A stretch of DNA of 64,000 bases, taken from Candidatus Acidulodesulfobacterium acidiphilum. GTDB taxonomy: Bacteria > SZUA-79 > Acidulodesulfobacterales > Acidulodesulfobacteraceae. Numbering within the stretch: position 1 is the first letter of the stretch; the number at the start of each line of letters is the position of its first letter. Shown here in pieces: positions 1 through 64,000 of this stretch. The stretch covers positions 1 through 64,000 of the forward strand of contig SHMQ01000005.1 of NCBI GenBank assembly GCA_008534395.1, read 5' to 3'. Made by a program: the position numbers and the translations under genes. A model generated the notes under the pieces. The model did no database searches. It was not told the origin of the DNA and saw nothing but the letters and a program-made list of their open reading frames with translations.

Positions 1-60
1 TTCCTGCAGGATTTTAATCTTATCGTCATCCGAAAATTTTCTTCTTAAATTTAATCCCAT
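1..60 (-). CDS. IS3-type transposase OrfA, N-terminal fragment (runs off left edge)
   Basis: The reading frame starts at an ATG at 58-60 and runs off the left edge, giving only 20 residues. They contain RRKFSDDDKIKIL, which is typical of the start of the helix-turn-helix OrfA protein of IS3-family elements. A G-rich stretch just before the ATG could be the ribosome binding site. Family assignment is from pattern recognition; completeness of the element cannot be judged. Confidence 0.65.
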   Translation of the reverse strand, partial: MGLNLRRKFSDDDKIKILQE

Positions 61-129
61 TTTTTACCCCCCATTGACTTTAATTATAGTGTCTTATTTT
101 ATTCCAGTCAATTAGGGGGCTAATACACA
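61..129 (-). mobile_element. Probable terminal sequence of the IS3-type element
   Basis: Between the transposase start and the next gene, the minus strand begins near 127-129 with TGTATTAGCCCCCTAATTG. A TG start with a C-rich inner part is common for IS3-family termini. The partner end and target duplication lie outside the window, so the exact boundary is uncertain. Confidence 0.4.
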
Positions 130-171
130 ACCGGCTTTTGCAAGCCTGCCATTTTAACGACGGGTGGTTGA

Positions 172-957
172 CTATTTTCCTCCGTTTTCGCTTTTATTTT
201 TAATCTGTTTTACAAACCATGCCTTGCACCCGACCGTAAATATCGGAATGAGCCCCGATAAAACAAATATGAAAGCAAGTTTTATCGAAATAGCAAGAAG
301 CTCCGGACGTATCATCTTATAAAAAAACAGCGAATAATAGGCTCTTAATTTAGGCATCCTCGGAAAAATATGAGGCAGATAAAATACCGATACAAAATAA
401 TGTCCGAGCGACACGAAGCCCGACAGTTCATAAAAAAAATAAAAGAGCATGGACCCGAAAAGTCCGACCATCAGAATGATGGATATGCGGCCGAGCAGAA
501 GCGACATTATAATCCCCCCTGTCATTCTGCCGCTCCACATGCTTGCGAGCACGAGGCATAAAATTAAGTAGCCGGCAAGGGGCAAAAGCGAAATGCCTAC
601 GAGCAAAGTTTCAAATCCGAGTCCTACGGAATGACCTCTGAAATAATGAATATAAGTAGGTAAGAAAATAGCTATTACCGGAAACATAAACAGGGTGAAA
701 AATAGTTCTATGGCGCCGTGTTTCATGCCGACGCTCATATATTTTATTTTATCCCTGTACGGGATCCTGTCCGGGTCGAGCGGAATGCCTTTGCTTTCGG
801 CTACGCGCCATTTCTGCACTTCGGAAAGCACGTCTATCAAAGTGACGACGGGTTTTTTCTTTTCCCTTATAAGCGGCGGCTGCGAACCGCGGCCGTTAGG
901 AACCGCAGAATATATATCCTCATTAGAACCTTCGTATTTCCATGAATCGTAAGCCAT
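172..957 (-). CDS. Multi-pass membrane protein of unknown function
   Basis: The 261-residue protein has a hydrophilic N-terminal ~80 residues followed by about four hydrophobic segments (roughly 84-104, 115-140, 148-178 and 220-246) and a basic tail. I do not recognise a family. Its start overlaps the end of the upstream YdjM-like gene by about 35 bases, so the two are probably co-transcribed and translationally coupled. A short hairpin (GGCTT/AAGCC arms, about 132-147) follows its stop and could end the transcript. Confidence 0.6.
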   Translation of the reverse strand: MAYDSWKYEGSNEDIYSAVPNGRGSQPPLIREKKKPVVTLIDVLSEVQKWRVAESKGIPLDPDRIPYRDKIKYMSVGMKHGAIELFFTLFMFPVIAIFLPTYIHYFRGHSVGLGFETLLVGISLLPLAGYLILCLVLASMWSGRMTGGIIMSLLLGRISIILMVGLFGSMLFYFFYELSGFVSLGHYFVSVFYLPHIFPRMPKLRAYYSLFFYKMIRPELLAISIKLAFIFVLSGLIPIFTVGCKAWFVKQIKNKSENGGK

Positions 958-1453
958 GCAACCCTCCGAAAAAATTTAATTTATAGATTAATAAAGCGGC
1001 AAGAATAGAAAGCGGCAGAAGCACCAAAACGAATTCAGCGAAGCTTCCGGCTTTTATGAGACGTAAGGCGAACCGCCTGCCTGACAACGGCCATAAAAGG
1101 AGTATTCCTTCGTAATTTAACGTATCCAGCGCAAAGTGCGACAGGACGCATAGGACAAAAACAAATATCATTCCCGGCGAAACTAAAAACCCGCCTCCCG
1201 AATAAAGTTCGGCTAGTTTAATTCCTATAATGCACAAAACTACAAAAAGAAACGTGTGCGTAATACCTCTGTGCTTCAGCATTACGCTCGTATCAGTCCT
1301 GCGTCCCATAATAAGGTCGATGTCTGGAAGAACGGAACCGGCAAGTCCCGCAAAAAAATAAAAAGGAAGGGTTTTATCGTAAGGAATATTGGCTAAATCG
1401 ATATAAGCGGCGGAAACCAAAACCCCGCCGGCTAAATGCGTTATACGAATCAT
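923..1453 (-). CDS. YdjM-family membrane-bound metal-dependent hydrolase
   Basis: The 176-residue protein carries the family signature: ITHLAGG near the N-terminus, LPDID around residue 42, HRGITHT at 61-67 and SHFALD at 105-110, interspersed with hydrophobic segments. These His/Asp residues are the presumed metal ligands of the LexA-regulated YdjM-type inner-membrane hydrolases (DUF457). The substrate is not known for the family. It overlaps the following membrane-protein gene and sits directly after a small zinc-ribbon-like gene, suggesting one transcript. Confidence 0.75.
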   Translation of the reverse strand: MIRITHLAGGVLVSAAYIDLANIPYDKTLPFYFFAGLAGSVLPDIDLIMGRRTDTSVMLKHRGITHTFLFVVLCIIGIKLAELYSGGGFLVSPGMIFVFVLCVLSHFALDTLNYEGILLLWPLSGRRFALRLIKAGSFAEFVLVLLPLSILAALLIYKLNFFGGLHGLRFMEIRRF

Positions 1454-1456
1454 ATA

Positions 1457-1735
1457 TTAATATCTCTCCCTTGCTATTATTATTTTTTTTACGTTGATTT
1501 TTGCTTCCATATAAGACAGCCTGACGGTTTCGTGATACAGCACGTCGGCGCAGCGCCTGCAAAAAATCCGGCTAAGATATGGAACGCTATTTTCCGTCAA
1601 AAAAAACAGATTAAAGCTGAGTTCTCCCGACAGACGTTTATTGCAGTTATCGCAGACTATAAATGCTTCTGATTTGTAAAAATATTTCACGATAAAAGCA
1701 TTCTCGCTGGCAGCCATGTTTTTTATAGATTCCAT
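1457..1735 (-). CDS. Small protein with two CxxC pairs (zinc-ribbon-like)
   Basis: The 92-residue protein has Cys pairs at 28/31 (CDNC) and 59/62 (CRRC), the spacing expected for a four-Cys zinc site. No enzyme motif is visible. It ends three bases before the YdjM-like gene starts and begins 15 bases after the stop of the DsbA-like gene, so it appears to be an operon member. Function unknown. Confidence 0.6.
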   Translation of the reverse strand: MESIKNMAASENAFIVKYFYKSEAFIVCDNCNKRLSGELSFNLFFLTENSVPYLSRIFCRRCADVLYHETVRLSYMEAKINVKKIIIARERY

Positions 1736-1749
1736 ACCTATTATGCCTC

Positions 1750-2334
1750 CTATCTTTCAAGCAAAAAAGTTAAAGTGTTATACCAGTAACCGGATCCTCT
1801 GTAGCCGTTTACGACTTTAAAGAGACGTCCGTTTTTATATACGGCGAAACTCGGAGTAGCGTGAATGCCGAGTTCCTCTCCTTTTTTTATTTCGGATTCG
1901 ATGTAGGATTTGTCGAGTCCGTTTTCGGCACAAGATTTTATCTTCGAATACCTATAATGCCCAACGTATTTATTTAAAAAAGAGAAATCGCCGGAACTGT
2001 CCCATTTTTTTTGATATTCGAACAGCTTAAACCTTACGAGGAGATACTCGTTTCCGGAACATCCGGCGTATTCGGCGGCCTTGAACGAGAGAGGGTGCAG
2101 GGCGATTAAAGGATAATCCCTGAAATCCCACTCTATATATCCTTTTTTGACGAAATTTTTATATATATAAGGAAAGGTTTTTAGTTCGAACTTGCGGCAC
2201 CAGGGACACTCGTAGTCGGAGTATTCGACTATTTTTACGTTAGAGCCGGCATTGCCGAGAACGTAAGAATACGCTCTTGAAGACAGAACCGGCAAAAAAA
2301 ATAAAAATGTTAAAAAAAATAAAATATTTTTCAT
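1750..2334 (-). CDS. DsbA-like periplasmic thioredoxin-fold protein
   Basis: The 194-residue protein starts with a hydrophobic signal peptide (residues 4-20). The thioredoxin active site CPWC is at 43-46, and a cis-proline motif HATPSFAV lies near residue 160. Two further cysteines may form a second disulfide. Such proteins oxidise or isomerise disulfides in exported proteins, and conjugative systems often carry one for their Cys-rich pilus-assembly factors. The start ATG lies at the predicted transcription start of a TTGACA promoter, with no Shine-Dalgarno, so the message looks leaderless. Confidence 0.8.
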   Translation of the reverse strand: MKNILFFLTFLFFLPVLSSRAYSYVLGNAGSNVKIVEYSDYECPWCRKFELKTFPYIYKNFVKKGYIEWDFRDYPLIALHPLSFKAAEYAGCSGNEYLLVRFKLFEYQKKWDSSGDFSFLNKYVGHYRYSKIKSCAENGLDKSYIESEIKKGEELGIHATPSFAVYKNGRLFKVVNGYRGSGYWYNTLTFLLER

Positions 2335-2389
2335 ATTTTAACTTTTAACACTTTTAAGAAATTATGTCAATACGTATTATAAAAAAAGT
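2335..2389 (-). promoter_or_regulatory. Repeated TTGACA promoter, copy A (leaderless, before dsbA-like gene)
   Basis: On the minus strand TTGACA (2365-2370) is followed by a 17-base spacer and TAAAAG (2342-2347). The next ATG is at 2332-2334, about where transcription should begin. These 55 bases are identical to 41884-41938 in front of parA; such conservation of non-coding DNA implies a recent copy or a shared regulator site. Confidence 0.65.
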
Positions 2390-2422
2390 GATATAAATTA
2401 TTTAAATGCTTCAAAATCACAG

Positions 2423-2788
2423 TTATTTAATTGAAAGATTGAAAAAATAAGGGATAAAAACTATAAAAGACAGCAAAGGCCATAAAAGCAAAAAAGAAAA
2501 TATAAGCAACATCCAAATTGGAAGCTTTTTATTAAAATAACGTTCGATATAATTTCTTATAGTGCTTACCAGAATACCAATATTCCAAACAATCATCAAT
2601 ATAGAAATCCCGATAAGCGCAGATCCGCAATAAAAGTCTATAAACGGCCTGCGAAATAATCCAGGATGAATTACTGCGTAAAGACCAACATATCCTACGA
2701 TACTAAATACTACAAGATTATTTAAAAAATTTGCGAAAGGTTCAAAAATAATTTTTCGCCATCTTTTTTCGCATTCTTCTTCCGACAT
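2423..2788 (-). CDS. Small membrane protein, unknown
   Basis: The 121-residue protein has a charged N-terminus followed by hydrophobic segments at about 24-42, 52-76 and 88-115. I recognise no family. It stands alone, with an AT-rich intergenic stretch upstream that holds one of the TGTCC...GGACA palindromes about 230 bases before its start. Confidence 0.5.
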   Translation of the reverse strand: MSEEECEKRWRKIIFEPFANFLNNLVVFSIVGYVGLYAVIHPGLFRRPFIDFYCGSALIGISILMIVWNIGILVSTIRNYIERYFNKKLPIWMLLIFSFLLLWPLLSFIVFIPYFFNLSIK

Positions 2789-3475
2789 GTTGCTCCCCAG
2801 AATAAATCTAACTAGTTATAGTTATAATAATGTATTTACAATATTTTATTATATTCCGTAAAGCTTTAATAACTTTTACACCTTACAATAGAATAAAATA
2901 AGTTAATTATATTAAAAACCGCTATATTCTTAAATATATGATTTTTTATTGCGGATGTAAAACTTAAATTTAGACTTAGTAATCAGGCATAATGTCAGTA
3001 AGCATATAGTCTTGCTGATTTTTTGTCCCGATTACGGACAATTCTGCCATTAATGCTTTATTTTGCATAGGTTTAAAAGGTATTTCTCATCTGAAATTTT
3101 TTTAGGAATTTTTAATTTTATTTTCAAAATCACGTTCTGCTTTCGCATTTTCTTTTTCGATTTTTGCATCCCTCGCTTTTCTGGCTGTAGATTCCATAAG
3201 TTATTGATACTATTTAAAATTATTTTTTTGATTTTATCATATTTTTTAAAAATATAAATTACAAAATTTAATGAAACTATACCATAATATAATAAAAATA
3301 ACTTGACAAAAAATTTTGTAAGGTTTCATTATCTTTTGTAAAGTATCAATAACTTTTGGAACTTACATTTACGCAAAGGATAAGAAAAATAAGTTAAAAA
3401 ATTATACCCTCCTTTTTTAACTTTATCATTGAGTTGAAACGATATATATTCAAATATTCCTGAACCAACCAACCC
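2789..3475. other. AT-rich intergenic region without convincing genes
   Basis: About 690 bases of very AT-rich DNA. The only distinctive feature is the palindrome at 3023-3041. An open frame on the plus strand at 3063-3257 is phenylalanine-rich, has no ribosome binding site and is probably chance. Confidence 0.5.
3023..3041. promoter_or_regulatory. Operator-like palindrome TTGTCC-N7-GGACAA, site 1
   Basis: TTGTCC, a 7-base spacer and GGACAA. The 17-base core TGTCCCGATTACGGACA is identical to the one at 22111-22127. Its position upstream of a minus-strand gene suggests an operator for a dimeric regulator. Confidence 0.45.
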
Positions 3476-3670
3476 CTATGTAATAGGTATTAATCCATTT
3501 GGATATTTTTTTATAACTTTTTCTGCCCACAATCTAAACAAATCTTCCAATGAAATATCTTCGGTCGTATAATTATCGGCTATTTCATTAAAATAGACAT
3601 CCCAATTTGCGACAAAAGAAGCTTGTCGTTCAATACCATCTTTTTGATAAAATATACAATCAATTCCTTC
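3476..3670 (-). pseudogene. Degenerate gene fragment
   Basis: An open minus frame without a start codon encodes about 63 residues including QKDGIERQASFVANWDVYF and ending LIPIT. The coding-like composition and the stop TGA just before it suggest the 3' end of a decayed gene. Another frame immediately upstream reads GYLTVSIDKFEK, consistent with a frameshift. I do not recognise the family. Confidence 0.4.
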
Positions 3671-3703
3671 TCAAATTTGTCGATAGAAACTGTTAAATAT
3701 CCA

Positions 3704-4237
3704 TCAGTTTCCTTGAACAATTTTCTTGAGCGACTTATAAAAAGAACAGTTGAATATTATATAATTTGCTATCATTGCTATCAAAAAAATCAAGAAAGAA
3801 TAAAAGGATAGTATTTTTAATATGCTATTGTCCGACAATTTTCCTACGCTTTGAATAATATTTATTAGAATTGAAAATATCAAAAAGAAACTGCTGTTCA
3901 ATATCCAAAGATTAAAATATAAAAGTTTTTGAGCCGAACCGGTCTGTATATTTTTTATATCTTCCGAATTATATGCATCATCAGCATTTGTTAAATTTTT
4001 ATTATCGCACCCGCATTTATTTACATAATAAAACTCGCTGCTGTACAAAGAGTTTGACGATGTATTGACCACAAAAAGGATCATAAATATAATCGCTTTA
4101 AGCCCTAAAAGAGCTGTATCATTTGATGCCGGAAGATTTAACAGTACACAAATAAATAAGAATCCAAATCCAAGAATAAAAATTAAAACCTGTAAAATTA
4201 AAAATCTTTTTGGTATTATTTCTGTTTTTAAATTCAT
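3704..4237 (-). CDS. Four-helix membrane protein, unknown
   Basis: The 177-residue protein has hydrophobic segments at about 11-30, 42-58, 105-128 and 140-165, with a Cys/Asn-rich hydrophilic loop (KCGCDNKNL) between the second and third. No family is recognised. It lies between the degenerate fragment and the sigma-54 regulator and appears monocistronic. Confidence 0.5.
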   Translation of the reverse strand: MNLKTEIIPKRFLILQVLIFILGFGFLFICVLLNLPASNDTALLGLKAIIFMILFVVNTSSNSLYSSEFYYVNKCGCDNKNLTNADDAYNSEDIKNIQTGSAQKLLYFNLWILNSSFFLIFSILINIIQSVGKLSDNSILKILSFYSFLIFLIAMIANYIIFNCSFYKSLKKIVQGN

Positions 4238-4358
4238 ATGTAATACATTTTAATATTCAAGAAATATTTATAAATACAGCTCTTATCTTCATTTATAAGT
4301 CTCTTAAAAAAATCATAGAAAGGCATTAATATTATTCTATATTTTTATAAAAAACTTA

Positions 4359-5924
4359 TTAAATCTTATGCCTGAAACCCTCAGGGTCGATTTTTAGCAT
4401 ATTTAATTTTTTATAAATTGCCCTTGTACTAATGCCGAGGGATTTTGCTACTTTAGAAATATTTCCATTGAACTCTGTAAGTGTTTTTTCAAGAACGGAT
4501 AACTCAGCAGCACTGGAGGCTTGCTTTTTTATCGTCCGTAATTTTAAATTCGCATAGTCGTTTATAGTTGGTTTATCTTCAGCTGTCATGGTGGATATAG
4601 ATAAGTTAGATATTTTATCATCATTAGATAAGAGTAGCGACCGTTCTAATATATTTTCCAGTTCTCTAACGTTTCCAGGCCAATTATAGGCATATAATTG
4701 ATTAATTGCTTCATGAGATAGAGCGGCTTTTACTCCATATTTTATTTCCAACTTGCCGAGAATATATTCCGATAAAGGCAAAATATCTTCTTGTCTCTGA
4801 CGCAGAGGTGGTATATGAAAACTGATTACATTAATCCTGTAATAAAAATCTCGCCTGAACTTGTCAATTAATACGAGCTTTTCCAGATTTGCATTTGTGG
4901 CCGATATAATGCGCACATCGCATGATATTGAATGTTTTCCGCCAACTCTTTCAAATTCTTTTTCCTGAAGCACTCTTAATAACTTTACTTGCGTTGATAG
5001 AGGGAGCGAATCTATTTCGTCGAGAAAAAGCGTGCCGCCTTCGGTACGTTCGAAGTATCCATGATGCACCTCATACGCGCCGGTAAAAGCACCTCTCTCG
5101 TGACCAAACAGGGTGCTTTCCACCAAATTTTCCGGTATCGCCCCGCAATTTACTCCCGTAAAAGGTTTTTTCCAGCGGGGACTGAGCGAGTGTATTACTT
5201 TTGCCACAATTTCTTTACCTACACCGGTTTCGCCAACAATTAAAACCGTGGATGAACTGCTTGCGACCTTTTTTGCCATTTTCAAAATGTCTTTCATTTG
5301 GTGTGAATTTGCGATTATATCTGGAACTATTCTCTTTTCGTCTATATCCTCCAAAACACACCAGCCGTTTTCAATTATTTTATTTTTGTTTTGAAAATCC
5401 TGATTTTTACCATTGTTGTTAATCTGCCAGTCATATTCATCACCGATATAATTTATGCCGTCCGAACGGTTCATAAATATTTGTATGTCGCAGGTTGAAT
5501 CTCCTGCCGCTATTCTTCTATTTAAGACGACTTTTGCGTAGCCAAAATTTCTTGCCACTATTCCCCCGAATACGCTTGAAGTCATTTTACATAATTCAGG
5601 GGTTTGTTTAACCGCATCACCGAAAGGGCAACGGGTATTTATAACCCTGATTGTTTCAGGCAAACTTGAAGTTCTGGAAAAATTACCGCCGATTTTATTT
5701 TTGATTTCAATTATCATTTCTGCGCATTTATCGCAATCGAGGATTCCGGTCAAATTAAACTCTTGTCTATATGCGGTTTCAAAACAACATGCTGCGTCAA
5801 GGCCTAATTGCTCTACCTTCCTGGTCGTATCAAGTTTACTATATTCCCGCGAGGATAAACCTAAGCTGATAAACGTCTGCAAAAAAGACAATGGATTTAA
5901 ATTGGTATATATTTTTTCGACCAT
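4359..5924 (-). CDS. Sigma-54-dependent transcriptional activator
   Basis: The 521-residue protein has a Cys-rich N-terminal sensor region. Residues ~90-155, with a RCPFG motif and AAGDSTCDIQIF, resemble the methanogen-output/V4R-like sensor type. The AAA+ domain has Walker A GETGVGKE at 231-238, the sigma-54 contact loop GAFTGA at 278-283 and Walker B LFLDEID at ~299-305. A Fis-type HTH occupies the last ~45 residues (SKVAKSLGISTRAIYKKL). It is encoded divergently from the carbonic anhydrase gene, whose upstream region has a strong -24/-12 element, so that operon is its likely target. The inducing signal is unknown. Confidence 0.92.
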   Translation of the reverse strand: MVEKIYTNLNPLSFLQTFISLGLSSREYSKLDTTRKVEQLGLDAACCFETAYRQEFNLTGILDCDKCAEMIIEIKNKIGGNFSRTSSLPETIRVINTRCPFGDAVKQTPELCKMTSSVFGGIVARNFGYAKVVLNRRIAAGDSTCDIQIFMNRSDGINYIGDEYDWQINNNGKNQDFQNKNKIIENGWCVLEDIDEKRIVPDIIANSHQMKDILKMAKKVASSSSTVLIVGETGVGKEIVAKVIHSLSPRWKKPFTGVNCGAIPENLVESTLFGHERGAFTGAYEVHHGYFERTEGGTLFLDEIDSLPLSTQVKLLRVLQEKEFERVGGKHSISCDVRIISATNANLEKLVLIDKFRRDFYYRINVISFHIPPLRQRQEDILPLSEYILGKLEIKYGVKAALSHEAINQLYAYNWPGNVRELENILERSLLLSNDDKISNLSISTMTAEDKPTINDYANLKLRTIKKQASSAAELSVLEKTLTEFNGNISKVAKSLGISTRAIYKKLNMLKIDPEGFRHKI

Positions 5925-6356
5925 AAAATATTTTTTAATTAATATTAATAAAGATACTTTTAAAATTTTCTATATATTTTTCTAATTATATCATTTCTAA
6001 AATTAAATTTTTCCGAAAAATTTCCTCGAATAAAGTTCATTATTTGTTAGATTATATATTATTATACAGGAACCATCAAATGACGAAACGAAATATGAAA
6101 TTATTTTTCCTATACGAACATTATATTCACTTTATATAAATCATCATTTTATTTGATAAATAAAACATAAATTTACTTATGATGGGAATTATATGTTCAT
6201 TTGTACTATTTATATACATGCTTAATGTTAATAGTTTTAAGGAATAAATACTTTGGCACAATGTATGCATTATTTTATATCATAAGAGAAAAGCTTAATT
6301 AAGATTTTCTCAAACTTTAAATTATTAATTTAACCTAAAATCAAGGAGGCATTAAA
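5925..6356. other. Divergent control region between activator and carbonic anhydrase
   Basis: This AT-rich 430-base stretch separates the divergent genes. It holds the sigma-54 promoter at 6253-6269 and presumably activator binding sites upstream. Imperfect repeats around 6073-6165 are candidates, but no convincing dyad is identified by eye. Confidence 0.5.
6253..6269 (+). promoter_or_regulatory. Sigma-54 (-24/-12) promoter of carbonic anhydrase operon
   Basis: TTGGCACAATGTATGCA matches the RpoN consensus TGGCAC-N5-TTGC with the invariant GG and GC correctly spaced. It lies about 90 bases before the anhydrase start and is divergent from a sigma-54 activator gene, which strengthens the call. 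Confidence 0.8.
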
Positions 6357-7019
6357 ATGTCAACACTTAAAGAAGATTTAGCTAACAGAGTTAAAGAATA
6401 CGATTACTGGGCAAAACGCCGCCTGTACGGACCAGAGGGACATAACAACCGAAGTTTGTGGGTGCTTGCTTGCATGGATGAACGTTTGCCAGTCGATGAA
6501 GCGCTTGGGATTCTTACGGATAAGCCTGCAGGCGGGGGTGACGCACATTGTTTCCGAAATGCGGGAGGAATTGCGACAGACGATGCAATTCGCTCGGCTA
6601 TGTTGACATGTAATTTTTTCGGCACTAAAGAAATAGTCATCGTAGAGCATACTCAATGTGGAATGTTATCTGCTAATGCTAACGATCTGGAAAAATTTTT
6701 TCGGGAAAAAGGTATTGATACGGATAATATTATGCTTGATCCGACGTTGCCTGAGTTGAAATTAGAAAAAGGAGCTTTTGCGAAATGGATCGGAATGATG
6801 GATGATGTAGATGAAACATGCATGAAGACAATAGAAACCTTTAGAAATCATCCGCTTATACCTAAAGATGTTACAATAAGCGGTTGGATATGGGAGGTCG
6901 AGACACGCCGCCTAAGGGCACCAATGCCTGGAGTCGCAGCCGAAAAGCGTACTTTGATTCCTGATGTTACATCAGCCTCGTTAAATGTCAAATCTAAACA
7001 ACCGGCGCGATGGAAATAA
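6357..7019 (+). CDS. Beta-class carbonic anhydrase (or COS/CS2 hydrolase-like relative)
   Basis: The 220-residue cytoplasmic protein has the beta-carbonic anhydrase zinc-site motifs: CMDER (Cys39, Asp41, Arg43) and HTQC (His98, Cys101). The GGDAHCFRNAGG segment lies between them. These enzymes interconvert CO2 and bicarbonate. Some members of this short clade hydrolyse carbonyl sulfide or carbon disulfide, which cannot be excluded. A strong ribosome binding site (AAGGAGG) precedes the ATG. Sigma-54 control of the gene is unusual and suggests an inducible role. Confidence 0.85.
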   Translation: MSTLKEDLANRVKEYDYWAKRRLYGPEGHNNRSLWVLACMDERLPVDEALGILTDKPAGGGDAHCFRNAGGIATDDAIRSAMLTCNFFGTKEIVIVEHTQCGMLSANANDLEKFFREKGIDTDNIMLDPTLPELKLEKGAFAKWIGMMDDVDETCMKTIETFRNHPLIPKDVTISGWIWEVETRRLRAPMPGVAAEKRTLIPDVTSASLNVKSKQPARWK

Positions 7020-7132
7020 GCTATTAACTTTTATAATCATTGAATATCGAATGCAATGCTTATTTTGCGAGAATATCAACGTCTATATTCTAAATATTTA
7101 ATAATAATACATTAATTTAATGGTGTGTTTAA

Positions 7133-7345
7133 ATGCCCACTTACGACTATAAATGTACGCAATGTTGTATGCAATTTGAAGCACTGCATTCGATTCACGA
7201 ATGTGAACCTAAGTGTCCTGCGTGCGGAGGAACGGTTAAAAAGCTATTTTTATCCCCGCCCGCAGTGCACGGCTATATGGAACACGGCCGCGAACTTGCA
7301 ATGCGTTCGTTGCGGCAAGAACATGGACGCGAAATACCCGACTAA
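7133..7345 (+). CDS. FmdB-type zinc-ribbon protein
   Basis: The 70-residue protein begins MPTYDYKC, the hallmark of FmdB/CxxC_CxxC-SSSS proteins, and has two Cys pairs (CTQC, CPAC). They are small putative regulatory or metal-binding proteins. A longer frame overlapping it (7125-7448) lacks family signatures and is judged a shadow. It lies between the anhydrase and transporter genes in the same direction, so probably in the same operon. Confidence 0.75.
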
Positions 7346-7448
7346 GTTAATAGTACGGTTATTTAGCGTTACCTATGCCGAAAGCATTATTGCCGGAGAC
7401 GCCTTTTTTAATATCGACAATAAATTGGCTACACGGAGGGAGGTCTAA

Positions 7449-8444
7449 ATGCTAAAAGATATCAAATTTAAAGTAATACTGCTTTATTCTTTTATCGTAT
7501 TATTATTTGTTTTTTCCGTGGGTATTTTATTTATCAGGCTTAACACAAATCCGATGTTTCTGGGTTTGGGAGCTTTGGCCATAGTTCTGGGCGCAAAACA
7601 CGGTTTTGATGCCGACCATATTTCAGCTATAGATAACGCCACCCGCAAATTAATGAATGAGGGCAAAAAACCGGTAACGACTGGATTTTTCTTTTCTTTA
7701 GGACATTCCACATCGGTTATGATAATGGTTTTTTTGATAGCGTTGACAGGAAAAGAAGTGGATAAAATTATGCCTGTTCACTATACCAATATGTTAGGTA
7801 TTTTAGGTACTGGATTTTCGGCTGGTTTTTTGTATTTATTGGGATTTATGAACTTGGTGATTCTTTTCGGTATTATAAAACTTGCAAAAAATTATAAAAC
7901 TTGCAAAGATGAATTCGAGGATGAGCTTGCTAAAAGAGGTTTTATGAACAGGTATTTTAGAAAACTGTTTAATATAATAAAAAATACTTACAGAATGTAT
8001 TTTGTCGGATTTTTATTCGGCTTGGGTTTTGACACAGGCACCGAGGCTGTAATACTTGGACTTGGCGGCACATTGGCTGCCGCAGGTCACCCATTAATAG
8101 ATATTATGATACTTCCTGTGCTTTTTTCGACGACAATGATATTAATAGATACAACAGACGGGGTATTAATGGCGTTCGCGTATAACTGGGCTCTTATTAA
8201 TCCGCTAAGAAAACTGAGGTATAATATAACTATGACTGCTTTATCTATTTTTTTAGCCTTTATTGTTGGAACGATAGAATGGATTCAGGTTGTGTCGGTG
8301 CAGGTGGGAAACAAAGCCGGTATTTTCGGATTAATAAATAACTTGTCTTTTTCGTTTATCGGCGGAATTATCGCTGTTTTATTCGTTGCAATATTTGGTA
8401 CATCCGTTTTATTGAGTAAACTTGTCAAGATTAATATTGACTAA
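7449..8444 (+). CDS. HoxN/NixA-family nickel/cobalt permease
   Basis: The 331-residue integral membrane protein contains the NiCoT signatures: HGFDADHI near residue 51 (HX4DH), FFFSLGHSTSV near 80 and LFGLGFDTGTE near 200. About eight hydrophobic segments are visible. These permeases import Ni2+ or Co2+ with high affinity. A very strong ribosome binding site (GGAGGGAGG) precedes the ATG. Its place after the anhydrase and FmdB genes suggests co-expression under sigma-54, supplying metal for an enzyme not encoded here. Confidence 0.9.
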   Translation: MLKDIKFKVILLYSFIVLLFVFSVGILFIRLNTNPMFLGLGALAIVLGAKHGFDADHISAIDNATRKLMNEGKKPVTTGFFFSLGHSTSVMIMVFLIALTGKEVDKIMPVHYTNMLGILGTGFSAGFLYLLGFMNLVILFGIIKLAKNYKTCKDEFEDELAKRGFMNRYFRKLFNIIKNTYRMYFVGFLFGLGFDTGTEAVILGLGGTLAAAGHPLIDIMILPVLFSTTMILIDTTDGVLMAFAYNWALINPLRKLRYNITMTALSIFLAFIVGTIEWIQVVSVQVGNKAGIFGLINNLSFSFIGGIIAVLFVAIFGTSVLLSKLVKINID

Positions 8445-8515
8445 GGATAGATTAATGGACGTAGCCTAATTAAACAAAACAATAAGACTGCGGCAAGACA
8501 AAAATATATAGGATT

Positions 8516-8704
8516 TCAAGGCTTGTCTAACCGTCTTATACTGTCTTGCATATTTTTTAAATTTATAAATAAATTATCTTTTAGATTTTTTAAGACAAAT
8601 TTAACTAAGTTGCCGATAAACCTGCCTATAAAAAATGAACCTATAAAAACTATAGCTAAAATAAGTATATCGTATATGAAGATAAAATTAATATGATTAA
8701 ACAT
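8516..8704 (-). CDS. Small membrane protein, unknown
   Basis: The 62-residue protein has one long hydrophobic segment (residues ~6-38) and an amphipathic basic tail. A GGAGG ribosome binding site lies about 11 bases before its ATG, which supports translation. It is convergent with the permease gene. No family recognised. Confidence 0.45.
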   Translation of the reverse strand: MFNHINFIFIYDILILAIVFIGSFFIGRFIGNLVKFVLKNLKDNLFINLKNMQDSIRRLDKP

Positions 8705-8920
8705 AAGCCCTTAACCTCCGCTTAATTATTTTTTATTTTTTTTAAAGCCTTTTTTAAAAAAATTTATAAAATTTTTAAAAAAAACTGTCACACGACTGTC
8801 ACACAAAATATCCGAATGTATAGAATATATGGAAAATATCGCAATATATATAAAGCCGTCAAAGCGTTAATAAATCTATAAGTGAAGGTAGAAAGCCCAT
8901 CTCGTTAATTTTAATGTTTT

Positions 8921-8968
8921 TCTTTGACACGGTAGGGGTCGGCGGTTCGAGACCGCCCGTGCCTACCA
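8921..8968 (+). tRNA. 3' part of a tRNA gene (Val-GAC-like), probable attachment-site remnant
   Basis: The sequence reads as anticodon loop TTGACAC (GAC), 3' anticodon stem GGTAG, variable GGGTC, T-arm GGCGG-TTCGAGA-CCGCC, acceptor CGTGCCT, discriminator A and encoded CCA. The loop, variable and T-arm closely match a bacterial tRNA-Val(GAC). The 5' half is absent: upstream DNA has no AGGCACG acceptor partner and no 5' anticodon stem. tRNA 3' fragments of this kind are typical att sites left by tyrosine-recombinase integration. Confidence 0.7.
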
Positions 8969-9036
8969 GATAAATAAAGACTTTTCCTGTAGGTTTGAAA
9001 TAGTTAATTTTTAGACATCTTAAATCAACTAATGAA

Positions 9037-9903
9037 TTACTCACAATTTAAAGTTTTATATATAGCGCACATATCTTCATCTTTAAATTTATCGTATCCT
9101 AAAATATAGGAGTTGTTTATTGCGGACGTTAAAGGAGAAAATGCTTTAAATTCTCCTGAAAGTTTAACCGCAAAATCTAAATCCTTTTGCATATGTTTAT
9201 ATGGAAAATTAGTTTCATAATTATTATCTATAATATTTTTCCCTTTAAGCTGAAACATCGGATTTGCAAATGCTCCGGAATTCACGATATCATAAACTGT
9301 ATTTTCGTCTAATCCTATTTTTTTAGATAAACTTAATCCTTCGGCTAAAGCGCCCATTGTAATTCCCATAATCTGATTATTAATAATTTTTAAGTATGAC
9401 GCCTTGGGAACGTCGCCGAGATAAATAACCTTCTTACCAATCATATTAAAATAAGCGGTTGAAAGGTCATAAGCCTTTTTATCTCCGGCGGCTAAAATTA
9501 TAAGAGTCCCTTCTTTAGCGGGAATTTTGCTTCCGATGACCGGAGCTTCCAAAAAAAGAGACGACGGAGATTTTATCTTGATTTTTTTATAAAGCATAGC
9601 TGAATAATCAGGTTCTATGGTGCTCATATTTATTATTATTTTTTCGCCGTCTAAACCTTCCAGTAATCCGTCGTTGCCGTCTGTTATATTAGAGACGGCC
9701 TTCGAGTCAGATAGCATAAGCATTATAATGTCGCTTTTTTTTGCGACTTCCTTTGGCGAATCTAAAAATATTGCCCCTTTTTTTATATGCTCCTCAGCTT
9801 TTTCTTTAGTTCTGTTATAAACATTTAGCATAACGCCGTTTTTTAATAAATTTAATGCCATAAAATTTCCCATTATGCCTAATCCTATAAAACCTATTTT
9901 CAT
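9037..9903 (-). CDS. NAD(P)-dependent beta-hydroxyacid dehydrogenase (3-hydroxyisobutyrate dehydrogenase / glyoxylate reductase family)
   Basis: The 288-residue protein has the N-terminal Rossmann motif GLGIMG (residues 7-12), the substrate-binding APVIGSKIPAKEG segment near 119-131 and the catalytic lysine motif KIINN near residue 172. The C-terminal helical domain matches the family length. The enzymes reduce small aldehyde or keto acids such as succinic semialdehyde or glyoxylate; the substrate here is not determinable. It lies just inside the tRNA-fragment boundary. Confidence 0.88.
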   Translation of the reverse strand: MKIGFIGLGIMGNFMALNLLKNGVMLNVYNRTKEKAEEHIKKGAIFLDSPKEVAKKSDIIMLMLSDSKAVSNITDGNDGLLEGLDGEKIIINMSTIEPDYSAMLYKKIKIKSPSSLFLEAPVIGSKIPAKEGTLIILAAGDKKAYDLSTAYFNMIGKKVIYLGDVPKASYLKIINNQIMGITMGALAEGLSLSKKIGLDENTVYDIVNSGAFANPMFQLKGKNIIDNNYETNFPYKHMQKDLDFAVKLSGEFKAFSPLTSAINNSYILGYDKFKDEDMCAIYKTLNCE

Positions 9904-10065
9904 TGCTTTTTAACCTCCATTGCGTATTCCGTTCTAACTGGACGGCTTTTTCGTTTTTAACTGGGCAATTATCTCACAGTTAATCCTTATTATTTTTTTA
10001 TATAATACTATTCATCTTTAGTCAATATATTATTGATAGATTGGTAAAATATTTGCAAATCAATT

Positions 10066-10471
10066 CTATAAAAATGCGTTATTATAAATTATTACAAATA
10101 ATGTTCTTTTGTTCAAGCTATAAGAACCATCACCATGTTTAAAAACTTCAATTGGATTTTTTTTAAATACGATATAAATTTTTTATTTAATTCTATATTA
10201 TTTGAAATTTTCTTTATTGTCGAATCATCTATTTCAAACAGACACGCTATTACAGTTTTTCTTCTCCAATCAGACCCACGTAAACGTCTCCTATAGGGCG
10301 AGCGTCATCGGGTATATTTGCGTTAATATTAAAGCAACTTAACGCTTCAAGTATTACGCTTTTGCCAGATTCGTTTTTACCTGCAAGAATGGTTATGTCG
10401 GAAGAAATATCGCAATATCCGCTGTCTTTAATAGATTTGTAATTTAAAATTTTAAATCCTTTTAGTTTCAT
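10066..10471 (-). pseudogene. Frameshifted N-terminal fragment of an OLD/RecF-like AAA ATPase
   Basis: The first frame (10250-10471) encodes 73 residues with the P-loop GKNESGKS and then stops after IGEEKL. Reading on in the next frame gives VIACLFEIDDSTIKKIS and about 55 further coding-like residues to a stop at 10066. A single-base shift near 10252 therefore breaks the gene, and the remaining ATPase/nuclease domains are missing. It follows hsdS by 15 bases on the same strand, a common place for defence-associated ATPases. Confidence 0.65.
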
Positions 10472-10486
10472 TCCGATGCTCTGTGT

Positions 10487-11935
10487 TTAAATATTTTTAA
10501 GTTTTTTTAATTCTGTCAAATTATAATTTATCCACTTTTCCGCTTCTTCCTCGTTTTTTTCGATTGCAATCTCAACCCCTCGTTTAGCAATTTCAAGCAA
10601 CGATTTAGACTGTTTTCTATAAAAAAACGATTGTTCAATGAGTTCTTTAATTTCTTTTTGTTTAGCATTTTCTAATATCGGAATTATTGTTAATTTCACT
10701 TGATCAGGTCTCCAATGGTTTATAACGGAACCGCCTACATCGCGTTCAATTTGCTTCTGCACGATAACAGAATTTAAAGCAAGTGTTAAATATTCCGGTA
10801 AAATTTTTTGACTTAATATTTTTAATCTCAAAATGCCGCCGGAAACAATCATCTGCTTTGGTTCTTCGTTTAAATAATAAGCTATGCCGGGGGTCGCGTC
10901 TTTAGATAATAATATTTCGTCTTTTTTAGGTTGATAAATTTTCAATTCATCGTATAATTTTTCTGAAATAAATTGTTGATTATTATCAGAAAGTTCAAAT
11001 TTCGAAAGATTGCTCACGCGGACAAACGGAATTCCATTTTCTTGATATGCTTCGCTTCCCGGCTCTATGCTCTTTTTTATTTGCACTAAATTTCCCAACT
11101 CATCAAAACCGTCTTTATATTTCCTGACCGATTCCATAATTTCCTCATATTTTGGTTGAAAATACTCTGCATCGAACCGCTCTGCTTGTTGTGTGGCGGA
11201 AAAATTTTTTATAAAAGCAAGTTCTTGTTTTGGCTTCCAGTTTAAAAGTTCAAGTTCGGAAAGAAGAAGTTGCTCGGCTTGAGAATAAAATTCATTTGAT
11301 TCTTTTCTATTTAATTTTGTAACAACAATAATTTTTTTAACTAAATTTTGAAAATTTTCACTGAATAACGGCACTGGTATTTCTCTTATTCTTGACATGG
11401 CAACCGTAGGTTGAGCTGAAAGGGTTTTTTCACGCTCAAGTAAAAGTTGGCCAGCTTCAGAGTTTAAAAAAGTGGATAAATAAAATGGATTAATATTATT
11501 ATTTTTTGCCCGAAGAAGACAGATATTTGGACCAAGTTGCAAGTTGTCTTCTTCTAAAACTAAAGATCGTCTATATTCGCCTGTATAAGATAAGACAATA
11601 TCATTTTTTTGTAATTTTGATCTACCCAAAAATTCATCAGATATTTTTTTATCAATCTTTAAAAAATCATTTAATATTAAATCTTCATTTTGAATGTTTT
11701 TGCTTGTCAAGACTGTATAAAAACTATCTGAGTTCATATTTTGAAAGGTAAAATATTTTGTGTACTCAAAACCAGCTAATTTCGTAACTCTAAAACTATT
11801 CTTAATCCTTGTATATCTTTTGTTTTTTATGTTTTTATAAAGAGTATAAGATTTAGGACGAAAATAATCAGCATCAAATCTAAATATATCATTATCAATT
11901 AAAAGTTCTTTAAATGTAATAATTGAGCATTGCAT
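10487..11935 (-). CDS. hsdS: Type I restriction-modification specificity subunit HsdS
   Basis: The 482-residue protein has two similar halves, each beginning with a DADYF/DAEYFQPK motif (near residues 21 and 254). Each half contains a target-recognition domain ending in an SGG or SRIREIP-type segment, followed by a helical spacer. This is the two-TRD layout of HsdS, which selects the bipartite DNA target. It is separated from hsdM by one membrane-protein gene. No hsdR gene is present, but HsdM itself carries an R-like N-terminal domain. Confidence 0.85.
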   Translation of the reverse strand: MQCSIITFKELLIDNDIFRFDADYFRPKSYTLYKNIKNKRYTRIKNSFRVTKLAGFEYTKYFTFQNMNSDSFYTVLTSKNIQNEDLILNDFLKIDKKISDEFLGRSKLQKNDIVLSYTGEYRRSLVLEEDNLQLGPNICLLRAKNNNINPFYLSTFLNSEAGQLLLEREKTLSAQPTVAMSRIREIPVPLFSENFQNLVKKIIVVTKLNRKESNEFYSQAEQLLLSELELLNWKPKQELAFIKNFSATQQAERFDAEYFQPKYEEIMESVRKYKDGFDELGNLVQIKKSIEPGSEAYQENGIPFVRVSNLSKFELSDNNQQFISEKLYDELKIYQPKKDEILLSKDATPGIAYYLNEEPKQMIVSGGILRLKILSQKILPEYLTLALNSVIVQKQIERDVGGSVINHWRPDQVKLTIIPILENAKQKEIKELIEQSFFYRKQSKSLLEIAKRGVEIAIEKNEEEAEKWINYNLTELKKLKNI

Positions 11936-11938
11936 ATA

Positions 11939-12763
11939 TTAAAATGGTTTATTTAGATTATATTGTCTTTCTTTGATATATTTTATAAAGTCTTTTCCCT
12001 TTTTGGTTATTCTATAATTATTTAAATCTGCTAATTCTAATAATTGTGAACTGGTTAAAAAAGATAAATATTGTGAAATGTCAATATTATTTAAAAAAGG
12101 ATGTTGTTTGTTTTGTGTCTCTCTATAATATCTATTTATTTGATCAAAGCTAATTATAGCATTTGAAACATTTAAATAATCTAAGATGAATATTTGGCTG
12201 CCATAAATAACATTGTAAATTCGCTCAAAATCAAGCTCAATTTCCTTATTGGCTAATTGTTCTTTTAATGTATTTACATTATCGCTAAAATTCTTTATAA
12301 TATCTTCTTTGGATTGCTCATAAACTTCTTCAATTTTTTTTATATCCACTTTATTATATAATATTTCTTGGTTCGGTGGTTGTTTATCTCGTTTAGCCTT
12401 GTTTCCAAAAATATATAACTCGTTTAATTCATCTATTAGTTTACCAATGTTATCCTTAAACAATAGGATTACAAATACAGTAACTAATGGCCACCAAGAT
12501 ATTTTTAAAAAATAAATAATTTTACTTACATATTTAAAATTCCAATAATATAATAAAAAAATTGGCAGACTTATAAAAATTAAAAAATATATTAATTTAA
12601 ATACAATTTTTAATATTGGTGTAATCGAGTAAAATACATAGCTAATATTCGATAGCTTTTTTTTAATATTATTTTTTAACATTTTCAATTTATTAAAATA
12701 AAAATTTCTATTAATATTATTAACTAGTTTTCCCAAAAGGATAAATTCTCCGATATTGCCCAT
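11939..12763 (-). CDS. Membrane protein of unknown function within RM locus
   Basis: The protein (274 residues from the first possible start) has two hydrophobic segments near residues 50-78 and 84-105, then a soluble C-terminal domain of charged helices. The first ATG overlaps the read-through end of hsdM by about 40 bases. A later ATG at 12680-12682 is an alternative start. It is placed between hsdM and hsdS, where type I systems often hold accessory genes. No family recognised. Confidence 0.55.
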   Translation of the reverse strand: MGNIGEFILLGKLVNNINRNFYFNKLKMLKNNIKKKLSNISYVFYSITPILKIVFKLIYFLIFISLPIFLLYYWNFKYVSKIIYFLKISWWPLVTVFVILLFKDNIGKLIDELNELYIFGNKAKRDKQPPNQEILYNKVDIKKIEEVYEQSKEDIIKNFSDNVNTLKEQLANKEIELDFERIYNVIYGSQIFILDYLNVSNAIISFDQINRYYRETQNKQHPFLNNIDISQYLSFLTSSQLLELADLNNYRITKKGKDFIKYIKERQYNLNKPF

Positions 12764-14775
12764 TCTATAAACTTTTCTGCAACGCCGTCCGGCAATTCGC
12801 CGTTATGATTGTGTAGGTCGTGGTCTATAATAAGATGTCCGTTTTTATCTAATTTCGGCTGACCGTTGCCGTTCTTTATAAAAACATATTCCCCTGAATT
12901 GTCTTTACCAGATTTTTCCGAAACAGCAAAGAAAATCGGGTAGTCTTCTACTTTCGGGCAGAGAGGACCGGCTTTAGGGTCGTCGTTCTATTTTTGAACA
13001 AATAAAACACTTGTTTTTGTTCCCGTATGCGGTTTAAAAGTGTTTACATGCAATCCAACTACCGCCAAAATGCGGCATTTTTCGGCTATATACTCGCGAA
13101 TCTGCTTATCCGATGTATTGTTAAAACGACCCTGAGGTAAAACTACCGCCATTCTCCCGCCGGGTTTTAAGAAGTTAATGTTTCTTTCAATAAATAAGAT
13201 ATCTCTGCCGACTTTTGATTTTGGTTTATTTTTTTCGTTATATCCGAGTTCGTATTTATGAATTATTCGGGATTCTTTAATATCCCCTGCAAAAGGCGGA
13301 TTAGCCATAAGAATGTCGAAATTAAATTCTTTATATGAAGATGTATCTTTTCGCAACTTTTCAAGCCTTTTAAGCCCTGCTCCATATATATCGTACCATT
13401 CCCTAATCTTGACGGTTTCGTTCCATCGTTCATAGTCAAGGTCGTTTAAATGTAAAACGTTAGTATTTCCGTCTCCCGCTATTAGATTTAAGGTTCGGGC
13501 TACCCTAACTACCTTTTCGTCAAAGTCTATCCCAAAAATTTTCAATACATTTTCTTTCTCTTCTTCAGGAATATCGGCATTTTTAAAAAGATGACCAGTT
13601 ATGTGAAATATAGTATGCACTGGAAACCCGCAAGAACCAGCGGCGGTATCCACCATATATTCGCCAGGTTTAGGATTAAGCATTTTAACGCACATATCTA
13701 TGACATGGCGGGGCGTAAAATATTGCCCTTTTTCCCCTTTTGCCGATTTACTGACTAAATATTCAAAGGCTTCGTCAATAATCTGTAAATTAGAATTAAA
13801 AAGTTTGATGTCCTGCAAGCTGGAAATACAGATAGACAGATGAGACGGGGAAAGCTGAATTTGGCTCGTCTCGTCAAAAACACCTGGCCATTTAAGCTTA
13901 GCTTCGTCAAATAGCTTTTGAATTTTCTTTTTCAGTTCCGATTCGGATTGGCCTGTATTTCTAAATTCAAGCACTCTCGAATTAGTATCATCGTATTCTT
14001 TTAAAATTTCTTTTACTTTATTATAATCTCCGAGGTCTTCTTCGCTTAAGCGATCTTCAAGATAAAACTCAATGCGCATTTTATCTTTTTTACTTTGTAA
14101 TTCGTCATATAGTTTTGTAAAAATAAGTTTAAAGACTTCTTCAAAAACATCCACGCCGGCATTTGCCAAGACTTCGTCTTCCATTTCCTGAATAATAAAC
14201 TTAAGGGATTTTCCTTCATTGGGAATTTTGTCTTTGATAATCAAATCTTTAAGAGTGAATCTTTCTTTTAGAATATCCTCAAGCGTTTGGTCTGCTTTTG
14301 GAATATCGGTAATGTCATTAAAATAATTTGGGTCTTTACGGTTATAACGCGAAATCTCGCCACCGTTTGTCCAGACGGCAATAGGCGCTCCGGTCGCGTT
14401 GGTATATGAACGGAGCTGATTTTTTCCGTCTTGAAGTTTTGGTTTCTTTATTTCTACAATGATATATTCAACGGTCGGACGGTCTTTATCAAAAATAACA
14501 ATATCGGCTGATTTTACTTCCCTGCCAAAATGTATTGGATGTTCAAGTACTATTCTATTTTTAGGATAGCCGTATTCTCTAATAAGTTTCATTAAATAAA
14601 GTTGACGGACAACTTCTTCGGGCTTTAAAACGATTTCTTTATCGCGTATTAGGCAAGTTACATAAGGCTTACCGTCTTTTATTGTTATTTTCTTTTCAAG
14701 TTCCTCTATATAGGATTTCTCAAATAATGAGAAACTGTAATTAGAATCTTTAATGATGTTTAGAATTTTATTCAT
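12724..14775 (-). pseudogene. hsdM: HsdM-like methyltransferase with N-terminal PD-(D/E)XK domain, interrupted by in-frame TAG
   Basis: The first 595 codons (12988-14775) contain an HSDR-N-like nuclease domain (SADIVIF near 89 and EIKKPK near 108), then the N6-adenine methylase domain with DTAAGSCGF at ~376-384 and NPPF at 492-495. Translation stops at a TAG at 12988-12990 after VLFVQK. The same frame continues for about 87 codons (NDDPKAGPLCPKVEDYPIFF...) to 12724, and homologous HsdM proteins have Trp at the stop position (TGG to TAG). The protein is therefore truncated or suppressed. The fusion is typical of type I-like MTases lacking a separate HsdR. Confidence 0.75.
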
Positions 14776-14829
14776 AGTTTTTAATTTATTATATCTATAG
14801 GCTAATTTATAGTAAATTCTCTATTCTTA

Positions 14830-15453
14830 TTAAGTTAAGGACTTTAAATATATTATTAATCGCTTTGTCGTAGTGTAATTTCCTAATAATTCATCATTGT
14901 TTTCTATCAAATTAATTCTATCTTTATTGTTAAACCAATAAGAATATGAATTAAAAACATCCCTTCCTGCATTTGAGTCAAGTTTATTATTACTTACAAG
15001 CAAATTGACTTTTTGTTCAAGAGACATAGCCATTAAATCTCGTTGTTTCTTAAAAAATGGCCACATACCAAGCAACTTATCAATATAACTTATTATTTCA
15101 GTGTAATTAAAATAAATTTCATTGAATATGAAATGTTTAGCAAGATTTAAATTGGACTGTATTTCGGCCATTTTATTTTCATCGAGTTTTTCAGGTATAA
15201 TTTCAACCTGTTTCTTATCTAATATATCAGAAAATCCATCTTTTTTTTCTTTTTTATCAGATAATGTTTCCGGCATCTCCAAACTTTCGGAGTAAGTTTT
15301 AGCTGAAATTCCAATATCTCCAAATTTCAGTTCCGTTATTTTATTTAAAAAAACACTGATATTTTTTCTAAAAATAATAACGGTGCCGATAGTTATTAAT
15401 GGCCACGAAAGAATTGCTCTTATATATTCCAGAATTAGAAGAGATAGATTCAT
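14830..15453 (-). CDS. Membrane-anchored protein, unknown
   Basis: The 207-residue protein has one N-terminal membrane segment (about 5-27) and a soluble helical remainder with a Lys/Glu-rich linker near 65-85. It resembles in layout the membrane-anchored helical proteins 11939-12763 and 16861-17841 in the same island, but no shared family is recognised. It lies directly upstream of hsdM. Confidence 0.5.
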   Translation of the reverse strand: MNLSLLILEYIRAILSWPLITIGTVIIFRKNISVFLNKITELKFGDIGISAKTYSESLEMPETLSDKKEKKDGFSDILDKKQVEIIPEKLDENKMAEIQSNLNLAKHFIFNEIYFNYTEIISYIDKLLGMWPFFKKQRDLMAMSLEQKVNLLVSNNKLDSNAGRDVFNSYSYWFNNKDRINLIENNDELLGNYTTTKRLIIYLKSLT

Positions 15454-15533
15454 AAAATCCTCTTTTTTTGCATTTTAAAATTAATTTTATTTTAAATTCA
15501 AAACCCACTTCGGCAACCATAAAGCCTTTGGCT

Positions 15534-16067
15534 TTATAAACGTCTGTCTTCGTATATCGCTTCTAACTTTATCCCGTTAAGCACATAAACGAATACCGTC
15601 CCGACGTAAGCTCCCGTCTTTGCTATTATCCTGTATCCGTAATAATTAGCGGTCGCTTTGCCGTATTGCCTTGCTTCTTGGATAGTATTATTTATAACAG
15701 GTTTAATTCCTTTTGGCAAATTATCCCTCCCCGCCATATTGGTATTTTTAACCTCTGCAATATTTCCGTTGCATATCTTATAATTTTCTATTGCCCAGTA
15801 TGCCGGTTTCGGAAAGCCCTGCGTGCGTCTTATTATGCTTATCAGCTTGCAACCTGACATAGTCGTCGTTATAGGTATGGCGTTATAGGTATAAGCTCCA
15901 CTGGTATAAGTATAAGGACTGTCGGAATTATACACCCGCATTGCGAGTTTATTAAAGTTAGAGTCGGACTGGTTGTAAGGGATATTAAAAATCCCTAAAG
16001 CAAAAACCTTATTTGCAGAAAACAAAATAAATGCAAATATAAATATTTTTATTATAATTTTATTCAT
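15534..16067 (-). CDS. Secreted protein of unknown function
   Basis: With the ATG at 16065-16067, the ~177-residue protein has an N-terminal signal peptide (hydrophobic residues 4-24 ending near VFALG). The mature part is rich in Tyr/Asn/Thr with two cysteines, probably exported. An earlier TTG is less likely, because the ATG overlaps the TGA that ends the shifted frame of the upstream nuclease gene (TGATG), indicating translational coupling. No family recognised. Confidence 0.5.
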   Translation of the reverse strand: MNKIIIKIFIFAFILFSANKVFALGIFNIPYNQSDSNFNKLAMRVYNSDSPYTYTSGAYTYNAIPITTTMSGCKLISIIRRTQGFPKPAYWAIENYKICNGNIAEVKNTNMAGRDNLPKGIKPVINNTIQEARQYGKATANYYGYRIIAKTGAYVGTVFVYVLNGIKLEAIYEDRRL

Positions 16068-16826
16068 CAAACTCTTTTCATTTGAGCTATTATTTGATTA
16101 GCAAGGCTTCTTTTGTCTATTAAATAGTTATCCCACTTATTAGACTCTTTTTTTCTTTCGTCCGGCAACAAATCCGAGAGATTTTCCGCCGTCAAGTTTA
16201 TTGGCTAATTTAATAAAATCCGGAGCAGGAACAAACCAGATATAATCCCATAAGTCGCCTTCTTCAGTATCGAAAAAGCAAAAAATAACCGCCATTGAAT
16301 AATTATCCGAAATAGAAGAAGTTTTAACGTTAGCCGTAAAAATCTTATCGGGATTATCGCCGAAACGGCTTTTAATTTGAATATACATCGTCTTTAAACT
16401 GCCTTTTTCTTTGACTATTAAATCTATACCTTCATCGTCGGAAATAGGTTTATAGCATGACAATGTAGTATCTCCATAGAGCATTATAAGTTCCGCAATT
16501 CTGGCTTCGGCTATATCGCCTTTTTGTTTTGTCGAAACGTCTTTTGAAATTTTATAGATATTTTCGGACTTCTTTGTCTCTTTAATGCTTAAATCTTTAA
16601 GTTTTTCATTTAACCAGAAAACTGAAGGAGCGGTTTTAATAAAGCGGGATTTTTCTTTCTTAGAATTTACGTCGACGATAAGTTGCGCGTTCATTGTAGC
16701 TTCTGGCGTTTTACCTGCAGTTTTAAGCCAACCCTTCTTAAGGGCTATTTGTGTAATTTCATTGCTATGCAAAGGTTTGCCGGCTTCTTTCAATATTTGA
16801 AACGCAATGTCTTTAAATGAACTCAT
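16067..16826 (-). pseudogene. HARE-HTH / Mrr-like PD-(D/E)XK nuclease, probable frameshift near the 3' end
   Basis: The first 228 codons (16140-16826) encode a HARE-HTH winged helix (residues 1-75, AFQILKEAGKPLHSNEIT) and a PD-(D/E)XK-like domain with DEGIDLIV and YIQIKSR (residues ~130-160). The frame ends GRKKKRV after a seven-T run (16147-16153). A one-base shift there gives ESNKWDNYLIDKRSLANQ and a stop overlapping the next ATG as TGATG. This supports a longer original protein. It is probably a restriction endonuclease of the modification-dependent or type II kind. Confidence 0.6.
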
Positions 16827-16860
16827 AATTTAGAATTTTTAATATAAATCACGACAATGT

Positions 16861-17841
16861 TTATTCAGCGAATATTATTTTGTGTTTTATTTTTAAATAA
16901 TCACATTCATCAAGTAAATCTTCATAATTCAATATGTGCATTATTTTTTTACGTAACGGTTCATAATTACTTTTCACTTCATTTTTTAATAATAAAATTT
17001 TTTTCACTTCATTACTTTCTTTATAAAAATTACCTATGTTTTTTATATTTTCATATTCTCTGATATTGTATGCCATCTTAAAATAATTTTGGTAAACATA
17101 TTCTATATCTGGATAACCTAAAGATATAATAATAATCAACCTTATATAATCGTATTTTGTATCATTTGATAAAATCGTATTTTTAGCTTTATCCTTTTGC
17201 TCGATTCTTAATACAAGTTGTTTAAATTCTTCATAATTTTTTATTTTTATAAATAGTTCTTTAAGACTTTCTTTATATTGCATACAATTTGATATAATTA
17301 ATTCTAAAAAATTATGAAATTCATGGACTATGCCTTTAGTTATTTTATGATACTCAAGATCATTATATAATTTATTATTAACAATAGCATTGTAATTAAT
17401 GCCGCCGTAAACAAGTTTCTCATCCCAAAAATGTGTCGGATAATCCAATTCATTTTGAAGCCAGACGTCGTTAAATTTAGATTCTTCCGATATTTCAAAC
17501 ATACAGTAATTATTATAATAATCATTAATTAACCCTAACATGGGCTTAAGACAATTTTCTTTAATATCCGCTAAATGTGCTATGTTCAACTGATTTAATA
17601 TTTCTTTTTTCTTTTTATCATCTTTAATTTGAGTTATAAACAATGAAATAAAGGTTGCCGTTGCTAAGATAATCGTTCCAAATGCGGCAAAACCGCTAAA
17701 TAAAATATCAACATAATTTGAATTTCCTAGATTATGCAATACAGATATAAGATTATAAGCAAGAATACATGATACAATCCCTATAGGAATCACACCAAAT
17801 ATTAAGATTAATATTGTAACAAGCCATTTATTCATTTTCAA
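16861..17841 (-). CDS. Two-helix membrane protein with cytoplasmic domain, possible defence protein
   Basis: The 326-residue protein has two N-terminal membrane helices (about 8-30 and 46-68), followed by a Lys-rich helix (DDKKKKEIL) and a large soluble, alpha-helical domain. This arrangement resembles putative phage abortive-infection membrane proteins, but the match is only architectural. Its setting next to restriction genes is consistent with a defence role; no catalytic motif is seen. Confidence 0.5.
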   Translation of the reverse strand: MKMNKWLVTILILIFGVIPIGIVSCILAYNLISVLHNLGNSNYVDILFSGFAAFGTIILATATFISLFITQIKDDKKKKEILNQLNIAHLADIKENCLKPMLGLINDYYNNYCMFEISEESKFNDVWLQNELDYPTHFWDEKLVYGGINYNAIVNNKLYNDLEYHKITKGIVHEFHNFLELIISNCMQYKESLKELFIKIKNYEEFKQLVLRIEQKDKAKNTILSNDTKYDYIRLIIIISLGYPDIEYVYQNYFKMAYNIREYENIKNIGNFYKESNEVKKILLLKNEVKSNYEPLRKKIMHILNYEDLLDECDYLKIKHKIIFAE

Positions 17842-17879
17842 AACTTACTTAACATATTTTTCTATTACTTTTTGAATAT

Positions 17880-18458
17880 TCATGATATTTTTTTAATATT
17901 CTTAAAAAATTCCGTCAAACTATTTATCTTATTCTCCGGCTCCGGCAAACTAAAATCCCCATAACCTCTATTGAGCCAATAAGCGTTGCACTCAGGACAG
18001 TTTAATTCTATATGGTGAATTGCCAAATTATAATCGTCTATGAAATATCTTATTCCAAGCTCGGAAATAATTCTATGTTTTTCTTTCGTGTCGGCATGAT
18101 ATACGGGAATGTCTTTACCGAATACTGTAGATACGTTTAATTTTCTTAAATGCAAAGCTTCTTTCGGGCTTGCCGTTATAAAGCATTTGATATCCTTAAT
18201 ATGATGCTTTAAGTTTATAACCTCGTCAAAAACTTCCATATCGGAAAAGTCAATTCTTGCATTGATTAAGGATACCTGCTCCGCCGTAATCTCGTATCTT
18301 TCGGCCATATTGTAAATTTCAGGACGCTTTATTGAAATATTTAGACCAAGTTCTGCGGCTTTCTTCCGGAAAGTTTTCTCGTAGTCGAATATAACGCCGT
18401 CTAAGTCTAATGCGGTTTTGGGGTGATTGACACCGTGGAACTCACCTGTTTTAGCCAA
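17880..18458 (-). CDS. HAD-superfamily phosphatase (nucleotidase-like)
   Basis: The 192-residue protein has HAD motif I DLDGVIFDY (residues ~18-26), motif II ITASP near 94, a lysine region KEKHR near 125 and motif III YFIDDYN near 138. The cap insertion is small. Such proteins dephosphorylate small metabolites and include 5'(3')-deoxyribonucleotidases. The only available start is TTG at 18456-18458. Downstream of the coiled-coil membrane protein gene on the same strand. Confidence 0.7.
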   Translation of the reverse strand: MAKTGEFHGVNHPKTALDLDGVIFDYEKTFRKKAAELGLNISIKRPEIYNMAERYEITAEQVSLINARIDFSDMEVFDEVINLKHHIKDIKCFITASPKEALHLRKLNVSTVFGKDIPVYHADTKEKHRIISELGIRYFIDDYNLAIHHIELNCPECNAYWLNRGYGDFSLPEPENKINSLTEFFKNIKKIS

Positions 18459-18470
18459 TGGTAGATGCGA

Positions 18471-18926
18471 CTAATGCCCATATCCACGCCTATAAATATC
18501 GTACAACTCTATATACACATATAATGAGCTTAACAAAAGCCCGATTATTCCGTATATAAAAAATCCGTTGCTATTCAACAGAGAATTAAGCGCTGTCACT
18601 GCATATGAATGTTTACCCGGATAATATACAGGCTCAGGTGGTGGTGCAGACCAAACAAAAACTAAATAAAGAAAGGCAAATATCGTCCCTTCAATGACTA
18701 TAGTCCAAATGCCCGCCATTATTGCCGAATATTTTGGACTATGTTCTTTCCCGTTTGATAATCCTAATTTATCTCTTAAAATCTCTGTTTCAATATTCTT
18801 TTCCCACTGAGGCATCTGCTCCCATCGTTCTTTCTCCTTTTGTATCTCAATATCTCGAAGTTGTTTATTTACTGATTCAAGTTCAAGTTTAGCCTTTGCT
18901 TTTTTGAGTTTATAAGATTCAAACAT
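18471..18926 (-). CDS. Coiled-coil membrane protein, unknown
   Basis: The 151-residue protein begins with a charged coiled coil (residues 5-45), then has two membrane helices (about 70-92 and 115-140). A good AGGAGG ribosome binding site precedes the ATG. The AACTTCGCTAT motif, embedded in the end of the upstream gene, lies about 35 bases before the start. Confidence 0.5.
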   Translation of the reverse strand: MFESYKLKKAKAKLELESVNKQLRDIEIQKEKERWEQMPQWEKNIETEILRDKLGLSNGKEHSPKYSAIMAGIWTIVIEGTIFAFLYLVFVWSAPPPEPVYYPGKHSYAVTALNSLLNSNGFFIYGIIGLLLSSLYVYIELYDIYRRGYGH

Positions 18927-18952
18927 TTTTAGCCTCCTATATAAATATTTTA

Positions 18953-19741
18953 CTATATTTTTATAGCGAAGTTCTCCGGAAAAAGAACTTCCAATATCGA
19001 CCTGTCAACGCTTTTCCTGAAATATATCGACCTTATGAAAATTTTAACCTTGTCTCTTCCGAATTTTTCTAACAAATTGCTTAAGGCGTTTCGGAGTTCA
19101 TCTACATCGTCTTTTCCGTATTTTTCTTTTCTACCCTTCAATTCTTCAAAATCTTCGTATATAGCCTGCGCTATCAAATCTTCTTGAATTTCTATTTCTT
19201 CGGCTTCCCGCTTCGACAATTCTCTTTTTTCTTCTATTCTGTCCGCACTGCGTTCGTATTTAAGAATAGTTTCTCTAAACGGCGCCGGCTTTACGATTTT
19301 TTCTATAATATTTTCGCTCGTAAGTCCTTCTTCTTTTAATCTATCGTAAACCGCCTGCCTTAAACACGTAAAATCGTAGTCGTCGAGATTTAAGCCCGCT
19401 ATATCTAAATTAACGATACTACTTATATCGTTGTCGATTTTAAATTTAAGCGATTCGTTTAAGTTTTCTACCTCGTCTATTCTCGATAAACCCGCGTAGC
19501 CCGGATAGTCGTTTATAAAATCGGCAACGGTTTCGTAATCGTCTATATTGTATCCGTTTTCTATAACTTCCGTAAGTTCCCTGAAAGCTCCGTTTAAATT
19601 AGAAAAATAAGTCTTATATCTTATGCTGTTATAGAATTTGTCCGCAATGAAAACGAAAATTTTGTTATATAAAAGCCCGTTTTCCGATAGCTGGGATTTA
19701 ATAGAAGATGTTATTTTATCGATTAAGGAATTTTTATCCAT
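18953..19741 (-). CDS. Cytosolic helical protein, unknown
   Basis: The 262-residue acidic, Glu/Lys-rich protein has no membrane segment or enzyme motif; a coiled-coil stretch lies near 170-215. Its last codons (FAIKI) overlap a copy of the AACTTCGC promoter-like motif. A perfect 25-base palindrome (19757-19781) lies just upstream of its start and probably controls it. Confidence 0.5.
   Translation of the reverse strand: MDKNSLIDKITSSIKSQLSENGLLYNKIFVFIADKFYNSIRYKTYFSNLNGAFRELTEVIENGYNIDDYETVADFINDYPGYAGLSRIDEVENLNESLKFKIDNDISSIVNLDIAGLNLDDYDFTCLRQAVYDRLKEEGLTSENIIEKIVKPAPFRETILKYERSADRIEEKRELSKREAEEIEIQEDLIAQAIYEDFEELKGRKEKYGKDDVDELRNALSNLLEKFGRDKVKIFIRSIYFRKSVDRSILEVLFPENFAIKI
18962..18973 (-). 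promoter_or_regulatory. AACTTCGCTATATA-type element
   Basis: The minus strand reads AACTTCGCTATAAAAATA about 35 bases before the start at 18926. It is one of about eight similar sites at 18.9-34.1 kb, all in the same orientation. TATA-like bases in the motif could be a -10 region. Confidence 0.5.
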
Positions 19742-19756
19742 GAAATTTAAGGTTTT

Positions 19757-19781
19757 ATTTTGTCCGGTAACCGGACAAAAT
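19757..19781. promoter_or_regulatory. Perfect palindrome, TTGTCC-N7-GGACAA operator site 2
   Basis: ATTTTGTCCGG-TAA-CCGGACAAAAT is a perfect inverted repeat that ends 16 bases before the gene at 18953-19741. It shares the TGTCC-N7-GGACA pattern with sites at 3023 and 22111, all upstream of minus-strand genes. A repressor operator is the simplest reading. Confidence 0.5.
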
Positions 19782-19787
19782 GATTAA

Positions 19788-20213
19788 TTATATGTTATCT
19801 ATTTCCTTATTTATTTCTTTAATGCCGCTTTCCAAAACGAATTTATCATCGCGATTATATCCTGTCAATTCATCTTTTTTGTCTTTATCCGTGTCAGTTA
19901 AAAAATTTAATATTAATTCCGTATCATTTTTTATGCTCATAATGCATATTATTTTTTGTGCTTCTAATCTCAACCTGAAACTTCTTTCAAAACCTATACC
20001 TAATCCGATTAAAATCGAAATTATATATATAACAACAGATAAATAATGCGGTTGGGGCAATTTATAAAAAATATAATACAATTTTAAGAAAAGCGTTATT
20101 ATTGCTCCAATAATAAAAAAAACAAGTGCAGACACAATTATAGTGAAAGTTGCGAGGTTATATAATCTTTCTACTTCTTTTTGTAATATTTTCGGATTAT
20201 ATTTGGGATTCAT
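19788..20213 (-). CDS. Two-helix membrane protein, unknown
   Basis: The 141-residue protein has two membrane helices (about 20-45 and 57-75), followed by a soluble tail with a Lys/Asp-rich segment. No family recognised. It is the last gene of the island before the Ser-type tRNA-like sequence. Confidence 0.5.
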   Translation of the reverse strand: MNPKYNPKILQKEVERLYNLATFTIIVSALVFFIIGAIITLFLKLYYIFYKLPQPHYLSVVIYIISILIGLGIGFERSFRLRLEAQKIICIMSIKNDTELILNFLTDTDKDKKDELTGYNRDDKFVLESGIKEINKEIDNI

Positions 20214-20244
20214 ATACCAGATAAAAATTATTTAAAATTTATAA

Positions 20245-20357
20245 TGGTGTGGAGGGGAGGAATCGAACCTCCGAACGTTCGTCTCGAATTTTCAAGTAGC
20301 CATAAAATTGATGATAATTCCAAAATTGCAAATTTATCTCCCCAGGAGAACCTCCAC
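20245..20357 (-). tRNA. tRNA-like sequence, Ser-type 3' half with abnormal 5' half
   Basis: The minus strand has a 7-bp acceptor GTGGAGG/CCTCCAC, T-arm GGAGG-TTCGATT-CCTCC, discriminator A and encoded CCA. Before these come a class-II variable arm (CGAACGTTCG) and an anticodon loop CTTGAAA (UGA, serine). The 113-base span, a D-arm reduced to CTCC-TGG-GGAG and the lack of a paired anticodon stem show that the middle is rearranged. The sequence ATGGCTACTTGAA in it recurs inverted at 20474-20486. It may be a decayed or interrupted tRNA-Ser, or another attachment-site remnant. Confidence 0.5.
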
Positions 20358-20671
20358 ACGAACGCTAATCTGCAACTCTGAATGAATGAAATAAATTTTA
20401 AAACAATTAACATAATTACCACCTCCGTTAGTTTTGCTGAAACTATATTAATAATAATCTTGACACTGCTAATGGAAATGGCTACTTGAATTTTCAAGCT
20501 TTATACATAATATAAATATATAATTTTTATTGTTTTTTTATATTTTTATAAGAAACTATTTTTATTCTATCAAATTTCTATCTCTTCCTTCAATAAATAA
20601 AACATTCTAATCTTTTGATATTTTTTACATAGAATCCCCGCCCTTACGGACGGGGTAGCCCTGCTTTTTCT
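20358..20671. other. Intergenic: inverted repeat and hairpins between tRNA-like element and ssb
   Basis: No convincing gene is present. At 20474-20494 ATGGCTACTTGAATTTTCAAG repeats, in inverse, part of the tRNA-like element. At about 20636-20684 two adjacent hairpins follow ssb: CCCCGCCCTTACGGACGGGG and AGCCCTG/CAGGGCT. The second spans the ssb stop and may end its transcript. The first resembles IS200/IS605-type end hairpins but no such transposon genes are here. Confidence 0.45.
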
Positions 20672-21181
20672 CTAAACAGGGCTATTATCAAAAGGGATGT
20701 CATCCTCATCGCCAGTGCTTGGCTGCGGCGCTTGATATTTTTGTCCGCTTTGCGTTTGCGTCCTCTGTGCTGTTCCTGACATTTGTCTTTGTGTTTGCGC
20801 CTGAGGCGGTTTTTCATCATAATAATCGTCTTGTCCGCCCTGCGAATCTTCTTTTCTGCCTATCAAAACAATATTGTTTGCTATTATTTCAGAGATGTAT
20901 TTCTTATTGCCCTCGGCGTCGTCGTAAGAGCGGTTATTAATCCTGCCTTCTACGAAAATTTGCTTACCTTTATTAAGATAATTCGACATAGTACTTGCCA
21001 GCTTATCAAAAACTACAATGTTGTGCCAAATCGCTTTTTCCGTTTTATTGCCGGATTTATCGTTAAAATATTCCGTTGTAGCTAAACTGAATTTTAAAAT
21101 TGCTAAACCTTCCGGCGTATACCTTAGCTCCGGATCTTTTCCAAGATTGCCTATCAATAGAACTTTGTTTAAGCTTCCCAT
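20672..21181 (-). CDS. ssb: Single-stranded DNA-binding protein
   Basis: The 169-residue protein begins with the OB-fold typical of bacterial SSB (LNKVLLIGNLGKDPELRYT). It has a Gln/Thr-rich linker and ends with the acidic tip DEDDIPFDNSPV used to recruit repair partners. An AAAGGAG ribosome binding site precedes the ATG. It is the last gene of the recT-exonuclease block, the usual company of plasmid and phage recombination genes. Confidence 0.95.
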   Translation of the reverse strand: MGSLNKVLLIGNLGKDPELRYTPEGLAILKFSLATTEYFNDKSGNKTEKAIWHNIVVFDKLASTMSNYLNKGKQIFVEGRINNRSYDDAEGNKKYISEIIANNIVLIGRKEDSQGGQDDYYDEKPPQAQTQRQMSGTAQRTQTQSGQKYQAPQPSTGDEDDIPFDNSPV

Positions 21182-21232
21182 GATTTCTCCTTTTAAGTTA
21201 TTTTAATTATCTTCTTTAATGTCCTCTATAGC

Positions 21233-21736
21233 TCACAGCCTGTTTATAATCGACTTTTCTTCGTAAACGTCTATGCCGGGATATTCCAGATTCTCCTTTA
21301 ATCCCCTGGCTTTTTCGAGTATGAATTTCTCGTTGGGTATTAGCGCTTCGACCGGAACATCTCCCACAGCCACGGCTTTTATCAGCTCCATTATATCCGT
21401 AACCTTTACTCTGGTATTCTTTTGGACGCCGTCGGTAACTTCCGGATGAAGAAGCACGAAATCAAGCATCCTGCCTTTAAGCTCCTGAATGCCGTCCTCG
21501 TACGGTTTTATTGCGGCGTCCCTCATTTTGACGAGATTTTTATGTTTTGCGGCGGCTTCTTTTACCGCCGGCTCGTGCGACGCCTCTATTTCCTTTTCTA
21601 TTTTGCCTAGCTCGTATAAATCGAGCCTTGCTTTGTCGTAATCCCGTTTGGTTTCGATTTCGTAGGCGACGTCGATTTCTATAGCTTCTGCTGCGGGCAT
21701 TGATTCTTCGCATTTTAAAGATACTACCGTTCCCAT
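21233..21736 (-). CDS. Phage/plasmid-type helical protein associated with recombination genes
   Basis: The 167-residue protein has a long coiled coil (residues ~28-95) with DAAIKPYEDGI, then a compact C-terminal region containing VPVEALIPNEKFILEKAR and IDVYEEK. Proteins of this layout are frequently found beside recT and ssb in phage genomes; the exact role is unknown. A strong AAGGAGG ribosome binding site lies before the ATG. Confidence 0.6.
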   Translation of the reverse strand: MGTVVSLKCEESMPAAEAIEIDVAYEIETKRDYDKARLDLYELGKIEKEIEASHEPAVKEAAAKHKNLVKMRDAAIKPYEDGIQELKGRMLDFVLLHPEVTDGVQKNTRVKVTDIMELIKAVAVGDVPVEALIPNEKFILEKARGLKENLEYPGIDVYEEKSIINRL

Positions 21737-21776
21737 TTTAAGCCTCCTTTGTTATTTTTTATTTTATATTTTAAAA

Positions 21777-22052
21777 TTACGCCGCTTTTTGAAAACTGTT
21801 TTTATTTCCGGCAGCTGCCTCAGCTCTTTCAAACAAAACCGGAAATTTTTCCCCAAACTGAAGCTTAAGTTCCCTAAAAAAGAACGCGGCCTTTTCGTCG
21901 GGAACGGCGTCCGGTTCGTAAAATATCGCCTCAACCGTCAGGTAAACGTCGAACGAACCGTCGGCGTTTAAAAATTCTATTTCTTTTTTGAGTTTTTTAA
22001 TGCCCCTGTTAATCAGATACAGACATAATTTTTCTATGATATCCCAGTCCAT
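21777..22052 (-). CDS. Small acidic protein, unknown
   Basis: The 91-residue protein has no recognised domain; aromatic and acidic residues dominate the centre (DVYLTVEAIFYEPDAVPDEKAAFF). It is preceded by an AAAGAGG ribosome binding site, and by the TGTCCCGATTACGGACA palindrome about 60 bases upstream. Confidence 0.5.
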   Translation of the reverse strand: MDWDIIEKLCLYLINRGIKKLKKEIEFLNADGSFDVYLTVEAIFYEPDAVPDEKAAFFFRELKLQFGEKFPVLFERAEAAAGNKNSFQKAA

Positions 22053-22110
22053 TTTTTTACCTCTTTTTTACGGTTCAAATCCTTATGTTTACTGGCGTCC
22101 CGATAGAAAG

Positions 22111-22127
22111 TGTCCCGATTACGGACA
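22111..22127. promoter_or_regulatory. Operator-like palindrome, site 3
   Basis: TGTCCCGATTACGGACA is identical over 17 bases to the site at 3025-3041, 19 kb away, and lies about 60 bases upstream of the gene at 21777-22052. A partial extra half (GTCCCGATAG) sits about 20 bases away at 22096. Confidence 0.5.
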
Positions 22128-22211
22128 AAAACCTTAACGACGCCTTATTTTACTTGCTTTAAAGACTGTTTTTGCCTCTAAAATATTTCATAATTATTTT
22201 TCTTATATTTA

Positions 22212-22223
22212 TATAGCGAAGTT
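22212..22223 (-). promoter_or_regulatory. AACTTCGCTATATA-type element
   Basis: The minus strand reads AACTTCGCTATATAAATATA. It lies 45 bases after the stop of the 56-residue zinc-finger gene and about 160 bases before the gene at 21777-22052, for which it may be the promoter. A hairpin (GCTTAAAAA/TTTTTAAGC, ~22233-22258) lies between it and the preceding stop. Confidence 0.5.
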
Positions 22224-22267
22224 AAAATTCCGTCTGCTTAAAAACATTTTTTTTAAGCGATGACGGT

Positions 22268-22438
22268 TTAGTTCGGATACAGTTTCTCTTTGCGGTATTT
22301 TTTATAGCATTTAATACATAAAACCTTAATTGTCTTATTTTCGTCTTTGACGATATATTTTCCGTGCCCTTTTAAACCGTCGCCGCAGCTTTGGCAGTAG
22401 CTAAGGCTGTTTCCTATCCTGCGTATGCTTATATCCAC
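22268..22438 (-). CDS. Small four-cysteine zinc-finger protein (GTG start)
   Basis: A 56-residue protein not reported by simple ATG-based ORF finding: it starts with GTG after a GAGGAG ribosome binding site. It contains CQSC and CIKC pairs separated by about 27 residues, a typical zinc-ribbon spacing (LSYCQSCGDGLKG...VLCIKCYKK). It overlaps the end of the preceding frame. Function unknown; similar little zinc proteins are common in phage early operons. Confidence 0.55.
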   Translation of the reverse strand: MDISIRRIGNSLSYCQSCGDGLKGHGKYIVKDENKTIKVLCIKCYKKYRKEKLYPN

Positions 22439-22670
22439 TTATGAGCTCCTCGATTGATTTGATTTTGTTTTTATATATTTTTTTCAGTTCTATATTTGCC
22501 CCTGCCGTAAATCCCGTTCCTGTTCGAAGTTCTTCCTCTATCCTTTTAACGCCGGCTCTCATTTTCCTCAGGACGTCCAATATTTCCTCTCCCGTGCGTC
22601 CGGCAAAACCTCTTAAGGATTCAGGGAGCTCGTTTGATTCGAATTTTTTTTTATGAGCATGAAATTATAA
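22401..22670 (-). CDS. Possible coding frame following the HTH-repeat gene (frameshift product or separate gene)
   Basis: A minus frame of about 89 codons runs from the nine-A run at 22644-22652, which lies inside the end of the HTH-repeat gene, to a TAG at 22401. Its translation is coding-like (ESLRGFAGRTGEEILDVL, then a helical EEELRTGTGF region). It may be reached by slippage on the A9 run, or it may be a separate gene starting at an internal ATG (MRAGVKRIEEE) preceded by CTGAGGA. A sequencing error in the homopolymer would also explain it. Confidence 0.4.
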
Positions 22671-24220
22671 TCGCCCGTTTCCTTATAAACCCTGTCTTCA
22701 GCGCGGTTGAGTTCTTCTATTATAGACCTGCTTCTTTCGAGCCTGACTTTAGATACCGTAAGAAGCGGCGCGGTTCTTTCCGGTTCTTCCGCGCTTCTGG
22801 CGACGGCGATGCTTTTAAGGTCGTCGTACAGCCTTTCGCTTATTTTCCATTTAAACATGCATTCTTTTTTAGGCATTCCGTTTACCAGCTCGCTAATTAT
22901 TCTCTCTCTATTCTTAATTACCGACCTCATGTGCCGTCCCGCGCTGGACCCGCCTTTTCCAGTTCCGGTTTCCGCCGAAAAACTTTTTAATCCGGCATGG
23001 TCTTTCATTGCCTTTTCGATTTTTTCTATACTCCCGTCCCCGAATATTTCGGGAACCGCGGCGCACGGCGTTATCCGTCCTTCGTCGTTTCCCGAACTTT
23101 TGCCGTAAACGCGGAACTTATGGCGCTTAAGCGTCGTCCTTGAAATTCTCCATTTATTTATAATTTCCTTATCCGGCATTCCAGACTTAATGTCGGCCAT
23201 GATTTTATCGCGGTTCAGCCTGACCGGCCGCCTGTTAGACTCCGTTACCGCTTCTCCTTTTGCGATTTTCGCTTCCCTTACGTATCTGTACCATGACCGC
23301 TTCGAAATACTTCCTATTTCGCTTTCGGCTTCTTCCCTGCTTTTTCCGGCATTTACGGCCGCTATAATTTTTTCCTTCCGCTCCGTCTGCTCGCGCATTC
23401 TTTTTTTAAAGCCTTGGCCGCCGCTATTTCTTACATAAGGCATATTCAGGGCACCGGCGTATTTTTTCGCCCAGTAATATATGGTTTTATATTTTATTCC
23501 GTATTTACCGGCTATCTCTATTACGTCTTTTTCCGACCTGTCTGCAAGGGACAAAAATTCTTTCGCTATGCTTTTTCTTTCTTCCTCCGTAAAAATCCTC
23601 TTAACTAAGTCGCTTCCGTTTGCGCCGGCATGGCCGGATGGTCCCGCTTCGGAAGAATTGTTTGCGGGAATGCCTTTATTCCCGCTTTCTGCTTCCCTTC
23701 TCCTGCGGTTATAAGTCGCTATGCCTATGCCGTATTTTTCGATAACCTTTTCTTTAGGCATTCCGGCCAGGATATCGTTTTTTATATTTTCCCTGTTGCG
23801 CTTTACTTCCGATTTATGGCCGTCTATCCGTTCCTTTTTTGCGTTATGTTTTTCTTTTTCGTCCGCTACGGTCTTGTTCCGGTATCCGCAGGCCTTTGCC
23901 CTGTATCTGATAAAAGTATTGTAGGAAGCCCCGTACTTTTTCATGAAATCCTGCCTCGGCATCCCGGTCATTATGTCGGACAGCATGCCGTCCCGTAAAT
24001 TTTTAAATTTCGAAGGCATTTTCTTGCCCGGCGAAGACGTTTTTATACCGATGTCTTCTTTGACCGCTGCCGCATCGGCGGAAACTAAATTTATTACGCC
24101 TCTCAGTTCCGCGCCGTCTAAGGAAAAATCGCCCTTAATGCCGAAATCCGTGCCGTTAACGGTAATTTTAAACGTTTCCGGAAAACGGCCTAAAAATTCT
24201 TTTAATTCCCGATTTTGCAT
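22613..24220 (-). CDS. Protein of about six repeated helix-turn-helix units
   Basis: The 535-residue, very basic protein contains repeats of about 40 residues with the pattern N-R-x-x-I-x-x-D-I-x-x-G-M-P-K followed by K-(Y/W)-x-I-S/G and a basic recognition-helix-like segment. They lie near residues 74, 137, 212, 275, 335 and 433. Two of the clearest are NRENIKNDILAGMPKEKVIE and NRDKIMADIKSGMPDKEI. Each looks like a resolvase-type HTH, so the protein may bind extended DNA. The start overlaps the preceding P-loop gene by 53 bases and has an AAAGGAG ribosome binding site. I know no named family for the whole protein. Confidence 0.6.
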   Translation of the reverse strand: MQNRELKEFLGRFPETFKITVNGTDFGIKGDFSLDGAELRGVINLVSADAAAVKEDIGIKTSSPGKKMPSKFKNLRDGMLSDIMTGMPRQDFMKKYGASYNTFIRYRAKACGYRNKTVADEKEKHNAKKERIDGHKSEVKRNRENIKNDILAGMPKEKVIEKYGIGIATYNRRRREAESGNKGIPANNSSEAGPSGHAGANGSDLVKRIFTEEERKSIAKEFLSLADRSEKDVIEIAGKYGIKYKTIYYWAKKYAGALNMPYVRNSGGQGFKKRMREQTERKEKIIAAVNAGKSREEAESEIGSISKRSWYRYVREAKIAKGEAVTESNRRPVRLNRDKIMADIKSGMPDKEIINKWRISRTTLKRHKFRVYGKSSGNDEGRITPCAAVPEIFGDGSIEKIEKAMKDHAGLKSFSAETGTGKGGSSAGRHMRSVIKNRERIISELVNGMPKKECMFKWKISERLYDDLKSIAVARSAEEPERTAPLLTVSKVRLERSRSIIEELNRAEDRVYKETGDYNFMLIKKNSNQTSSLNP

Positions 24221-24839
24221 TTTTTTCGCTCCTTTCGAAAAAATTAACGATAAAATGTTCCGCCAGTTCGTTCCTTTTGTCCATGTCCGCGGCCGTCGGC
24301 CTGGCGATTATAAACTTAACGTCCGTATTAAGATAGTTAAACCTGTTTTTTACTTCTATAAAAGCGTTCCTGAACTGGACGACGTGGCTCGCGTAATTTT
24401 TAACGTCTATAGTCGCGCCCCGCAGGGGGTCGTCGAGCGCCTTTTTTATTAAAGGCGTAATGCCTCTGGTTATGTCCAAGTCGAAATATATTATTAAATC
24501 GTAGGGCGTTATATTGCCGGAATCATACAGCCTTGCAATTCTTCTGATTTCCTTTTCGAAAAGCTCCTCGTCCTGCATGTATAAAAACGTCAGGTTGTCC
24601 ATAATACCCCTGTCGTGGATTCCGCACGAGTACCGTCCTATCAGCGGTATGGATTCTAAATCGGTCTGCAGTTCGCAGATTTTCTTCCTGAAGGCCTTAA
24701 GCGGCGTCCTGTATTCCGGAAAATCAGACCATACCTTGCGGGAGAATTCCGGATAGCCCGTCACGAAGGACTTATCTTTCATCTTATTGATAAAATGGGA
24801 TTTTCCGGAACAAGCCGGACCAGATATACATATTTTCAC
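24168..24839 (-). CDS. P-loop kinase-like ATPase (NadR/AAA_28 type)
   Basis: The 223-residue protein has the Walker A motif GPACSGKS (residues 7-14) and a DRGIMDNLTF motif near 94, as in NadR-like and deoxynucleoside-kinase-like P-loop proteins. An IIYFDLD Walker-B-like strand lies near 137. The substrate is unknown; phages use such proteins in nucleotide metabolism. It sits between the exonuclease and HTH-repeat genes. Confidence 0.65.
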   Translation of the reverse strand: MKICISGPACSGKSHFINKMKDKSFVTGYPEFSRKVWSDFPEYRTPLKAFRKKICELQTDLESIPLIGRYSCGIHDRGIMDNLTFLYMQDEELFEKEIRRIARLYDSGNITPYDLIIYFDLDITRGITPLIKKALDDPLRGATIDVKNYASHVVQFRNAFIEVKNRFNYLNTDVKFIIARPTAADMDKRNELAEHFIVNFFERSEKNAKSGIKRIFRPFSGNV

Positions 24840-24922
24840 GATTAAACCTCTATAAATTTTTTGAATTTAAGCTTCCTTATATTGCGTGAAGGGTCAGTCA
24901 CGCGCCTGCCGGCGCCGCATAA

Positions 24923-25489
24923 TTAACAAAAATCCGCGATAAAACCGCCCCTGTAAAGCTGATTATAAGTTTCCAACGCACTCATAAACCCTGCGGCGTC
25001 TTCTTCCCGATTCTTGTACTCCGTAAATTTGTATTTTTCGGTATTCTTTATCTCAAGGCTGAACCTGCGGATATCGTTATTGCCTATAAGCATGGAATAT
25101 CCGGCCAGCTGCAGCGGCCACCATTCCTGGTACGCTCCCGTTTTTATGTCTATAATGACGAGCTCCCCCCGGAATAACGCTATAATGTCCATCGTGCCGG
25201 CAAAATCCAGTTCGGAATAGTAGCTGGTTTCCACTTCGGCCGGCTCTATCTTCGTATCTTCGAGAAATTTCCTGAAAGCTTTCGTGTATCCGTTTTCCTC
25301 GTCCGGTTCTTCCCTTTTTGCTATCTGCTCGCACAGCTCGTGTATGCGCGTTCCCTTTTCGGCGGAACCCGGCTTGAAAAAGCGGTCATCTATAATGCCG
25401 CTCTTTTTAAGGATTTCCGTGACCGACGGGACGAGCCGCCCCTCCCAATAATACAGATGGTTTTCTTTGTCGAATATGAGCTCATGCAT
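24923..25489 (-). CDS. RecB/Cas4-type PD-(D/E)XK exonuclease
   Basis: The 188-residue protein carries the nuclease motifs in order: GTRIHELCE near 46-54, ELDFAGTMDII near 94-104, a catalytic VIIDIKTG near 112-119 and the helix QLAGYSML near 127-134. It is the likely partner that resects DNA for the RecT protein, whose gene overlaps it by eight bases upstream. Function in recombination is inferred from that pairing. Confidence 0.85.
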   Translation of the reverse strand: MHELIFDKENHLYYWEGRLVPSVTEILKKSGIIDDRFFKPGSAEKGTRIHELCEQIAKREEPDEENGYTKAFRKFLEDTKIEPAEVETSYYSELDFAGTMDIIALFRGELVIIDIKTGAYQEWWPLQLAGYSMLIGNNDIRRFSLEIKNTEKYKFTEYKNREEDAAGFMSALETYNQLYRGGFIADFC

Positions 25490-26837
25490 TTTTTTTGACC
25501 CTCGCGATATTTTTTTTCTTCTCCCTCATAATCCTGTCCAGGTCGTCCTCTTTAAGCTTTGTTATGACGTGCATGGAGTCTTTCCAGATGCCGGTAATTT
25601 CTTTTTCGGTTCCTGCAGCGTTGAATTTGGCGATTATTTCTTCGATTTCGTCTTTGCGTCCCGAATCGTCCGCTTCTTTTCCGTTATCGCTAAACAGTCC
25701 GGCTGGAGCCTGTCCGCACTTTTCGGATTCCGTATCCGGCGGAGCGTCGAAGAGTTTATCTTTTACCTTGTTTTTGATTACTTCCATATCGGCTATTTCT
25801 CTTTCCGAAAATTTAGATTTAAGCTCTTTATAAAAGTAAGTCCAGTTTTCCTTAAGTTCATCCAGTGTTTTAGACTCTTCAAGCATAGACTTGACGGTTT
25901 CGAAATTTTTCTTTGCAAGTTCCGGATTAACTGCCGTCGGTTCATTCTGTCCCGCCGCCGCGTCTTTTTTTAAATCCCCGTCTTTCGAACAGCCGTCGTC
26001 CGTGACAGTGGCAGATTCGGGGAGTCCGTTCTGCGGACGTATAGGCGTTACTTTCGAACCTGCGGATTCCTGACCTGCCGGTTCGGCATATGCGGGAATA
26101 ACGTCTCCCATATCTATTCCTGCTTCGCGGCATTCGTCTTCGACCGACGCTTTCATCATCTGCGGAGACAACGGAACCCATTTGCCGAGACGCCGCACCG
26201 CGGTCTTCTTAATCATCTCCTCTTCGGAAGTGGTCCATGGCGAATATTCGCGTTTATCGCTCTTCAAGGATTCGCTCTTCTTTTTTATCTTTTCTATTTC
26301 CTCCTTCCATAAATACTCGAATCTCTTTACGCCGTTAGTAAGCCTTGCTACCGCATATGCCCCGACTATATCCCCTCTTTCGGAAGGAGACTTGGGCTTA
26401 TGGTCGATATCGGGATCTAAACCGTATTTAATGTCGCAATGTTCGTTGCTGTAAACTATCTGTGCGAAAATATCGGCGACCTTGCCCGACCTGTTCGCAA
26501 GTTCTATAAGCCCTCTGTATCCGGGCTGAAATTCGACGTAGAGCTTTCCGTTTTTTCTCTTCGGCACGAGATAAGCATAGCCGTAGACAGGATTTAAATC
26601 GAGTCCTAATTGTACCGACTCGACAATTGCGTTCACGAAACTGTCCCTGTCGCACTGCGCGAGTATCGGGTTCCTCCTTATGTGCGTCATAGCGACCATA
26701 AACAGCTTGTCCGGAGCCAGCATGTCGTTTAGGATTTTAGCTATCTCGCCCTTTCTTTTGTCGTACAAATCTTTAATTAAATCGAGATTGGTTTTGGCCG
26801 GTATATTTTCCGGCTCATTTTTCGCGGCGTTTTCCAT
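25482..26837 (-). CDS. recT: RecT-family single-strand annealing protein
   Basis: From the ATG at 26835-26837, which has an AAGGAG ribosome binding site, the protein is 451 residues. The RecT core spans about residues 20-250, with MTHIRRNPIL, LGLDLNPVYGYAYLVP, FQPGYRGLIELA and KKTAVRRLGKWVPL. It is followed by an unusually long Lys/Glu-rich helical extension. RecT proteins anneal single strands and can pair them with duplex DNA. The upstream open frame runs through the promoter, so earlier starts are rejected. The stop overlaps the exonuclease start. Confidence 0.9.
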   Translation of the reverse strand: MENAAKNEPENIPAKTNLDLIKDLYDKRKGEIAKILNDMLAPDKLFMVAMTHIRRNPILAQCDRDSFVNAIVESVQLGLDLNPVYGYAYLVPKRKNGKLYVEFQPGYRGLIELANRSGKVADIFAQIVYSNEHCDIKYGLDPDIDHKPKSPSERGDIVGAYAVARLTNGVKRFEYLWKEEIEKIKKKSESLKSDKREYSPWTTSEEEMIKKTAVRRLGKWVPLSPQMMKASVEDECREAGIDMGDVIPAYAEPAGQESAGSKVTPIRPQNGLPESATVTDDGCSKDGDLKKDAAAGQNEPTAVNPELAKKNFETVKSMLEESKTLDELKENWTYFYKELKSKFSEREIADMEVIKNKVKDKLFDAPPDTESEKCGQAPAGLFSDNGKEADDSGRKDEIEEIIAKFNAAGTEKEITGIWKDSMHVITKLKEDDLDRIMREKKKNIARVKKNA

Positions 26838-26908
26838 CGTTTTTTCTCCTTGTTTATTTGTTTTCGCGGAAACGGCGGGGGGTGCCGTCCCGCGAAAGTC
26901 TGTTATTT

Positions 26909-26937
26909 TTTTTAACACTTTTAAGAAATTATGTCAA
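26909..26937 (-). promoter_or_regulatory. Repeated TTGACA promoter, recT copy
   Basis: The minus strand has TTGACA (26932-26937), a 17-base spacer shared with the dsbA-like and parA promoters, and TAAAAA as -10. The TGA in TTGACA also ends the small upstream gene (26934-27083). Transcription would start about 65 bases before recT. Confidence 0.65.
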
Positions 26938-27083
26938 TACACGTTCAACCTGCAAAGATTTTGAGCAAGGTCGAAATACGCCTGCATCAGCGCCTCGTCC
27001 ACGTCCTCGTCTGCGTCTTTATCACCGCAATACGGTATGCTTTCGAGAAAATCGATTCTTTCGTTAATTTTGCTTAAATCCAT
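26934..27083 (-). CDS. Small 49-residue protein, unknown
   Basis: A GGAGGTG ribosome binding site precedes an ATG encoding MDLSKINERIDFLESIPYCG and an acidic middle, ending NLCRLNVY. Its stop codon is part of the recT -35 element. A degenerate TTTGCTATGTA version of the AACTTCGC motif lies just upstream. It was too short for standard ORF cut-offs. Confidence 0.5.
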   Translation of the reverse strand: MDLSKINERIDFLESIPYCGDKDADEDVDEALMQAYFDLAQNLCRLNVY

Positions 27084-27120
27084 AATTTCACCTCCAAATA
27101 CATAGCAAATTTATATTTAT

Positions 27121-27669
27121 TTAAAATAAAAGCGGTTGAACGGGTTCCTGTTTAATCCGTTTTTCATTTTTTTTGTACGCTCTTCTGCTGGATATATAAA
27201 CCTTATCGTTGCCTTCTAAACAATTACCGAAAAGTCCGGCGTCGTCGTATTCTTCGCCTGCCTCCAGTTTGAAAAAGTCGGAATCGGGAATAAAGTCTAT
27301 CAGCTCGCTTGACTCCTCTTCGGACAAATTTTTTCTCATATTGGCCGATATTTCGCAAACCCCGTTGTTTTTAAATTCCCTTAGAGCGTTTACGGCATTA
27401 ACCGTTAAATCTGAAGCCCTTTTGTTTTCCTTATTTAAAGCTTCCAAGAGGTTAAGGAATTTTTCTTTGATTTCTCTTAAAACTTTCCTTTCGAAATTTC
27501 CGGAAAATAAATCTCCGGACCGTAAAAGGCTTTCGCCGACTTTAGTTTCGATATATTCTCTTATAGCCTTATCGCTAAAATAAATAAAATCGCTTTGAAA
27601 ACTATCGTCGAAAAGGTAGCTTTCTATTAACTCTTTAATACTTTCAAATTTCTGATTGGTAATCGTCAT
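27121..27669 (-). CDS. Acidic helical protein, paralogue-like to 34720-35286
   Basis: With the ATG at 27667-27669 (GGAGGC ribosome binding site) the protein has ~182 residues. The N-terminal half is helical; the C-terminal half has ELIDFIPDSDFF, an acidic GLFGN segment and a hydrophobic C-terminus PVQPLLF. The protein at 34720-35286 shows the same order (ELMDLIPSKSW, acidic GLFED, C-terminal LQMEFAF), suggesting distant paralogues. The conserved hydrophobic tail could be a docking peptide. Function unknown. Confidence 0.55.
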   Translation of the reverse strand: MTITNQKFESIKELIESYLFDDSFQSDFIYFSDKAIREYIETKVGESLLRSGDLFSGNFERKVLREIKEKFLNLLEALNKENKRASDLTVNAVNALREFKNNGVCEISANMRKNLSEEESSELIDFIPDSDFFKLEAGEEYDDAGLFGNCLEGNDKVYISSRRAYKKNEKRIKQEPVQPLLF

Positions 27670-27700
27670 AACTGCCTCCGAATTTTTTATTTTTCGGTAT

Positions 27701-27904
27701 TTATAGGCTTGCGGCGCATTTTTCGGCATTTACAAGCACGAAAAACGGCTTACCGAAAATATCGTAAAACTCCCTCGTCTCGAAAGCTTTTGCTTCGCCG
27801 TTTTCGTATGCAAAATATACCTCATCGTCCTCGATGTTTTCAACCGCCCTGCCTAATAAAATAAAATTCCCGTTTTCGGCTTTTTGATATACTTGGTATC
27901 TCAT
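27701..27904 (-). CDS. Small protein, unknown
   Basis: The 67-residue protein starts MRYQVYQK at an ATG with an AAAGGGGGTG ribosome binding site; an upstream in-frame GTG is less likely. The sequence is a mixed strand/acid pattern (VENIEDDEVYFAYENGEAKAF). The AACTTCGCTATAGATAT element lies about 25 bases upstream. Confidence 0.55.
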   Translation of the reverse strand: MRYQVYQKAENGNFILLGRAVENIEDDEVYFAYENGEAKAFETREFYDIFGKPFFVLVNAEKCAASL

Positions 27905-27925
27905 TTTGTTCACCCCCTTTATATC

Positions 27926-27937
27926 TATAGCGAAGTT
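27926..27937 (-). promoter_or_regulatory. AACTTCGCTATATA-type element
   Basis: The minus strand reads AACTTCGCTATAGATATAA, then AAAGGGGGTG and the ATG at 27904. Here the TATAGAT part is well placed as a -10 box with a short leader, the clearest example of the motif acting as a promoter. Confidence 0.55.
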
Positions 27938-27965
27938 GTTTTTTTTAATAAATCGGCGCAGGGAC

Positions 27966-28163
27966 TTAAACGGACGGCATCCACCCGGACAGTGAAAATA
28001 TACATTGATTCTGTATATCTATAACTACGAAACATTTAAGTTTTTCGGCATGTTCGTTATCAAAAACATTCAGGCACAATGAATGTTCGTTAATTTCTGC
28101 AATTTCAAATTCCCGCGAAAGATAATTCTCCTGCAGTATTCTTTCGATTTCTTTGTTCGTCAT
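27966..28163 (-). CDS. Small protein, unknown
   Basis: The 65-residue protein (MTNKEIERILQENYLSREFE...) has no recognised domain. Its start overlaps the stop of the previous small gene, so the pair is translationally coupled. A GGGG sequence precedes the ATG. Confidence 0.5.
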   Translation of the reverse strand: MTNKEIERILQENYLSREFEIAEINEHSLCLNVFDNEHAEKLKCFVVIDIQNQCIFSLSGWMPSV

Positions 28164-28378
28164 GATAATCCCCCTTTTTCTAAAAACTTATCTCTTGCCT
28201 CTTTTAAAATTTCTTTCCAGCTTGTTAATTTTGTTTGATATATCCCTATATATTCAAATCCGCAGCTGTTATATATCCTCATGCGTCCGAAAAAATCATA
28301 AGATATTAATATATCGCTCTTGTCTTTTCCAACGCCTATGCTGTTATCGTTTTTGTATATATAAACGTTTATTTTCAT
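28160..28378 (-). CDS. Small protein, unknown
   Basis: The 72-residue basic protein has a beta-rich N-terminus (MKINVYIYKNDNSIGVGKDK) and a helical C-terminus. An AAAGGTG ribosome binding site precedes the ATG. Its end overlaps the next start by four bases. Confidence 0.5.
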   Translation of the reverse strand: MKINVYIYKNDNSIGVGKDKSDILISYDFFGRMRIYNSCGFEYIGIYQTKLTSWKEILKEARDKFLEKGGLS

Positions 28379-28425
28379 AATTTCACCTTTGTTTTATATA
28401 AATTAAGCTCTTTCAATATGCCGAC

Positions 28426-28472
28426 GAAAAAATAAAGCGGGGATGCATCCCGTGAGATGCCCCCGCCGGAAC
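28426..28472 (-). terminator. Rho-independent terminator after 28474-29016
   Basis: The minus strand forms GCGGGGGCATC...GATGCATCCCCGC, followed by CTTTATTTTTT. The stem is GC-rich and the U-run is immediate, directly after the stop codon of the upstream gene. Confidence 0.75.
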
Positions 28473-28473
28473 T

Positions 28474-29016
28474 TTAATTAAGGCTTATATTGCACCCCCC
28501 GTTTAAGTTGGGAGTTATGTATATCGGCAACGCCTCGCCCGCGCTCTCGTAATAGCCTAATACTTCCCTGTTTCTTAAATAGATTTTTTGACCGTCTTTA
28601 ATGATAAATAACCCAGTCTTATAGCCGCTCTTTTTAAAGGCGATAACGCACTCGGCGGTATCGTCGCACTCGATAACGGACACGTTCCCTTCCGACATTA
28701 TTTTTTTCCCGCCGGACAAGACTGTAATATCGCCGTCCCCGGACTTATCGCTCTCCGACGAAAGAACTGCGAAATTCTTATCGTTGCCGGACGGCGATAA
28801 AGTTATTATCCTCCTGCCCACCGAAGATATCGACAGCGTTAATTTGGCGAGACCCTTTAAACTGTCCTCGCCGTCGTCGTCGACGTAAACTGCTTCTTTG
28901 CTTACGGGAATAGAAATATCGCTTTCCCCTTGTAGCTTTACGAAAAACTCCTCCGAACCGTTCGGAAGCAGTCTCTTTTGCAAATTCAATTCCGTGTTTG
29001 AAAAAATCATCTGCAC
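28474..29016 (-). CDS. Beta-rich acidic protein, unknown
   Basis: The 180-residue protein is rich in Ser, Gly and Asp with alternating hydrophobic strands and no membrane helix. No motif is recognised. It is followed by a clear terminator and starts 12 bases after the stop of the 68-residue gene. Confidence 0.5.
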   Translation of the reverse strand: MQMIFSNTELNLQKRLLPNGSEEFFVKLQGESDISIPVSKEAVYVDDDGEDSLKGLAKLTLSISSVGRRIITLSPSGNDKNFAVLSSESDKSGDGDITVLSGGKKIMSEGNVSVIECDDTAECVIAFKKSGYKTGLFIIKDGQKIYLRNREVLGYYESAGEALPIYITPNLNGGCNISLN

Positions 29017-29028
29017 TTTCCTTTGCCT

Positions 29029-29235
29029 TTAAAGGCGTTTAAAGTTAATTTGCTGTTTTATTAAGACGCTTAAAGTGCGTAACGGGCTCACGTCCTTGTC
29101 GGAATTGCTTATACGCCCGCCTGACCGCTTTTTCTTTAGGAATTCCGTAAAGGACGCGAGCTGTGGAGCAAACCTGAACCCGTCCTTATCCTGATTTTCC
29201 CGTCGTCCCGATTCGGAACGACCGCCGTATTCCAT
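29029..29235 (-). CDS. Small basic protein, unknown
   Basis: The 68-residue protein is very basic (MEYGGRSESGRRENQDKDGF, later FLKKKRSGGR), consistent with nucleic-acid binding. The start has no clear Shine-Dalgarno, but a CAAGTTCGCTATATAAATA element lies ~30 bases upstream. Moderate doubt remains. Confidence 0.4.
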   Translation of the reverse strand: MEYGGRSESGRRENQDKDGFRFAPQLASFTEFLKKKRSGGRISNSDKDVSPLRTLSVLIKQQINFKRL

Positions 29236-29265
29236 TATGCTTCGTTCTTCATACCGTCTTATTTA

Positions 29266-29277
29266 TATAGCGAACTT
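29266..29277 (-). promoter_or_regulatory. AACTTCGCTATATA-type element (variant CAAGTTCGC)
   Basis: The minus strand reads AAGTTCGCTATATAAATAA, placed between the peptidase-like gene and the small basic gene, in the orientation of the latter. Confidence 0.5.
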
Positions 29278-29285
29278 GCGGACTT

Positions 29286-30056
29286 TTAAAAGCCGAGACC
29301 GAACCGCTTTATTAATTCCTCTTGATATTCTTTCCTGTTTAAATAATCCTCTTCTTCCATCGGATAGCCGTAGTATTCAAAAAATCCTTCCCGAAAATCC
29401 GCCGGATAATTTTCTATTCTTATATCGGGAATTTGGAAATTTATAAGTTTTAAACATCTGTTCAGAGTAAAATTCATGCTCGATAAACTCAAATATTCTT
29501 CGGAGGTATGTTCGTTATAGAACCCTGCGGAAAGGTTGACGTTAAATCTCGAAAAGTTTTCGGTAAGCATGGCGACGTCGGAATAAGTGCCTGTTTTTTC
29601 TTTATACCCCAACTTTTTAAAAATATAGTTTATCCCGTCGTTTGCATATCCGTAATTCACGAACTCTCTGAAGCCCCTCCTGTCGAGACCCACGAAAAGT
29701 TTATGGTTTATCTCTTTAAAATCTTCGCAAAAAGCGCATACGCCCTCTTTCGTGGTTTCTTCGTAATCCGTGAGCAATACCGACGCCCCCGCCTTTGCGA
29801 GGTTATACGCTATCCAGACGCCCGCCCTGTCGTCCGCCCCGAGTACGCCTTTTCTATTGTAAATCAAGTCTCCGTGCTTTCTTAAATCGAAAGAGCCGTC
29901 TTTTTTCACGGTATCGACGTGGGCGTTAAAAAGCACGTCCGTATATTTTCCTTTTAAGTAAAAATACACCCTTCTTCCGTAAATCCCGTTTTTGAAAGAC
30001 CTGCCGAACTGATAAAAAATTTCTTTTTTAGACGCCGTAAGGAATTTTTTAATCAT
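29286..30056 (-). CDS. M20/M28-type zinc peptidase-like protein
   Basis: With the ATG at 30054-30056, which overlaps the upstream stop as TAATG, the protein has ~256 residues. It shows metallopeptidase metal-site motifs in order: NAHVDTV near 43, GADDRAG near 71, DYEETTKEG near 95, GLDRRG near 118 and a C-terminal FYNEHTSEEY. These resemble M20/M28 aminopeptidase/carboxypeptidase families, here compact and without the dimerisation domain. An unusual gene for a plasmid recombination block; substrate unknown. Confidence 0.65.
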   Translation of the reverse strand: MIKKFLTASKKEIFYQFGRSFKNGIYGRRVYFYLKGKYTDVLFNAHVDTVKKDGSFDLRKHGDLIYNRKGVLGADDRAGVWIAYNLAKAGASVLLTDYEETTKEGVCAFCEDFKEINHKLFVGLDRRGFREFVNYGYANDGINYIFKKLGYKEKTGTYSDVAMLTENFSRFNVNLSAGFYNEHTSEEYLSLSSMNFTLNRCLKLINFQIPDIRIENYPADFREGFFEYYGYPMEEEDYLNRKEYQEELIKRFGLGF

Positions 30057-30922
30057 TATGCGACCCTCCTGTAACCCGCTAAAGCCTCTTTCATCGAACC
30101 GCAGCAGGCTATACGATAACTTATCGGCTCCCCTTTTTTTCCGCAAAGCGGACAGATATATAACTGATTTTCCAGCTCATCGAAGAAAGCCTCTTTTACG
30201 GTAGAAGTTTTAAAATTTTCCGCCGTTCCCGTAAATTCCCTGAGCGCTGTAAAAGGGTCGATATAAGTTCCGTGCATAGAACCTACGCCCCCGTATTCTT
30301 TAATTTTGTATTTTTCTATGCCTATTAATTTAGCTATTTCCTGCCTCATCGCCTCTTCGTCGAAATGCGAACCGTAATTCCTGAAAACCATAAAACCCTT
30401 TCTGCCGTCTTTACCGTAAAAATAAAGCCAAGCCCTGCTCGTCTTTTTTCCTTTGTTCTGCGAAAATAAAATTGCCGTTCCGGGCATTAATGCCCATTTC
30501 GGAACGCCGTGAGAATAACAACCCCCGTCGGCAAAACAGGATTTATAAGACGAAAAATCCGAAGGGCTTAATAAATCAGCCGGATTAGTGGATATAATAA
30601 ATTCCGTCTTTCTGTCGTATGCGCCGGATGCGTATAACTCGAAATCCGCCGTAAACGGATATCCCGCCTCTTTCGCTTTTTTTACGATAAATCTCGTAAA
30701 CTTTCCGCCGTCGGTAAGCCTGTTTGCTATTATTTCTTTGTCGGATATTTCCCGTCCCGTGAAATTCCTATAATATTTTTTAAGGTTTAAAATGTCCCAT
30801 TTGTCCAAATCCGCGGGCAAACCTATCGTCGTCCTGTATCCGTTTTCTTCGCCTTGCTTTAAAAGATTTCTGGTTTTTTCCTTTGCAATGTTTAAACTTT
30901 TTACGAATAAACCGTTTAACAT
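30056..30922 (-). CDS. Unknown protein with C-terminal zinc-finger-like motif, next to reverse transcriptase
   Basis: From the ATG at 30920-30922 (AAAAGGGG ribosome binding site) the protein has 288 residues. It contains a conserved-looking SCFADGGCYSHGVPKW segment near 133, a strand-rich centre and CPLCGKKG...CCGS near the C-terminus, a likely zinc site. It lies directly downstream of the reverse transcriptase gene and is coupled to the peptidase gene by a TAATG overlap. It could be a partner of the reverse transcriptase, but this is only positional inference. Confidence 0.5.
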   Translation of the reverse strand: MLNGLFVKSLNIAKEKTRNLLKQGEENGYRTTIGLPADLDKWDILNLKKYYRNFTGREISDKEIIANRLTDGGKFTRFIVKKAKEAGYPFTADFELYASGAYDRKTEFIISTNPADLLSPSDFSSYKSCFADGGCYSHGVPKWALMPGTAILFSQNKGKKTSRAWLYFYGKDGRKGFMVFRNYGSHFDEEAMRQEIAKLIGIEKYKIKEYGGVGSMHGTYIDPFTALREFTGTAENFKTSTVKEAFFDELENQLYICPLCGKKGEPISYRIACCGSMKEALAGYRRVA

Positions 30923-30974
30923 TTTGACCCCTTTTGTCGTGTCCGCACGGCGGACGGTTAACCTCTTATGCTTA

Positions 30975-30986
30975 TTTAGCGAAGTT
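30975..30986 (-). promoter_or_regulatory. AACTTCGCTATATA-type element (variant)
   Basis: The minus strand reads ATAACTTCGCTAAATAAGC immediately after the reverse transcriptase stop, about 55 bases before the downstream start at 30922. Confidence 0.45.
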
Positions 30987-31695
30987 ATACTCCCGCCTGC
31001 TTTCCGACCATATTTGCGAAATTCTGCAAATAAGAGACCTCTCCCCGATGTTTTTCCGCCCGGACTTTCTTTTTCGTTTCCCTCGTCAAAGCGACTTTTT
31101 TGTTTACCGTAAGCCCGCATACATACTGCCTTTTCCAAAAAGGCATTTTCTTTACTTTTTTATAATTTATTTCAAGCCCGTATCTGTTCAGTAATTTGAT
31201 TATGAAAGACAAAGCCTTTTCCATGCCGTTATAGTCGTTTCCCGAAAAAGTTATATCGTCTGCGTATCTCGTATATGCTATATTAAACCCCGCTAATTTT
31301 TTGGCGGTTTTATAATCGAATTTTTTTAAATATAAATTTGCTATATAGGGGCTCGTCGGCGCTCCCTGAGGAAGCCTTTTGCCTTTTCCGTCTTTAAAAT
31401 CGTAAAAACAAAGACCCCATTTGAGCTTAAAGCCTAAAGCCTTGACTTTCTCAAGAGTAACCGAAGGAAAAAAGTCTTTTATATCTACGGAATAAACCCA
31501 TTTTTTATCCGTATGCGGCTTGGCGTTCGTAACTATGCTTTTGTTCGGCGTAAATCCGTGCGTATAAGGACTCGCCGGATAAGCCTTACAAAGATATTCC
31601 AGATAATCCCTCTGCCTCTTTTTAGTTATCGGGTCTGGAGCTTCGATATGCCTCGTTCCCCCGTTTTTTTTCGGAATTTCAAAAACCTTATACAT
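30985..31695 (-). CDS. Retron-type reverse transcriptase, compact
   Basis: The 236-residue protein has the RT blocks in order: IPKKNGGTRHIEAPD (7-21), VDIKDFFPS (70-78), QGAPTSP (110-116), YADD (144-147, in YTRYADDITFSG) and a CGLTVNKK segment (193-200) like the VTG-type motif of retron RTs. It lacks a long N-terminal extension, maturase or endonuclease domain, so group II intron and DGR types are less likely. AAAGGGGG precedes the ATG. A retron would be primed from an upstream ncRNA; the ~600 bases upstream are non-coding and rich in hairpins. Length is shorter than usual for retron RTs (~300). Confidence 0.85.
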   Translation of the reverse strand: MYKVFEIPKKNGGTRHIEAPDPITKKRQRDYLEYLCKAYPASPYTHGFTPNKSIVTNAKPHTDKKWVYSVDIKDFFPSVTLEKVKALGFKLKWGLCFYDFKDGKGKRLPQGAPTSPYIANLYLKKFDYKTAKKLAGFNIAYTRYADDITFSGNDYNGMEKALSFIIKLLNRYGLEINYKKVKKMPFWKRQYVCGLTVNKKVALTRETKKKVRAEKHRGEVSYLQNFANMVGKQAGV

Positions 31696-31728
31696 CTAAA
31701 ACCCCCTTTAAATGTAATTAGCTTTGAT

Positions 31729-31740
31729 ATATAGCGAAAA
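31729..31740 (-). promoter_or_regulatory. AACTTCGCTATATA-type element before reverse transcriptase
   Basis: The minus strand reads TATTTTCGCTATATATCAAAG about 35 bases upstream of the RT start. The TATATA part could serve as -10 for the RT gene itself. Confidence 0.45.
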
Positions 31741-32333
31741 TACTGCTTTTATTCCTGCGGAAATTTCGGAATTATCGAAGTTTTTAACTCGTCGGGATAC
31801 TTAAAAAAGGTATGGATGTCGGGATTAAGCGGACGAAGAGCGTTAAGCCCGCTTATACGCTAATCGGCGAGTTCGCCGCTGAATACCGCCATCTATGACC
31901 GCAATTTGAAATATATAAATCTGGTTTTCTTATTCTCCCGAAACGGAAGAACCGTTGAGCACCGTTTATGTTTCTCTTTTTACTATCCCTTATATAATAT
32001 TCTGCGTATTCGTTCAGCAGGGGCGGGATTAGCTTTTTTAAGCCTATCCCGCCCCTATAGACACTTAAGTAAGCGGGGCGGCAGAGGTGGTTCTTTAGTT
32101 CCGTAAAGCGTGAGCCCGCCTATAAAAACAAAGGCGAAAGGCTTTGTTTCTAACCTGTAGCCTTGCGGACTAAAGATAAACCGTTGCGCCGAAGCTTGTC
32201 CTGAAAAAGCCTAACCTGATTAACATGTTGCGCCGAACCAGCGCAACCGTTGCAAAAGTCAAGTTGTTTACCTTTTTACTGTCTATTTTGATATCTTAAT
32301 AATTCGTATCCTCTTTACTGTTCCTTATATATA

Positions 32334-32345
32334 AATAGCGAAGTT
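32334..32345 (-). promoter_or_regulatory. AACTTCGCTATATA-type element
   Basis: The minus strand reads GCAACTTCGCTATTTATATAT. There is no gene start nearby: the next gene downstream is the RT, 640 bases away, so a non-coding transcript over the hairpins at 31.75-32.33 kb is plausible. Confidence 0.45.
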
Positions 32346-32801
32346 GCGACTATAATTATGCTAAAATTCACCCGCCTGTAATATTTTTCCATATAGCTAA
32401 AATTTACCGATAATTCATTTCTTAATCAGGCTTTTTATAATTTTTCCACAAATGCAACTCCGCCGCTCCGAGCTTGCCCGCCTATAAACATAAAATTTAA
32501 TCTATAATGCAATCGGGCAAGCAAGGCGGTCTATGCAGTTGCAAAATTAAAACGTGCTGGGGTGCAAATCCGAGCCTTTTTCTTTCTTTGGGGGTTTGGG
32601 GGGCTTTCTTTCTTATTTCTGCGGTGAGAAAACGAAAGAAAGCCCCCCCAAAAATAAAAGTTTTTGAAAAGGGGTCAGGGGAAAAACTTTTTTCAAAAAG
32701 TTTTGCCCCTGCTCTAATAAATAATTACAACGGGGCGGGCGGCCTTTGCTTTTTGCGCCCGCCCCTGCTTCTGTCGGAGCGTAGCGGAGACTCCAATGCT
32801 T

Positions 32802-33260
32802 TTAATAAGTAGTTATTCAAAGCTTGCTGGGCTCGGGACATAAGGGAGAAAACGGGCGCAAAATCACAATTAAAAGAAGCCCCCAGAGGACAGCCCCATA
32901 CAAAAATATTTTGCGCCCGTTTTCGGAATAGGTTTGTCCCGAGCCGTCGTCGCCGTAAAAAAATTTCAAGGGGAATTCGACAGGTTGGTCACAGGACGGA
33001 CGTTATGAGATAACTATCCAAGTTAAAAAACTATTCGCCGAAGCCTGTGAGCAAACCTGTCGAATTCCCCGTCAGGCGGTTTAGGAAAATTTGATAGGCG
33101 GGGGACGACGAAATATTTATCGAAGTTAAAAACGCCGTCATCTGATATTGCGCTCCTAAAGCCTCCGCCTCCCCGCCTGTCAAATTCTCCGTTAAAAACC
33201 GCCTGTGAAATTTTTGCCTAACAGACGGGCGCAAGGAGCGTGCGACGCAGCGCCCCACTA
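32802..33260. repeat. Duplicated structured element, copy 1 (four hairpin domains)
   Basis: This 459-base copy and the one at 36304-36694 are nearly identical: about 4 substitutions in the first ~290 bases, and an identical last ~70. Four consecutive stems are visible: D1 32830-32945 (GGCTCGGGACA arms with inner GAAAACGGGCGCAAAAT), D2 32970-33070 (GGGGAATTCGACAGGTT arms), D3 33073-33205 (CAGGCGGTTT arms) and D4 33227-33256 (GGGCGC arms). The inner D3 stem differs between copies, with compensating changes. No ORF explains the conservation; a structured RNA or a DNA replication/transfer signal is likely. Confidence 0.8.
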
Positions 33261-33790
33261 TTAGTTTTTAAAGAAACGTCCGAAGAGAGCCGCAGGGCGA
33301 ACGAGGGACGAAAAGAACGTCCGAAGAGAGCCGCAAGGCGAACGAGGAACGAAAAGAAAAAAGGTTTCTATAAATACGCGACGTTTCAATTCTTTGTACT
33401 GCTCATAAGGTGGATTCCGGGTGGGCTGGGGAATAGGTGGGGGGTGCAGGGGGGAGGGAAGGGGGAGGGGTTTTTTTCCGCAGGCGTTGCTGTTTAAAAA
33501 CGTTATTACCAATAAACGCTTTTTTGAAAACGTGTCGGTCGAACTTGTAAAAGTCCGCCGAAGGAAAAAAAGGGCATCCCCTTCCCTCCCCCCTGCGAAA
33601 ATAAAAAAATAAAATCAAAGAAAAAAATAAAATCAAAATAGTCAAAAAAATTCTGGAAAAGAACCAAAAAAATAAAATAAGCGACGCAGGCGAATACTGC
33701 GGAAAAAGAGAGGGTGAGGGGTGCAGGGGGGAGGGGTCTTCCCCTTCCCCCTGCGAAAAAATAAAAAAACCCGCACGGGGCTTTTTATCC
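33261..33790. repeat. Tandem and inverted G-rich repeats, non-coding
   Basis: Two 41-base tandem units (33275-33315 and 33316-33356, AACGTCCGAAGAGAGCCGCA...) follow the structured element. A perfect 19-bp inverted repeat (GCAGGGGGGAGGGAAGGGG, 33446-33464, with 33578-33596) and a related short hairpin (33723-33754) follow. The G-runs could form quadruplexes on the plus strand. Open frames here are Pro/Phe-rich products of these repeats and are judged non-coding. Confidence 0.6.
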
Positions 33791-33928
33791 TCAGTCGCAA
33801 GCTCCATATTGGTTTAAAATCTCGCTTACCTCGTCTTGCTCTTCAAAGTCGATGCAACCGGAAAAATATTCGGGTAGCCCCTCGCATTCTTTATTAAATT
33901 TGCATTTTTTGCAAACTTTAGCTTTCAT
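33791..33928 (-). CDS. 45-residue cysteine-rich protein
   Basis: An AAAGGAG ribosome binding site precedes an ATG encoding MKAKVCKKCKFNKECEGLPE, followed by YFSGC and an acidic tail ending in CD. The C-x2-C-x5-C-x-G pattern resembles the Cys motifs that bind auxiliary Fe-S clusters or zinc. It is preceded by a ~95-base three-way-junction-like leader and an AACTTCGCTATATA element. Too short for ORF cut-offs. Confidence 0.55.
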   Translation of the reverse strand: MKAKVCKKCKFNKECEGLPEYFSGCIDFEEQDEVSEILNQYGACD

Positions 33929-33945
33929 TTATTCTCCTTTAAAAT

Positions 33946-34040
33946 TAATAAAGAGAGAATCGGTTATCCGGTCTACTTAACTTGACCGTCGGTCAGGGGA
34001 GCGACCCGCTGACGCTGCCGCCCGATTCTCTCCTTTATTA
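33946..34040 (-). promoter_or_regulatory. Structured leader (three-way-junction-like) before the Cys-rich gene
   Basis: On the minus strand an outer stem pairs GAGAGAATCGG with CCGATTCTCTC. It encloses two hairpins: GTCAG-CGGG-TCGCT-CCC-CTGAC and GGTC-N10-GACC. The structure lies between the promoter-like motif and the ribosome binding site of the 45-residue gene. It could be a cis-regulatory RNA; no known riboswitch class is recognised. Confidence 0.5.
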
Positions 34041-34042
34041 TA

Positions 34043-34054
34043 TATAGCGAAGTT
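34043..34054 (-). promoter_or_regulatory. AACTTCGCTATATA-type element before structured leader
   Basis: The minus strand reads AAACTTCGCTATATATAATAAAGG, followed immediately by the structured leader. Beside it a 12-bp inverted repeat (TTTAATCCCCGC/GCGGGGATTAAA, ~34052-34088) may terminate the upstream small-gene operon. Confidence 0.55.
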
Positions 34055-34103
34055 TAATCCCCGCAGGGTAGGAAAACGGCGGGGATTAAATATTTTTTTA
34101 AAA

Positions 34104-34295
34104 TTAATTTAAAATATAATCTTCCCTGTCCAACATTTCAAAGACATTGATATTTTTCAACATCATCTCATCTGTCTTTGTAATCGTTAAACCCCCTTTT
34201 GTGTATATATCGAGTTCCAAGTCTTGCCCTTGCCCTCTCGATATTGTTAAAATTATCTGTTTATCTTTTTTTACTAGTTTTTCTAAAATGTCCAT
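34104..34295 (-). CDS. Small protein, unknown (MDILEK N-terminus)
   Basis: The 63-residue protein starts MDILEKLVKK after an AAGGTGAG ribosome binding site. The adjacent upstream protein also starts MDILEK, suggesting partial duplication. No recognised domain. Confidence 0.5.
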   Translation of the reverse strand: MDILEKLVKKDKQIILTISRGQGQDLELDIYTKGGLTITKTDEMMLKNINVFEMLDREDYILN

Positions 34296-34320
34296 TTTAA
34301 AATCTCACCTTAGTTTAAAG

Positions 34321-34572
34321 TTAATTTTTTTTGAAATGGCTTTCCCAAGTAAATATTTTAATTTCTTGGATTCTTAAAAACTCCCTCACCGTTCTTTTTG
34401 TTTCAAGGCGTTTTTGCGCCTGCACATCCTCTTTTTTGCAGGCTTCTATTTCCTCGTTTTTCTTTATTAAAAAGGCTTTTAGTTTCGGGTTGTCAATTTC
34501 TTTCAATGCTTTTTTTATATAGCGGTTGCATTCGTTCCCGCTCGTCTTTGTAATTTTTTCTAATATGTCCAT
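34321..34572 (-). CDS. Small charged helical protein, unknown (MDILEK N-terminus)
   Basis: The 83-residue Lys/Glu-rich protein is probably helical throughout. Its N-terminus MDILEKITK repeats that of the downstream neighbour. A GGGG sequence precedes the ATG. Confidence 0.5.
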   Translation of the reverse strand: MDILEKITKTSGNECNRYIKKALKEIDNPKLKAFLIKKNEEIEACKKEDVQAQKRLETKRTVREFLRIQEIKIFTWESHFKKN

Positions 34573-34585
34573 AATAAGCCCCCTG

Positions 34586-34672
34586 TTAAATAAAAAATAA
34601 AGCCGTTAATAAAATCATAAAGAACCCTATGCTTTCCGCCGTTTCTATTTTTTCTTTAGTTGCCGTTTTCAT
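34586..34672 (-). CDS. 28-residue single-pass membrane peptide
   Basis: After a GGGGG ribosome binding site the frame encodes MKTATKEKIETAESIGFFMI and a further hydrophobic stretch, 28 residues in all, with one C-terminal membrane helix. A hairpin (CCCCTCT/AGAGGCGGGG, ~34681-34703) lies just before. A second 28-residue membrane peptide is found at 35568-35654. Confidence 0.45.
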   Translation of the reverse strand: MKTATKEKIETAESIGFFMILLTALFFI

Positions 34673-34719
34673 AATGCCCCCGCCTCTCAAAAGAGGGGCT
34701 TTTAAAGTTAAATAAAATG

Positions 34720-35286
34720 CTAAAATGCAAATTCCATTTGTAAAGTTCCGGCTGCTTGCTCCGGCTGTCTTTTGTTATATTTAGCTTTAATCTTTATCTC
34801 TTCTTCGGTTTCGTCGTCGTCTTCATCTTCAAATAATCCGCCGCTTTCTTCGTATGTCGTCCAAGATTTAGACGGTATTAAATCCATTAACTCCGTATAT
34901 TTCCCGTCTTGATTTACAGGCTGGTTTAAAGATACTGTAGAAGCTCCCTTTAAATCTAAAAAGCTTATTATTGCCCTTTCAAGTTTTTTCTCAATTTTAT
35001 TTTTTGCTAATGGATTATAAGCTTTCGCCGCTCGTGCTAAAGTAAGGAACAGGCGATATATTTCGCCCGTAAGATTTTTGTTAAAAATATTGAAGTCTTT
35101 TTCGTTTGAAAATTGCAGGTTCAAAAATTGCGGATAATTGACCGCTTTTTGTACTAATTTTTCAAGGATGTAAGATTTTATAGAAGTATCATATAAATAA
35201 TCGTGGTTGATAACATCGTTATTAATTTCTTCGATTGCTATGTTTAAAAAACTTTCTAAATTCTCTTTTAAGATTTCCGCTTTCAT
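34720..35286 (-). CDS. Acidic helical protein, paralogue-like to 27121-27669
   Basis: The 188-residue protein has an alpha-helical N-terminal two thirds, then ELMDLIPSKSW, an acidic cluster (GLFEDEDDDETEEE), a basic stretch and a hydrophobic end LQMEFAF. The order matches the protein at 27121-27669. An AAAGGAG ribosome binding site is preceded by a strong hairpin (GGCGGGG/CCCCGCC). Function unknown. Confidence 0.55.
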   Translation of the reverse strand: MKAEILKENLESFLNIAIEEINNDVINHDYLYDTSIKSYILEKLVQKAVNYPQFLNLQFSNEKDFNIFNKNLTGEIYRLFLTLARAAKAYNPLAKNKIEKKLERAIISFLDLKGASTVSLNQPVNQDGKYTELMDLIPSKSWTTYEESGGLFEDEDDDETEEEIKIKAKYNKRQPEQAAGTLQMEFAF

Positions 35287-35305
35287 TTTTTATTCTCCTT
35301 TCTTT

Positions 35306-35331
35306 ATGGCGGGGTTGTTAGCCCCGCCGGT
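35306..35331 (-). terminator. Intercistronic hairpin
   Basis: GGCGGGG-N7-CCCCGCC lies between the stop at 35336 and the ribosome binding site of the 188-residue gene. No U-run follows on the minus strand, so it may act in mRNA processing or attenuation rather than termination. Similar hairpins precede the starts at 34672 and 35521. Confidence 0.45.
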
Positions 35332-35335
35332 TAAA

Positions 35336-35521
35336 TTAAAAAAACTTGTACCATTCATTTTCGTATCTTTTCCTGCACTCATACAAAAAACTTAATTCAT
35401 CTTCTGGCAGTAAAAGATAGTTTACTTTTTCAACACAATCCATTAGATCAAAATATAAATAAAATCCTTTATATTTTTCTCTAATGTAATTAATTTCTTC
35501 GTAATTAATTTCTTCTTTCAT
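35336..35521 (-). CDS. Small protein, unknown
   Basis: The 61-residue Tyr/Glu-rich protein (MKEEINYEEINYIREKYKG...) has an AAAGGAG ribosome binding site with a GCCTGC/GCAGGC hairpin immediately upstream (35536-35551). No recognised domain. Confidence 0.5.
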   Translation of the reverse strand: MKEEINYEEINYIREKYKGFYLYFDLMDCVEKVNYLLLPEDELSFLYECRKRYENEWYKFF

Positions 35522-35567
35522 TTTCTTCTCCTTTGCCTGCCTATGCAGGCATTAAAATTAAACTTAA

Positions 35568-35654
35568 TTAAATTAAATGTGCTAACTGATAAAGGTTAAA
35601 AACTACCAAACTAAAATCTAAAGCTATTAAACTTATTCCGATTAACCTATCCAT
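35568..35654 (-). CDS. 28-residue membrane peptide
   Basis: A very strong GAGGAGGT ribosome binding site precedes an ATG encoding MDRLIGISLIALDFSLVVFN and eight further residues. It is a single hydrophobic helix. It is the first gene of the small-gene cluster, downstream of a poly-T/A tract. It could be a small toxin or regulator; unknown. Confidence 0.45.
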   Translation of the reverse strand: MDRLIGISLIALDFSLVVFNLYQLAHLI

Positions 35655-36303
35655 TTTCTCTACCTCCTCATTTTTTTTTTATTTTTAATAATTTTTTTTT
35701 TAACTTTTTTTTGCTTTTTTTTTATCGCCCTTTTACCGTCGGAGACATTTGCGGAGTAAAATTTACTTTTTGCTTTGCAAGGCGTGCCAAAATTTGAAGA
35801 GATTAGAAAACAAAATATTTTAAATTTTTCTCTGCGTCGTTAGAGATAAAGTAACGTCAATCTGTTGTTTGAATGCAAGATATAAGAGCGAACTGAAAAA
35901 TTTAAAATATTTTTTTTCTACTCAAATAAAAAAATATTTTGGCACGACTTGCTTAAGCAAAAAGCGTAGCGAAGCGGAGTCCGCAGGATAAATTTTACGT
36001 AGCAAATCTGGGGCGATAAAAAAGCAAAAAAATCTAAAAAAAATAAAAGAAAAATTCCATACTACAAATTCTACAAGTGCTTCTGTTTGAGGAGGCTTCG
36101 TGCCGTTATTAAATTCGTACAACTATTTTTATCGAAAGAATTTAATAACGGCACGAAGCCGACGAAAACTCTTTTAAATCTTACAACATCGTTGTTCTTC
36201 CACTACATTTCCAATCCTTTAAAAAATTCGCTTTATTTACTCCGCCCACTCAGGCACGTTTTAAATGAAACGAAGTTTCGAAGAGAGTTCGCTTTTACTT
36301 TAC
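35655..36303. repeat. Non-coding region with ~330-nt rod-like inverted repeat and a perfect 23-bp inverted repeat
   Basis: 35705-36032 folds end to end. TTTTTTGCTTTTTTTTTATCGCCC-type outer arms pair across the span (GGGCGATAAAAAAGC), then TAAAATTTA with TAAATTTTA, CTTTTTGC with GCAAAAAG, CGTGCCAAAAT with ATTTTGGCACG, and AATATTTTAAATTTTTC with GAAAAATTTAAAATATT, leaving a ~60-nt loop. At 36094-36160 GGCTTCGTGCCGTTATTAAA... is a 23-bp perfect inverted repeat with a 21-base loop. The flanking open frames arise from these arms and are not believed. Confidence 0.65.
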
Positions 36304-36694
36304 TTAATAAGTAGTTATTCAAAGCTTGCTGGGCTCGGGACATAAGGGAGAAAACGGGCGCAAAATCACAATTAAAAGAAGCCCACAGAGGACAACCCCA
36401 TACAAAAATATTTTGCGCCCGTTTTCGGAATAGGTTTGTCCCGAGCCGTCGTCGCCGTAAAAAAATTTCAAGGGGAATTCGACAGGTTGGTCACAGGACG
36501 GACGTTATGAGATAACTATCCAAGTTAAAAAACTATCCGCCGAAGCCTGTGAGCAAACCTGTCGAATTCCCCGTCAGGCGGTTTAGGAAAATTCGATAAC
36601 AGTTTTATCGTTGTCGAATTTTCCGTTAAAAACCGCCTGTGAAATTTTTGCCTAACAGACGGGCGCAAGGAGCGTGCGACGCAGCGCCCCACTA
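36304..36694. repeat. Duplicated structured element, copy 2
   Basis: This 391-base copy matches 32802-33260 in domains D1, D2 and D4. In D3 the 115-base inner region of copy 1 is replaced by a ~45-base hairpin, with stem AATTCGA/TCGAATT where copy 1 has AATTTGA/TCAAATT. The paired change keeps the helix. The copies are direct repeats bounding the small-gene cluster, so recombination between them could delete or amplify 33.3-36.3 kb. Confidence 0.8.
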
Positions 36695-37663
36695 AATTGA
36701 TTTAAGGACGTTAATCTTAAAAGCCTGTCCAAAGAAAAAAGCTGGATTAACTTAAATTAAGTCCGAAAAATGCACTCAGATTAAGTTACCGATACTCTGC
36801 TATAGGGCACGATACGAAAAAAAACGGGCGCCCGTTGCGAAGCAATGGGCTAAAACTATAAAGATACTCTATAGCAGATAAGATAATATAAATACGTATA
36901 GCCGGATAAGCATGTAGTAAATGTACGAGTAGATAGATAATCCGGTAGTAGTAGTAAAGCACGTGCGAGGTTCAAGAAAGACAGGCGGGGTATTCCACTG
37001 CAAAACAATAAAGACGAAAAGGCTTTTCAAATAAAAAATGCTTAAACGAAGACGTCCGCCCCGCCGTCTTTCTTGTGTAAGAAAAATAAGCGGCGCAAGC
37101 CGTTACTGATTAAGAATAAATAAGGGGGCGATTAACTTATAAGTAGAATAAAAAAATAAAATCGGATTAACGAAAAAAAAATATGCAGACTAAGGTAAAA
37201 ATAAAATAACAAAGTTAAGATATAAATGGTATTCCAAAAGAAGCGTAAGACAAACAAACAAATGTCATTTGTCGGGAGACGAAAGAAAGAAAAATATAAA
37301 ACGTTCAACAACGATAAAGGCAGAAAAGAAAAAAATAAAAAAAATAGTTTCATACCTATGCATCACCGCTTGGATAAAAAAAATATCATAGCAAGACAAA
37401 CCAAAAAGACACCCCCCCCCCTACAAAAGCGAAAGCAGGGGATAATAATCAAAACTATCCATACGGCACATAATAAACAAATAAATTATAACAGATAGGC
37501 ACGGAATTTTTTGCAAAAGGAAACTCTTGACACGTAAGGCTTTAACGACAATTTTACCCTCACGAGCCAAAAAGAGGGGTTGCAAGAATATTTCACTGCA
37601 ATTTTACATTTGACACAAGGATTAAAATGAGGATGTCAAAAAAAGAAAAATCAGGCAGAATAA
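36695..37663. other. Non-coding region with inverted repeats
   Basis: Inverted repeats include TCTGCTATAG/CTATAGCAGA (36796-36805 and 36869-36878), which enclose a CCCGTTGC/GCAATGGG hairpin. CAAGAAAGAC-GGCGGGG pairs with its complement at 36973-37075. 37.1-37.5 kb is A-rich on the plus strand; its open frame at 37226-37498 is Lys/Arg-rich, lacks a ribosome binding site and is doubtful. An origin of replication or transfer would fit here, but no known one is recognised. Confidence 0.45.
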
Positions 37664-38353
37664 TTAAATCAAATAGTTATTGACGTATTCGTCCAAGTCT
37701 AAAACTTGGACTTTATTTTTTGTATCTGTAAATATCATCACGGTAGTAAATCTATCTTTTTTGAACTCATCAGCTGCGTTTATTTTTTCCCTGATATTCT
37801 CCGAAAAAGGAGTTAAATAAATTAATTTTTTAATTACATCTTTACTATTTTGTAGGGCATATAATTTCTTATTATACATATCTTGGGGCTTTCTGGATAT
37901 CTGAATTTCATACCCGGTTTGCGATGACGCAACATAAACATCCGGAATAAGTTCGCATTTTAAATTTTTATCTTTGGTAAATTCGTTATGAACCAAATAT
38001 TCAACGTCAAGTTGAGTTAAAATTGCGCAGATTTTTCTTACCGCAACGGCATGTTTTAACTGCGAACCTTCAAAATAATTTTCAATCGGAAGTATTCTTA
38101 AATGAGATAATCCATACATCTTTTTTATGCTCAAATCCAACGAGACTAAACATAAAGATTTATCGCCCGTTCGCTGATATCCTATTTGGACAAATCTATC
38201 TTTTTTTAACTTGCGAGCTCTTTCCATGAAAACTTTTTCGCTTGAATTAAAAAGTATAGAGCCTCCTATCGAATCTATAAATTTATGTCTCAACAAGAAT
38301 TCAAAAAGCAGATTATCTCTGTCGGTAGAACGAGTTTTAATGATATTTTTCAT
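37664..38353 (-). CDS. Replication-relaxation / MobC-like protein
   Basis: The 229-residue protein starts with a winged-helix-like region, then HAVAVRKICAILTQL near 101. It has an IPDVYVA...GYEIQISRKPQ segment near 136-160, which matches the PD...(E/Q)xK-like core of replication-relaxation proteins of mobilisable plasmids. These usually help open DNA at the transfer origin. It ends the ParAB-coupling protein operon, which supports a transfer role; no relaxase gene is in the window. Confidence 0.6.
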   Translation of the reverse strand: MKNIIKTRSTDRDNLLFEFLLRHKFIDSIGGSILFNSSEKVFMERARKLKKDRFVQIGYQRTGDKSLCLVSLDLSIKKMYGLSHLRILPIENYFEGSQLKHAVAVRKICAILTQLDVEYLVHNEFTKDKNLKCELIPDVYVASSQTGYEIQISRKPQDMYNKKLYALQNSKDVIKKLIYLTPFSENIREKINAADEFKKDRFTTVMIFTDTKNKVQVLDLDEYVNNYLI

Positions 38354-38355
38354 AA

Positions 38356-38745
38356 TTATTTTATTTTTATTTTTTTCGTATTATCAAGTATGTCGAGGTC
38401 TATATCATGACATTTAGATTGAGAGTAAAAACCGCCGTTAACTTCATCTCTATCTAATCCGAAAAATATTTTTTTTATCCATAAAAAACTTAAAAAAAAT
38501 AATAAACAACAGGACACTATATAAAAATAAAAACCTAGCATCGCGCTGGTATGTACCTGTGGAGATATAAAAATATATCCGGTATAACCTTGCTCTAAAA
38601 ACACAAATATATGACTAAAATAATCGCCGAAAACGGCAGTAAAATGCGAACCGTAAAACCAATACAAAAAAAGGTATGGCGTAACGATATTAAATGTGAT
38701 TACTAACAAAATAACTATGGATTTTAAAACGTGCTCCCTATACAT
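38356..38745 (-). CDS. Membrane protein adjoining coupling ATPase
   Basis: The 129-residue protein has two or three membrane helices (about 8-30, 40-55 and 68-92) and a polar C-terminal tail. Its start overlaps the end of the coupling ATPase gene by eight bases. As that ATPase lacks membrane helices, this protein could supply its anchor, an inference from position and topology. Confidence 0.5.
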   Translation of the reverse strand: MYREHVLKSIVILLVITFNIVTPYLFLYWFYGSHFTAVFGDYFSHIFVFLEQGYTGYIFISPQVHTSAMLGFYFYIVSCCLLFFLSFLWIKKIFFGLDRDEVNGGFYSQSKCHDIDLDILDNTKKIKIK

Positions 38746-39937
38746 CGTTTAGCACCTTATTTATATCAATATGATTAAATGACATCAAAAATTTTTTTAA
38801 ATTTCCTTCTATTTTTATCTTTGCAATAGCATTCCCTGTCCTAAGTTCCGATATGGCCGAAGGCTGAACAAGGTAATCTTTGTGTTCAGATGAAGAAACT
38901 ATAGTTTCTCCTGCCGCGACGGTAAAAGCTTCCGATTTCATAGACTTAATTTCTTGACCGAAAAGCTGAGCTATTTTTTCGTTATATAATCCATCCTGAG
39001 CAAAAAATAATTTCAAATCGGTGTTGTCTAATATTATATTTAGTAAAGTTTCGTCTGTTCTTATGACATCGGCTAAAGACTGCGTAAGCAAAAGTGCTTG
39101 TATGCCAAAGCCTCTTATTTCTTTTATAAATTTAGAAAAATAGCTGTAGGCTAGGTCGCTGAACTCGTCAATGCAAAGCGTCATTTGAAAATCTCTCTGA
39201 TGCGGTTTTTTAAGTCTGATACACTCTATTACGGTTCTTCCCAATGTATTTTCCGTTTCAATATTTCTAAACGAAAACCAGTTGTTTTCCTTTAAGTTAA
39301 GGTTATTTTTATTGACGTTAAGATTTTTTTTCAGCGCAAAAGGTTGTAACTGATTCATTAATGAAGATATATACGATGCATAGTCCGCATTGTTTATAAC
39401 GCCTTGAAATATAAGGTCTTCTGCTTCCGACAGGTTGTCATGATAATTGTCGTATAACTTCTTTATATTTTCGCGGAAAAGACTTATGAAAATCTTCTCG
39501 AAGGTAACGTCTTCCATAAAATTCAGAACAAACGTAACAGCCGTTAGGGCAAAATTCTGATAAAAAGTTTCCTGCGTAGAAACTATCCTTGGATAAAAAG
39601 CGTTCCTAAAAAGTTCTACTATTTCATTCTTTTTTAGTCCATCAAGGATATTGAATTCGCTGTCAAAATCATAGATGTTAGCATCCGGATTTAATATTCT
39701 TGCGGCGCTTTTAGCAAGAGAATCGCCCTTGCCGTCTATGGTAGTCATAGACTTGGTTTGCTCCCAAAACGGCAGCAGAACGCTTTCGGTTTTTCCGGAG
39801 CCGGTAATTCCGAATGCAACCATATGCCCCTTTCTCGGAATGGATATCTCATAGCGTTTTTCGCTCATCATATCCTTGGCAAAAGCCCATGTTTTCTCCT
39901 CATTGCCCCCTTTTTTTATTATCCCTTCTCTAGCCAT
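38738..39937 (-). CDS. Type IV coupling protein (TraD/VirD4-like ATPase) without membrane segment
   Basis: The 399-residue ATPase has Walker A FGITGSGKTES (residues ~42-52), IDGKGDS near 73, and Walker B LCIDEFSDLAYS near 247 followed by an ALLLTQSLADV motif. This is the layout of T4SS coupling proteins, which hand DNA to the secretion channel. The usual two N-terminal membrane helices are absent and the protein is shorter than typical (>500). Co-transcribed with the partition genes. Confidence 0.8.
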   Translation of the reverse strand: MAREGIIKKGGNEEKTWAFAKDMMSEKRYEISIPRKGHMVAFGITGSGKTESVLLPFWEQTKSMTTIDGKGDSLAKSAARILNPDANIYDFDSEFNILDGLKKNEIVELFRNAFYPRIVSTQETFYQNFALTAVTFVLNFMEDVTFEKIFISLFRENIKKLYDNYHDNLSEAEDLIFQGVINNADYASYISSLMNQLQPFALKKNLNVNKNNLNLKENNWFSFRNIETENTLGRTVIECIRLKKPHQRDFQMTLCIDEFSDLAYSYFSKFIKEIRGFGIQALLLTQSLADVIRTDETLLNIILDNTDLKLFFAQDGLYNEKIAQLFGQEIKSMKSEAFTVAAGETIVSSSEHKDYLVQPSAISELRTGNAIAKIKIEGNLKKFLMSFNHIDINKVLNDV

Positions 39938-39960
39938 TATCCCTCCGTAAACCTTTCGAT

Positions 39961-40323
39961 TTATTTTTCCGAATTTCCAGATTTATTAGGTTCTTTCTCT
40001 TTTATATCGCGCATTAAACTTAGATTATATTTTACAATAGCCGTCCTTACTATGAGCGATGGCGAAACATTCATCTCTTTGGCGGCGGAATTTATCTTGT
40101 CGCGTAAAATCTGTGGAATCTGAACCGATATGTTCTTGTTTTTATCTTCGACGATTTCTTTGATAGATTTGAAATTAAAATTAAGCAGTATGGTTCTTAT
40201 AATCTGGGACGGCTTTTGTTTAAAAAGAGCCGCCGCCTTCTCGATATTTCCATAAATATTTACAGGAATTGCCGCAGAAATCGATTCGTTTTTTTCTTCC
40301 ATTTTTTCAAAAATAGATGGCAT
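39961..40323 (-). CDS. Tandem ribbon-helix-helix DNA-binding protein
   Basis: The 120-residue protein carries two RHH-like units, ISAAIPVNIYGNIEKAAALF (15-) and ISVQIPQILRDKINSAAKEM (~64-), each with a strand followed by two helices. Tandem RHH proteins such as TraY act in the relaxosome or as autoregulators. It lies between parB and the coupling ATPase, three bases after the parB stop. Confidence 0.65.
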   Translation of the reverse strand: MPSIFEKMEEKNESISAAIPVNIYGNIEKAAALFKQKPSQIIRTILLNFNFKSIKEIVEDKNKNISVQIPQILRDKINSAAKEMNVSPSLIVRTAIVKYNLSLMRDIKEKEPNKSGNSEK

Positions 40324-40325
40324 AA

Positions 40326-41207
40326 TTAATCCTCCTCAGTTTTATTAAATTTTAAATTAAATTTCTTCTTTAACCCATAAATTATATCTTCTATAACTTC
40401 TATTTTTCCGTTTATATTAAGTTCTCCGTGTCCTTTCTTCTTCGCATTTTCATACCTAAGAATAATACCTCTTGTCTTATTATTGCTGTTATTAAAAGAG
40501 TTATTAATTAATCTTATAATATCTTCTATTCTTTTTATCCTTTCTCTATCTTTAGGAGTATTTTCTTTTGCTTTTCGAATACTACTTATCTCTTTCGCAG
40601 AAAGTGAATCGACGTAAGGCGCAAGTTCTTCTTTTGTTTTTTGATCCAAAGACGCAAGAGCAACGGTTTTAGCCATACTTTCGTCTTTAATTTTGCCGGC
40701 ATTCTTTCTGTAAGACTTATACCAACTTAACACAGACTGAACGTGAGATTTATTTTTTCCTACGCGCTCTGCTATTTTTCTAACACTCAAGGCGTAATTT
40801 TCCTGCAGCAAACAATAGGTATTGGCAAGTTCAAGCCTGGTTAATTTTTCGCGCTGCAAATTTTCCGTCACCTGGACTAGAGGTATATCCTCGTCATTAA
40901 TATCGAGTATTACGGCGTCTATAAAATTCTTTCCCAACTCGATATGCGCCCGCAACCTTCTTTCGCCGCAAATAAGCCTGTACCCGTCATCAGTTTTCTT
41001 AACTATTATAGGCTGAAGAAGACCTATTTCACGTATAGACGATACAAGTTCGCCGATATTCTTAACTTCTCCCCTTACCTGCTTTTCAATGGATATCGAG
41101 GATACATCTATTTGCATTTTTTCGGAAATAACCCTAAAAGAACCCTCTTCAGAAAGTTTTTGAAGAATGTCTATAGTTTTTATCCCGGAAGGACGTTTGA
41201 AATCCAT
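40326..41207 (-). CDS. parB: ParB-family partition protein
   Basis: The 293-residue protein has the ParB N-terminal domain with ICGERRLRAH (residues ~78-87) and VTENLQREKLTRLELA, then a KorB/ParB HTH (VRKIAERVGKNKSHVQSVLS). It binds centromere-like parS sites and works with the ParA encoded immediately upstream (one-base gap). This indicates active segregation, hence a plasmid or plasmid-like element. Confidence 0.92.
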   Translation of the reverse strand: MDFKRPSGIKTIDILQKLSEEGSFRVISEKMQIDVSSISIEKQVRGEVKNIGELVSSIREIGLLQPIIVKKTDDGYRLICGERRLRAHIELGKNFIDAVILDINDEDIPLVQVTENLQREKLTRLELANTYCLLQENYALSVRKIAERVGKNKSHVQSVLSWYKSYRKNAGKIKDESMAKTVALASLDQKTKEELAPYVDSLSAKEISSIRKAKENTPKDRERIKRIEDIIRLINNSFNNSNNKTRGIILRYENAKKKGHGELNINGKIEVIEDIIYGLKKKFNLKFNKTEED

Positions 41208-41208
41208 T

Positions 41209-41829
41209 TTAATCTCCCTGCCTTAGAAGATAATTAACTATAAATTCTATTTCGGCTTGCGCTTTGGAGTCGTTAGAATTAAAAACCGTTTCGCCGTCCA
41301 TTGCCGTTCTGGGATAACTCTGCCTAAAAAAAACATCAAAAAATTCCGATTTTTTATTAAGGCGTATTTCCGCAAATGCATCTTTTACTTCCTTATTCAT
41401 TTTGGCATTTTGAACAAACTTATTGTGAATAAACAAGACATCAAAATCAGCATTTATTATATTTAAAGTTTCGACCATACTGACTAGTCCCCACATATCA
41501 AAAGCCGAACTGCTAACCGGCACTATTATATAGTTTGCAAGCTTAATAGATGTGATAAAAAAACTGCTTATAGCAGGAGGGTTATCTATAATACAATAGT
41601 CAAATCTCAGCTCGTTAATCTGCGATTCAAGGAGCTTCGGATTGTCAATAGGAACGACATTGAAACTACTATCCTTTTTAATTGAATACCAATCAAAAGC
41701 CGTCCTTTGAGAGTCGGCATCATAGAAACAAACTTTCTTATTTTGACGAGCAAGACACGCCGCAATATTGATTGCAAGTGTTGTTTTCCCGACCCCGCCC
41801 TTAGAATTCTGAACGGAAATTATTTTCAT
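41209..41829 (-). CDS. parA: ParA-family partition ATPase
   Basis: The 206-residue protein begins with the deviant Walker A QNSKGGVGKTTLA (residues 7-19), followed by DADSQ and the IIDNPPAIS motif. It lacks an N-terminal HTH (small type Ib-like ParA). It drives plasmid segregation together with ParB. The ribosome binding site is AAAAGGAGG, and transcription comes from the repeated TTGACA promoter at 41884-41938. Confidence 0.93.
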   Translation of the reverse strand: MKIISVQNSKGGVGKTTLAINIAACLARQNKKVCFYDADSQRTAFDWYSIKKDSSFNVVPIDNPKLLESQINELRFDYCIIDNPPAISSFFITSIKLANYIIVPVSSSAFDMWGLVSMVETLNIINADFDVLFIHNKFVQNAKMNKEVKDAFAEIRLNKKSEFFDVFFRQSYPRTAMDGETVFNSNDSKAQAEIEFIVNYLLRQGD

Positions 41830-41883
41830 AAATTAGCCTCCTTTTAAAAAAGAAAAACATTAAAAAAATAAAAGCAAAACCTT

Positions 41884-41938
41884 ATTTTAACTTTTAACAC
41901 TTTTAAGAAATTATGTCAATACGTATTATAAAAAAAGT
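41884..41938 (-). promoter_or_regulatory. Repeated TTGACA promoter, copy B (before parA)
   Basis: TTGACA (41914-41919), a 17-base spacer and TAAAAG (41891-41896) on the minus strand. The 55 bases are identical to 2335-2389. Here a ~60-base leader with a good Shine-Dalgarno follows, unlike the leaderless copy A. Confidence 0.65.
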
Positions 41939-41961
41939 ATTAATTTATTAAAAAAGTTGAG

Positions 41962-41994
41962 GCCTTATTTTAAAGCTTACGGTTTCAAAATAAG
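41962..41994 (-). terminator. Terminator after 42041-42346
   Basis: CCTTATTTT-N15-AAAATAAGG forms a 9-bp stem between the RHH gene and the parA promoter; on the minus strand a T-rich tract follows shortly after. Confidence 0.55.
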
Positions 41995-42040
41995 GATATT
42001 TTTCTATTGGATTTCAGGGTAAATACGAGGGGGATAATCA

Positions 42041-42346
42041 CTACTTACTTTTACTATTTTCGAGTTGTTTCAGAATAGCATTTCCTTCTCTAACGGCTTC
42101 TGCTATGGAGTCTTTAATTACGGTTTCTAAGTTCTTTATTCTTTTGTTTTTATTTTTAAGCTTCGCGCCTATCTCTTTATATTCCCTAAACAAGTCGGTA
42201 GGCATAATTTCAAGAATAATCCTAACGGTTCCAGAAATATCCAAATTAAACTCCGCTCTGGATTTCTGTAAGGACTTAAATAAATCCGGTGAAACCCTTA
42301 TCGATATATTTTTACTTTTCCCCTGTCCTTCGTTTTGACGCGCCAT
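42041..42346 (-). CDS. RHH-coiled-coil DNA-binding protein
   Basis: The 101-residue protein has an RHH-like N-terminal half (ISIRVSPDLFKSLQKSRAEF) and a C-terminal coiled coil (AKLKNKNKRIKNLETVIKD). It overlaps the preceding gene by 35 bases. It is probably a plasmid copy-control, partition or mobilisation accessory protein. Confidence 0.5.
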   Translation of the reverse strand: MARQNEGQGKSKNISIRVSPDLFKSLQKSRAEFNLDISGTVRIILEIMPTDLFREYKEIGAKLKNKNKRIKNLETVIKDSIAEAVREGNAILKQLENSKSK

Positions 42347-42593
42347 TTTTATTCTTGTTTTTAACGGAAGATTTTTCTTTTCTCGTGCCGGCTGTCTTTA
42401 GTTTTTCTTTTTTGAGCAATTTAATTTGTTTTTCTATCTCTTTAAGTCCTTTTTCAAAGCGTTGCTCCAAAACCGCCCTCATAGAAAAACGCTCGCCGTT
42501 CTTTCTGGCATCTTCACGTTCAGCTTCTATTATCTTTAATTCTTCCGGCGTTAGCTTTACTTTAATAAGAACCTTTTCCGATTTTTCTGTCAT
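42312..42593 (-). CDS. MobC/RHH-like accessory protein
   Basis: The 93-residue protein begins with KVLIKVKLTPEELKIIEAER, an RHH-type strand-helix, followed by a basic helical C-terminus (KNKNKNGASKRRTGEK). Such proteins help mobilise plasmids. It lies between two other small RHH-type genes. Confidence 0.5.
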   Translation of the reverse strand: MTEKSEKVLIKVKLTPEELKIIEAEREDARKNGERFSMRAVLEQRFEKGLKEIEKQIKLLKKEKLKTAGTRKEKSSVKNKNKNGASKRRTGEK

Positions 42594-42601
42594 ACTGAAC
42601 C

Positions 42602-42910
42602 TTATAATTTTCCAAAACCGACGTGGATGACAACGGAAGCGTTTAGTTCGCGGCCGTTTATTTCATATCCTTCAAGATCGTTAACCATAGCCTTATATTT
42701 ATCGAACAATTCCCTTTTAATTTGCACATTCAAACAGGTAGTAGCCTCAACCTTTTTTTTAAATCCGCCCATCATAACATCTTCTATAGTAATATCAAGA
42801 CCCAAACTCTTAATCTGTTTTCTCAAATTATCGACTTTTTCCCTATCCATGTAAATCCGAACGGGAACTTTTCGTTTTTTAATTTTTTTATGTATTGTGA
42901 AAGTTTCCAT
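42602..42910 (-). CDS. Small RHH-like protein, first gene divergent from helicase
   Basis: The 102-residue protein shows two strand-helix-helix-like stretches (VPVRIYMDREKVDNLRKQIK and CLNVQIKRELFDKYKAMV). It is the first gene of a three-gene set and is divergent from the SNF2-type helicase across a 50-base double promoter, so autoregulation is plausible. Confidence 0.5.
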   Translation of the reverse strand: METFTIHKKIKKRKVPVRIYMDREKVDNLRKQIKSLGLDITIEDVMMGGFKKKVEATTCLNVQIKRELFDKYKAMVNDLEGYEINGRELNASVVIHVGFGKL

Positions 42911-42917
42911 AACTAAG

Positions 42918-42986
42918 ATTTATATAATATCATTTTGTGCGATATTGTCAACTTGTATTGACATAATTTCTTAAAAATGTTAATTA
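42918..42986. promoter_or_regulatory. Divergent promoters with TGTCAA/TTGACA inverted repeat
   Basis: TGTCAA-N6-TTGACA (42946-42963) gives back-to-back -35 boxes. On the plus strand TTGACA, a 17-base spacer shared with other copies (TAATTTCTTAAAAATGT) and TAATTA place the start near the ATG at 42995, leaderless. On the minus strand TTGACA, 16 bases and TATTAT serve the gene at 42602-42910. Confidence 0.7.
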
Positions 42987-42994
42987 TATAGCTT

Positions 42995-44593
42995 ATGGTA
43001 AGACTTTTGACGGACGGAAAATATCTGATAATACTATTCAAATTCGATAAGGACATTATTAACTTTATTAAAGAAAAATTACCAATAGCGGCCTACGATC
43101 CTTCCCGGAAAAAATGGATAACGCCACTTACCCTTGACGCTTTTTATAGAGTCAGGAAGGTATTCCCCGATAGCTGCATAGATTCATCCTTAAGCAATTA
43201 TAATTGGGAAGAATCGGATAAAAATATCCCAATAATATATACCCCTCCTGCTTCATTTAAGCCGTGGAAACATCAAATCACAACATTCGAGACTTGTATT
43301 AAAAACAAGCAATGGGGCGTCTTTAATTATATGAGGACAGGCAAAACACTTACCGTGTTAATGGTTCTCGACTATTTATTTAAAGCCGGTAAGATTAGAA
43401 AGGCAATAATAATAGCCCCTTCTAGAGTTATACCATTAGGATGGCAACAAGACGCAACAGAACATTTTCCATGGCTTATGCCTGAATTAATCAAAAAAAA
43501 GAAAATATTATCGGAAACTGGTGTTTTTATAATAAATTGGGAAATGATTAAGTTATTCGACACTATAAAATTTGATTTCGATGCTGTAATAATAGATGAA
43601 TCGGCTAAAATAAGAAATACTGCAACAAAACGTTTTATGGTTTTAAGGAAATACCTGCCGACAAAATATACTTATATATTATCAGGCATACCGGCGCCAA
43701 ACACGCCCTTAGAATATTTCGCTCAATTTTATATAATGGACGGCGGCAAAACCTTCGGAGTAAATCAATACGAATTTTTAAAAGAGCATGCGGTAAAAGG
43801 AAAATACAAATGGTACGTAACCAAGGACGGATTCCGAAAAATAAAGGAAAAAGTGGTCTCCAGGTCAATAAGATTTGAGCTTAGAGACTGCATAGACTTA
43901 ATGCCCAACACAATTCTTTACAGGGAAGTCGAATTAGATCCGGAGCATTATTCTGCATATAAGACATTATTAGATGAAAATAAGCTGATGATGAGCTCCG
44001 GCGAAATAACCATATCAAACATTTTAACTAAAACAGGGAAACTTCTTCAAGCCGCTTCCGGATACGTTTACGCAAATAAGAATACCTATACCCTATCCAA
44101 ATCAAACGGTAAAGTAGAAGCGCTCAAAGAGATTTTCGAAGAAGAGATAGGCAAAAACGCCCAGGTCATATTATACGCCTATTATAAAGCCCAAATAGAA
44201 CATATATATCAGGAACTGTCTAAAGAATATACCATAAGTCTCGCTTACGGAGATTCGCATTCGAAACTCGATTTAGAAAGATTTCTCCACGGTTCAAACC
44301 AAATTCTTTTAGCAAATCCTGAATCCATAGGGTATGGACTCACATTTACGAACGCCGAAGGAACAATTTGGTTTGCCCCTATCTATGATTATGAAATATT
44401 CGACCAGGCCAGAATCAGAATAATGGGAGCAAGCCAAAAAAAGCCGACATGGGAAATGTTTATGTATGCCAAAGATACTGTCGAACTCAAGATATATCAA
44501 GGGCTTATAGCAAAAAAGAACATATCAGACATAGTTTTAAACGCGGTTAAAAACAAAGATATTAAAAAAAGACTTGAGGGGTTATATCAATAA
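42995..44593 (+). CDS. SNF2/superfamily 2 helicase, phage type
   Basis: The 532-residue protein has an N-terminal HARP-like region (WITPLTLDAF) and helicase motifs FNYMRTGKTLT (Walker A, ~110-120), IIDESAKIRN (Walker B, ~199-208), LSGIPAPN and, near the end, QARIRIMGASQKK (motif VI). It resembles the SNF2-like helicases of phages and plasmids that work at replication forks. No Shine-Dalgarno is present; the ATG coincides with the predicted transcription start. Its stop overlaps the start of the primase gene. Confidence 0.8.
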   Translation: MVRLLTDGKYLIILFKFDKDIINFIKEKLPIAAYDPSRKKWITPLTLDAFYRVRKVFPDSCIDSSLSNYNWEESDKNIPIIYTPPASFKPWKHQITTFETCIKNKQWGVFNYMRTGKTLTVLMVLDYLFKAGKIRKAIIIAPSRVIPLGWQQDATEHFPWLMPELIKKKKILSETGVFIINWEMIKLFDTIKFDFDAVIIDESAKIRNTATKRFMVLRKYLPTKYTYILSGIPAPNTPLEYFAQFYIMDGGKTFGVNQYEFLKEHAVKGKYKWYVTKDGFRKIKEKVVSRSIRFELRDCIDLMPNTILYREVELDPEHYSAYKTLLDENKLMMSSGEITISNILTKTGKLLQAASGYVYANKNTYTLSKSNGKVEALKEIFEEEIGKNAQVILYAYYKAQIEHIYQELSKEYTISLAYGDSHSKLDLERFLHGSNQILLANPESIGYGLTFTNAEGTIWFAPIYDYEIFDQARIRIMGASQKKPTWEMFMYAKDTVELKIYQGLIAKKNISDIVLNAVKNKDIKKRLEGLYQ

Positions 44594-46176
44594 TGGCATA
44601 TATAGACATAGCCGAAAAATATTTAGAATTTAAAAAAATAGGTAAAAATTATTTTGCTCTTTGTCCATTCCACGATGAAAAAACGCGTTCATTTCAACTT
44701 AATCCGGAAAACGGATTATGGCGCTGCCACGGCTGCAACTCCTCCGGGAATATTTTTCAACTTATAGAAAAAATGGAAAGCGTTAATTTTCCTGAATCCG
44801 TAGAGATAGCTAAAAATTATGGAATAGACCCTCCTGCAGGATTTAAAGAACGGCCGCAAAAAAACATACAAAAGAAAGAAAGAAGCGAAGGATTAAAACA
44901 AGAATATATACAGGGGGCTAATGAAGCGGATAAAAGATTGCTGACCGAGACCGAGAAAAAAGAAGGGTCAAACTCTACAGAAAAAAGACGTTTAATGCCA
45001 AAAAAAAATGAAAAAAAGACGGCGATATATACCTACGACAACGAAAAGGGCGAAATAGTATTCGAAAAAGAAAAATGGGAGTCTTTTTCGGAAAACGGTG
45101 TAAGAACGGGCAAAAGGTTTATAGTATACCATTTTGAAGGAGCGAAAAGAATTATAGGCATCGGAGATAACAAACAAATCCTATACAAAATTAACGAGAT
45201 AACCGCAAAAGATATAAGCACCATAGGTATATGCGAGGGAGAAAAAGACGTGGACAATCTCTATAAATCGGTTCATATTCCAAATACTGCATGGACGACT
45301 AATTCGGCCGGAGCGCTCCACTGGGACGAAAGATTTAACAAATATTTTCTTGGCAAAAACGTCCTCATATTCGAAGATAACGACGACGCAGGCCGGAACC
45401 GAACGGAAAAAATCAAGGCGGAACTTACGCCGGTTGCTAAAAATATTAAGGTAATAACTTTTTCAGAACTAGAGCCTCACGGCGACGTGAGCGACTATCT
45501 TGAAATAAACGGATGCGAAAGGCTCATCGAAAAAATAACAGGCAGCGATAGCAGAGAGGAAACTAATCAAAAACAAGAAATACCGCCGGAGACATCCAAA
45601 AAAACAGAACTTAAAAACATAGACCTCTTAGGGCTTAGGTTCTTAAAAGACAGAAGGGAATATGTGTTTAAGGAGATAATACCCCTAAAAAAAGGGGAAG
45701 CCAACATTATATTGAATTCCAATATAGAATTTTTGTGCTACGCCGCGCTACTGCTGTCTAATGGTTTTAGAACGGTATTCCTGACAGAATTCAAAGAGGA
45801 AGACGTAATGCTTTATCTTAAAAACATATATACAAGGATGAAGAATAAACCGCATAATAATTTCAAAATAGGTTCGCCTAATTCTGAAATTCCGGAAGAT
45901 ACAGAGATGATAGTTTCTACGGAATATATGGAGCTATCAGGAATAACTTCGGTATGCCCGCCGCACAAAGAACGCAAATATATCCCTGATTATATTTTTA
46001 AAAACAATGAACTATACGATAAATTCGGCAGACGAGTACTTACGGTAAGAAATTTAAAAGGAACTGGGGCAATCACGTCCGAGCCCGCCAATTTTAACGT
46101 CGATGCGAATAAAGAAGTAAAGTTCCTTTTCTTAAATAAAATATTTAAAAAGTCATTTAAACGGCGAAACGGATAG
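44593..46176 (+). CDS. CHC2 zinc-finger/TOPRIM primase-like protein
   Basis: The 527-residue protein has a zinc finger (Cys24, His27, Cys45, Cys48; CPFHDEKTRSF) and TOPRIM motifs CEGEKD (214-219) and FEDNDDAGR (~260-268). A C-terminal RecA-like region (~345-500) has recognisable strands, but Walker A is replaced by a LNSNIEF-like sequence, so ATP binding is probably lost. It resembles plasmid/phage primases that pair with a separate helicase, here the coupled SNF2-type gene. The last 20 bases overlap the convergent HelD-like gene. Confidence 0.75.
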   Translation: MAYIDIAEKYLEFKKIGKNYFALCPFHDEKTRSFQLNPENGLWRCHGCNSSGNIFQLIEKMESVNFPESVEIAKNYGIDPPAGFKERPQKNIQKKERSEGLKQEYIQGANEADKRLLTETEKKEGSNSTEKRRLMPKKNEKKTAIYTYDNEKGEIVFEKEKWESFSENGVRTGKRFIVYHFEGAKRIIGIGDNKQILYKINEITAKDISTIGICEGEKDVDNLYKSVHIPNTAWTTNSAGALHWDERFNKYFLGKNVLIFEDNDDAGRNRTEKIKAELTPVAKNIKVITFSELEPHGDVSDYLEINGCERLIEKITGSDSREETNQKQEIPPETSKKTELKNIDLLGLRFLKDRREYVFKEIIPLKKGEANIILNSNIEFLCYAALLLSNGFRTVFLTEFKEEDVMLYLKNIYTRMKNKPHNNFKIGSPNSEIPEDTEMIVSTEYMELSGITSVCPPHKERKYIPDYIFKNNELYDKFGRRVLTVRNLKGTGAITSEPANFNVDANKEVKFLFLNKIFKKSFKRRNG

Positions 46177-48718
46177 TCTTAGAATCTTTGAAATCTTCCA
46201 TTATTTCATTTACGAACGCTGACCGGCCGCTCGATTTGCAATATAAATAAACCCCTTTCTTTGCCCGGGTAACCGCAACATAAAACAGCCTGCGTTCTTC
46301 GGCAAACGGAAAATCTTCAATTCCATATGCCACAAGAGACAAGATAGAATCATTCACTATTTCAGACGGTATTACGCCCTTATCCGCCATTAAAAGAAAA
46401 ACGTAATCGGATTCAAGTCCTTTGTAATAATGTATGGTTTCGCCCTTAACCGCACCGTTGTACTTCGTAATTATTCCGGACACCCTATCTCCATATATGC
46501 TGTCTTTTTTCCTTTCATACTTGCGATGATACCTGTTAGCAAGGAAAACCACTTTATTGCCGGTTTTAATAATATTTTCCATATCACCCTCTACTGTTTC
46601 AAAAAGATGATTTTCATCGTTATAACTTTTTACTATAAAAGAGTCCTCGGTATGACCGTTTCCAGCTACGATGTTCTTTCTTATTTGATTGGGGTTTTTA
46701 GATATAAACCGCGATGACACATCTATTATACCTTTGCTGCACCTGTAAGTTTTGGTGAGATAGTTGGTGGACGAACCTGATCCTGACGCAAATTCCTTTT
46801 CAAATTCGTACATATATTTGATATCGGAACCGGCAAAGCCGTTAATAGCCTGATAATCATCCCCTACGGCAAAAAGTTTCATTTCCGGATTTGATGCAAG
46901 CAGAGCTTTTATCATATTAGCCCTTCCCAGCGAAACATCCTGAAATTCATCGACCAAAAGAAACTTATATTTTGAATTGTCGCAGTTTATTAATGGAACG
47001 GCTTTTATTATCATATCCTGGTAATCTATCAAACTGTTTGATTCCAAGTAATTTTTATAACGGTCATATACATATTTAAAAATGCTAAAAAACAAGGTAT
47101 CTCTATCCCTTTTATATCCGACAGGCATACCGGCTATCTTTTTATCGATATCTTTATAACTTAAGCCTTTTTCCTTAAAGTTCTTAAGGAATGACAGTAT
47201 TATCTCCGAAAAACGTCCGGATTCTTCCGATTTAGCTATTGCGGCATTTATCTCTTTAACTGACATTAATTTCAATACAAGGCCTTTACTCTCAAGGAAA
47301 TTTCGAATAAGAAAAAATACTTTTCCAGCTTTAAACATGGCGCTCGTGGTTTCAAAAAGTTCGGTCCCATTGCGTTTATGGACGTCTCTTTTAATATTCA
47401 TATCTTTAAGATATTTTTCGCCGAATACCGACCTGCCGTTACCGTCCACGGCAAAATGTTCATGATAGATATTTATATCCGGATAGTAGAAGTCCGGAAC
47501 ATAAGACACGGATTCCCCTTCCTCGCTTATTACGTCGAACGGGTACGGTCTTTCGTAAACATAATTTATGCCGTTTATAAACAGAAAATTAGCTATCGAG
47601 AGCTCTTCATACGACCTGACGCATTCGCCCTTGATAGTCTTAAAATGCGTCTTGTCCCTAAAAAGCTTCCTGTCGCGCTTTACTTCCGCGGCATATTTTT
47701 TATAATCTTCATAGGAATACTTATCTATAACGTCTTTGGCATAGACTGTTACAAAATTGATATAATCTCTCAAAAAACCGGTATCTCTGGATTTAAGGTC
47801 ATCAATTATCTTGGCTATAACGTAGTCGGTTTTACTTTCCACTTTAACTCCGGAACCAAGCATTTTTTTGCCGTATGAATGAAACGTATGGACATTTCTG
47901 GATACGCCTTTAATAGCATTTATTCCTGATATTTTATTCTTTATTTCTTCCCTGACGCTACTATTAAATACAAGGGGTAAAATATCGGTAGGTTCGCAGA
48001 TGCCCTTAAGGATTATATAGCCTATCTTACCGACGAGAGTGGAAGTTTTTCCCGAGCCTGCGGCCGCTATAAGAAGATTTCTGTCTTCATTGATAATTAT
48101 AGCCCTCTGTTGTTCTTTGGAATAAGGATACCCGCCGAAAGTTCTGAAAAAATCCGCATAATGCACAATTTCCTCTTCTATGAAGCGCTCGTTTCTCTCG
48201 CTGACGGCTTTTAGGACATTATCTGCGCAACCGGCAATATCCATAATGCGATTTATCCTGCGTATCAAATCTTTGTCTTTAAATACATTAAAACAGGCGT
48301 CGGATGCAAGGGAAGCGCAATACTCATTTAATTTTGCATATTTTAGCCCGAGTTGCCTGATATCATATCTTGCAACATATTTGTCCGAAGAAAGCAATCC
48401 ATTAAAATCTTGCTCTATATCGTCCATACCGTATTTTTGCAGATTTTTCACATAATAGTTCTTTATAACCTTGGCAAGAGCCAAAATAAAACCGTTAACC
48501 GATTTTTTATTCAGAAAACGAAGAGTTATATATATGTTAGGGGTGCTAATAATCACTGAATCGAAAAACGAGAAATGTTTCAGTTCTACCCTTGTTATAT
48601 GGGTAAGACTTATACTGCGGGTCGTGTTTCCTGATTTAAATAGAATCCCTTTACTATCCAGAAATAGAGCCTGCCTTAAAAACAGATTAAACAAAATAAA
48701 AGGTTTAAGCGTATACAT
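46157..48718 (-). CDS. HelD-like (helicase IV) UvrD-family helicase with inserted nuclease domain
   Basis: The 853-residue protein has an N-terminal PH-like region, Walker A LIAAAGSGKTST (~216-227), NVHTFHSYGK near 275, LLVDEFQDVS near 586 and a C-terminal YKGLESDYVFLL...FYVAVTRAKKGV. Between residues ~365 and 465 an insertion reads EELSIANFLF, YVPDFYYPD, YHEHFAVDG, GTELFETTSAM, the pattern of a PD-(D/E)XK or VSR-type nuclease. Such helicase-nucleases act in DNA repair or defence. It is convergent with the primase gene. Confidence 0.82.
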   Translation of the reverse strand: MYTLKPFILFNLFLRQALFLDSKGILFKSGNTTRSISLTHITRVELKHFSFFDSVIISTPNIYITLRFLNKKSVNGFILALAKVIKNYYVKNLQKYGMDDIEQDFNGLLSSDKYVARYDIRQLGLKYAKLNEYCASLASDACFNVFKDKDLIRRINRIMDIAGCADNVLKAVSERNERFIEEEIVHYADFFRTFGGYPYSKEQQRAIIINEDRNLLIAAAGSGKTSTLVGKIGYIILKGICEPTDILPLVFNSSVREEIKNKISGINAIKGVSRNVHTFHSYGKKMLGSGVKVESKTDYVIAKIIDDLKSRDTGFLRDYINFVTVYAKDVIDKYSYEDYKKYAAEVKRDRKLFRDKTHFKTIKGECVRSYEELSIANFLFINGINYVYERPYPFDVISEEGESVSYVPDFYYPDINIYHEHFAVDGNGRSVFGEKYLKDMNIKRDVHKRNGTELFETTSAMFKAGKVFFLIRNFLESKGLVLKLMSVKEINAAIAKSEESGRFSEIILSFLKNFKEKGLSYKDIDKKIAGMPVGYKRDRDTLFFSIFKYVYDRYKNYLESNSLIDYQDMIIKAVPLINCDNSKYKFLLVDEFQDVSLGRANMIKALLASNPEMKLFAVGDDYQAINGFAGSDIKYMYEFEKEFASGSGSSTNYLTKTYRCSKGIIDVSSRFISKNPNQIRKNIVAGNGHTEDSFIVKSYNDENHLFETVEGDMENIIKTGNKVVFLANRYHRKYERKKDSIYGDRVSGIITKYNGAVKGETIHYYKGLESDYVFLLMADKGVIPSEIVNDSILSLVAYGIEDFPFAEERRLFYVAVTRAKKGVYLYCKSSGRSAFVNEIMEDFKDSKTIRFAV

Positions 48719-48791
48719 GGCTACGGTTTCCTTTTGTTGAAATAATTATTTTTATGTATGGAAACGAGATTTTTCATTTTTAACCTCTTAT

Positions 48792-48823
48792 TAGATTCTA
48801 ATAAGATTCTTATAAGAATCTAA
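48792..48823. terminator. Palindrome between DUF4238 and HelD-like genes
   Basis: AGATTCTTATAAGAATCT is a perfect 18-base palindrome, flanked by TTAGATTCT and AGAATCTAA. It lies after the DUF4238 stop and before the HelD-like start; it could be a terminator or a regulator site. Confidence 0.45.
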
Positions 48824-48857
48824 ATTTCATTTAATTCCTAAATATACAACAAATATA

Positions 48858-49814
48858 TTAACCATGATTTTTCTTAAGCAATTCTTCTACTTTTAATTCA
48901 TTAATTTCAGGACGAAAATCTTTATATTTTTTAACAAGGTCATAAATACTTTGCGCCTTAAAATGGCAATAAATATGCCGACCAGCAAATTTAACAATAT
49001 AATAATTGAATTTTTTAGCTATTTGATTTGTTCTTTTTTTAAAATTCATTTTCATGAAATCGGAATTAGAAGAACCCCAGATACAGTAATCTTTAGATAA
49101 TGGCATTATGTAAGTTTTCTTATTCTTACTTTTTTCGTAAATATATATAAACGGATAATCGCTCGTTAAAAATTTATATTCTCCTACAGGACCAATAACC
49201 CGCCAATAAGCTCTCTGAAAATCTTGATTAAAATTATCTTGCATTAAGATTAACCACATAAGAGACTCCTGTTTATCTACCTCATAGCGCCCATCTATGT
49301 TAATATATTTTTGCCTTTCCGTTTCTATTTCTTCATCGCTAAACCTTATATTATAACCATTCTTGCGACGATTATTTATATACTCGCGAAAAATTTCTTT
49401 ATCTTTTGCTTTTAAGGCAATTTCTTTAATAATTGTATTTGCAATAGGCTTAATCATATTTCTTGTTGTTGGTGTCCTAATGGCCATCGTTACAAGAAAA
49501 TCGGAAACAAAAGTTGAAAATTCGTTATCGGCTAATTTTTGTCCGCCAATAATTTTCTCCAACAATAGGGCGGCATTACTTTCTTTTTCCGCAAATATGT
49601 TTTCTATTGTTTCGGAATCTGTAGTACCATCTGGCAATTTTACGGTATATCCGTGTTTTTCATATCCTATAGCAGCAGGCGAAACTCCTGTCAAAACTTC
49701 ACTATAACTTTCTGTTTTATCCTTTGAATAAACACATAGCTTACCTGACGTATCCGTAAAACCTTTTAAATAAAATATTGGTATATAATGGTGTTTTCTT
49801 TTAGGGTTATTCAT
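48858..49814 (-). CDS. DUF4238 protein
   Basis: The 318-residue protein starts KRKHHYIPIFYLKGFTD, the defining N-terminal motif of DUF4238. It later has LTSDYPFIYI near 215 and TYIMPLSKDYCIW near 232. The family is widespread in mobile elements with no proven activity; a nuclease or defence role is often suspected. Flanked by integrase and helicase genes. Confidence 0.8.
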   Translation of the reverse strand: MNNPKRKHHYIPIFYLKGFTDTSGKLCVYSKDKTESYSEVLTGVSPAAIGYEKHGYTVKLPDGTTDSETIENIFAEKESNAALLLEKIIGGQKLADNEFSTFVSDFLVTMAIRTPTTRNMIKPIANTIIKEIALKAKDKEIFREYINNRRKNGYNIRFSDEEIETERQKYINIDGRYEVDKQESLMWLILMQDNFNQDFQRAYWRVIGPVGEYKFLTSDYPFIYIYEKSKNKKTYIMPLSKDYCIWGSSNSDFMKMNFKKRTNQIAKKFNYYIVKFAGRHIYCHFKAQSIYDLVKKYKDFRPEINELKVEELLKKNHG

Positions 49815-49832
49815 TTTAAATATAGAGCAAAT

Positions 49833-50486
49833 TTATTTATATATACTTAGATTGTTTTTCGAATTAACCTTTCCGATAGCTTCTTCCATATCTTTATTGC
49901 TGAATTTCAAATAAACCAAAGTACTGTTTATGTTGGCGTGTCCCAGAAAGTTCTTGATATGCATGAAATTTACGTTGTCATCCGCTAAATGTATTGCCCT
50001 GGTATGCCTCAAAACATGTATATGCGCCCTATCTTTGTATCCGGCGCCTAATATTCTTATCACAAATTTCTTAAAGGCTTTATCCGCCGCCCGTGCAGTT
50101 ATGGGCATATCCTTTTTCGCAAAAATATATTCTCCACTATATTCAATATGCCTGGCAAGTATCATGGAAAGCAATTTCGATGAAACAGGGAGCATTTTAT
50201 AAAGTTTTCTTCTTTGTTTAAGAATAGGAAGCCTCACCCTCGAACCTTTTACGTCCACGTCGGCATACTTAACCGAAAGCGTTTCCGAAACCCTGGAGCC
50301 GGTTTCATAAATAAACAAAAAAAGCAGCTGATAAAATTCGTTGTCGATTCCAGATAGCAGCTTATCCAATTCATCAGCATATAGAAACTTAATAGTTTCG
50401 TCCGGCTTTTTAAAATTAGTCTTACTTAGGGTTATTTTGCCGTCTTTTTTGACCTCTTCGTATATAATAACGTCGTTCATTTTCAC
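49833..50486 (-). CDS. Tyrosine recombinase, catalytic domain only
   Basis: The 217-residue protein contains the catalytic set: Arg65 (ETGSRVSE), HVLRH at 157-161, LGHANINST with His183, and Tyr192. Its core-binding N-terminal domain is short (~30 residues), unlike typical integrases of ~300+. It could resolve plasmid multimers (Xer-like) or integrate/excise the element at tRNA 3' ends such as those at 8.9 and 20.2 kb. The start overlaps the cytochrome gene stop by four bases. Confidence 0.85.
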   Translation of the reverse strand: MKMNDVIIYEEVKKDGKITLSKTNFKKPDETIKFLYADELDKLLSGIDNEFYQLLFLFIYETGSRVSETLSVKYADVDVKGSRVRLPILKQRRKLYKMLPVSSKLLSMILARHIEYSGEYIFAKKDMPITARAADKAFKKFVIRILGAGYKDRAHIHVLRHTRAIHLADDNVNFMHIKNFLGHANINSTLVYLKFSNKDMEEAIGKVNSKNNLSIYK

Positions 50487-50836
50487 TTTCCTTCCACTAA
50501 CGAATTAAGATAATATGCCACGTCTTTTACCTGAGCGTTCGTCAAAATCTCCGAACAAACCGTATCCATCTTACAAGAACGTATAACTTTCATTGTTTCT
50601 TTTATGGTCAAATGCCTGTTGCCGAAATCGTAAAGCGAATCTATCCCGCGAATGTTTTTGTCTTTAATAAGAGAATGGCACCTTAGGCATCCGGATTTAA
50701 TAAATATAGCCCTGCCGTTTTTTATTGCCTTATCCGCCGTGTTTTGATTTGCATCCGCCCGCAGAGTCGCGGGAAATAAAAAGAATACAAACATTAACAT
50801 AATTACTGCAATAATAATATTTTTGCGGTCGTTCAA
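50483..50836 (-). CDS. Exported monoheme cytochrome c
   Basis: The 117-residue protein has a signal peptide (residues 7-27) and the heme motif CLRCH (50-54) followed by SLIKDK. Downstream helices (LTNAQVKDVAYYLNSL) match the class I cytochrome c C-terminus. A Met ligand is likely near MDTV. It would carry electrons in the periplasm. An electron carrier between a prepilin peptidase and an integrase gene, with overlapping reading frames on both sides, is unusual. Confidence 0.85.
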   Translation of the reverse strand: MNDRKNIIIAVIMLMFVFFLFPATLRADANQNTADKAIKNGRAIFIKSGCLRCHSLIKDKNIRGIDSLYDFGNRHLTIKETMKVIRSCKMDTVCSEILTNAQVKDVAYYLNSLVEGK

Positions 50837-51444
50837 AATTTCATCCTCCCAAAATAGAACAATACGGCAGTCGAAAGCAGTAAAAAGGGAACGAATGCCA
50901 TATGCAATTGCAACTTTTCCGTCTTTCTAAATATGCTTGCACCGTAAATACCGAAACGCATAGCTATTATGCCCATTATTATAGAAAACAATGCAATTGC
51001 GAGCATATTCCATACCCCGACAAAAATACCTATAGCCCCGGCGCATAAAACGTCGCCCATCGCATAGGAACCCAGCCTGGTTATATTGACAACCACGAAT
51101 ATTCCGGAACCTATAAGCGCCCATTCAACGACGGATAAAAGACGTTCGCCTCCGGCCGCAGCGAATATAAAACCCAAAACTATGAGAAAGATAGCATTAG
51201 GCACTTTTATTTTTTCAAACAAGCTGTCGGTCAACGACATAAGTATTAAAAGCGCAAACAACCCCAGATATTTGGCATCATATAAAATTACCCCGGTAAA
51301 ATCTAAATGACGGTCGAAGATTGCATTATATAGAGCATTTATAATTTTACCGCATGCTAAAAGCAAAAACCTGTATAAAATTAAAATGCTTAAAACAGTT
51401 GCCGCAACAGGCAATATAAAAATTCTTTTTGTTTTAATAGGCAT
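50833..51444 (-). CDS. Prepilin peptidase-like (A24) membrane protein
   Basis: The 203-residue protein has about six membrane helices and the two aspartate motifs of A24 peptidases: SLTD (Asp73) and AMGD (Asp131) in SYAMGDVLCAGAIG. It lacks the N-methylation domain, like short TadV/CpaA or archaeal types. It would cleave type IV-pilin-like precursors; no pilin gene is recognised here. Overlaps the cytochrome gene by four bases. Confidence 0.7.
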   Translation of the reverse strand: MPIKTKRIFILPVAATVLSILILYRFLLLACGKIINALYNAIFDRHLDFTGVILYDAKYLGLFALLILMSLTDSLFEKIKVPNAIFLIVLGFIFAAAGGERLLSVVEWALIGSGIFVVVNITRLGSYAMGDVLCAGAIGIFVGVWNMLAIALFSIIMGIIAMRFGIYGASIFRKTEKLQLHMAFVPFLLLSTAVLFYFGRMKF

Positions 51445-51445
51445 A

Positions 51446-51697
51446 TTATTTTATAAATTTTTCAGCGAGAATCAATACGCCTTCGGTATAACTATACCCT
51501 AATCCGGCATTATTAATACCTTTTCCGGAGATAACGGACTGTATTCCCACTATTCTATATTTTTCCATATTTAAAATATTTATAGCTTTATTTATATCCT
51601 CCCCAAACTGATTAGTATTTATTTGATAATTAGAATCTTTACTTAATGAAAATGCCGGAACGAACACAGTCTTATTTAATTCTTCAAAAAACTCCAT
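51446..51697 (-). CDS. Small protein, unknown
   Basis: The 83-residue protein (MEFFEELNKTVFVPAFSLSK...) has a strand-helix-strand pattern with GIQSVISGKGINN and GYSYTEGVLILAEKFIK, perhaps a small alpha/beta fold. An AAGGAGG ribosome binding site precedes the ATG. No family recognised. Confidence 0.5.
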   Translation of the reverse strand: MEFFEELNKTVFVPAFSLSKDSNYQINTNQFGEDINKAINILNMEKYRIVGIQSVISGKGINNAGLGYSYTEGVLILAEKFIK

Positions 51698-51715
51698 TTT
51701 TAAAACCCTCCTTTT

Positions 51716-52708
51716 TTATTTTTTTAAAAACAGAAAATCCAAATTCTTTAAATATAAAACTATAGAACTGCCTTTTACCGCCGGAATCCCCCGAGCGAAC
51801 CATTTTATATCGTAATAATTCTTCCTGTCTTTTGCCGCGGATTCCATAAAATCTACGATATCCCTGTGGGACCTTGGCATATGCTCAACATTTACAATTT
51901 CTATAAGCACGTAAAAAGGAACGGTGCTCCCGTTCTTAAGAAGTATACGCTTATTGGAGTTTACCTGATATAGACTTCCGCGTTTTTCTATATAACCCTT
52001 TCCGTGATATATCCTTTCTCTTTTAAAATCTAAAAATTCTTCTTTATACAGACTTTTAAAACCGTAATAATAGTTTGTAGCGTTATCCTTTGAAAACACA
52101 AGATTTTTAGCGGACAACTCTTTTTTGACGTATTCGTTAAACTGCTCCTTACTCCACTTATTTTCGTCGCGAAGTTTAAAGGCTTTTTTGTAAAATAACG
52201 CATAGCATTCGGCAAACGATCTCATAGAATACACCCTTGATGCCGAATTTCTTGCTCCGTCAATATAGCAGTCGGACGATTTGCCCTTGTGAACGACACT
52301 CCGTAGAGCTTCATTAGAAACTGCCTGTTGCATTTTGCGCCGCGAATCGCTTTCAGCCCTATTCTGCCAATAAGACTCGGTCCTGACCGCAAAAATTTCA
52401 GGATCGTCAGCGGAGGGTTTATTTGTGCGCGAACCAGTTAAAACTCCCCCTGTTTCTTCCTGGTCGACTTTTTCCAGCGCTTCGAATTCGCAACCCAAAG
52501 CGTGTCCTTTCCCTGGAAATGAAGCAAAATAAGGCTGCTTTATAAGTTCTTCGTTTCTATCCCTATAAATGTTCTTGGCAATAAGCCTAACATCGCAATA
52601 AGGACAGAAAAACTCGTCGTAAATTATATCCTCATCGAGATAAAGTTCCCTGTAATACCACGCCGAATGTTTTTCGCCTTTAATTTTAACCGAAGCTTCG
52701 GAAGACAT
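51716..52708 (-). CDS. Unknown protein with N-terminal CoiA-like zinc motif
   Basis: The 330-residue protein has FCPYCDVRLIAKN near 34 and PYFASFPGKGHALGCEF near 58, a CxxC...HxxxC arrangement like the zinc motif of competence (CoiA-like) proteins that often precede nuclease domains. The remainder is mixed alpha/beta with no clear catalytic residues. It lies between the ExoX-like nuclease and the small protein gene in one direction. Confidence 0.55.
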   Translation of the reverse strand: MSSEASVKIKGEKHSAWYYRELYLDEDIIYDEFFCPYCDVRLIAKNIYRDRNEELIKQPYFASFPGKGHALGCEFEALEKVDQEETGGVLTGSRTNKPSADDPEIFAVRTESYWQNRAESDSRRKMQQAVSNEALRSVVHKGKSSDCYIDGARNSASRVYSMRSFAECYALFYKKAFKLRDENKWSKEQFNEYVKKELSAKNLVFSKDNATNYYYGFKSLYKEEFLDFKRERIYHGKGYIEKRGSLYQVNSNKRILLKNGSTVPFYVLIEIVNVEHMPRSHRDIVDFMESAAKDRKNYYDIKWFARGIPAVKGSSIVLYLKNLDFLFLKK

Positions 52709-52712
52709 ATTG

Positions 52713-53459
52713 CTATACCGCTAATAATAAAGCTTTTTTTAAATAAGGGTCAATATCTTTTAAATTTAACAGCGCCCATTCTATATAATCCGGCGGCAGC
52801 TCGCCTATGGGCGTTCCTTTGTGTTTGCCAAACGGCATGGTTTCAGGAATCCTGTATTCCTCCGAAATTTTCCAGAGCTCATTCCATGATTTCACGCCGA
52901 GCACATTCACGATTTTACTTAATATAAACCGGCAGATTTTTACGTCGGTCAAAGCGGAGTGCGCTGACTTCAACCTTTCCCTGACTTTTCTTTTGTCCTG
53001 AGATAGCATATATATAAGCGCCGCCTGAGAATAAGAACCGGCATCCTTCCAAATCCGCCTCGAAAGGGCAAGGGTATCTATGCGTTTTACTTCCGGACAG
53101 CCTATGGCTTCCCAATCGTAGTCTATTTTATGTCCGATTATATATTCCGTTTCCTGCGGAAGTTCGAAAGTTTTATAAGAAGGCTCGTCGGCCACGTCTT
53201 CGTCCAGAATATGATGCACGGCCATGGCTCCGAATTCGATAGGCTTACCAGGATTATACCTATGCTCGAATTCATGGACTATACCCAAAGATTCGACATC
53301 ATTCAGTCCGAGCCACGCGATTTCGACCGGACGAGGTTCGGCGAAACCGGTTGTTTCCGTATCTATTATAACGGCTTTCATTAATTCATTCTCCTTGATT
53401 TCCTCAATGTTATCCGGACCAAAAACTTCGATGATAGATTTTAACGCCTCATTTTCCAT
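52713..53459 (-). CDS. ExoX-like 3'-5' exonuclease fused to DUF3820
   Basis: From the ATG at 53457-53459 the protein has ~248 residues. The DnaQ-fold motifs are IIDTETTGF (Exo I), HKIDYDWEA (Exo II) and SAHSALTDVKIC (Exo III, HxxxxD). The C-terminal MPFGKHKGTPIGELPPDYI is the DUF3820 signature. It should remove nucleotides from DNA 3' ends during repair or replication. The longer upstream frame crosses the TTGACA promoter at 53482-53510 and is rejected. Confidence 0.85.
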   Translation of the reverse strand: MENEALKSIIEVFGPDNIEEIKENELMKAVIIDTETTGFAEPRPVEIAWLGLNDVESLGIVHEFEHRYNPGKPIEFGAMAVHHILDEDVADEPSYKTFELPQETEYIIGHKIDYDWEAIGCPEVKRIDTLALSRRIWKDAGSYSQAALIYMLSQDKRKVRERLKSAHSALTDVKICRFILSKIVNVLGVKSWNELWKISEEYRIPETMPFGKHKGTPIGELPPDYIEWALLNLKDIDPYLKKALLLAV

Positions 53460-53481
53460 AAAGGTTTTCCTATTTGTTCTT

Positions 53482-53510
53482 ATTACAACAAAAAAGGAAC
53501 TAAGTGTCAA
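53482..53510 (-). promoter_or_regulatory. TTGACA promoter of exoX-like gene
   Basis: Minus strand: TTGACA (53505-53510), a 17-base spacer and TGTAAT (53482-53487), giving a short ~16-base leader to the ATG at 53459. The preceding TAT and following bases match the repeated promoter family only near the -35. Confidence 0.65.
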
Positions 53511-53625
53511 TACATAATTTATTAATAATGCAAAGCCGTATAAAATGCTTTTCTCGGCCAAAATACCTTCACATATATAGCAAATTATTTCAGGGAATAT
53601 GATTGAAAACCGGCGGGAGGATATT

Positions 53626-53668
53626 TAAAAAGTTCTTAATATATATGATATTAAGAACTTTTTAAAAA
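53626..53668. terminator. Strong bidirectional terminator-like hairpin
   Basis: TTTAAAAAGTTCTTAATAT and its complement form a 16-19 bp perfect stem with a 5-base loop, ending in AAAA/TTTT on both sides. It separates the Panacea locus from the exoX promoter. Confidence 0.65.
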
Positions 53669-53694
53669 GCCAAAGAATAAAATTGATTATTTAG

Positions 53695-54141
53695 TTACAC
53701 TGAAGAACGTTTTTTATTTTTATATAATTTGTGGTCGGGATCCAACCATACCACGCAAAAAATATTTCCTATAAAGAATCCATGAACTCTGCCATGCTCA
53801 TTAGAGGAAAGAGCAAATTGAAATTCGCCACCGTTAACAATTTTATCTTCATTTGGAATGCCGAAACAAGTTTCGGTGGTCTCTTTCCAATCTATACGGT
53901 GACATCTTAACGTTTTCCCTTTAGCGCCGATATCATTAACTCTTATTTGCGAAACATCTCGTAATCTTTCTATAAGACAATTAAAATAAGAGAATCCTTT
54001 ACCATTACAATTAAATTTCTTATGGTTTAAATTCAAATAGCGAAAAGAGAAAATTATTTCTTTATCTTTTAAAAAGGCTTCTTGAGATGCCGTTTTAACA
54101 CGTTCATTTTGTTTGGGAATAGAGGAGGGCTTAATTGACAT
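53695..54141 (-). CDS. Probable toxin partner of Panacea antitoxin
   Basis: The 148-residue basic protein has conserved-looking blocks CHRIDWKETTE, GGEFQFALSSNEHGRVHGFF and FCVVWLDPDHKLY. No named family is recognised. It follows the Panacea-domain gene by 19 bases, the position held by diverse toxins in Panacea systems, so toxin activity is inferred from context. Confidence 0.55.
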   Translation of the reverse strand: MSIKPSSIPKQNERVKTASQEAFLKDKEIIFSFRYLNLNHKKFNCNGKGFSYFNCLIERLRDVSQIRVNDIGAKGKTLRCHRIDWKETTETCFGIPNEDKIVNGGEFQFALSSNEHGRVHGFFIGNIFCVVWLDPDHKLYKNKKRSSV

Positions 54142-54160
54142 TCAATACTAAAACCATGAT

Positions 54161-54616
54161 TTACATATTTAAAAGGCGAGAATAAAAGATTTGCATTGTT
54201 TTTTCAGATATTATCTCATTAGAAGGCTCATATGGAGAAATTCCTTTTCTTGCTTCCTGCCATGGCAACTCATTGTGAGTCATTATCTCAAGTTCAAGTC
54301 CATCGTATTTAAAATATGCTTCGGCTACCTCGTCTAAAAAGTCCGCTATATCTTTAGTTATAGAGGCAGGAACTTTTTTTACTTCGATGTTTATAGGTGA
54401 CCATCTAAAATCCTTAAATTTTCTATATAATTCAGGCTGAACAGGACCATGAACCCAAGCCTCAAATTTTTCCGTAAAAAGAGGCTTATCATTATTAGCC
54501 AAATACCACGCCTGAGCATAATAAACGAGCTTTTGAAGCTTAAGATTACTTAGAAATGAACCTACTTGATTTGCCTTAAAAATAAAATATTTTGCAACAT
54601 CGGAAGCTGTAGTCAT
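54161..54616 (-). CDS. Panacea-domain (SocA/DUF4065-like) antitoxin
   Basis: The 151-residue protein has the family core: ASDVAKYFIF, LSNLKLQKLVYYAQAWYLA (residues ~22-40), LFTEKFEAWVHGPVQPELYRKF and a C-terminal helical region. Panacea proteins neutralise many unrelated toxins. A GGGG ribosome binding site precedes the ATG. A perfect palindrome (54738-54760) about 120 bases upstream could be its operator. Confidence 0.85.
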   Translation of the reverse strand: MTTASDVAKYFIFKANQVGSFLSNLKLQKLVYYAQAWYLANNDKPLFTEKFEAWVHGPVQPELYRKFKDFRWSPINIEVKKVPASITKDIADFLDEVAEAYFKYDGLELEIMTHNELPWQEARKGISPYEPSNEIISEKTMQIFYSRLLNM

Positions 54617-54958
54617 TTTAACCGCCCCCCCCTAATTTATTAAATAAAACATTTGTTTATATTTTAAATTGTATTATTGTTTCTTTATAAAGTCAATCGG
54701 AAATTTTTAATAAAAACTTAAAAATATACACAAACCTATTATTTTATCTTATAAAATAATGAAACGAAAAATAAAACGCTAATAATATATTTTTTGCCTA
54801 AAGTATTTTAACAATTCATAAATAAAAGCTGTCCATAAAGTATCAGACGTCGAATTGCCGGCAACGTAAGATATGCGAGGAGAGATAGACAATAAACCTA
54901 AAACCGCAAAAAAATAATATTATTTTTTTATGCTATCGCTCTTTTATAATTTTCAGTT
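54617..54958. other. AT-rich intergenic region with palindromes
   Basis: No gene is visible. ATTATTTTAT-CTT-ATAAAATAAT (54738-54760) is a perfect inverted repeat, and AAAAAATAATATTATTTTTT (about 54911-54930) is a second, terminator-like palindrome after the transfer operon. Confidence 0.5.
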
Positions 54959-55192
54959 TCAATCTTTATTAATATAATTTTTTACCGACTTTCTAACTGA
55001 AGGGAATAAAAGCAGAAGCGGAGATTCTATAGACATCCAAGTCCAAAAAAACGAACCTTTCTCTTCTTCCGGTTCTATAGGTTTTAAAAGCTTAACGGCG
55101 GGGTCGTTATCTTTAGCCATTTTATTTATGAGCATAAACAATAAAACTATAGGAATGAAAATAGCAACTATTATAATCAAAATAACAGCCAT
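54959..55192 (-). CDS. Small membrane protein at end of transfer operon
   Basis: With the ATG at 55190-55192 (AGGAGGT ribosome binding site) the 77-residue protein has an N-terminal membrane helix (MAVILIIIVAIFIPIVLLFM) and a hydrophobic C-terminal segment. The upstream in-frame start includes the Shine-Dalgarno and is rejected. Role unknown. Confidence 0.55.
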   Translation of the reverse strand: MAVILIIIVAIFIPIVLLFMLINKMAKDNDPAVKLLKPIEPEEEKGSFFWTWMSIESPLLLLFPSVRKSVKNYINKD

Positions 55193-55312
55193 TGAAATTA
55201 CCTCCTCATTTAAATTCAAACATTTTCGTATTTTTAATTAATTATATAATAAACATCTAAATTGTCAAATTAGTTATTTTATTCTTGTTTATTATATAGC
55301 AAATTTTATATT

Positions 55313-58273
55313 TTAATGTCCGGAAGTAGGTTGAAATCCTCCGCTTAACCCTGTAAATTTATGCGTTCCTAAATAATTTCCTAAGTCGCCACTACCAATA
55401 GCATATCCTAAGTCGCCGCCGTGCAATCCAAAATAATTATTTTCATTACCATTAATGCTACCAATGCCGCCAATGCCGCCAAAAAGAACACCATTAACCA
55501 TTCCATCCGCAGTATTAGCCACAAACGAATATCCCCTTAACGCATTATTAATGAGAGGGTTGCCATGCGGAACGCTGCTTGCCGTTTGAGCAGATATGAA
55601 GCCTGGTCCGGCTATAGGACTGGATATAGATAAAGCATTAAGATTGTAATTTTTGCTGTATTCGTAATTCAAATTAGAAAATTCACCGTTTCCTTGATTT
55701 GTTGCGCCCGCATACGCATTACTAAAATTAGTCGGCGTAAGTATGTTCGTTTGTTTACTTAAACTTGCCGCTCCGTTACTGATTTTCGTATTAATATTCC
55801 CAAAGTCGGATAGTTTCGCGTCGTAAGATCCCTGTTGCGAGATAAAACCCTCTATGCCGCTTACTGAAGCAGCTTCATTATTAACAACTTCAAATGCCGA
55901 TGCAAAACTATTTAAACTACCTTTATTCGTTACCATATTATTTATGGCGTTGGGCATTACGCTACCGGACACAGCAAAAGACCCCGTTTTCGCTTCGCTT
56001 AAGTCCTGACGATAGGTTTTGATTTTAGATATGGAATCGCTCCATTTATCCACGGCAGTCAAGGCTTTGCTCGCAGCTTCAGCAACTAATGAGTTGTGAG
56101 AATTAGTTAATGTATGAAGTTCGTTTTTAAGGTTATCTATCTTATGTTGCACGCCCGAACCGTAGGCATTTCCGGTCGAATTCATTAAAGAATTACTGTT
56201 GGTAAAACCCACGCCCAGCTTAAGCCCAAACAAATTTAATCCAATACCGCCGGAGCCGTCAGCGGTACTTTTTGCATCGACAGTTTGATTGTTTGTCTGA
56301 TTTCCTCCGCTACTAACTATCGCGTTTCTATTTTTGCCCCTTGTAACGCTGCCATTACTCGTCGCATTATATTGGTTTATTGCACTTTGGAGGGTCTCAA
56401 TGGAATTGCTGGCGGTCTTATGTAACGAAAGTTCCTGCTTATCCGCAGACGATAGGTCTTTTTTTACACCCTCTATCCATTCTTTTTTATCCACCGCTGA
56501 CAAGGAACCGTTATATTTAGTAACCTCCCAATCCCCATCGGATTGCCGCTGCAAACTTACAGTATTTTGTCCCTGAGTTATAGTAGCAAACACGCCGTGG
56601 CCATCGACACGCTGTTCGCTTATAGTTCCATTAATACCTTTTTGGGTTGTTTCGGTTACATACGGGGCGCTCTGAATTCCCGTCGCTCCTACTCCAACGC
56701 TTGCCTGATGCGTAGCATTAAAAGAGTTAGCGGTCATCATATTATCTTTTACGACACCTGCTTCAAAATCTCCTTTAGACAAAGCATTTGCTCCTGGAAT
56801 AGAAGCATTCCTCGTAATAGAACTTTCCATACCTCCAACCATGGACACCATAGCGTAAGAAGAATTCGAGGCTATCGCGTAGGCTACCATCGGAACCGAC
56901 CATGAAAAATAACCCATCCACGCAAGAGATTCCGACAGATAAGACGAAATTGCTCCCGAAGAACCTATAGAATAGCCCAAACCGGAATATCCCGAAAATT
57001 GCGCCTGAATAATAAGTTGGGATATATAATTAAAAATTACCACTAAAGAAGGCCATATCATTATCATTATTAAAAACTGAAACATCATCTTTATATAACC
57101 GTGGCCTAGATGCGTTATACCTAAAATAAGAAGTATAACGCAAACGCCAAGCATAAGAGCCTCGAAAAGGCCGAATACTATAGGCATGTATTTACCGGCA
57201 AGTATACCGCTTTCGATAAGCCCCGACGTCGTGCTCTGAACGGCCGTTCCGGTAGCCACAGCCAATGAATCGGCATTAGCTCCGGATATCTGCGCCATCT
57301 TTAAAATAGCAGGGGAATACATATTTGCGCCTATTGACTGATAAAGCATATTCATAGAACTCTGCTGCATATTGTAAATATAGGGGTTTATCGATCCTAT
57401 TGCATTGGATAGTTCGCTTACGGTAGCAAATTGGAGGGCACCGGCCATGGAGTTCATTAATGGACCGTTTATATAATCCTGAACAGCCGATTGAATCCAT
57501 ACAGTTTCCTGTCCGCAGGTCGTCGTTATGCCTTGAGGATCGCTTTGCCCGCTGGCCTGTTCGGTCATAGAAGACGGATTTGTCCCTGAATACCAGTTCG
57601 TAAGTATATTCGCTCCTGCGCCGGCAGTATAAGACGACATGACGTCCCACACGGAATAAGCATTACTGGCTTGATAAGACAATGAACTAGTATCGGTTGC
57701 GTTTCCTGCGCTAAACAATGTAGATGCGTTTATATTGCCGGTTGCTATTCCCGGTGCTACGCAGTTTTGAATATACATATTGTAATCTTCGTAAAGATAT
57801 GAGTTGGACGGCGATATGGTAGCATTAGTTTCGTCATTCATAAGAGAAACGCCTATCCCGTTTTCTAAAAGATTGTCGCCGTTGGGTACGGAAAAAGTGT
57901 TTTGAAAATCCTGGGCAAGAGCGTACTGCGCGGTCGTAACGAGGCTCCAAGGTTCCGCTATGCCTATAGGGACATGTGATATCACCTGAGCGTTAGTTGG
58001 AGAACCGGGGTTGGAAATATCCTGGACGTTCACGTTTACCTGTACGCTTATCAATGCAAGGTAAACAACCGCAAAACCTCCGGTGTACATAAACATAGTT
58101 TTTAGGTGAAAATGATTTCCTGTAACTATTACTCTTATTAACAAAAAAATATAGCTTATAAGGACAAGCCCTTCTAATAATGCATATGTGTCGCCGTTCG
58201 CGAAAAAAGACGATATTGCCATAAACATATTCGACAAAAGGTAACCGTTGCCGAATGCATAAACTACGTACAT
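55313..58273 (-). CDS. traG: Conjugative transfer protein TraG (N-terminal type), mating-pair stabilisation
   Basis: The 986-residue protein has N-terminal membrane helices (about 30-50 and 70-95), a periplasmic stretch to ~330, further helices (~355-385, 395-425 and 455-475) and a long Ser/Asn/Gly-rich C-terminal domain. This matches type-F TraG, which stabilises mating pairs and can act in entry exclusion. Its place after TraH in the operon supports the call. An AAAGGAG ribosome binding site precedes the ATG. Confidence 0.8.
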   Translation of the reverse strand: MYVVYAFGNGYLLSNMFMAISSFFANGDTYALLEGLVLISYIFLLIRVIVTGNHFHLKTMFMYTGGFAVVYLALISVQVNVNVQDISNPGSPTNAQVISHVPIGIAEPWSLVTTAQYALAQDFQNTFSVPNGDNLLENGIGVSLMNDETNATISPSNSYLYEDYNMYIQNCVAPGIATGNINASTLFSAGNATDTSSLSYQASNAYSVWDVMSSYTAGAGANILTNWYSGTNPSSMTEQASGQSDPQGITTTCGQETVWIQSAVQDYINGPLMNSMAGALQFATVSELSNAIGSINPYIYNMQQSSMNMLYQSIGANMYSPAILKMAQISGANADSLAVATGTAVQSTTSGLIESGILAGKYMPIVFGLFEALMLGVCVILLILGITHLGHGYIKMMFQFLIMIMIWPSLVVIFNYISQLIIQAQFSGYSGLGYSIGSSGAISSYLSESLAWMGYFSWSVPMVAYAIASNSSYAMVSMVGGMESSITRNASIPGANALSKGDFEAGVVKDNMMTANSFNATHQASVGVGATGIQSAPYVTETTQKGINGTISEQRVDGHGVFATITQGQNTVSLQRQSDGDWEVTKYNGSLSAVDKKEWIEGVKKDLSSADKQELSLHKTASNSIETLQSAINQYNATSNGSVTRGKNRNAIVSSGGNQTNNQTVDAKSTADGSGGIGLNLFGLKLGVGFTNSNSLMNSTGNAYGSGVQHKIDNLKNELHTLTNSHNSLVAEAASKALTAVDKWSDSISKIKTYRQDLSEAKTGSFAVSGSVMPNAINNMVTNKGSLNSFASAFEVVNNEAASVSGIEGFISQQGSYDAKLSDFGNINTKISNGAASLSKQTNILTPTNFSNAYAGATNQGNGEFSNLNYEYSKNYNLNALSISSPIAGPGFISAQTASSVPHGNPLINNALRGYSFVANTADGMVNGVLFGGIGGIGSINGNENNYFGLHGGDLGYAIGSGDLGNYLGTHKFTGLSGGFQPTSGH

Positions 58274-58276
58274 AAA

Positions 58277-58507
58277 TTACTCCTTTGGCTTATCGTTTTT
58301 AGAAAGTATCGATAAAACCGCAAATACAGCTAACAATAAAACAATAACGACTATAGTTTTTAAAACGGATGCATAATGTCCTTTAATAAAATCAACAAAC
58401 AAACCGGCTGTTATAAGCGCCCAAAATATAACGGCAATAATCAACGTGCTATAAATCCATCCTTTTTTAGCAATACCGATTGTTTTATTTTTTTTGTTTT
58501 TTGGCAT
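58277..58507 (-). CDS. Two-helix membrane protein within transfer operon
   Basis: The 76-residue protein has a basic N-terminus and two membrane helices (about 17-36 and 45-66). It is tightly packed between traH and traG (3- and 9-base gaps). No recognised family. Confidence 0.55.
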   Translation of the reverse strand: MPKNKKNKTIGIAKKGWIYSTLIIAVIFWALITAGLFVDFIKGHYASVLKTIVVIVLLLAVFAVLSILSKNDKPKE

Positions 58508-58516
58508 ATTTATTAT

Positions 58517-60154
58517 TTAATATGAACTTGCATTATACGCCCCCGCAAGACCGTTATTAGACAAAGCCGATATCCACTGCTGGTTTAACATTTGCAGGTA
58601 TTTAATATTATTATTATCAAGATTTAATTTAGATACCGCCCTTTCATAGCTTTTTTGCAATTGTTGTATAACCGAAGTAGCGGCCTGTTGGTATTTTTGA
58701 TAGTATTTTAAATGCTTTGAGTGGCTTATATCTTTATTAGACGCTACGGCTGCATTTATAGCGCTAAGAATAGTACTAAACAGCTTGATTTCCTGTCCGT
58801 AAGCCATTGCAAGAGCGGCATCGTCCATAATTTGCGGATCGTTATAAACATAGGCAAGTTTTGCTATAAGAATTACCGGCATGTTAGATGAAGCTATAAA
58901 ATTGCCGGCGATTGACGTATTAACGTTTAAATTGGCAATGGGTCCTCCGCATTTAGTCGGTATCGAAATGCTATTCTCGGCCGAAGGATTAAAATACATA
59001 TCCTGCACATAAGTTAGATAATACTCATATATAGGAAAAAAACCGCTAAAACAATCATTTGTCTTTGTTTCTATCTGCGGTTGAGATACGTAAGAATATC
59101 CCCCCGAACTATTAAATTGCTGCGAACCGTAATTTATAGTTATAGACGTCAGTTCTCCTCCGTAAGTAAGAGAATCGAACAAAGAAGTAGTTTCGGCGGC
59201 TGTAGCGGAACCGGGTTGATCGACCAAATCAACGTATTTAGGAGATACCCATCTGATAACCGGTTCTTTCTTTCCCGCAGACATATAACCTATAATATCC
59301 CCGATAAACGAACCTCTCAAAATGCCTATCATATCCCCATTGCCTCCGCTGCCGGCATAAGTTCCAGCCACAAGCCCTATATGGGCATGCTTCAACGTAT
59401 CCCTAAGGAGAGATCCTACGACCACGAACATATTCGACGCCTTATCATAAGCTGAACATTGCCCAGTCTCCACGTAGTTACTAGCAACGTTTATGTTCGT
59501 CAAGCTATTAACGCAGTTCGTAAAACTGGTAATATCGCCCAAATAAGTGTTGACTGCGGACTTAGGGTTAGTCAGTTCTGTATTTAGCGAGTCCGCCCAC
59601 GAAGAACCGCTTGTTCCGGCCTGAGAGGAAAGGTTTAAAGTTTTGCCTAATTCGGCGCCGGCAAGATTGCCCATAGCCTCAGCCGCCGTACAAGAGTTAA
59701 AATTGAGACCGTTTAATTTGTTTGCGATAGATTCGATTTGACTCATTATGTTTTGGCACTGCTTACATAAAACGCCCAAAACCATATTAAACGCAAAAAC
59801 TAGCACTTCTCCGGAGGATATTATCTCTTGAAGCACCTGCATAAGCTTGCTGCCCAACATAGCAATAGCGCCGAATCTCGCACTTATACCGGAACAGCCT
59901 ATAGAAAAAGAAGGAGGCGTTATGCTGAATAACTGAATATTAGTCCCCGAATTATTAAAATCGACATTGGAATAACCAAGCGAATAAATATTTTCTCCCT
60001 GCATAGAAAAAGATGAAGGAGACTGGGTAGTAGCCGTAACGGAATTGTTAAAAATTGAATTCACGAAATCGGAAGGACCTGCCAAGGCTATCGGAACGCA
60101 GTAAGAAACAGTAAAATAACATAATAAAGTTACTAATAAAACAATTTTTTTCAT
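58517..60154 (-). CDS. traH: Conjugative pilus assembly protein TraH
   Basis: The 545-residue protein has a signal peptide (residues 4-25), the family-typical PPSFSIGCSGISARFG near 79-94, a CKQCQNIM motif near 131-138 and C-terminal coiled coils. These are hallmarks of type-F TraH, a periplasmic factor for F-pilus extension. Conserved cysteines suggest need for a disulfide oxidoreductase. Confidence 0.85.
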   Translation of the reverse strand: MKKIVLLVTLLCYFTVSYCVPIALAGPSDFVNSIFNNSVTATTQSPSSFSMQGENIYSLGYSNVDFNNSGTNIQLFSITPPSFSIGCSGISARFGAIAMLGSKLMQVLQEIISSGEVLVFAFNMVLGVLCKQCQNIMSQIESIANKLNGLNFNSCTAAEAMGNLAGAELGKTLNLSSQAGTSGSSWADSLNTELTNPKSAVNTYLGDITSFTNCVNSLTNINVASNYVETGQCSAYDKASNMFVVVGSLLRDTLKHAHIGLVAGTYAGSGGNGDMIGILRGSFIGDIIGYMSAGKKEPVIRWVSPKYVDLVDQPGSATAAETTSLFDSLTYGGELTSITINYGSQQFNSSGGYSYVSQPQIETKTNDCFSGFFPIYEYYLTYVQDMYFNPSAENSISIPTKCGGPIANLNVNTSIAGNFIASSNMPVILIAKLAYVYNDPQIMDDAALAMAYGQEIKLFSTILSAINAAVASNKDISHSKHLKYYQKYQQAATSVIQQLQKSYERAVSKLNLDNNNIKYLQMLNQQWISALSNNGLAGAYNASSY

Positions 60155-60164
60155 AAATCCTCCC

Positions 60165-60701
60165 CTATAACCTTAACGGTAGAATATTATAAAGAATCCT
60201 GCTTTCTTTAATCAGTCCAAAATACCTCGAATCAAGCCCGTATTCGTTCGGACATGTTGCAAAAAAATATCCTGCTGGTATCCTATAATTATGCCATACG
60301 GGAAAACCTTTTATTTTTACGTGCGGCTGAGGAATCAAAAACAAATACTTAGGCACGCTTGTTAAAAGTTTTCCGTCGCAGTAATCGCTTCTGCCTACGG
60401 TATTTAAAATTTCTCCGGACGAACACCCGACATATTTTAAAAAAATTTCTCCTTTTTCGTATTTTAGACGACTTAACTCATAGTATTTTTTCCATTTAAA
60501 AACTTTTTTTGACGGCATCCTAAAGGCGACCGCATAACCGTCCTTTACAATTTTACTTTTTTTTAACGTAATAAAAAAATAAGCGTCCATAGAATCGGAA
60601 TTTGAAATAGTCAGGGAATAAAACGGGGACAAGAGTAAATATAGCATGACTAAACAAATAAAGATAGAAAGACCTATTAAGCTATACCGCCTTACGCTCA
60701 T
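60165..60701 (-). CDS. TraF-type S26 signal peptidase of the transfer system
   Basis: The 178-residue protein has one N-terminal membrane helix (8-28), a SNSDSMDAYFF motif carrying the nucleophilic serine (near 36-40), a FLKYVGCSSGE segment with the candidate lysine and the C-terminal YRIPAGYFFATCPNEYGLDSR. It is the TrhF/TraF-like peptidase that matures transferred or pilus proteins. The gene overlaps trbI by four bases. Confidence 0.8.
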   Translation of the reverse strand: MSVRRYSLIGLSIFICLVMLYLLLSPFYSLTISNSDSMDAYFFITLKKSKIVKDGYAVAFRMPSKKVFKWKKYYELSRLKYEKGEIFLKYVGCSSGEILNTVGRSDYCDGKLLTSVPKYLFLIPQPHVKIKGFPVWHNYRIPAGYFFATCPNEYGLDSRYFGLIKESRILYNILPLRL

Positions 60702-61075
60702 AAAACCCCCTGCTTCTCAAGTTCCTTTTTAAGCGAATTTGTAATATCTTTATATCCGCCTCCTCCTATAACGACCTGTTTTGCTATTATTACGCCGTTT
60801 TCGTATTTTTTCGCGTCCGCGTTTATATCGCCGATAAAAATAGTTATTTCTTTTTGAGTAACGGCAGGAGTGTTTTTCAAGGGATGTTTTAACGCCTCCT
60901 CGTTCATTTCTTTCCTTTTTAAATCGACGATGCTTTTCAGGTTAAGAACATATATTCTACTTTGTGTTTTAACATTATAAATATATTTTGTCAATACTAA
61001 ATTTATTAAAAATGTTAATATTACGGAAACAGCTACTAATACGGCGTAATTCATTGCGTTTCTGCTTATCTTCAT
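60698..61075 (-). CDS. trbI: Type-F transfer protein TrbI
   Basis: The 125-residue protein has an N-terminal membrane helix (10-30), then IVDLKRKEMNEEAL and a C-terminal helix-strand region with NGVIIAKQVVIGGG. Size, topology and position between traC and the peptidase gene match TrbI of F-type systems. Not proven by a catalytic motif. Confidence 0.65.
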   Translation of the reverse strand: MKISRNAMNYAVLVAVSVILTFLINLVLTKYIYNVKTQSRIYVLNLKSIVDLKRKEMNEEALKHPLKNTPAVTQKEITIFIGDINADAKKYENGVIIAKQVVIGGGGYKDITNSLKKELEKQGVL

Positions 61076-61100
61076 ATATCCTCCCGTTTTTTAGATTGAT

Positions 61101-63659
61101 TTAAGCTGCGTTTCTTTTGTCGTCTTCTATGACTTTTTTTATGGCCGCGGAAATTGAATCGCCCTGCTCAACGTAACCGTTTATTCTTATTTTGTCCGGC
61201 ATATAAGTAGTAAACAGGTAATACATAAATCTGTCGGTTACTATCCTAGCGGGAACTTTTATGCCCCATGGCGTAACCATAAAAACCTCGGAATGAAACG
61301 GTTTATAGTTATCGATGCTTCTTAGAAGGTGATAGTCCATCTCGCTAAAACTGAAAAGATTCGAAGATTTTAAGGCATTAATAGACTCATCGTTTTGTTT
61401 TAAAAAGAATTTCCATGCACTGGTGTTTAAAATAGTGTTGCCGGCGCTGTCCGGATCCGTGTCGTTCGGCGAATATATGTCGTTAAATCCCTGCGTGGCT
61501 CCAAATATGGCACCGTCATGCTTCCTTATCTGCCTGTAGGCGTTTTTCGTAAACAAATCTACCCTCGGAGACGTCCTAAGAAACCTGTGCTGTTCGTCGA
61601 AAATTAGAATAGTTCTGTGTTTGGCTATTTTAGACAGGTAAACCTTGCGCGATATATGATATGTCATAACCATCATAACGGCATCTCTTAACTCCAGGTT
61701 TCCTATTATCGTATCGAGTTCCATAACCACGAACTGCTTATGGAAATCTACCGATGAAGGACCGCTGAAAAAACGTCCGTATATGCCGTCTTTAGTGAAC
61801 GGCTTTAACTGCTGCCCGAAATCGATTAGCTCTTTTTTATCATTTTTACGCCCTGCATTTATGAACCATTGGGAAATATGGGATATTTCAAGCGTATCTT
61901 TATATTCATTCCAGAGCTCCTGAAGAACCTCATCTATATAAGACTTGATAAGTTTCTCGTCTTTTTTCGCCTCCTCCTTAGAGAGCGAACCGCCTATCAT
62001 ATATATAAAATCTCTTAGATATTCCCAACCGTCGTCAAAATCTTCTTCCGTTTTAATCTCCGAAAACGGATTCAAACTCATTGGGTTTTTCGGATTAAAC
62101 TCTATCCACTGTCCTCCTATTGTTTTTGCAAGTTTTTCATAAGAACGGCCGACATCAAAAATAAACACGTTGTCGCCTTTGGCAAGATACATCAAAGTTA
62201 AATCGTTTATAAAAACGCTCTTGCCGGCTCCAGACGTGGCAACTATGTAACCGTTATAATTAGAGGGGGAATCGAATAAATCAAATGCCATAAACTGCCC
62301 CCTACGCGTAATTAGCGGAACAACAGGATTCGGCGTCCCTTTCCAGTCCGACTCCACCGGTATGAAACAAGAAGCCTGTTCGGTAAAGATAGTCCTGTAT
62401 TTCTCGGTTAGTTCGTAATAATCGTAATTTACGCCGAGCGGAACGGCGGACAAAATATTTACGGTATTAATAAATTTGTCCTCTTTAAGCTTAATCCTCT
62501 GCTCCGCCGAACCGCTTGCCCAGTACATCTTTATAGCGTCTACGTTAGATTTAAGGTTCTTTTTAGAATTTCCGGTAACTATTACGTTCAAGGACATCTT
62601 GACCAGTTTCTTCTTCTCTTCGAATGATTTAGTAGCTATAGTCGCATCTATTTTCTTTTTTGCAAGGCGCGGAAAGAGGTTTTCGGGAAGTTCCTGCGAA
62701 TGTATGGACTGAACGTTTACTTTTATTTTGCCGACTTCGCTTTCGGGAACAGCGCTAACGGCCGTAGAAACTATAAAAGGAGAATTAAACTGCTGTTTGT
62801 CTTTATTCTCGCTTAAGTAATCCCCTAGCCTCGTACAGAAATGCCAGAGGCTTGTCCGCATAGGCAGCTCTATCGGGTTTAAAGACGCATAGTAAATTCC
62901 ATCCGATACTACGAACCTGCTTTCGCTGCCGTCCAAAAGGGTATCCGGCGCGAGTATCTGGTTGGCTATTATCTGGGAATCGTCGTATTCGGGTATATCC
63001 CTGAAATCGTGGTTCATATTAAAATACTCGTAAAGAGTGCCGACCAGATTATCCGGTTTCACTGCTTCCGGTTCGAAACCTTTAGTATTCAGGATATTCT
63101 CTACCGATTCCGCTATATAGGAAATATTGTCGTGATTCTTTTCAAGCAGGATAGAAACAAACATCCTGTAATCTTTAAGAGTCGTAGGCATCATTTTGTT
63201 TACGCCTTCCCTGGTAGCCCTTTCGAAAAAACCTGCGTATTCCTCTATTATATCTTTGAAAAGGGGGTTTTCTTTTGCCATAACCGCCTGTTTTTTAAAG
63301 GCATCTATTCTCCTTGTTATATTAGGCGAGCCGTATAAAATGAATTGCAAGGTTGCGCCGGGTATAAGAATATCGAATAAGGCATCGAACGCGGAATCGT
63401 CTACCGCCACTATAGCGGGAGAAATCTCGAATATTGCCCCTACCGCAGTAGAACCGTCTTCATATTCGAGTATATATTTTCTCTCGGCTGGATCATACAG
63501 CCTATAAGGGAAGGCCTTATTTGCATGGGCATACTTATAAGTATACTCCCTGAGCCGCCGCCCTTCTATGCCTATCCCAAAAATAGAAATTATCTGTCTT
63601 CTTAAAAAAAACGATACAGAGACAAACGCAATTAAAAATAAAGCGAAATACCATATCAT
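61101..63659 (-). CDS. traC: TraC/VirB4-family ATPase of the type-F T4SS
   Basis: The 852-residue protein has an N-terminal membrane segment (residues 1-22), then the VirB4 N-terminal domain. The ATPase has Walker A VATSGAGKSVFIN (near 467-479) and Walker B ILIFDEQHRFLR (near 680). The C-terminus has GATQGFNDIY. It energises pilus assembly and transfer. The membrane segment is unusual; F TraC is peripheral. Confidence 0.93.
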   Translation of the reverse strand: MIWYFALFLIAFVSVSFFLRRQIISIFGIGIEGRRLREYTYKYAHANKAFPYRLYDPAERKYILEYEDGSTAVGAIFEISPAIVAVDDSAFDALFDILIPGATLQFILYGSPNITRRIDAFKKQAVMAKENPLFKDIIEEYAGFFERATREGVNKMMPTTLKDYRMFVSILLEKNHDNISYIAESVENILNTKGFEPEAVKPDNLVGTLYEYFNMNHDFRDIPEYDDSQIIANQILAPDTLLDGSESRFVVSDGIYYASLNPIELPMRTSLWHFCTRLGDYLSENKDKQQFNSPFIVSTAVSAVPESEVGKIKVNVQSIHSQELPENLFPRLAKKKIDATIATKSFEEKKKLVKMSLNVIVTGNSKKNLKSNVDAIKMYWASGSAEQRIKLKEDKFINTVNILSAVPLGVNYDYYELTEKYRTIFTEQASCFIPVESDWKGTPNPVVPLITRRGQFMAFDLFDSPSNYNGYIVATSGAGKSVFINDLTLMYLAKGDNVFIFDVGRSYEKLAKTIGGQWIEFNPKNPMSLNPFSEIKTEEDFDDGWEYLRDFIYMIGGSLSKEEAKKDEKLIKSYIDEVLQELWNEYKDTLEISHISQWFINAGRKNDKKELIDFGQQLKPFTKDGIYGRFFSGPSSVDFHKQFVVMELDTIIGNLELRDAVMMVMTYHISRKVYLSKIAKHRTILIFDEQHRFLRTSPRVDLFTKNAYRQIRKHDGAIFGATQGFNDIYSPNDTDPDSAGNTILNTSAWKFFLKQNDESINALKSSNLFSFSEMDYHLLRSIDNYKPFHSEVFMVTPWGIKVPARIVTDRFMYYLFTTYMPDKIRINGYVEQGDSISAAIKKVIEDDKRNAA

Positions 63660-63664
63660 AAGGT

Positions 63665-64000
63665 TTATCTCCTGATTATAAACATATTGTAGTTTTTATC
63701 GTCTTTTTTGAAGATATAATTTCCATAAAGCCAGTGTCCTTTTTTAATCACGACGTAAACGTCTTCGCCTCCGTGAAATACGTTTTCGGAAGAATACGGC
63801 AGCACCCATATTTTCTTGATTACCGCAGGCACGTATAGCGGCGGATTATTGCCTTCGACTTCATATTTAAGCAAGTATTGTCTTACGCTTATATATCCCT
63901 TCGCAAATCTTTTTCCTTTAGCCGCAGTTTTATATATCTCCTTGCAAGCATTAGTTCCTCGCAAGGATACAGGACAGTTGATTAAATCTCCATGATTTGC
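63665..64000 (-). CDS. TraV-like outer-membrane lipoprotein, C-terminal part (partial, runs off right edge)
   Basis: The open frame continues to the window edge without a start. Visible sequence includes INCPVSLRGTNACKEIYKTA, a Cys-spaced motif like that of TraV, then a Lys-rich region, PPLYVPAVIKKIWVLPY and VFHGGEDVYVVIKKGHW near the end. TraV normally precedes traC in type-F operons, as here. The lipobox lies outside the window. Confidence 0.6.
   Translation of the reverse strand, partial: ANHGDLINCPVSLRGTNACKEIYKTAAKGKRFAKGYISVRQYLLKYEVEGNNPPLYVPAVIKKIWVLPYSSENVFHGGEDVYVVIKKGHWLYGNYIFKKDDKNYNMFIIRR

Follow-up and report, generated by a model that had tools for sequence, protein, structure and literature searches.

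Retrons are bacterial reverse-transcriptase systems that are often used against viruses and, to our knowledge, they have been described with one msr-msd RNA for each reverse transcriptase (RT); no retron with several ncRNAs is described in the open literature that was searched, outside which lies the main retron classification paper. The locus considered here lies in a window of 64,000 nucleotides (the whole stretch of DNA analysed), and raises the question of whether a very short RT beside a hairpin-rich region forms a retron, how many RNAs serve it as template and whether the two genes following it belong to the system. A preliminary description of this DNA had proposed a retron-type RT of 236 residues carrying the motifs YADD, QGAPTSP and CGLTVN, together with a single msr-msd-like RNA upstream of it.

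Table 1. Features of the retron-type locus, in window coordinates.
Feature	Length	Position	Strand	Remarks
Promoter-like AACTTCGCTATTTATATATAAGGA		32322-32345	minus	Upstream of W1; common to other genes of the element
ncRNA W1	230 nt	32057-32286	minus	msr-msd-like; before RT
W1 parts		a1 32280-32286; a2 32057-32063; candidate priming G 32279; msr-type hairpin 32227-32247	minus	
Hairpin GGGGCGGGAT...ATCCCGCCCC (GGGGCGGGATTAGC)		32019-32056	minus	Directly 3' of W1 a2, between W1 and W2
ncRNA W2	198 nt	31793-31990	minus	Before RT
W2 parts		a1 GGGATA 31984-31989; a2 TATCCC 31794-31799; candidate priming G 31983; hairpin 31932-31952	minus	
RT	236 aa	30985-31695	minus	Minimal retron-type RT; NAKPH, QGAPTSP, YADD; VCG for VTG; region Y ~45 aa
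ORF2	288 aa	30056-30922	minus	C-terminal CPLCG...CCG zinc-finger-like motif; conserved cassette member
ORF3	256 aa	29286-30056	minus	M20/M28/M42-like metallopeptidase; HVD, LGADD, EE, LDRRG, EHT conserved
Promoter-like TTCGCTATATAAA		29262-29274	minus	Directly before W3
ncRNA W3	200 nt	29062-29261	minus	Downstream of ORF3
W3 parts		a1 TAAGACG 29255-29261; a2 CGTCTTA 29062-29068; candidate priming G 29254; hairpin 29202-29222	minus	

The RT motifs QGAPTSP, YTRYADD and CGLTVN were read in the ORF, which matched Pfam RVT_1 (2.7e-24), the PADLOC models RT_III-A (1.9e-60), RT_XIII (2.5e-60) and RT_X (1.3e-57), and the NCBIfam models of the retron RTs St85 (4e-51) and Ec67 (1e-49), both under the curated cut-offs. 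The best PDB matches were also retron RTs, Ec86 being the first (1e-32), together with Ec67, Kva2, Ec83 and Ec78. The group II maturase model gave 1e-21 and 77.5 bits, the cut-off of 300 not being reached, while Drt2 gave 3e-14 and the DRT2-5 models at most 53 bits against cut-offs of 200-550. The Rfam scan yielded no intron RNA and no DGR family was present among the RT matches listed, so that the group II or DGR affinity which the preliminary description had regarded as an argument against a retron was not observed, for DGRs by the absence of a matching family only. In addition, the NAxxH motif of region X was present in all homologues (NAKPH or NAIPH), as it is in 14 of 16 validated retron RTs. 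The VTG triplet at the start of region Y, which 14 of 16 validated retron RTs carry and two substitute, being typical rather than universal, was replaced by VCG in all homologues. The short length is genuine, as three distinct homologues of 236-239 aa share the start MY(K/R)VFEI, which is preceded by a ribosome-binding site, and their alignment shows no internal frameshift. The N-terminal part that usually precedes RT motif 1 is absent, and region Y, the region directing msr recognition in Eco1 and Eco3, has half the common length, measured from VCG to the C-terminal end (the usual ~90 aa being variable). In a phylogeny with 21 other RTs, a check suggested in the preliminary description, the three homologues formed a branch of their own (94/80) placed among retron RTs, although the deep branching order was not settled and the outgroups were long-branched. 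Because of the family models and the NAxxH motif the RT is assigned on its sequence to the retron RT class, as had been proposed, and the whole locus is very probably a retron-type system.

The RT is followed by ORF2 and ORF3, and the three genes form a cassette present with constant order and spacing at four loci in three genomes. A second RT locus, at 82% identity, was found on another contig (L011) of the same genome as the window (2.09 Mb, 70 contigs), and a third form of the cassette, at 78% identity, in two other genomes of the same family (L006 and L007). The sequences of L006 and L007 are near-identical although they come from two genera, a finding that points to transfer of a plasmid or to an error in binning. 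Wherever dS was estimable, dN/dS was 0.08-0.17 for RT, ORF2 and ORF3, values that place the cassette under purifying selection. The distinct cassettes, known from draft genomes, are three in number. All come from a single family of plasmid-like elements, and for this reason the co-occurrence of the three genes may reflect shared ancestry. RecT, TraG/TraH-type transfer genes, a primase and helicases are encoded around the retron, and consequently its carrier is a conjugative, plasmid-like element with F-type transfer genes. The same element carries restriction-modification-like genes at 10487-14775 of the window, encoding an N6 methylase with HSDR_N and a TaqI_C-like specificity protein. No relative of RT or ORF2 was detected in the viral contigs searched.

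ORF3 belongs to PHROG 4191, a peptidase family (3e-27), and its conserved motifs correspond to what we take to be the metal-ligand pattern of M20/M28/M42 peptidases. The PADLOC partner models gave no match for ORF3 and only E=0.06 for ORF2; judged by these models the two proteins correspond to no known retron type (I-XIII), in agreement with the earlier remark that the zinc-finger and peptidase-like neighbours are not known retron effectors. AlphaFold predictions from three sequences reached pLDDT values of 43 (ORF2) and 41 (ORF3). By analogy with known retrons, ORF2 and ORF3 could quite possibly be the effector of the system, an idea that has to be weighed against a second one, in which the retron is real, its effector is absent or elsewhere, and the two genes are an independent plasmid or anti-host module. 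ORF3-like peptidases without any RT occur on phages, plasmids and viral contigs, each after a cysteine-rich or unrelated larger protein, and the genes neighbouring Retron-Sda1 defended without its RT or ncRNA, so that retron neighbours can be an independent system (PMC12548924). However, ORF2 was found only beside an RT of this type, being confined to the four cassette loci among 193 genomes (ORF3 gave a weak match in one further genome of this set), the order and spacing did not vary at any locus and RT, ORF2 and ORF3 are jointly lost in the locus L025. An independent module, which would be compatible with several templates, is thus a possibility that we take seriously.

Outside these loci, a conserved pair formed by a cysteine-rich protein of ~420-450 aa and, after it, an M20/M28-like peptidase, without RT, was observed on a Vescimonas plasmid (L048:3676-5996) and on three viral contigs (L076, L077 and L078, near 3000-5300); a Parabacteroides plasmid (L050) carries a less strict form of it. 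It is possible that this pair constitutes an unnamed mobile-element module. ORF2 and the Vescimonas protein preceding the ORF3-like peptidases have a common P-D-x-L...SC...DGG-Y stretch (BLASTP E=0.003, single comparison); homology between them is not asserted, since the profile comparison was not significant (E=0.36).

With respect to the RNA, a unit whose ends are complementary, ATAGACAGTAA...TTxAGTGTCTAT, was recognised as a repeat when the loci were compared; it is located before RT and after ORF3 in L006 and L011 and is present three times in the window. The genome contains five copies, three in the window and two in L011, and none of the three distinct loci lacks a copy after ORF3. The structured RNA expected beside the RT does exist, although its position and boundaries had been misplaced: instead of a single upstream RNA there are three divergent units on both sides of the cassette, W3 lying beyond the region first considered. 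Terminal stem and 9-bp hairpin together comprise 19 pairs, for which 98% of the cells were paired across eight full copies, against 33-41% in slid controls, and 11 of the 19 pairs showed changes on both sides, which none of 500 shuffles matched. The ends are closed by a terminal stem of 7 bp and by further pairs inside it, and double changes were seen at six pairs; the ends of W2 and W3 co-changed, those of W2 being compensatory relative to W1. The conserved upstream structure whose absence from homologues would have spoken against a retron was accordingly found, with strong covariation. Just inside the 5' end, at column 8, a G is invariant (8/8 copies) in the context CAGU, UAGU or CGGU (GGU in W3), not AGC; the priming G of retrons usually lies in TAGC, and also in CAGA, CAGC, GAGC or ACGC. 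All copies contain an msr-type hairpin of 9 bp with a 3-nt loop, mostly UUU, and W1 has a long msd-type stem in its 3' half. Folding was better than that of shuffled sequences for the three RNAs (z=-3.2, -3.1 and -4.0 for W1, W2 and W3, respectively). No clear common sequence links the msd parts of W1, W2 and W3, in contrast to their conserved ends and msr hairpin.

From seven copies, a covariance model was constructed for the 5' 76 nt. It detected two further copies in the genome G005 that had not been used in building it (71 and 90 bits), while the rest of the genomes searched yielded no match apart from the loci already known. When the model was rebuilt without W2 and W3, it recovered W2 with E=1e-5 and W3 with E=0.006, the next matches being at least 0.5, although E-values of small RNA models are rough. 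W3 is divergent, and its support comes from the model, the closed ends, the position and the folding z of -4.0 jointly. Rfam gave nothing at the gathering score, permissive matches being noise, and a DNA-pattern scan of viral contigs retrieved 14 contigs, none of them matching the RNA model.

These RNAs show the anatomy of published retron RNAs, whose ends pair with each other, whose priming G lies on the inner side of the resulting stem and which have, in addition, a 7-10 bp msr hairpin and a long stem in the msd (PMC6868368). Here, the ends are closed, a G follows the 7-bp terminal stem, and a 9-bp/3-nt hairpin and a long stem on the 3' side are present. The stem bound by RT-Eco1 has 8 bp and a UUU loop, that bound by RT-Eco3 9 bp and a loop of 3 nt (PMC6868368), the msr hairpin loops of retrons ranging from 3 to 10 nt. 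In addition, the 11-mer TGTTTCGGCAT is common to the Eco1 msr and three copies of this RNA at an equal hairpin position, a coincidence reached by 5-6 of 1000 shuffles; the Eco1 ncRNA was confirmed beside its RT in E. coli C.

Promoter-like elements and hairpins around the RNAs were also analysed. The preliminary description had placed a promoter-like AACTTCGC element near 32334. This element is real (AACTTCGCTAT, 32335-32345), but it is a general motif of the plasmid-like element: AACTTCGCTAT occurs five times on the minus strand of the window (18963, 22213, 27927, 32335 and 34044) against 0.05 expected, often followed by a TATATA-like sequence, and is probably the element's own promoter type. 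The downstream ncRNA copies have directly before them a TTCGCTATA element similar to AACTTCGC, and most copies are preceded by a promoter-like element of their own. General scans were set aside, as they found 8 Sigma-70 promoters against 6.5 expected, which is chance level, and 8 terminators against 4.3, slightly over chance. No convincing gene was present upstream of the RT up to 32.8 kb, as had been stated. In two related loci a small zinc-ribbon ORF (CPECGAKL...CFCCGFSLC), deleted in the window, lies between promoter and ncRNA (L011:9900-10060 and L025:7600-7700, both on the minus strand). The GGGGCGGGAT hairpin (32020-32055), formerly the candidate msd stem, was rejected as such, being just 3' of W1 and outside the conserved closed RNA. 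Given that a GGCGGGAT/ATCCCGCC hairpin also lies between ncRNA and RT in both other loci, a function in processing or regulation is possible for it. As regards the hairpin-rich character of the region, it holds for W1 and W2, which fold above chance, but much of 32.8-33.26 kb is a repeat of the element that recurs at ~36.3-36.7 kb and in other loci, and the hairpins of this stretch were discarded as part of the retron. Palindrome-rich intergenic blocks, recurring inside single elements and from one element to another, were seen at 32802-33096 and ~36319-36692 of the window, 13519-13816 of L011, 7632-7891 of L006 and 7.8-8.6 kb of L025.

From the covarying copies, the RT probably uses more than one template. 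An ordinary single-template retron, in which the copy just upstream of the RT is used and the others are leftover duplicates of recombination, would fit the divergence of W3, the recombination between copies visible in L025 and the deletion in L024, where the 5' half of a copy is fused to the tail of the following gene. However, W2, W3 and the downstream copies keep their ends and hairpin by compensatory changes, W2 and W3 fold better than shuffles, most copies have the promoter-like element mentioned above and the copy after ORF3 is retained in every distinct locus. For these reasons a single template seems unlikely to us.

Recombination among the copies raises a different explanation, namely that they are mainly recombination or insertion sites by which the cassette enters and leaves, the RT serving mobility. 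In L006 and L011 the cassette lies between direct ncRNA repeats. L025, in G005, contains the upstream flank of the cassette and one ncRNA, with RT, ORF2 and ORF3 all absent; this ncRNA is a hybrid, its 5' part being of the upstream type and its 3' part of the downstream type, and its hairpin shows a single mismatched pair, as expected from joining two types. L025 is best read as the result of recombination between two copies with deletion of the cassette. Although repeats and hybrid agree with a role in mobility, the mismatched pair fits simple homologous recombination, structure-preserving changes would be unnecessary for it and no target-site or integrase feature was found, so that we consider this role very improbable. 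It is a speculation that the RT-less copies could act in trans with an RT elsewhere in G005. Finally, VCG instead of VTG, the short region Y and the long branch of unsettled place in the RT tree might point to an RT that is DRT-like or derived from group II, with an RNA not reverse transcribed as in retrons. This reading is scarcely credible in view of the family models, the NAxxH motif, the closed ends with a G at their inner end and the msr-type hairpin.

The explanation that we favour overall, and hold to be fairly likely, is a retron variant with several templates for one minimal RT and with ORF2 and ORF3 as a proposed partner module. VCG, the half-length region Y and the divergence of W3, weakly found by the model that excluded it, count against this explanation. 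In such a system, the RT would recognise the paralogous ncRNAs through their common 9-bp/3-nt-loop msr hairpin and closed 5'/3' ends, cDNA synthesis would start at the invariant G of column 8, and the 3' stem of each RNA would be reverse transcribed, giving several different msDNAs. The RT-msDNA complexes might then control the zinc-finger protein ORF2 and the metallopeptidase ORF3, by analogy with known retrons, and the role could be defence against phages or plasmids, the differing msd parts widening what is sensed. The complete picture, that is a multi-template retron with exchangeable paralogous ncRNAs, a metallopeptidase partner and several sensors diversifying by recombination within one defence system, is put forward with considerable doubt. 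If true, this natural case of one RT with several divergent templates would reveal how msd sequences become diverse and whether different msDNAs widen the trigger range, and its very small RT (236 aa), being tolerant of different templates, would be useful for ssDNA production. As the msd diverges within one locus while the msr is conserved, what the msd senses becomes a directly testable question.

Compared with known systems, the locus resembles the Retron-Eco1 (Ec86)/St85 family in the RT catalytic motifs and NAxxH, as well as in the closed ends, inner G, UUU-loop msr hairpin and long msd stem of the RNA. It differs from it in the RT, ~60-80 aa shorter and with VCG for VTG, in the two or three ncRNAs per RT and in having no effector gene of that family. 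The Type III-A, X and XIII retrons of PADLOC provide the best-scoring RT models (E 1e-57 to 2e-60), but ORF2 and ORF3 match no PADLOC partner model and the RT stands on its own branch. The PHROG 4191 phage and plasmid M20/M28-like peptidases are of the same sequence family as ORF3 (3e-27), although in the cases viewed they have neither RT nor ncRNA alongside. In Retron-Sda1, as in this locus, the retron RT and ncRNA are accompanied by two genes other than the usual effectors of the type (PMC12548924); whereas Retron-Sda1 has one ncRNA and a HipA/DUF3037 pair, here several ncRNAs accompany a zinc-finger/metallopeptidase pair.
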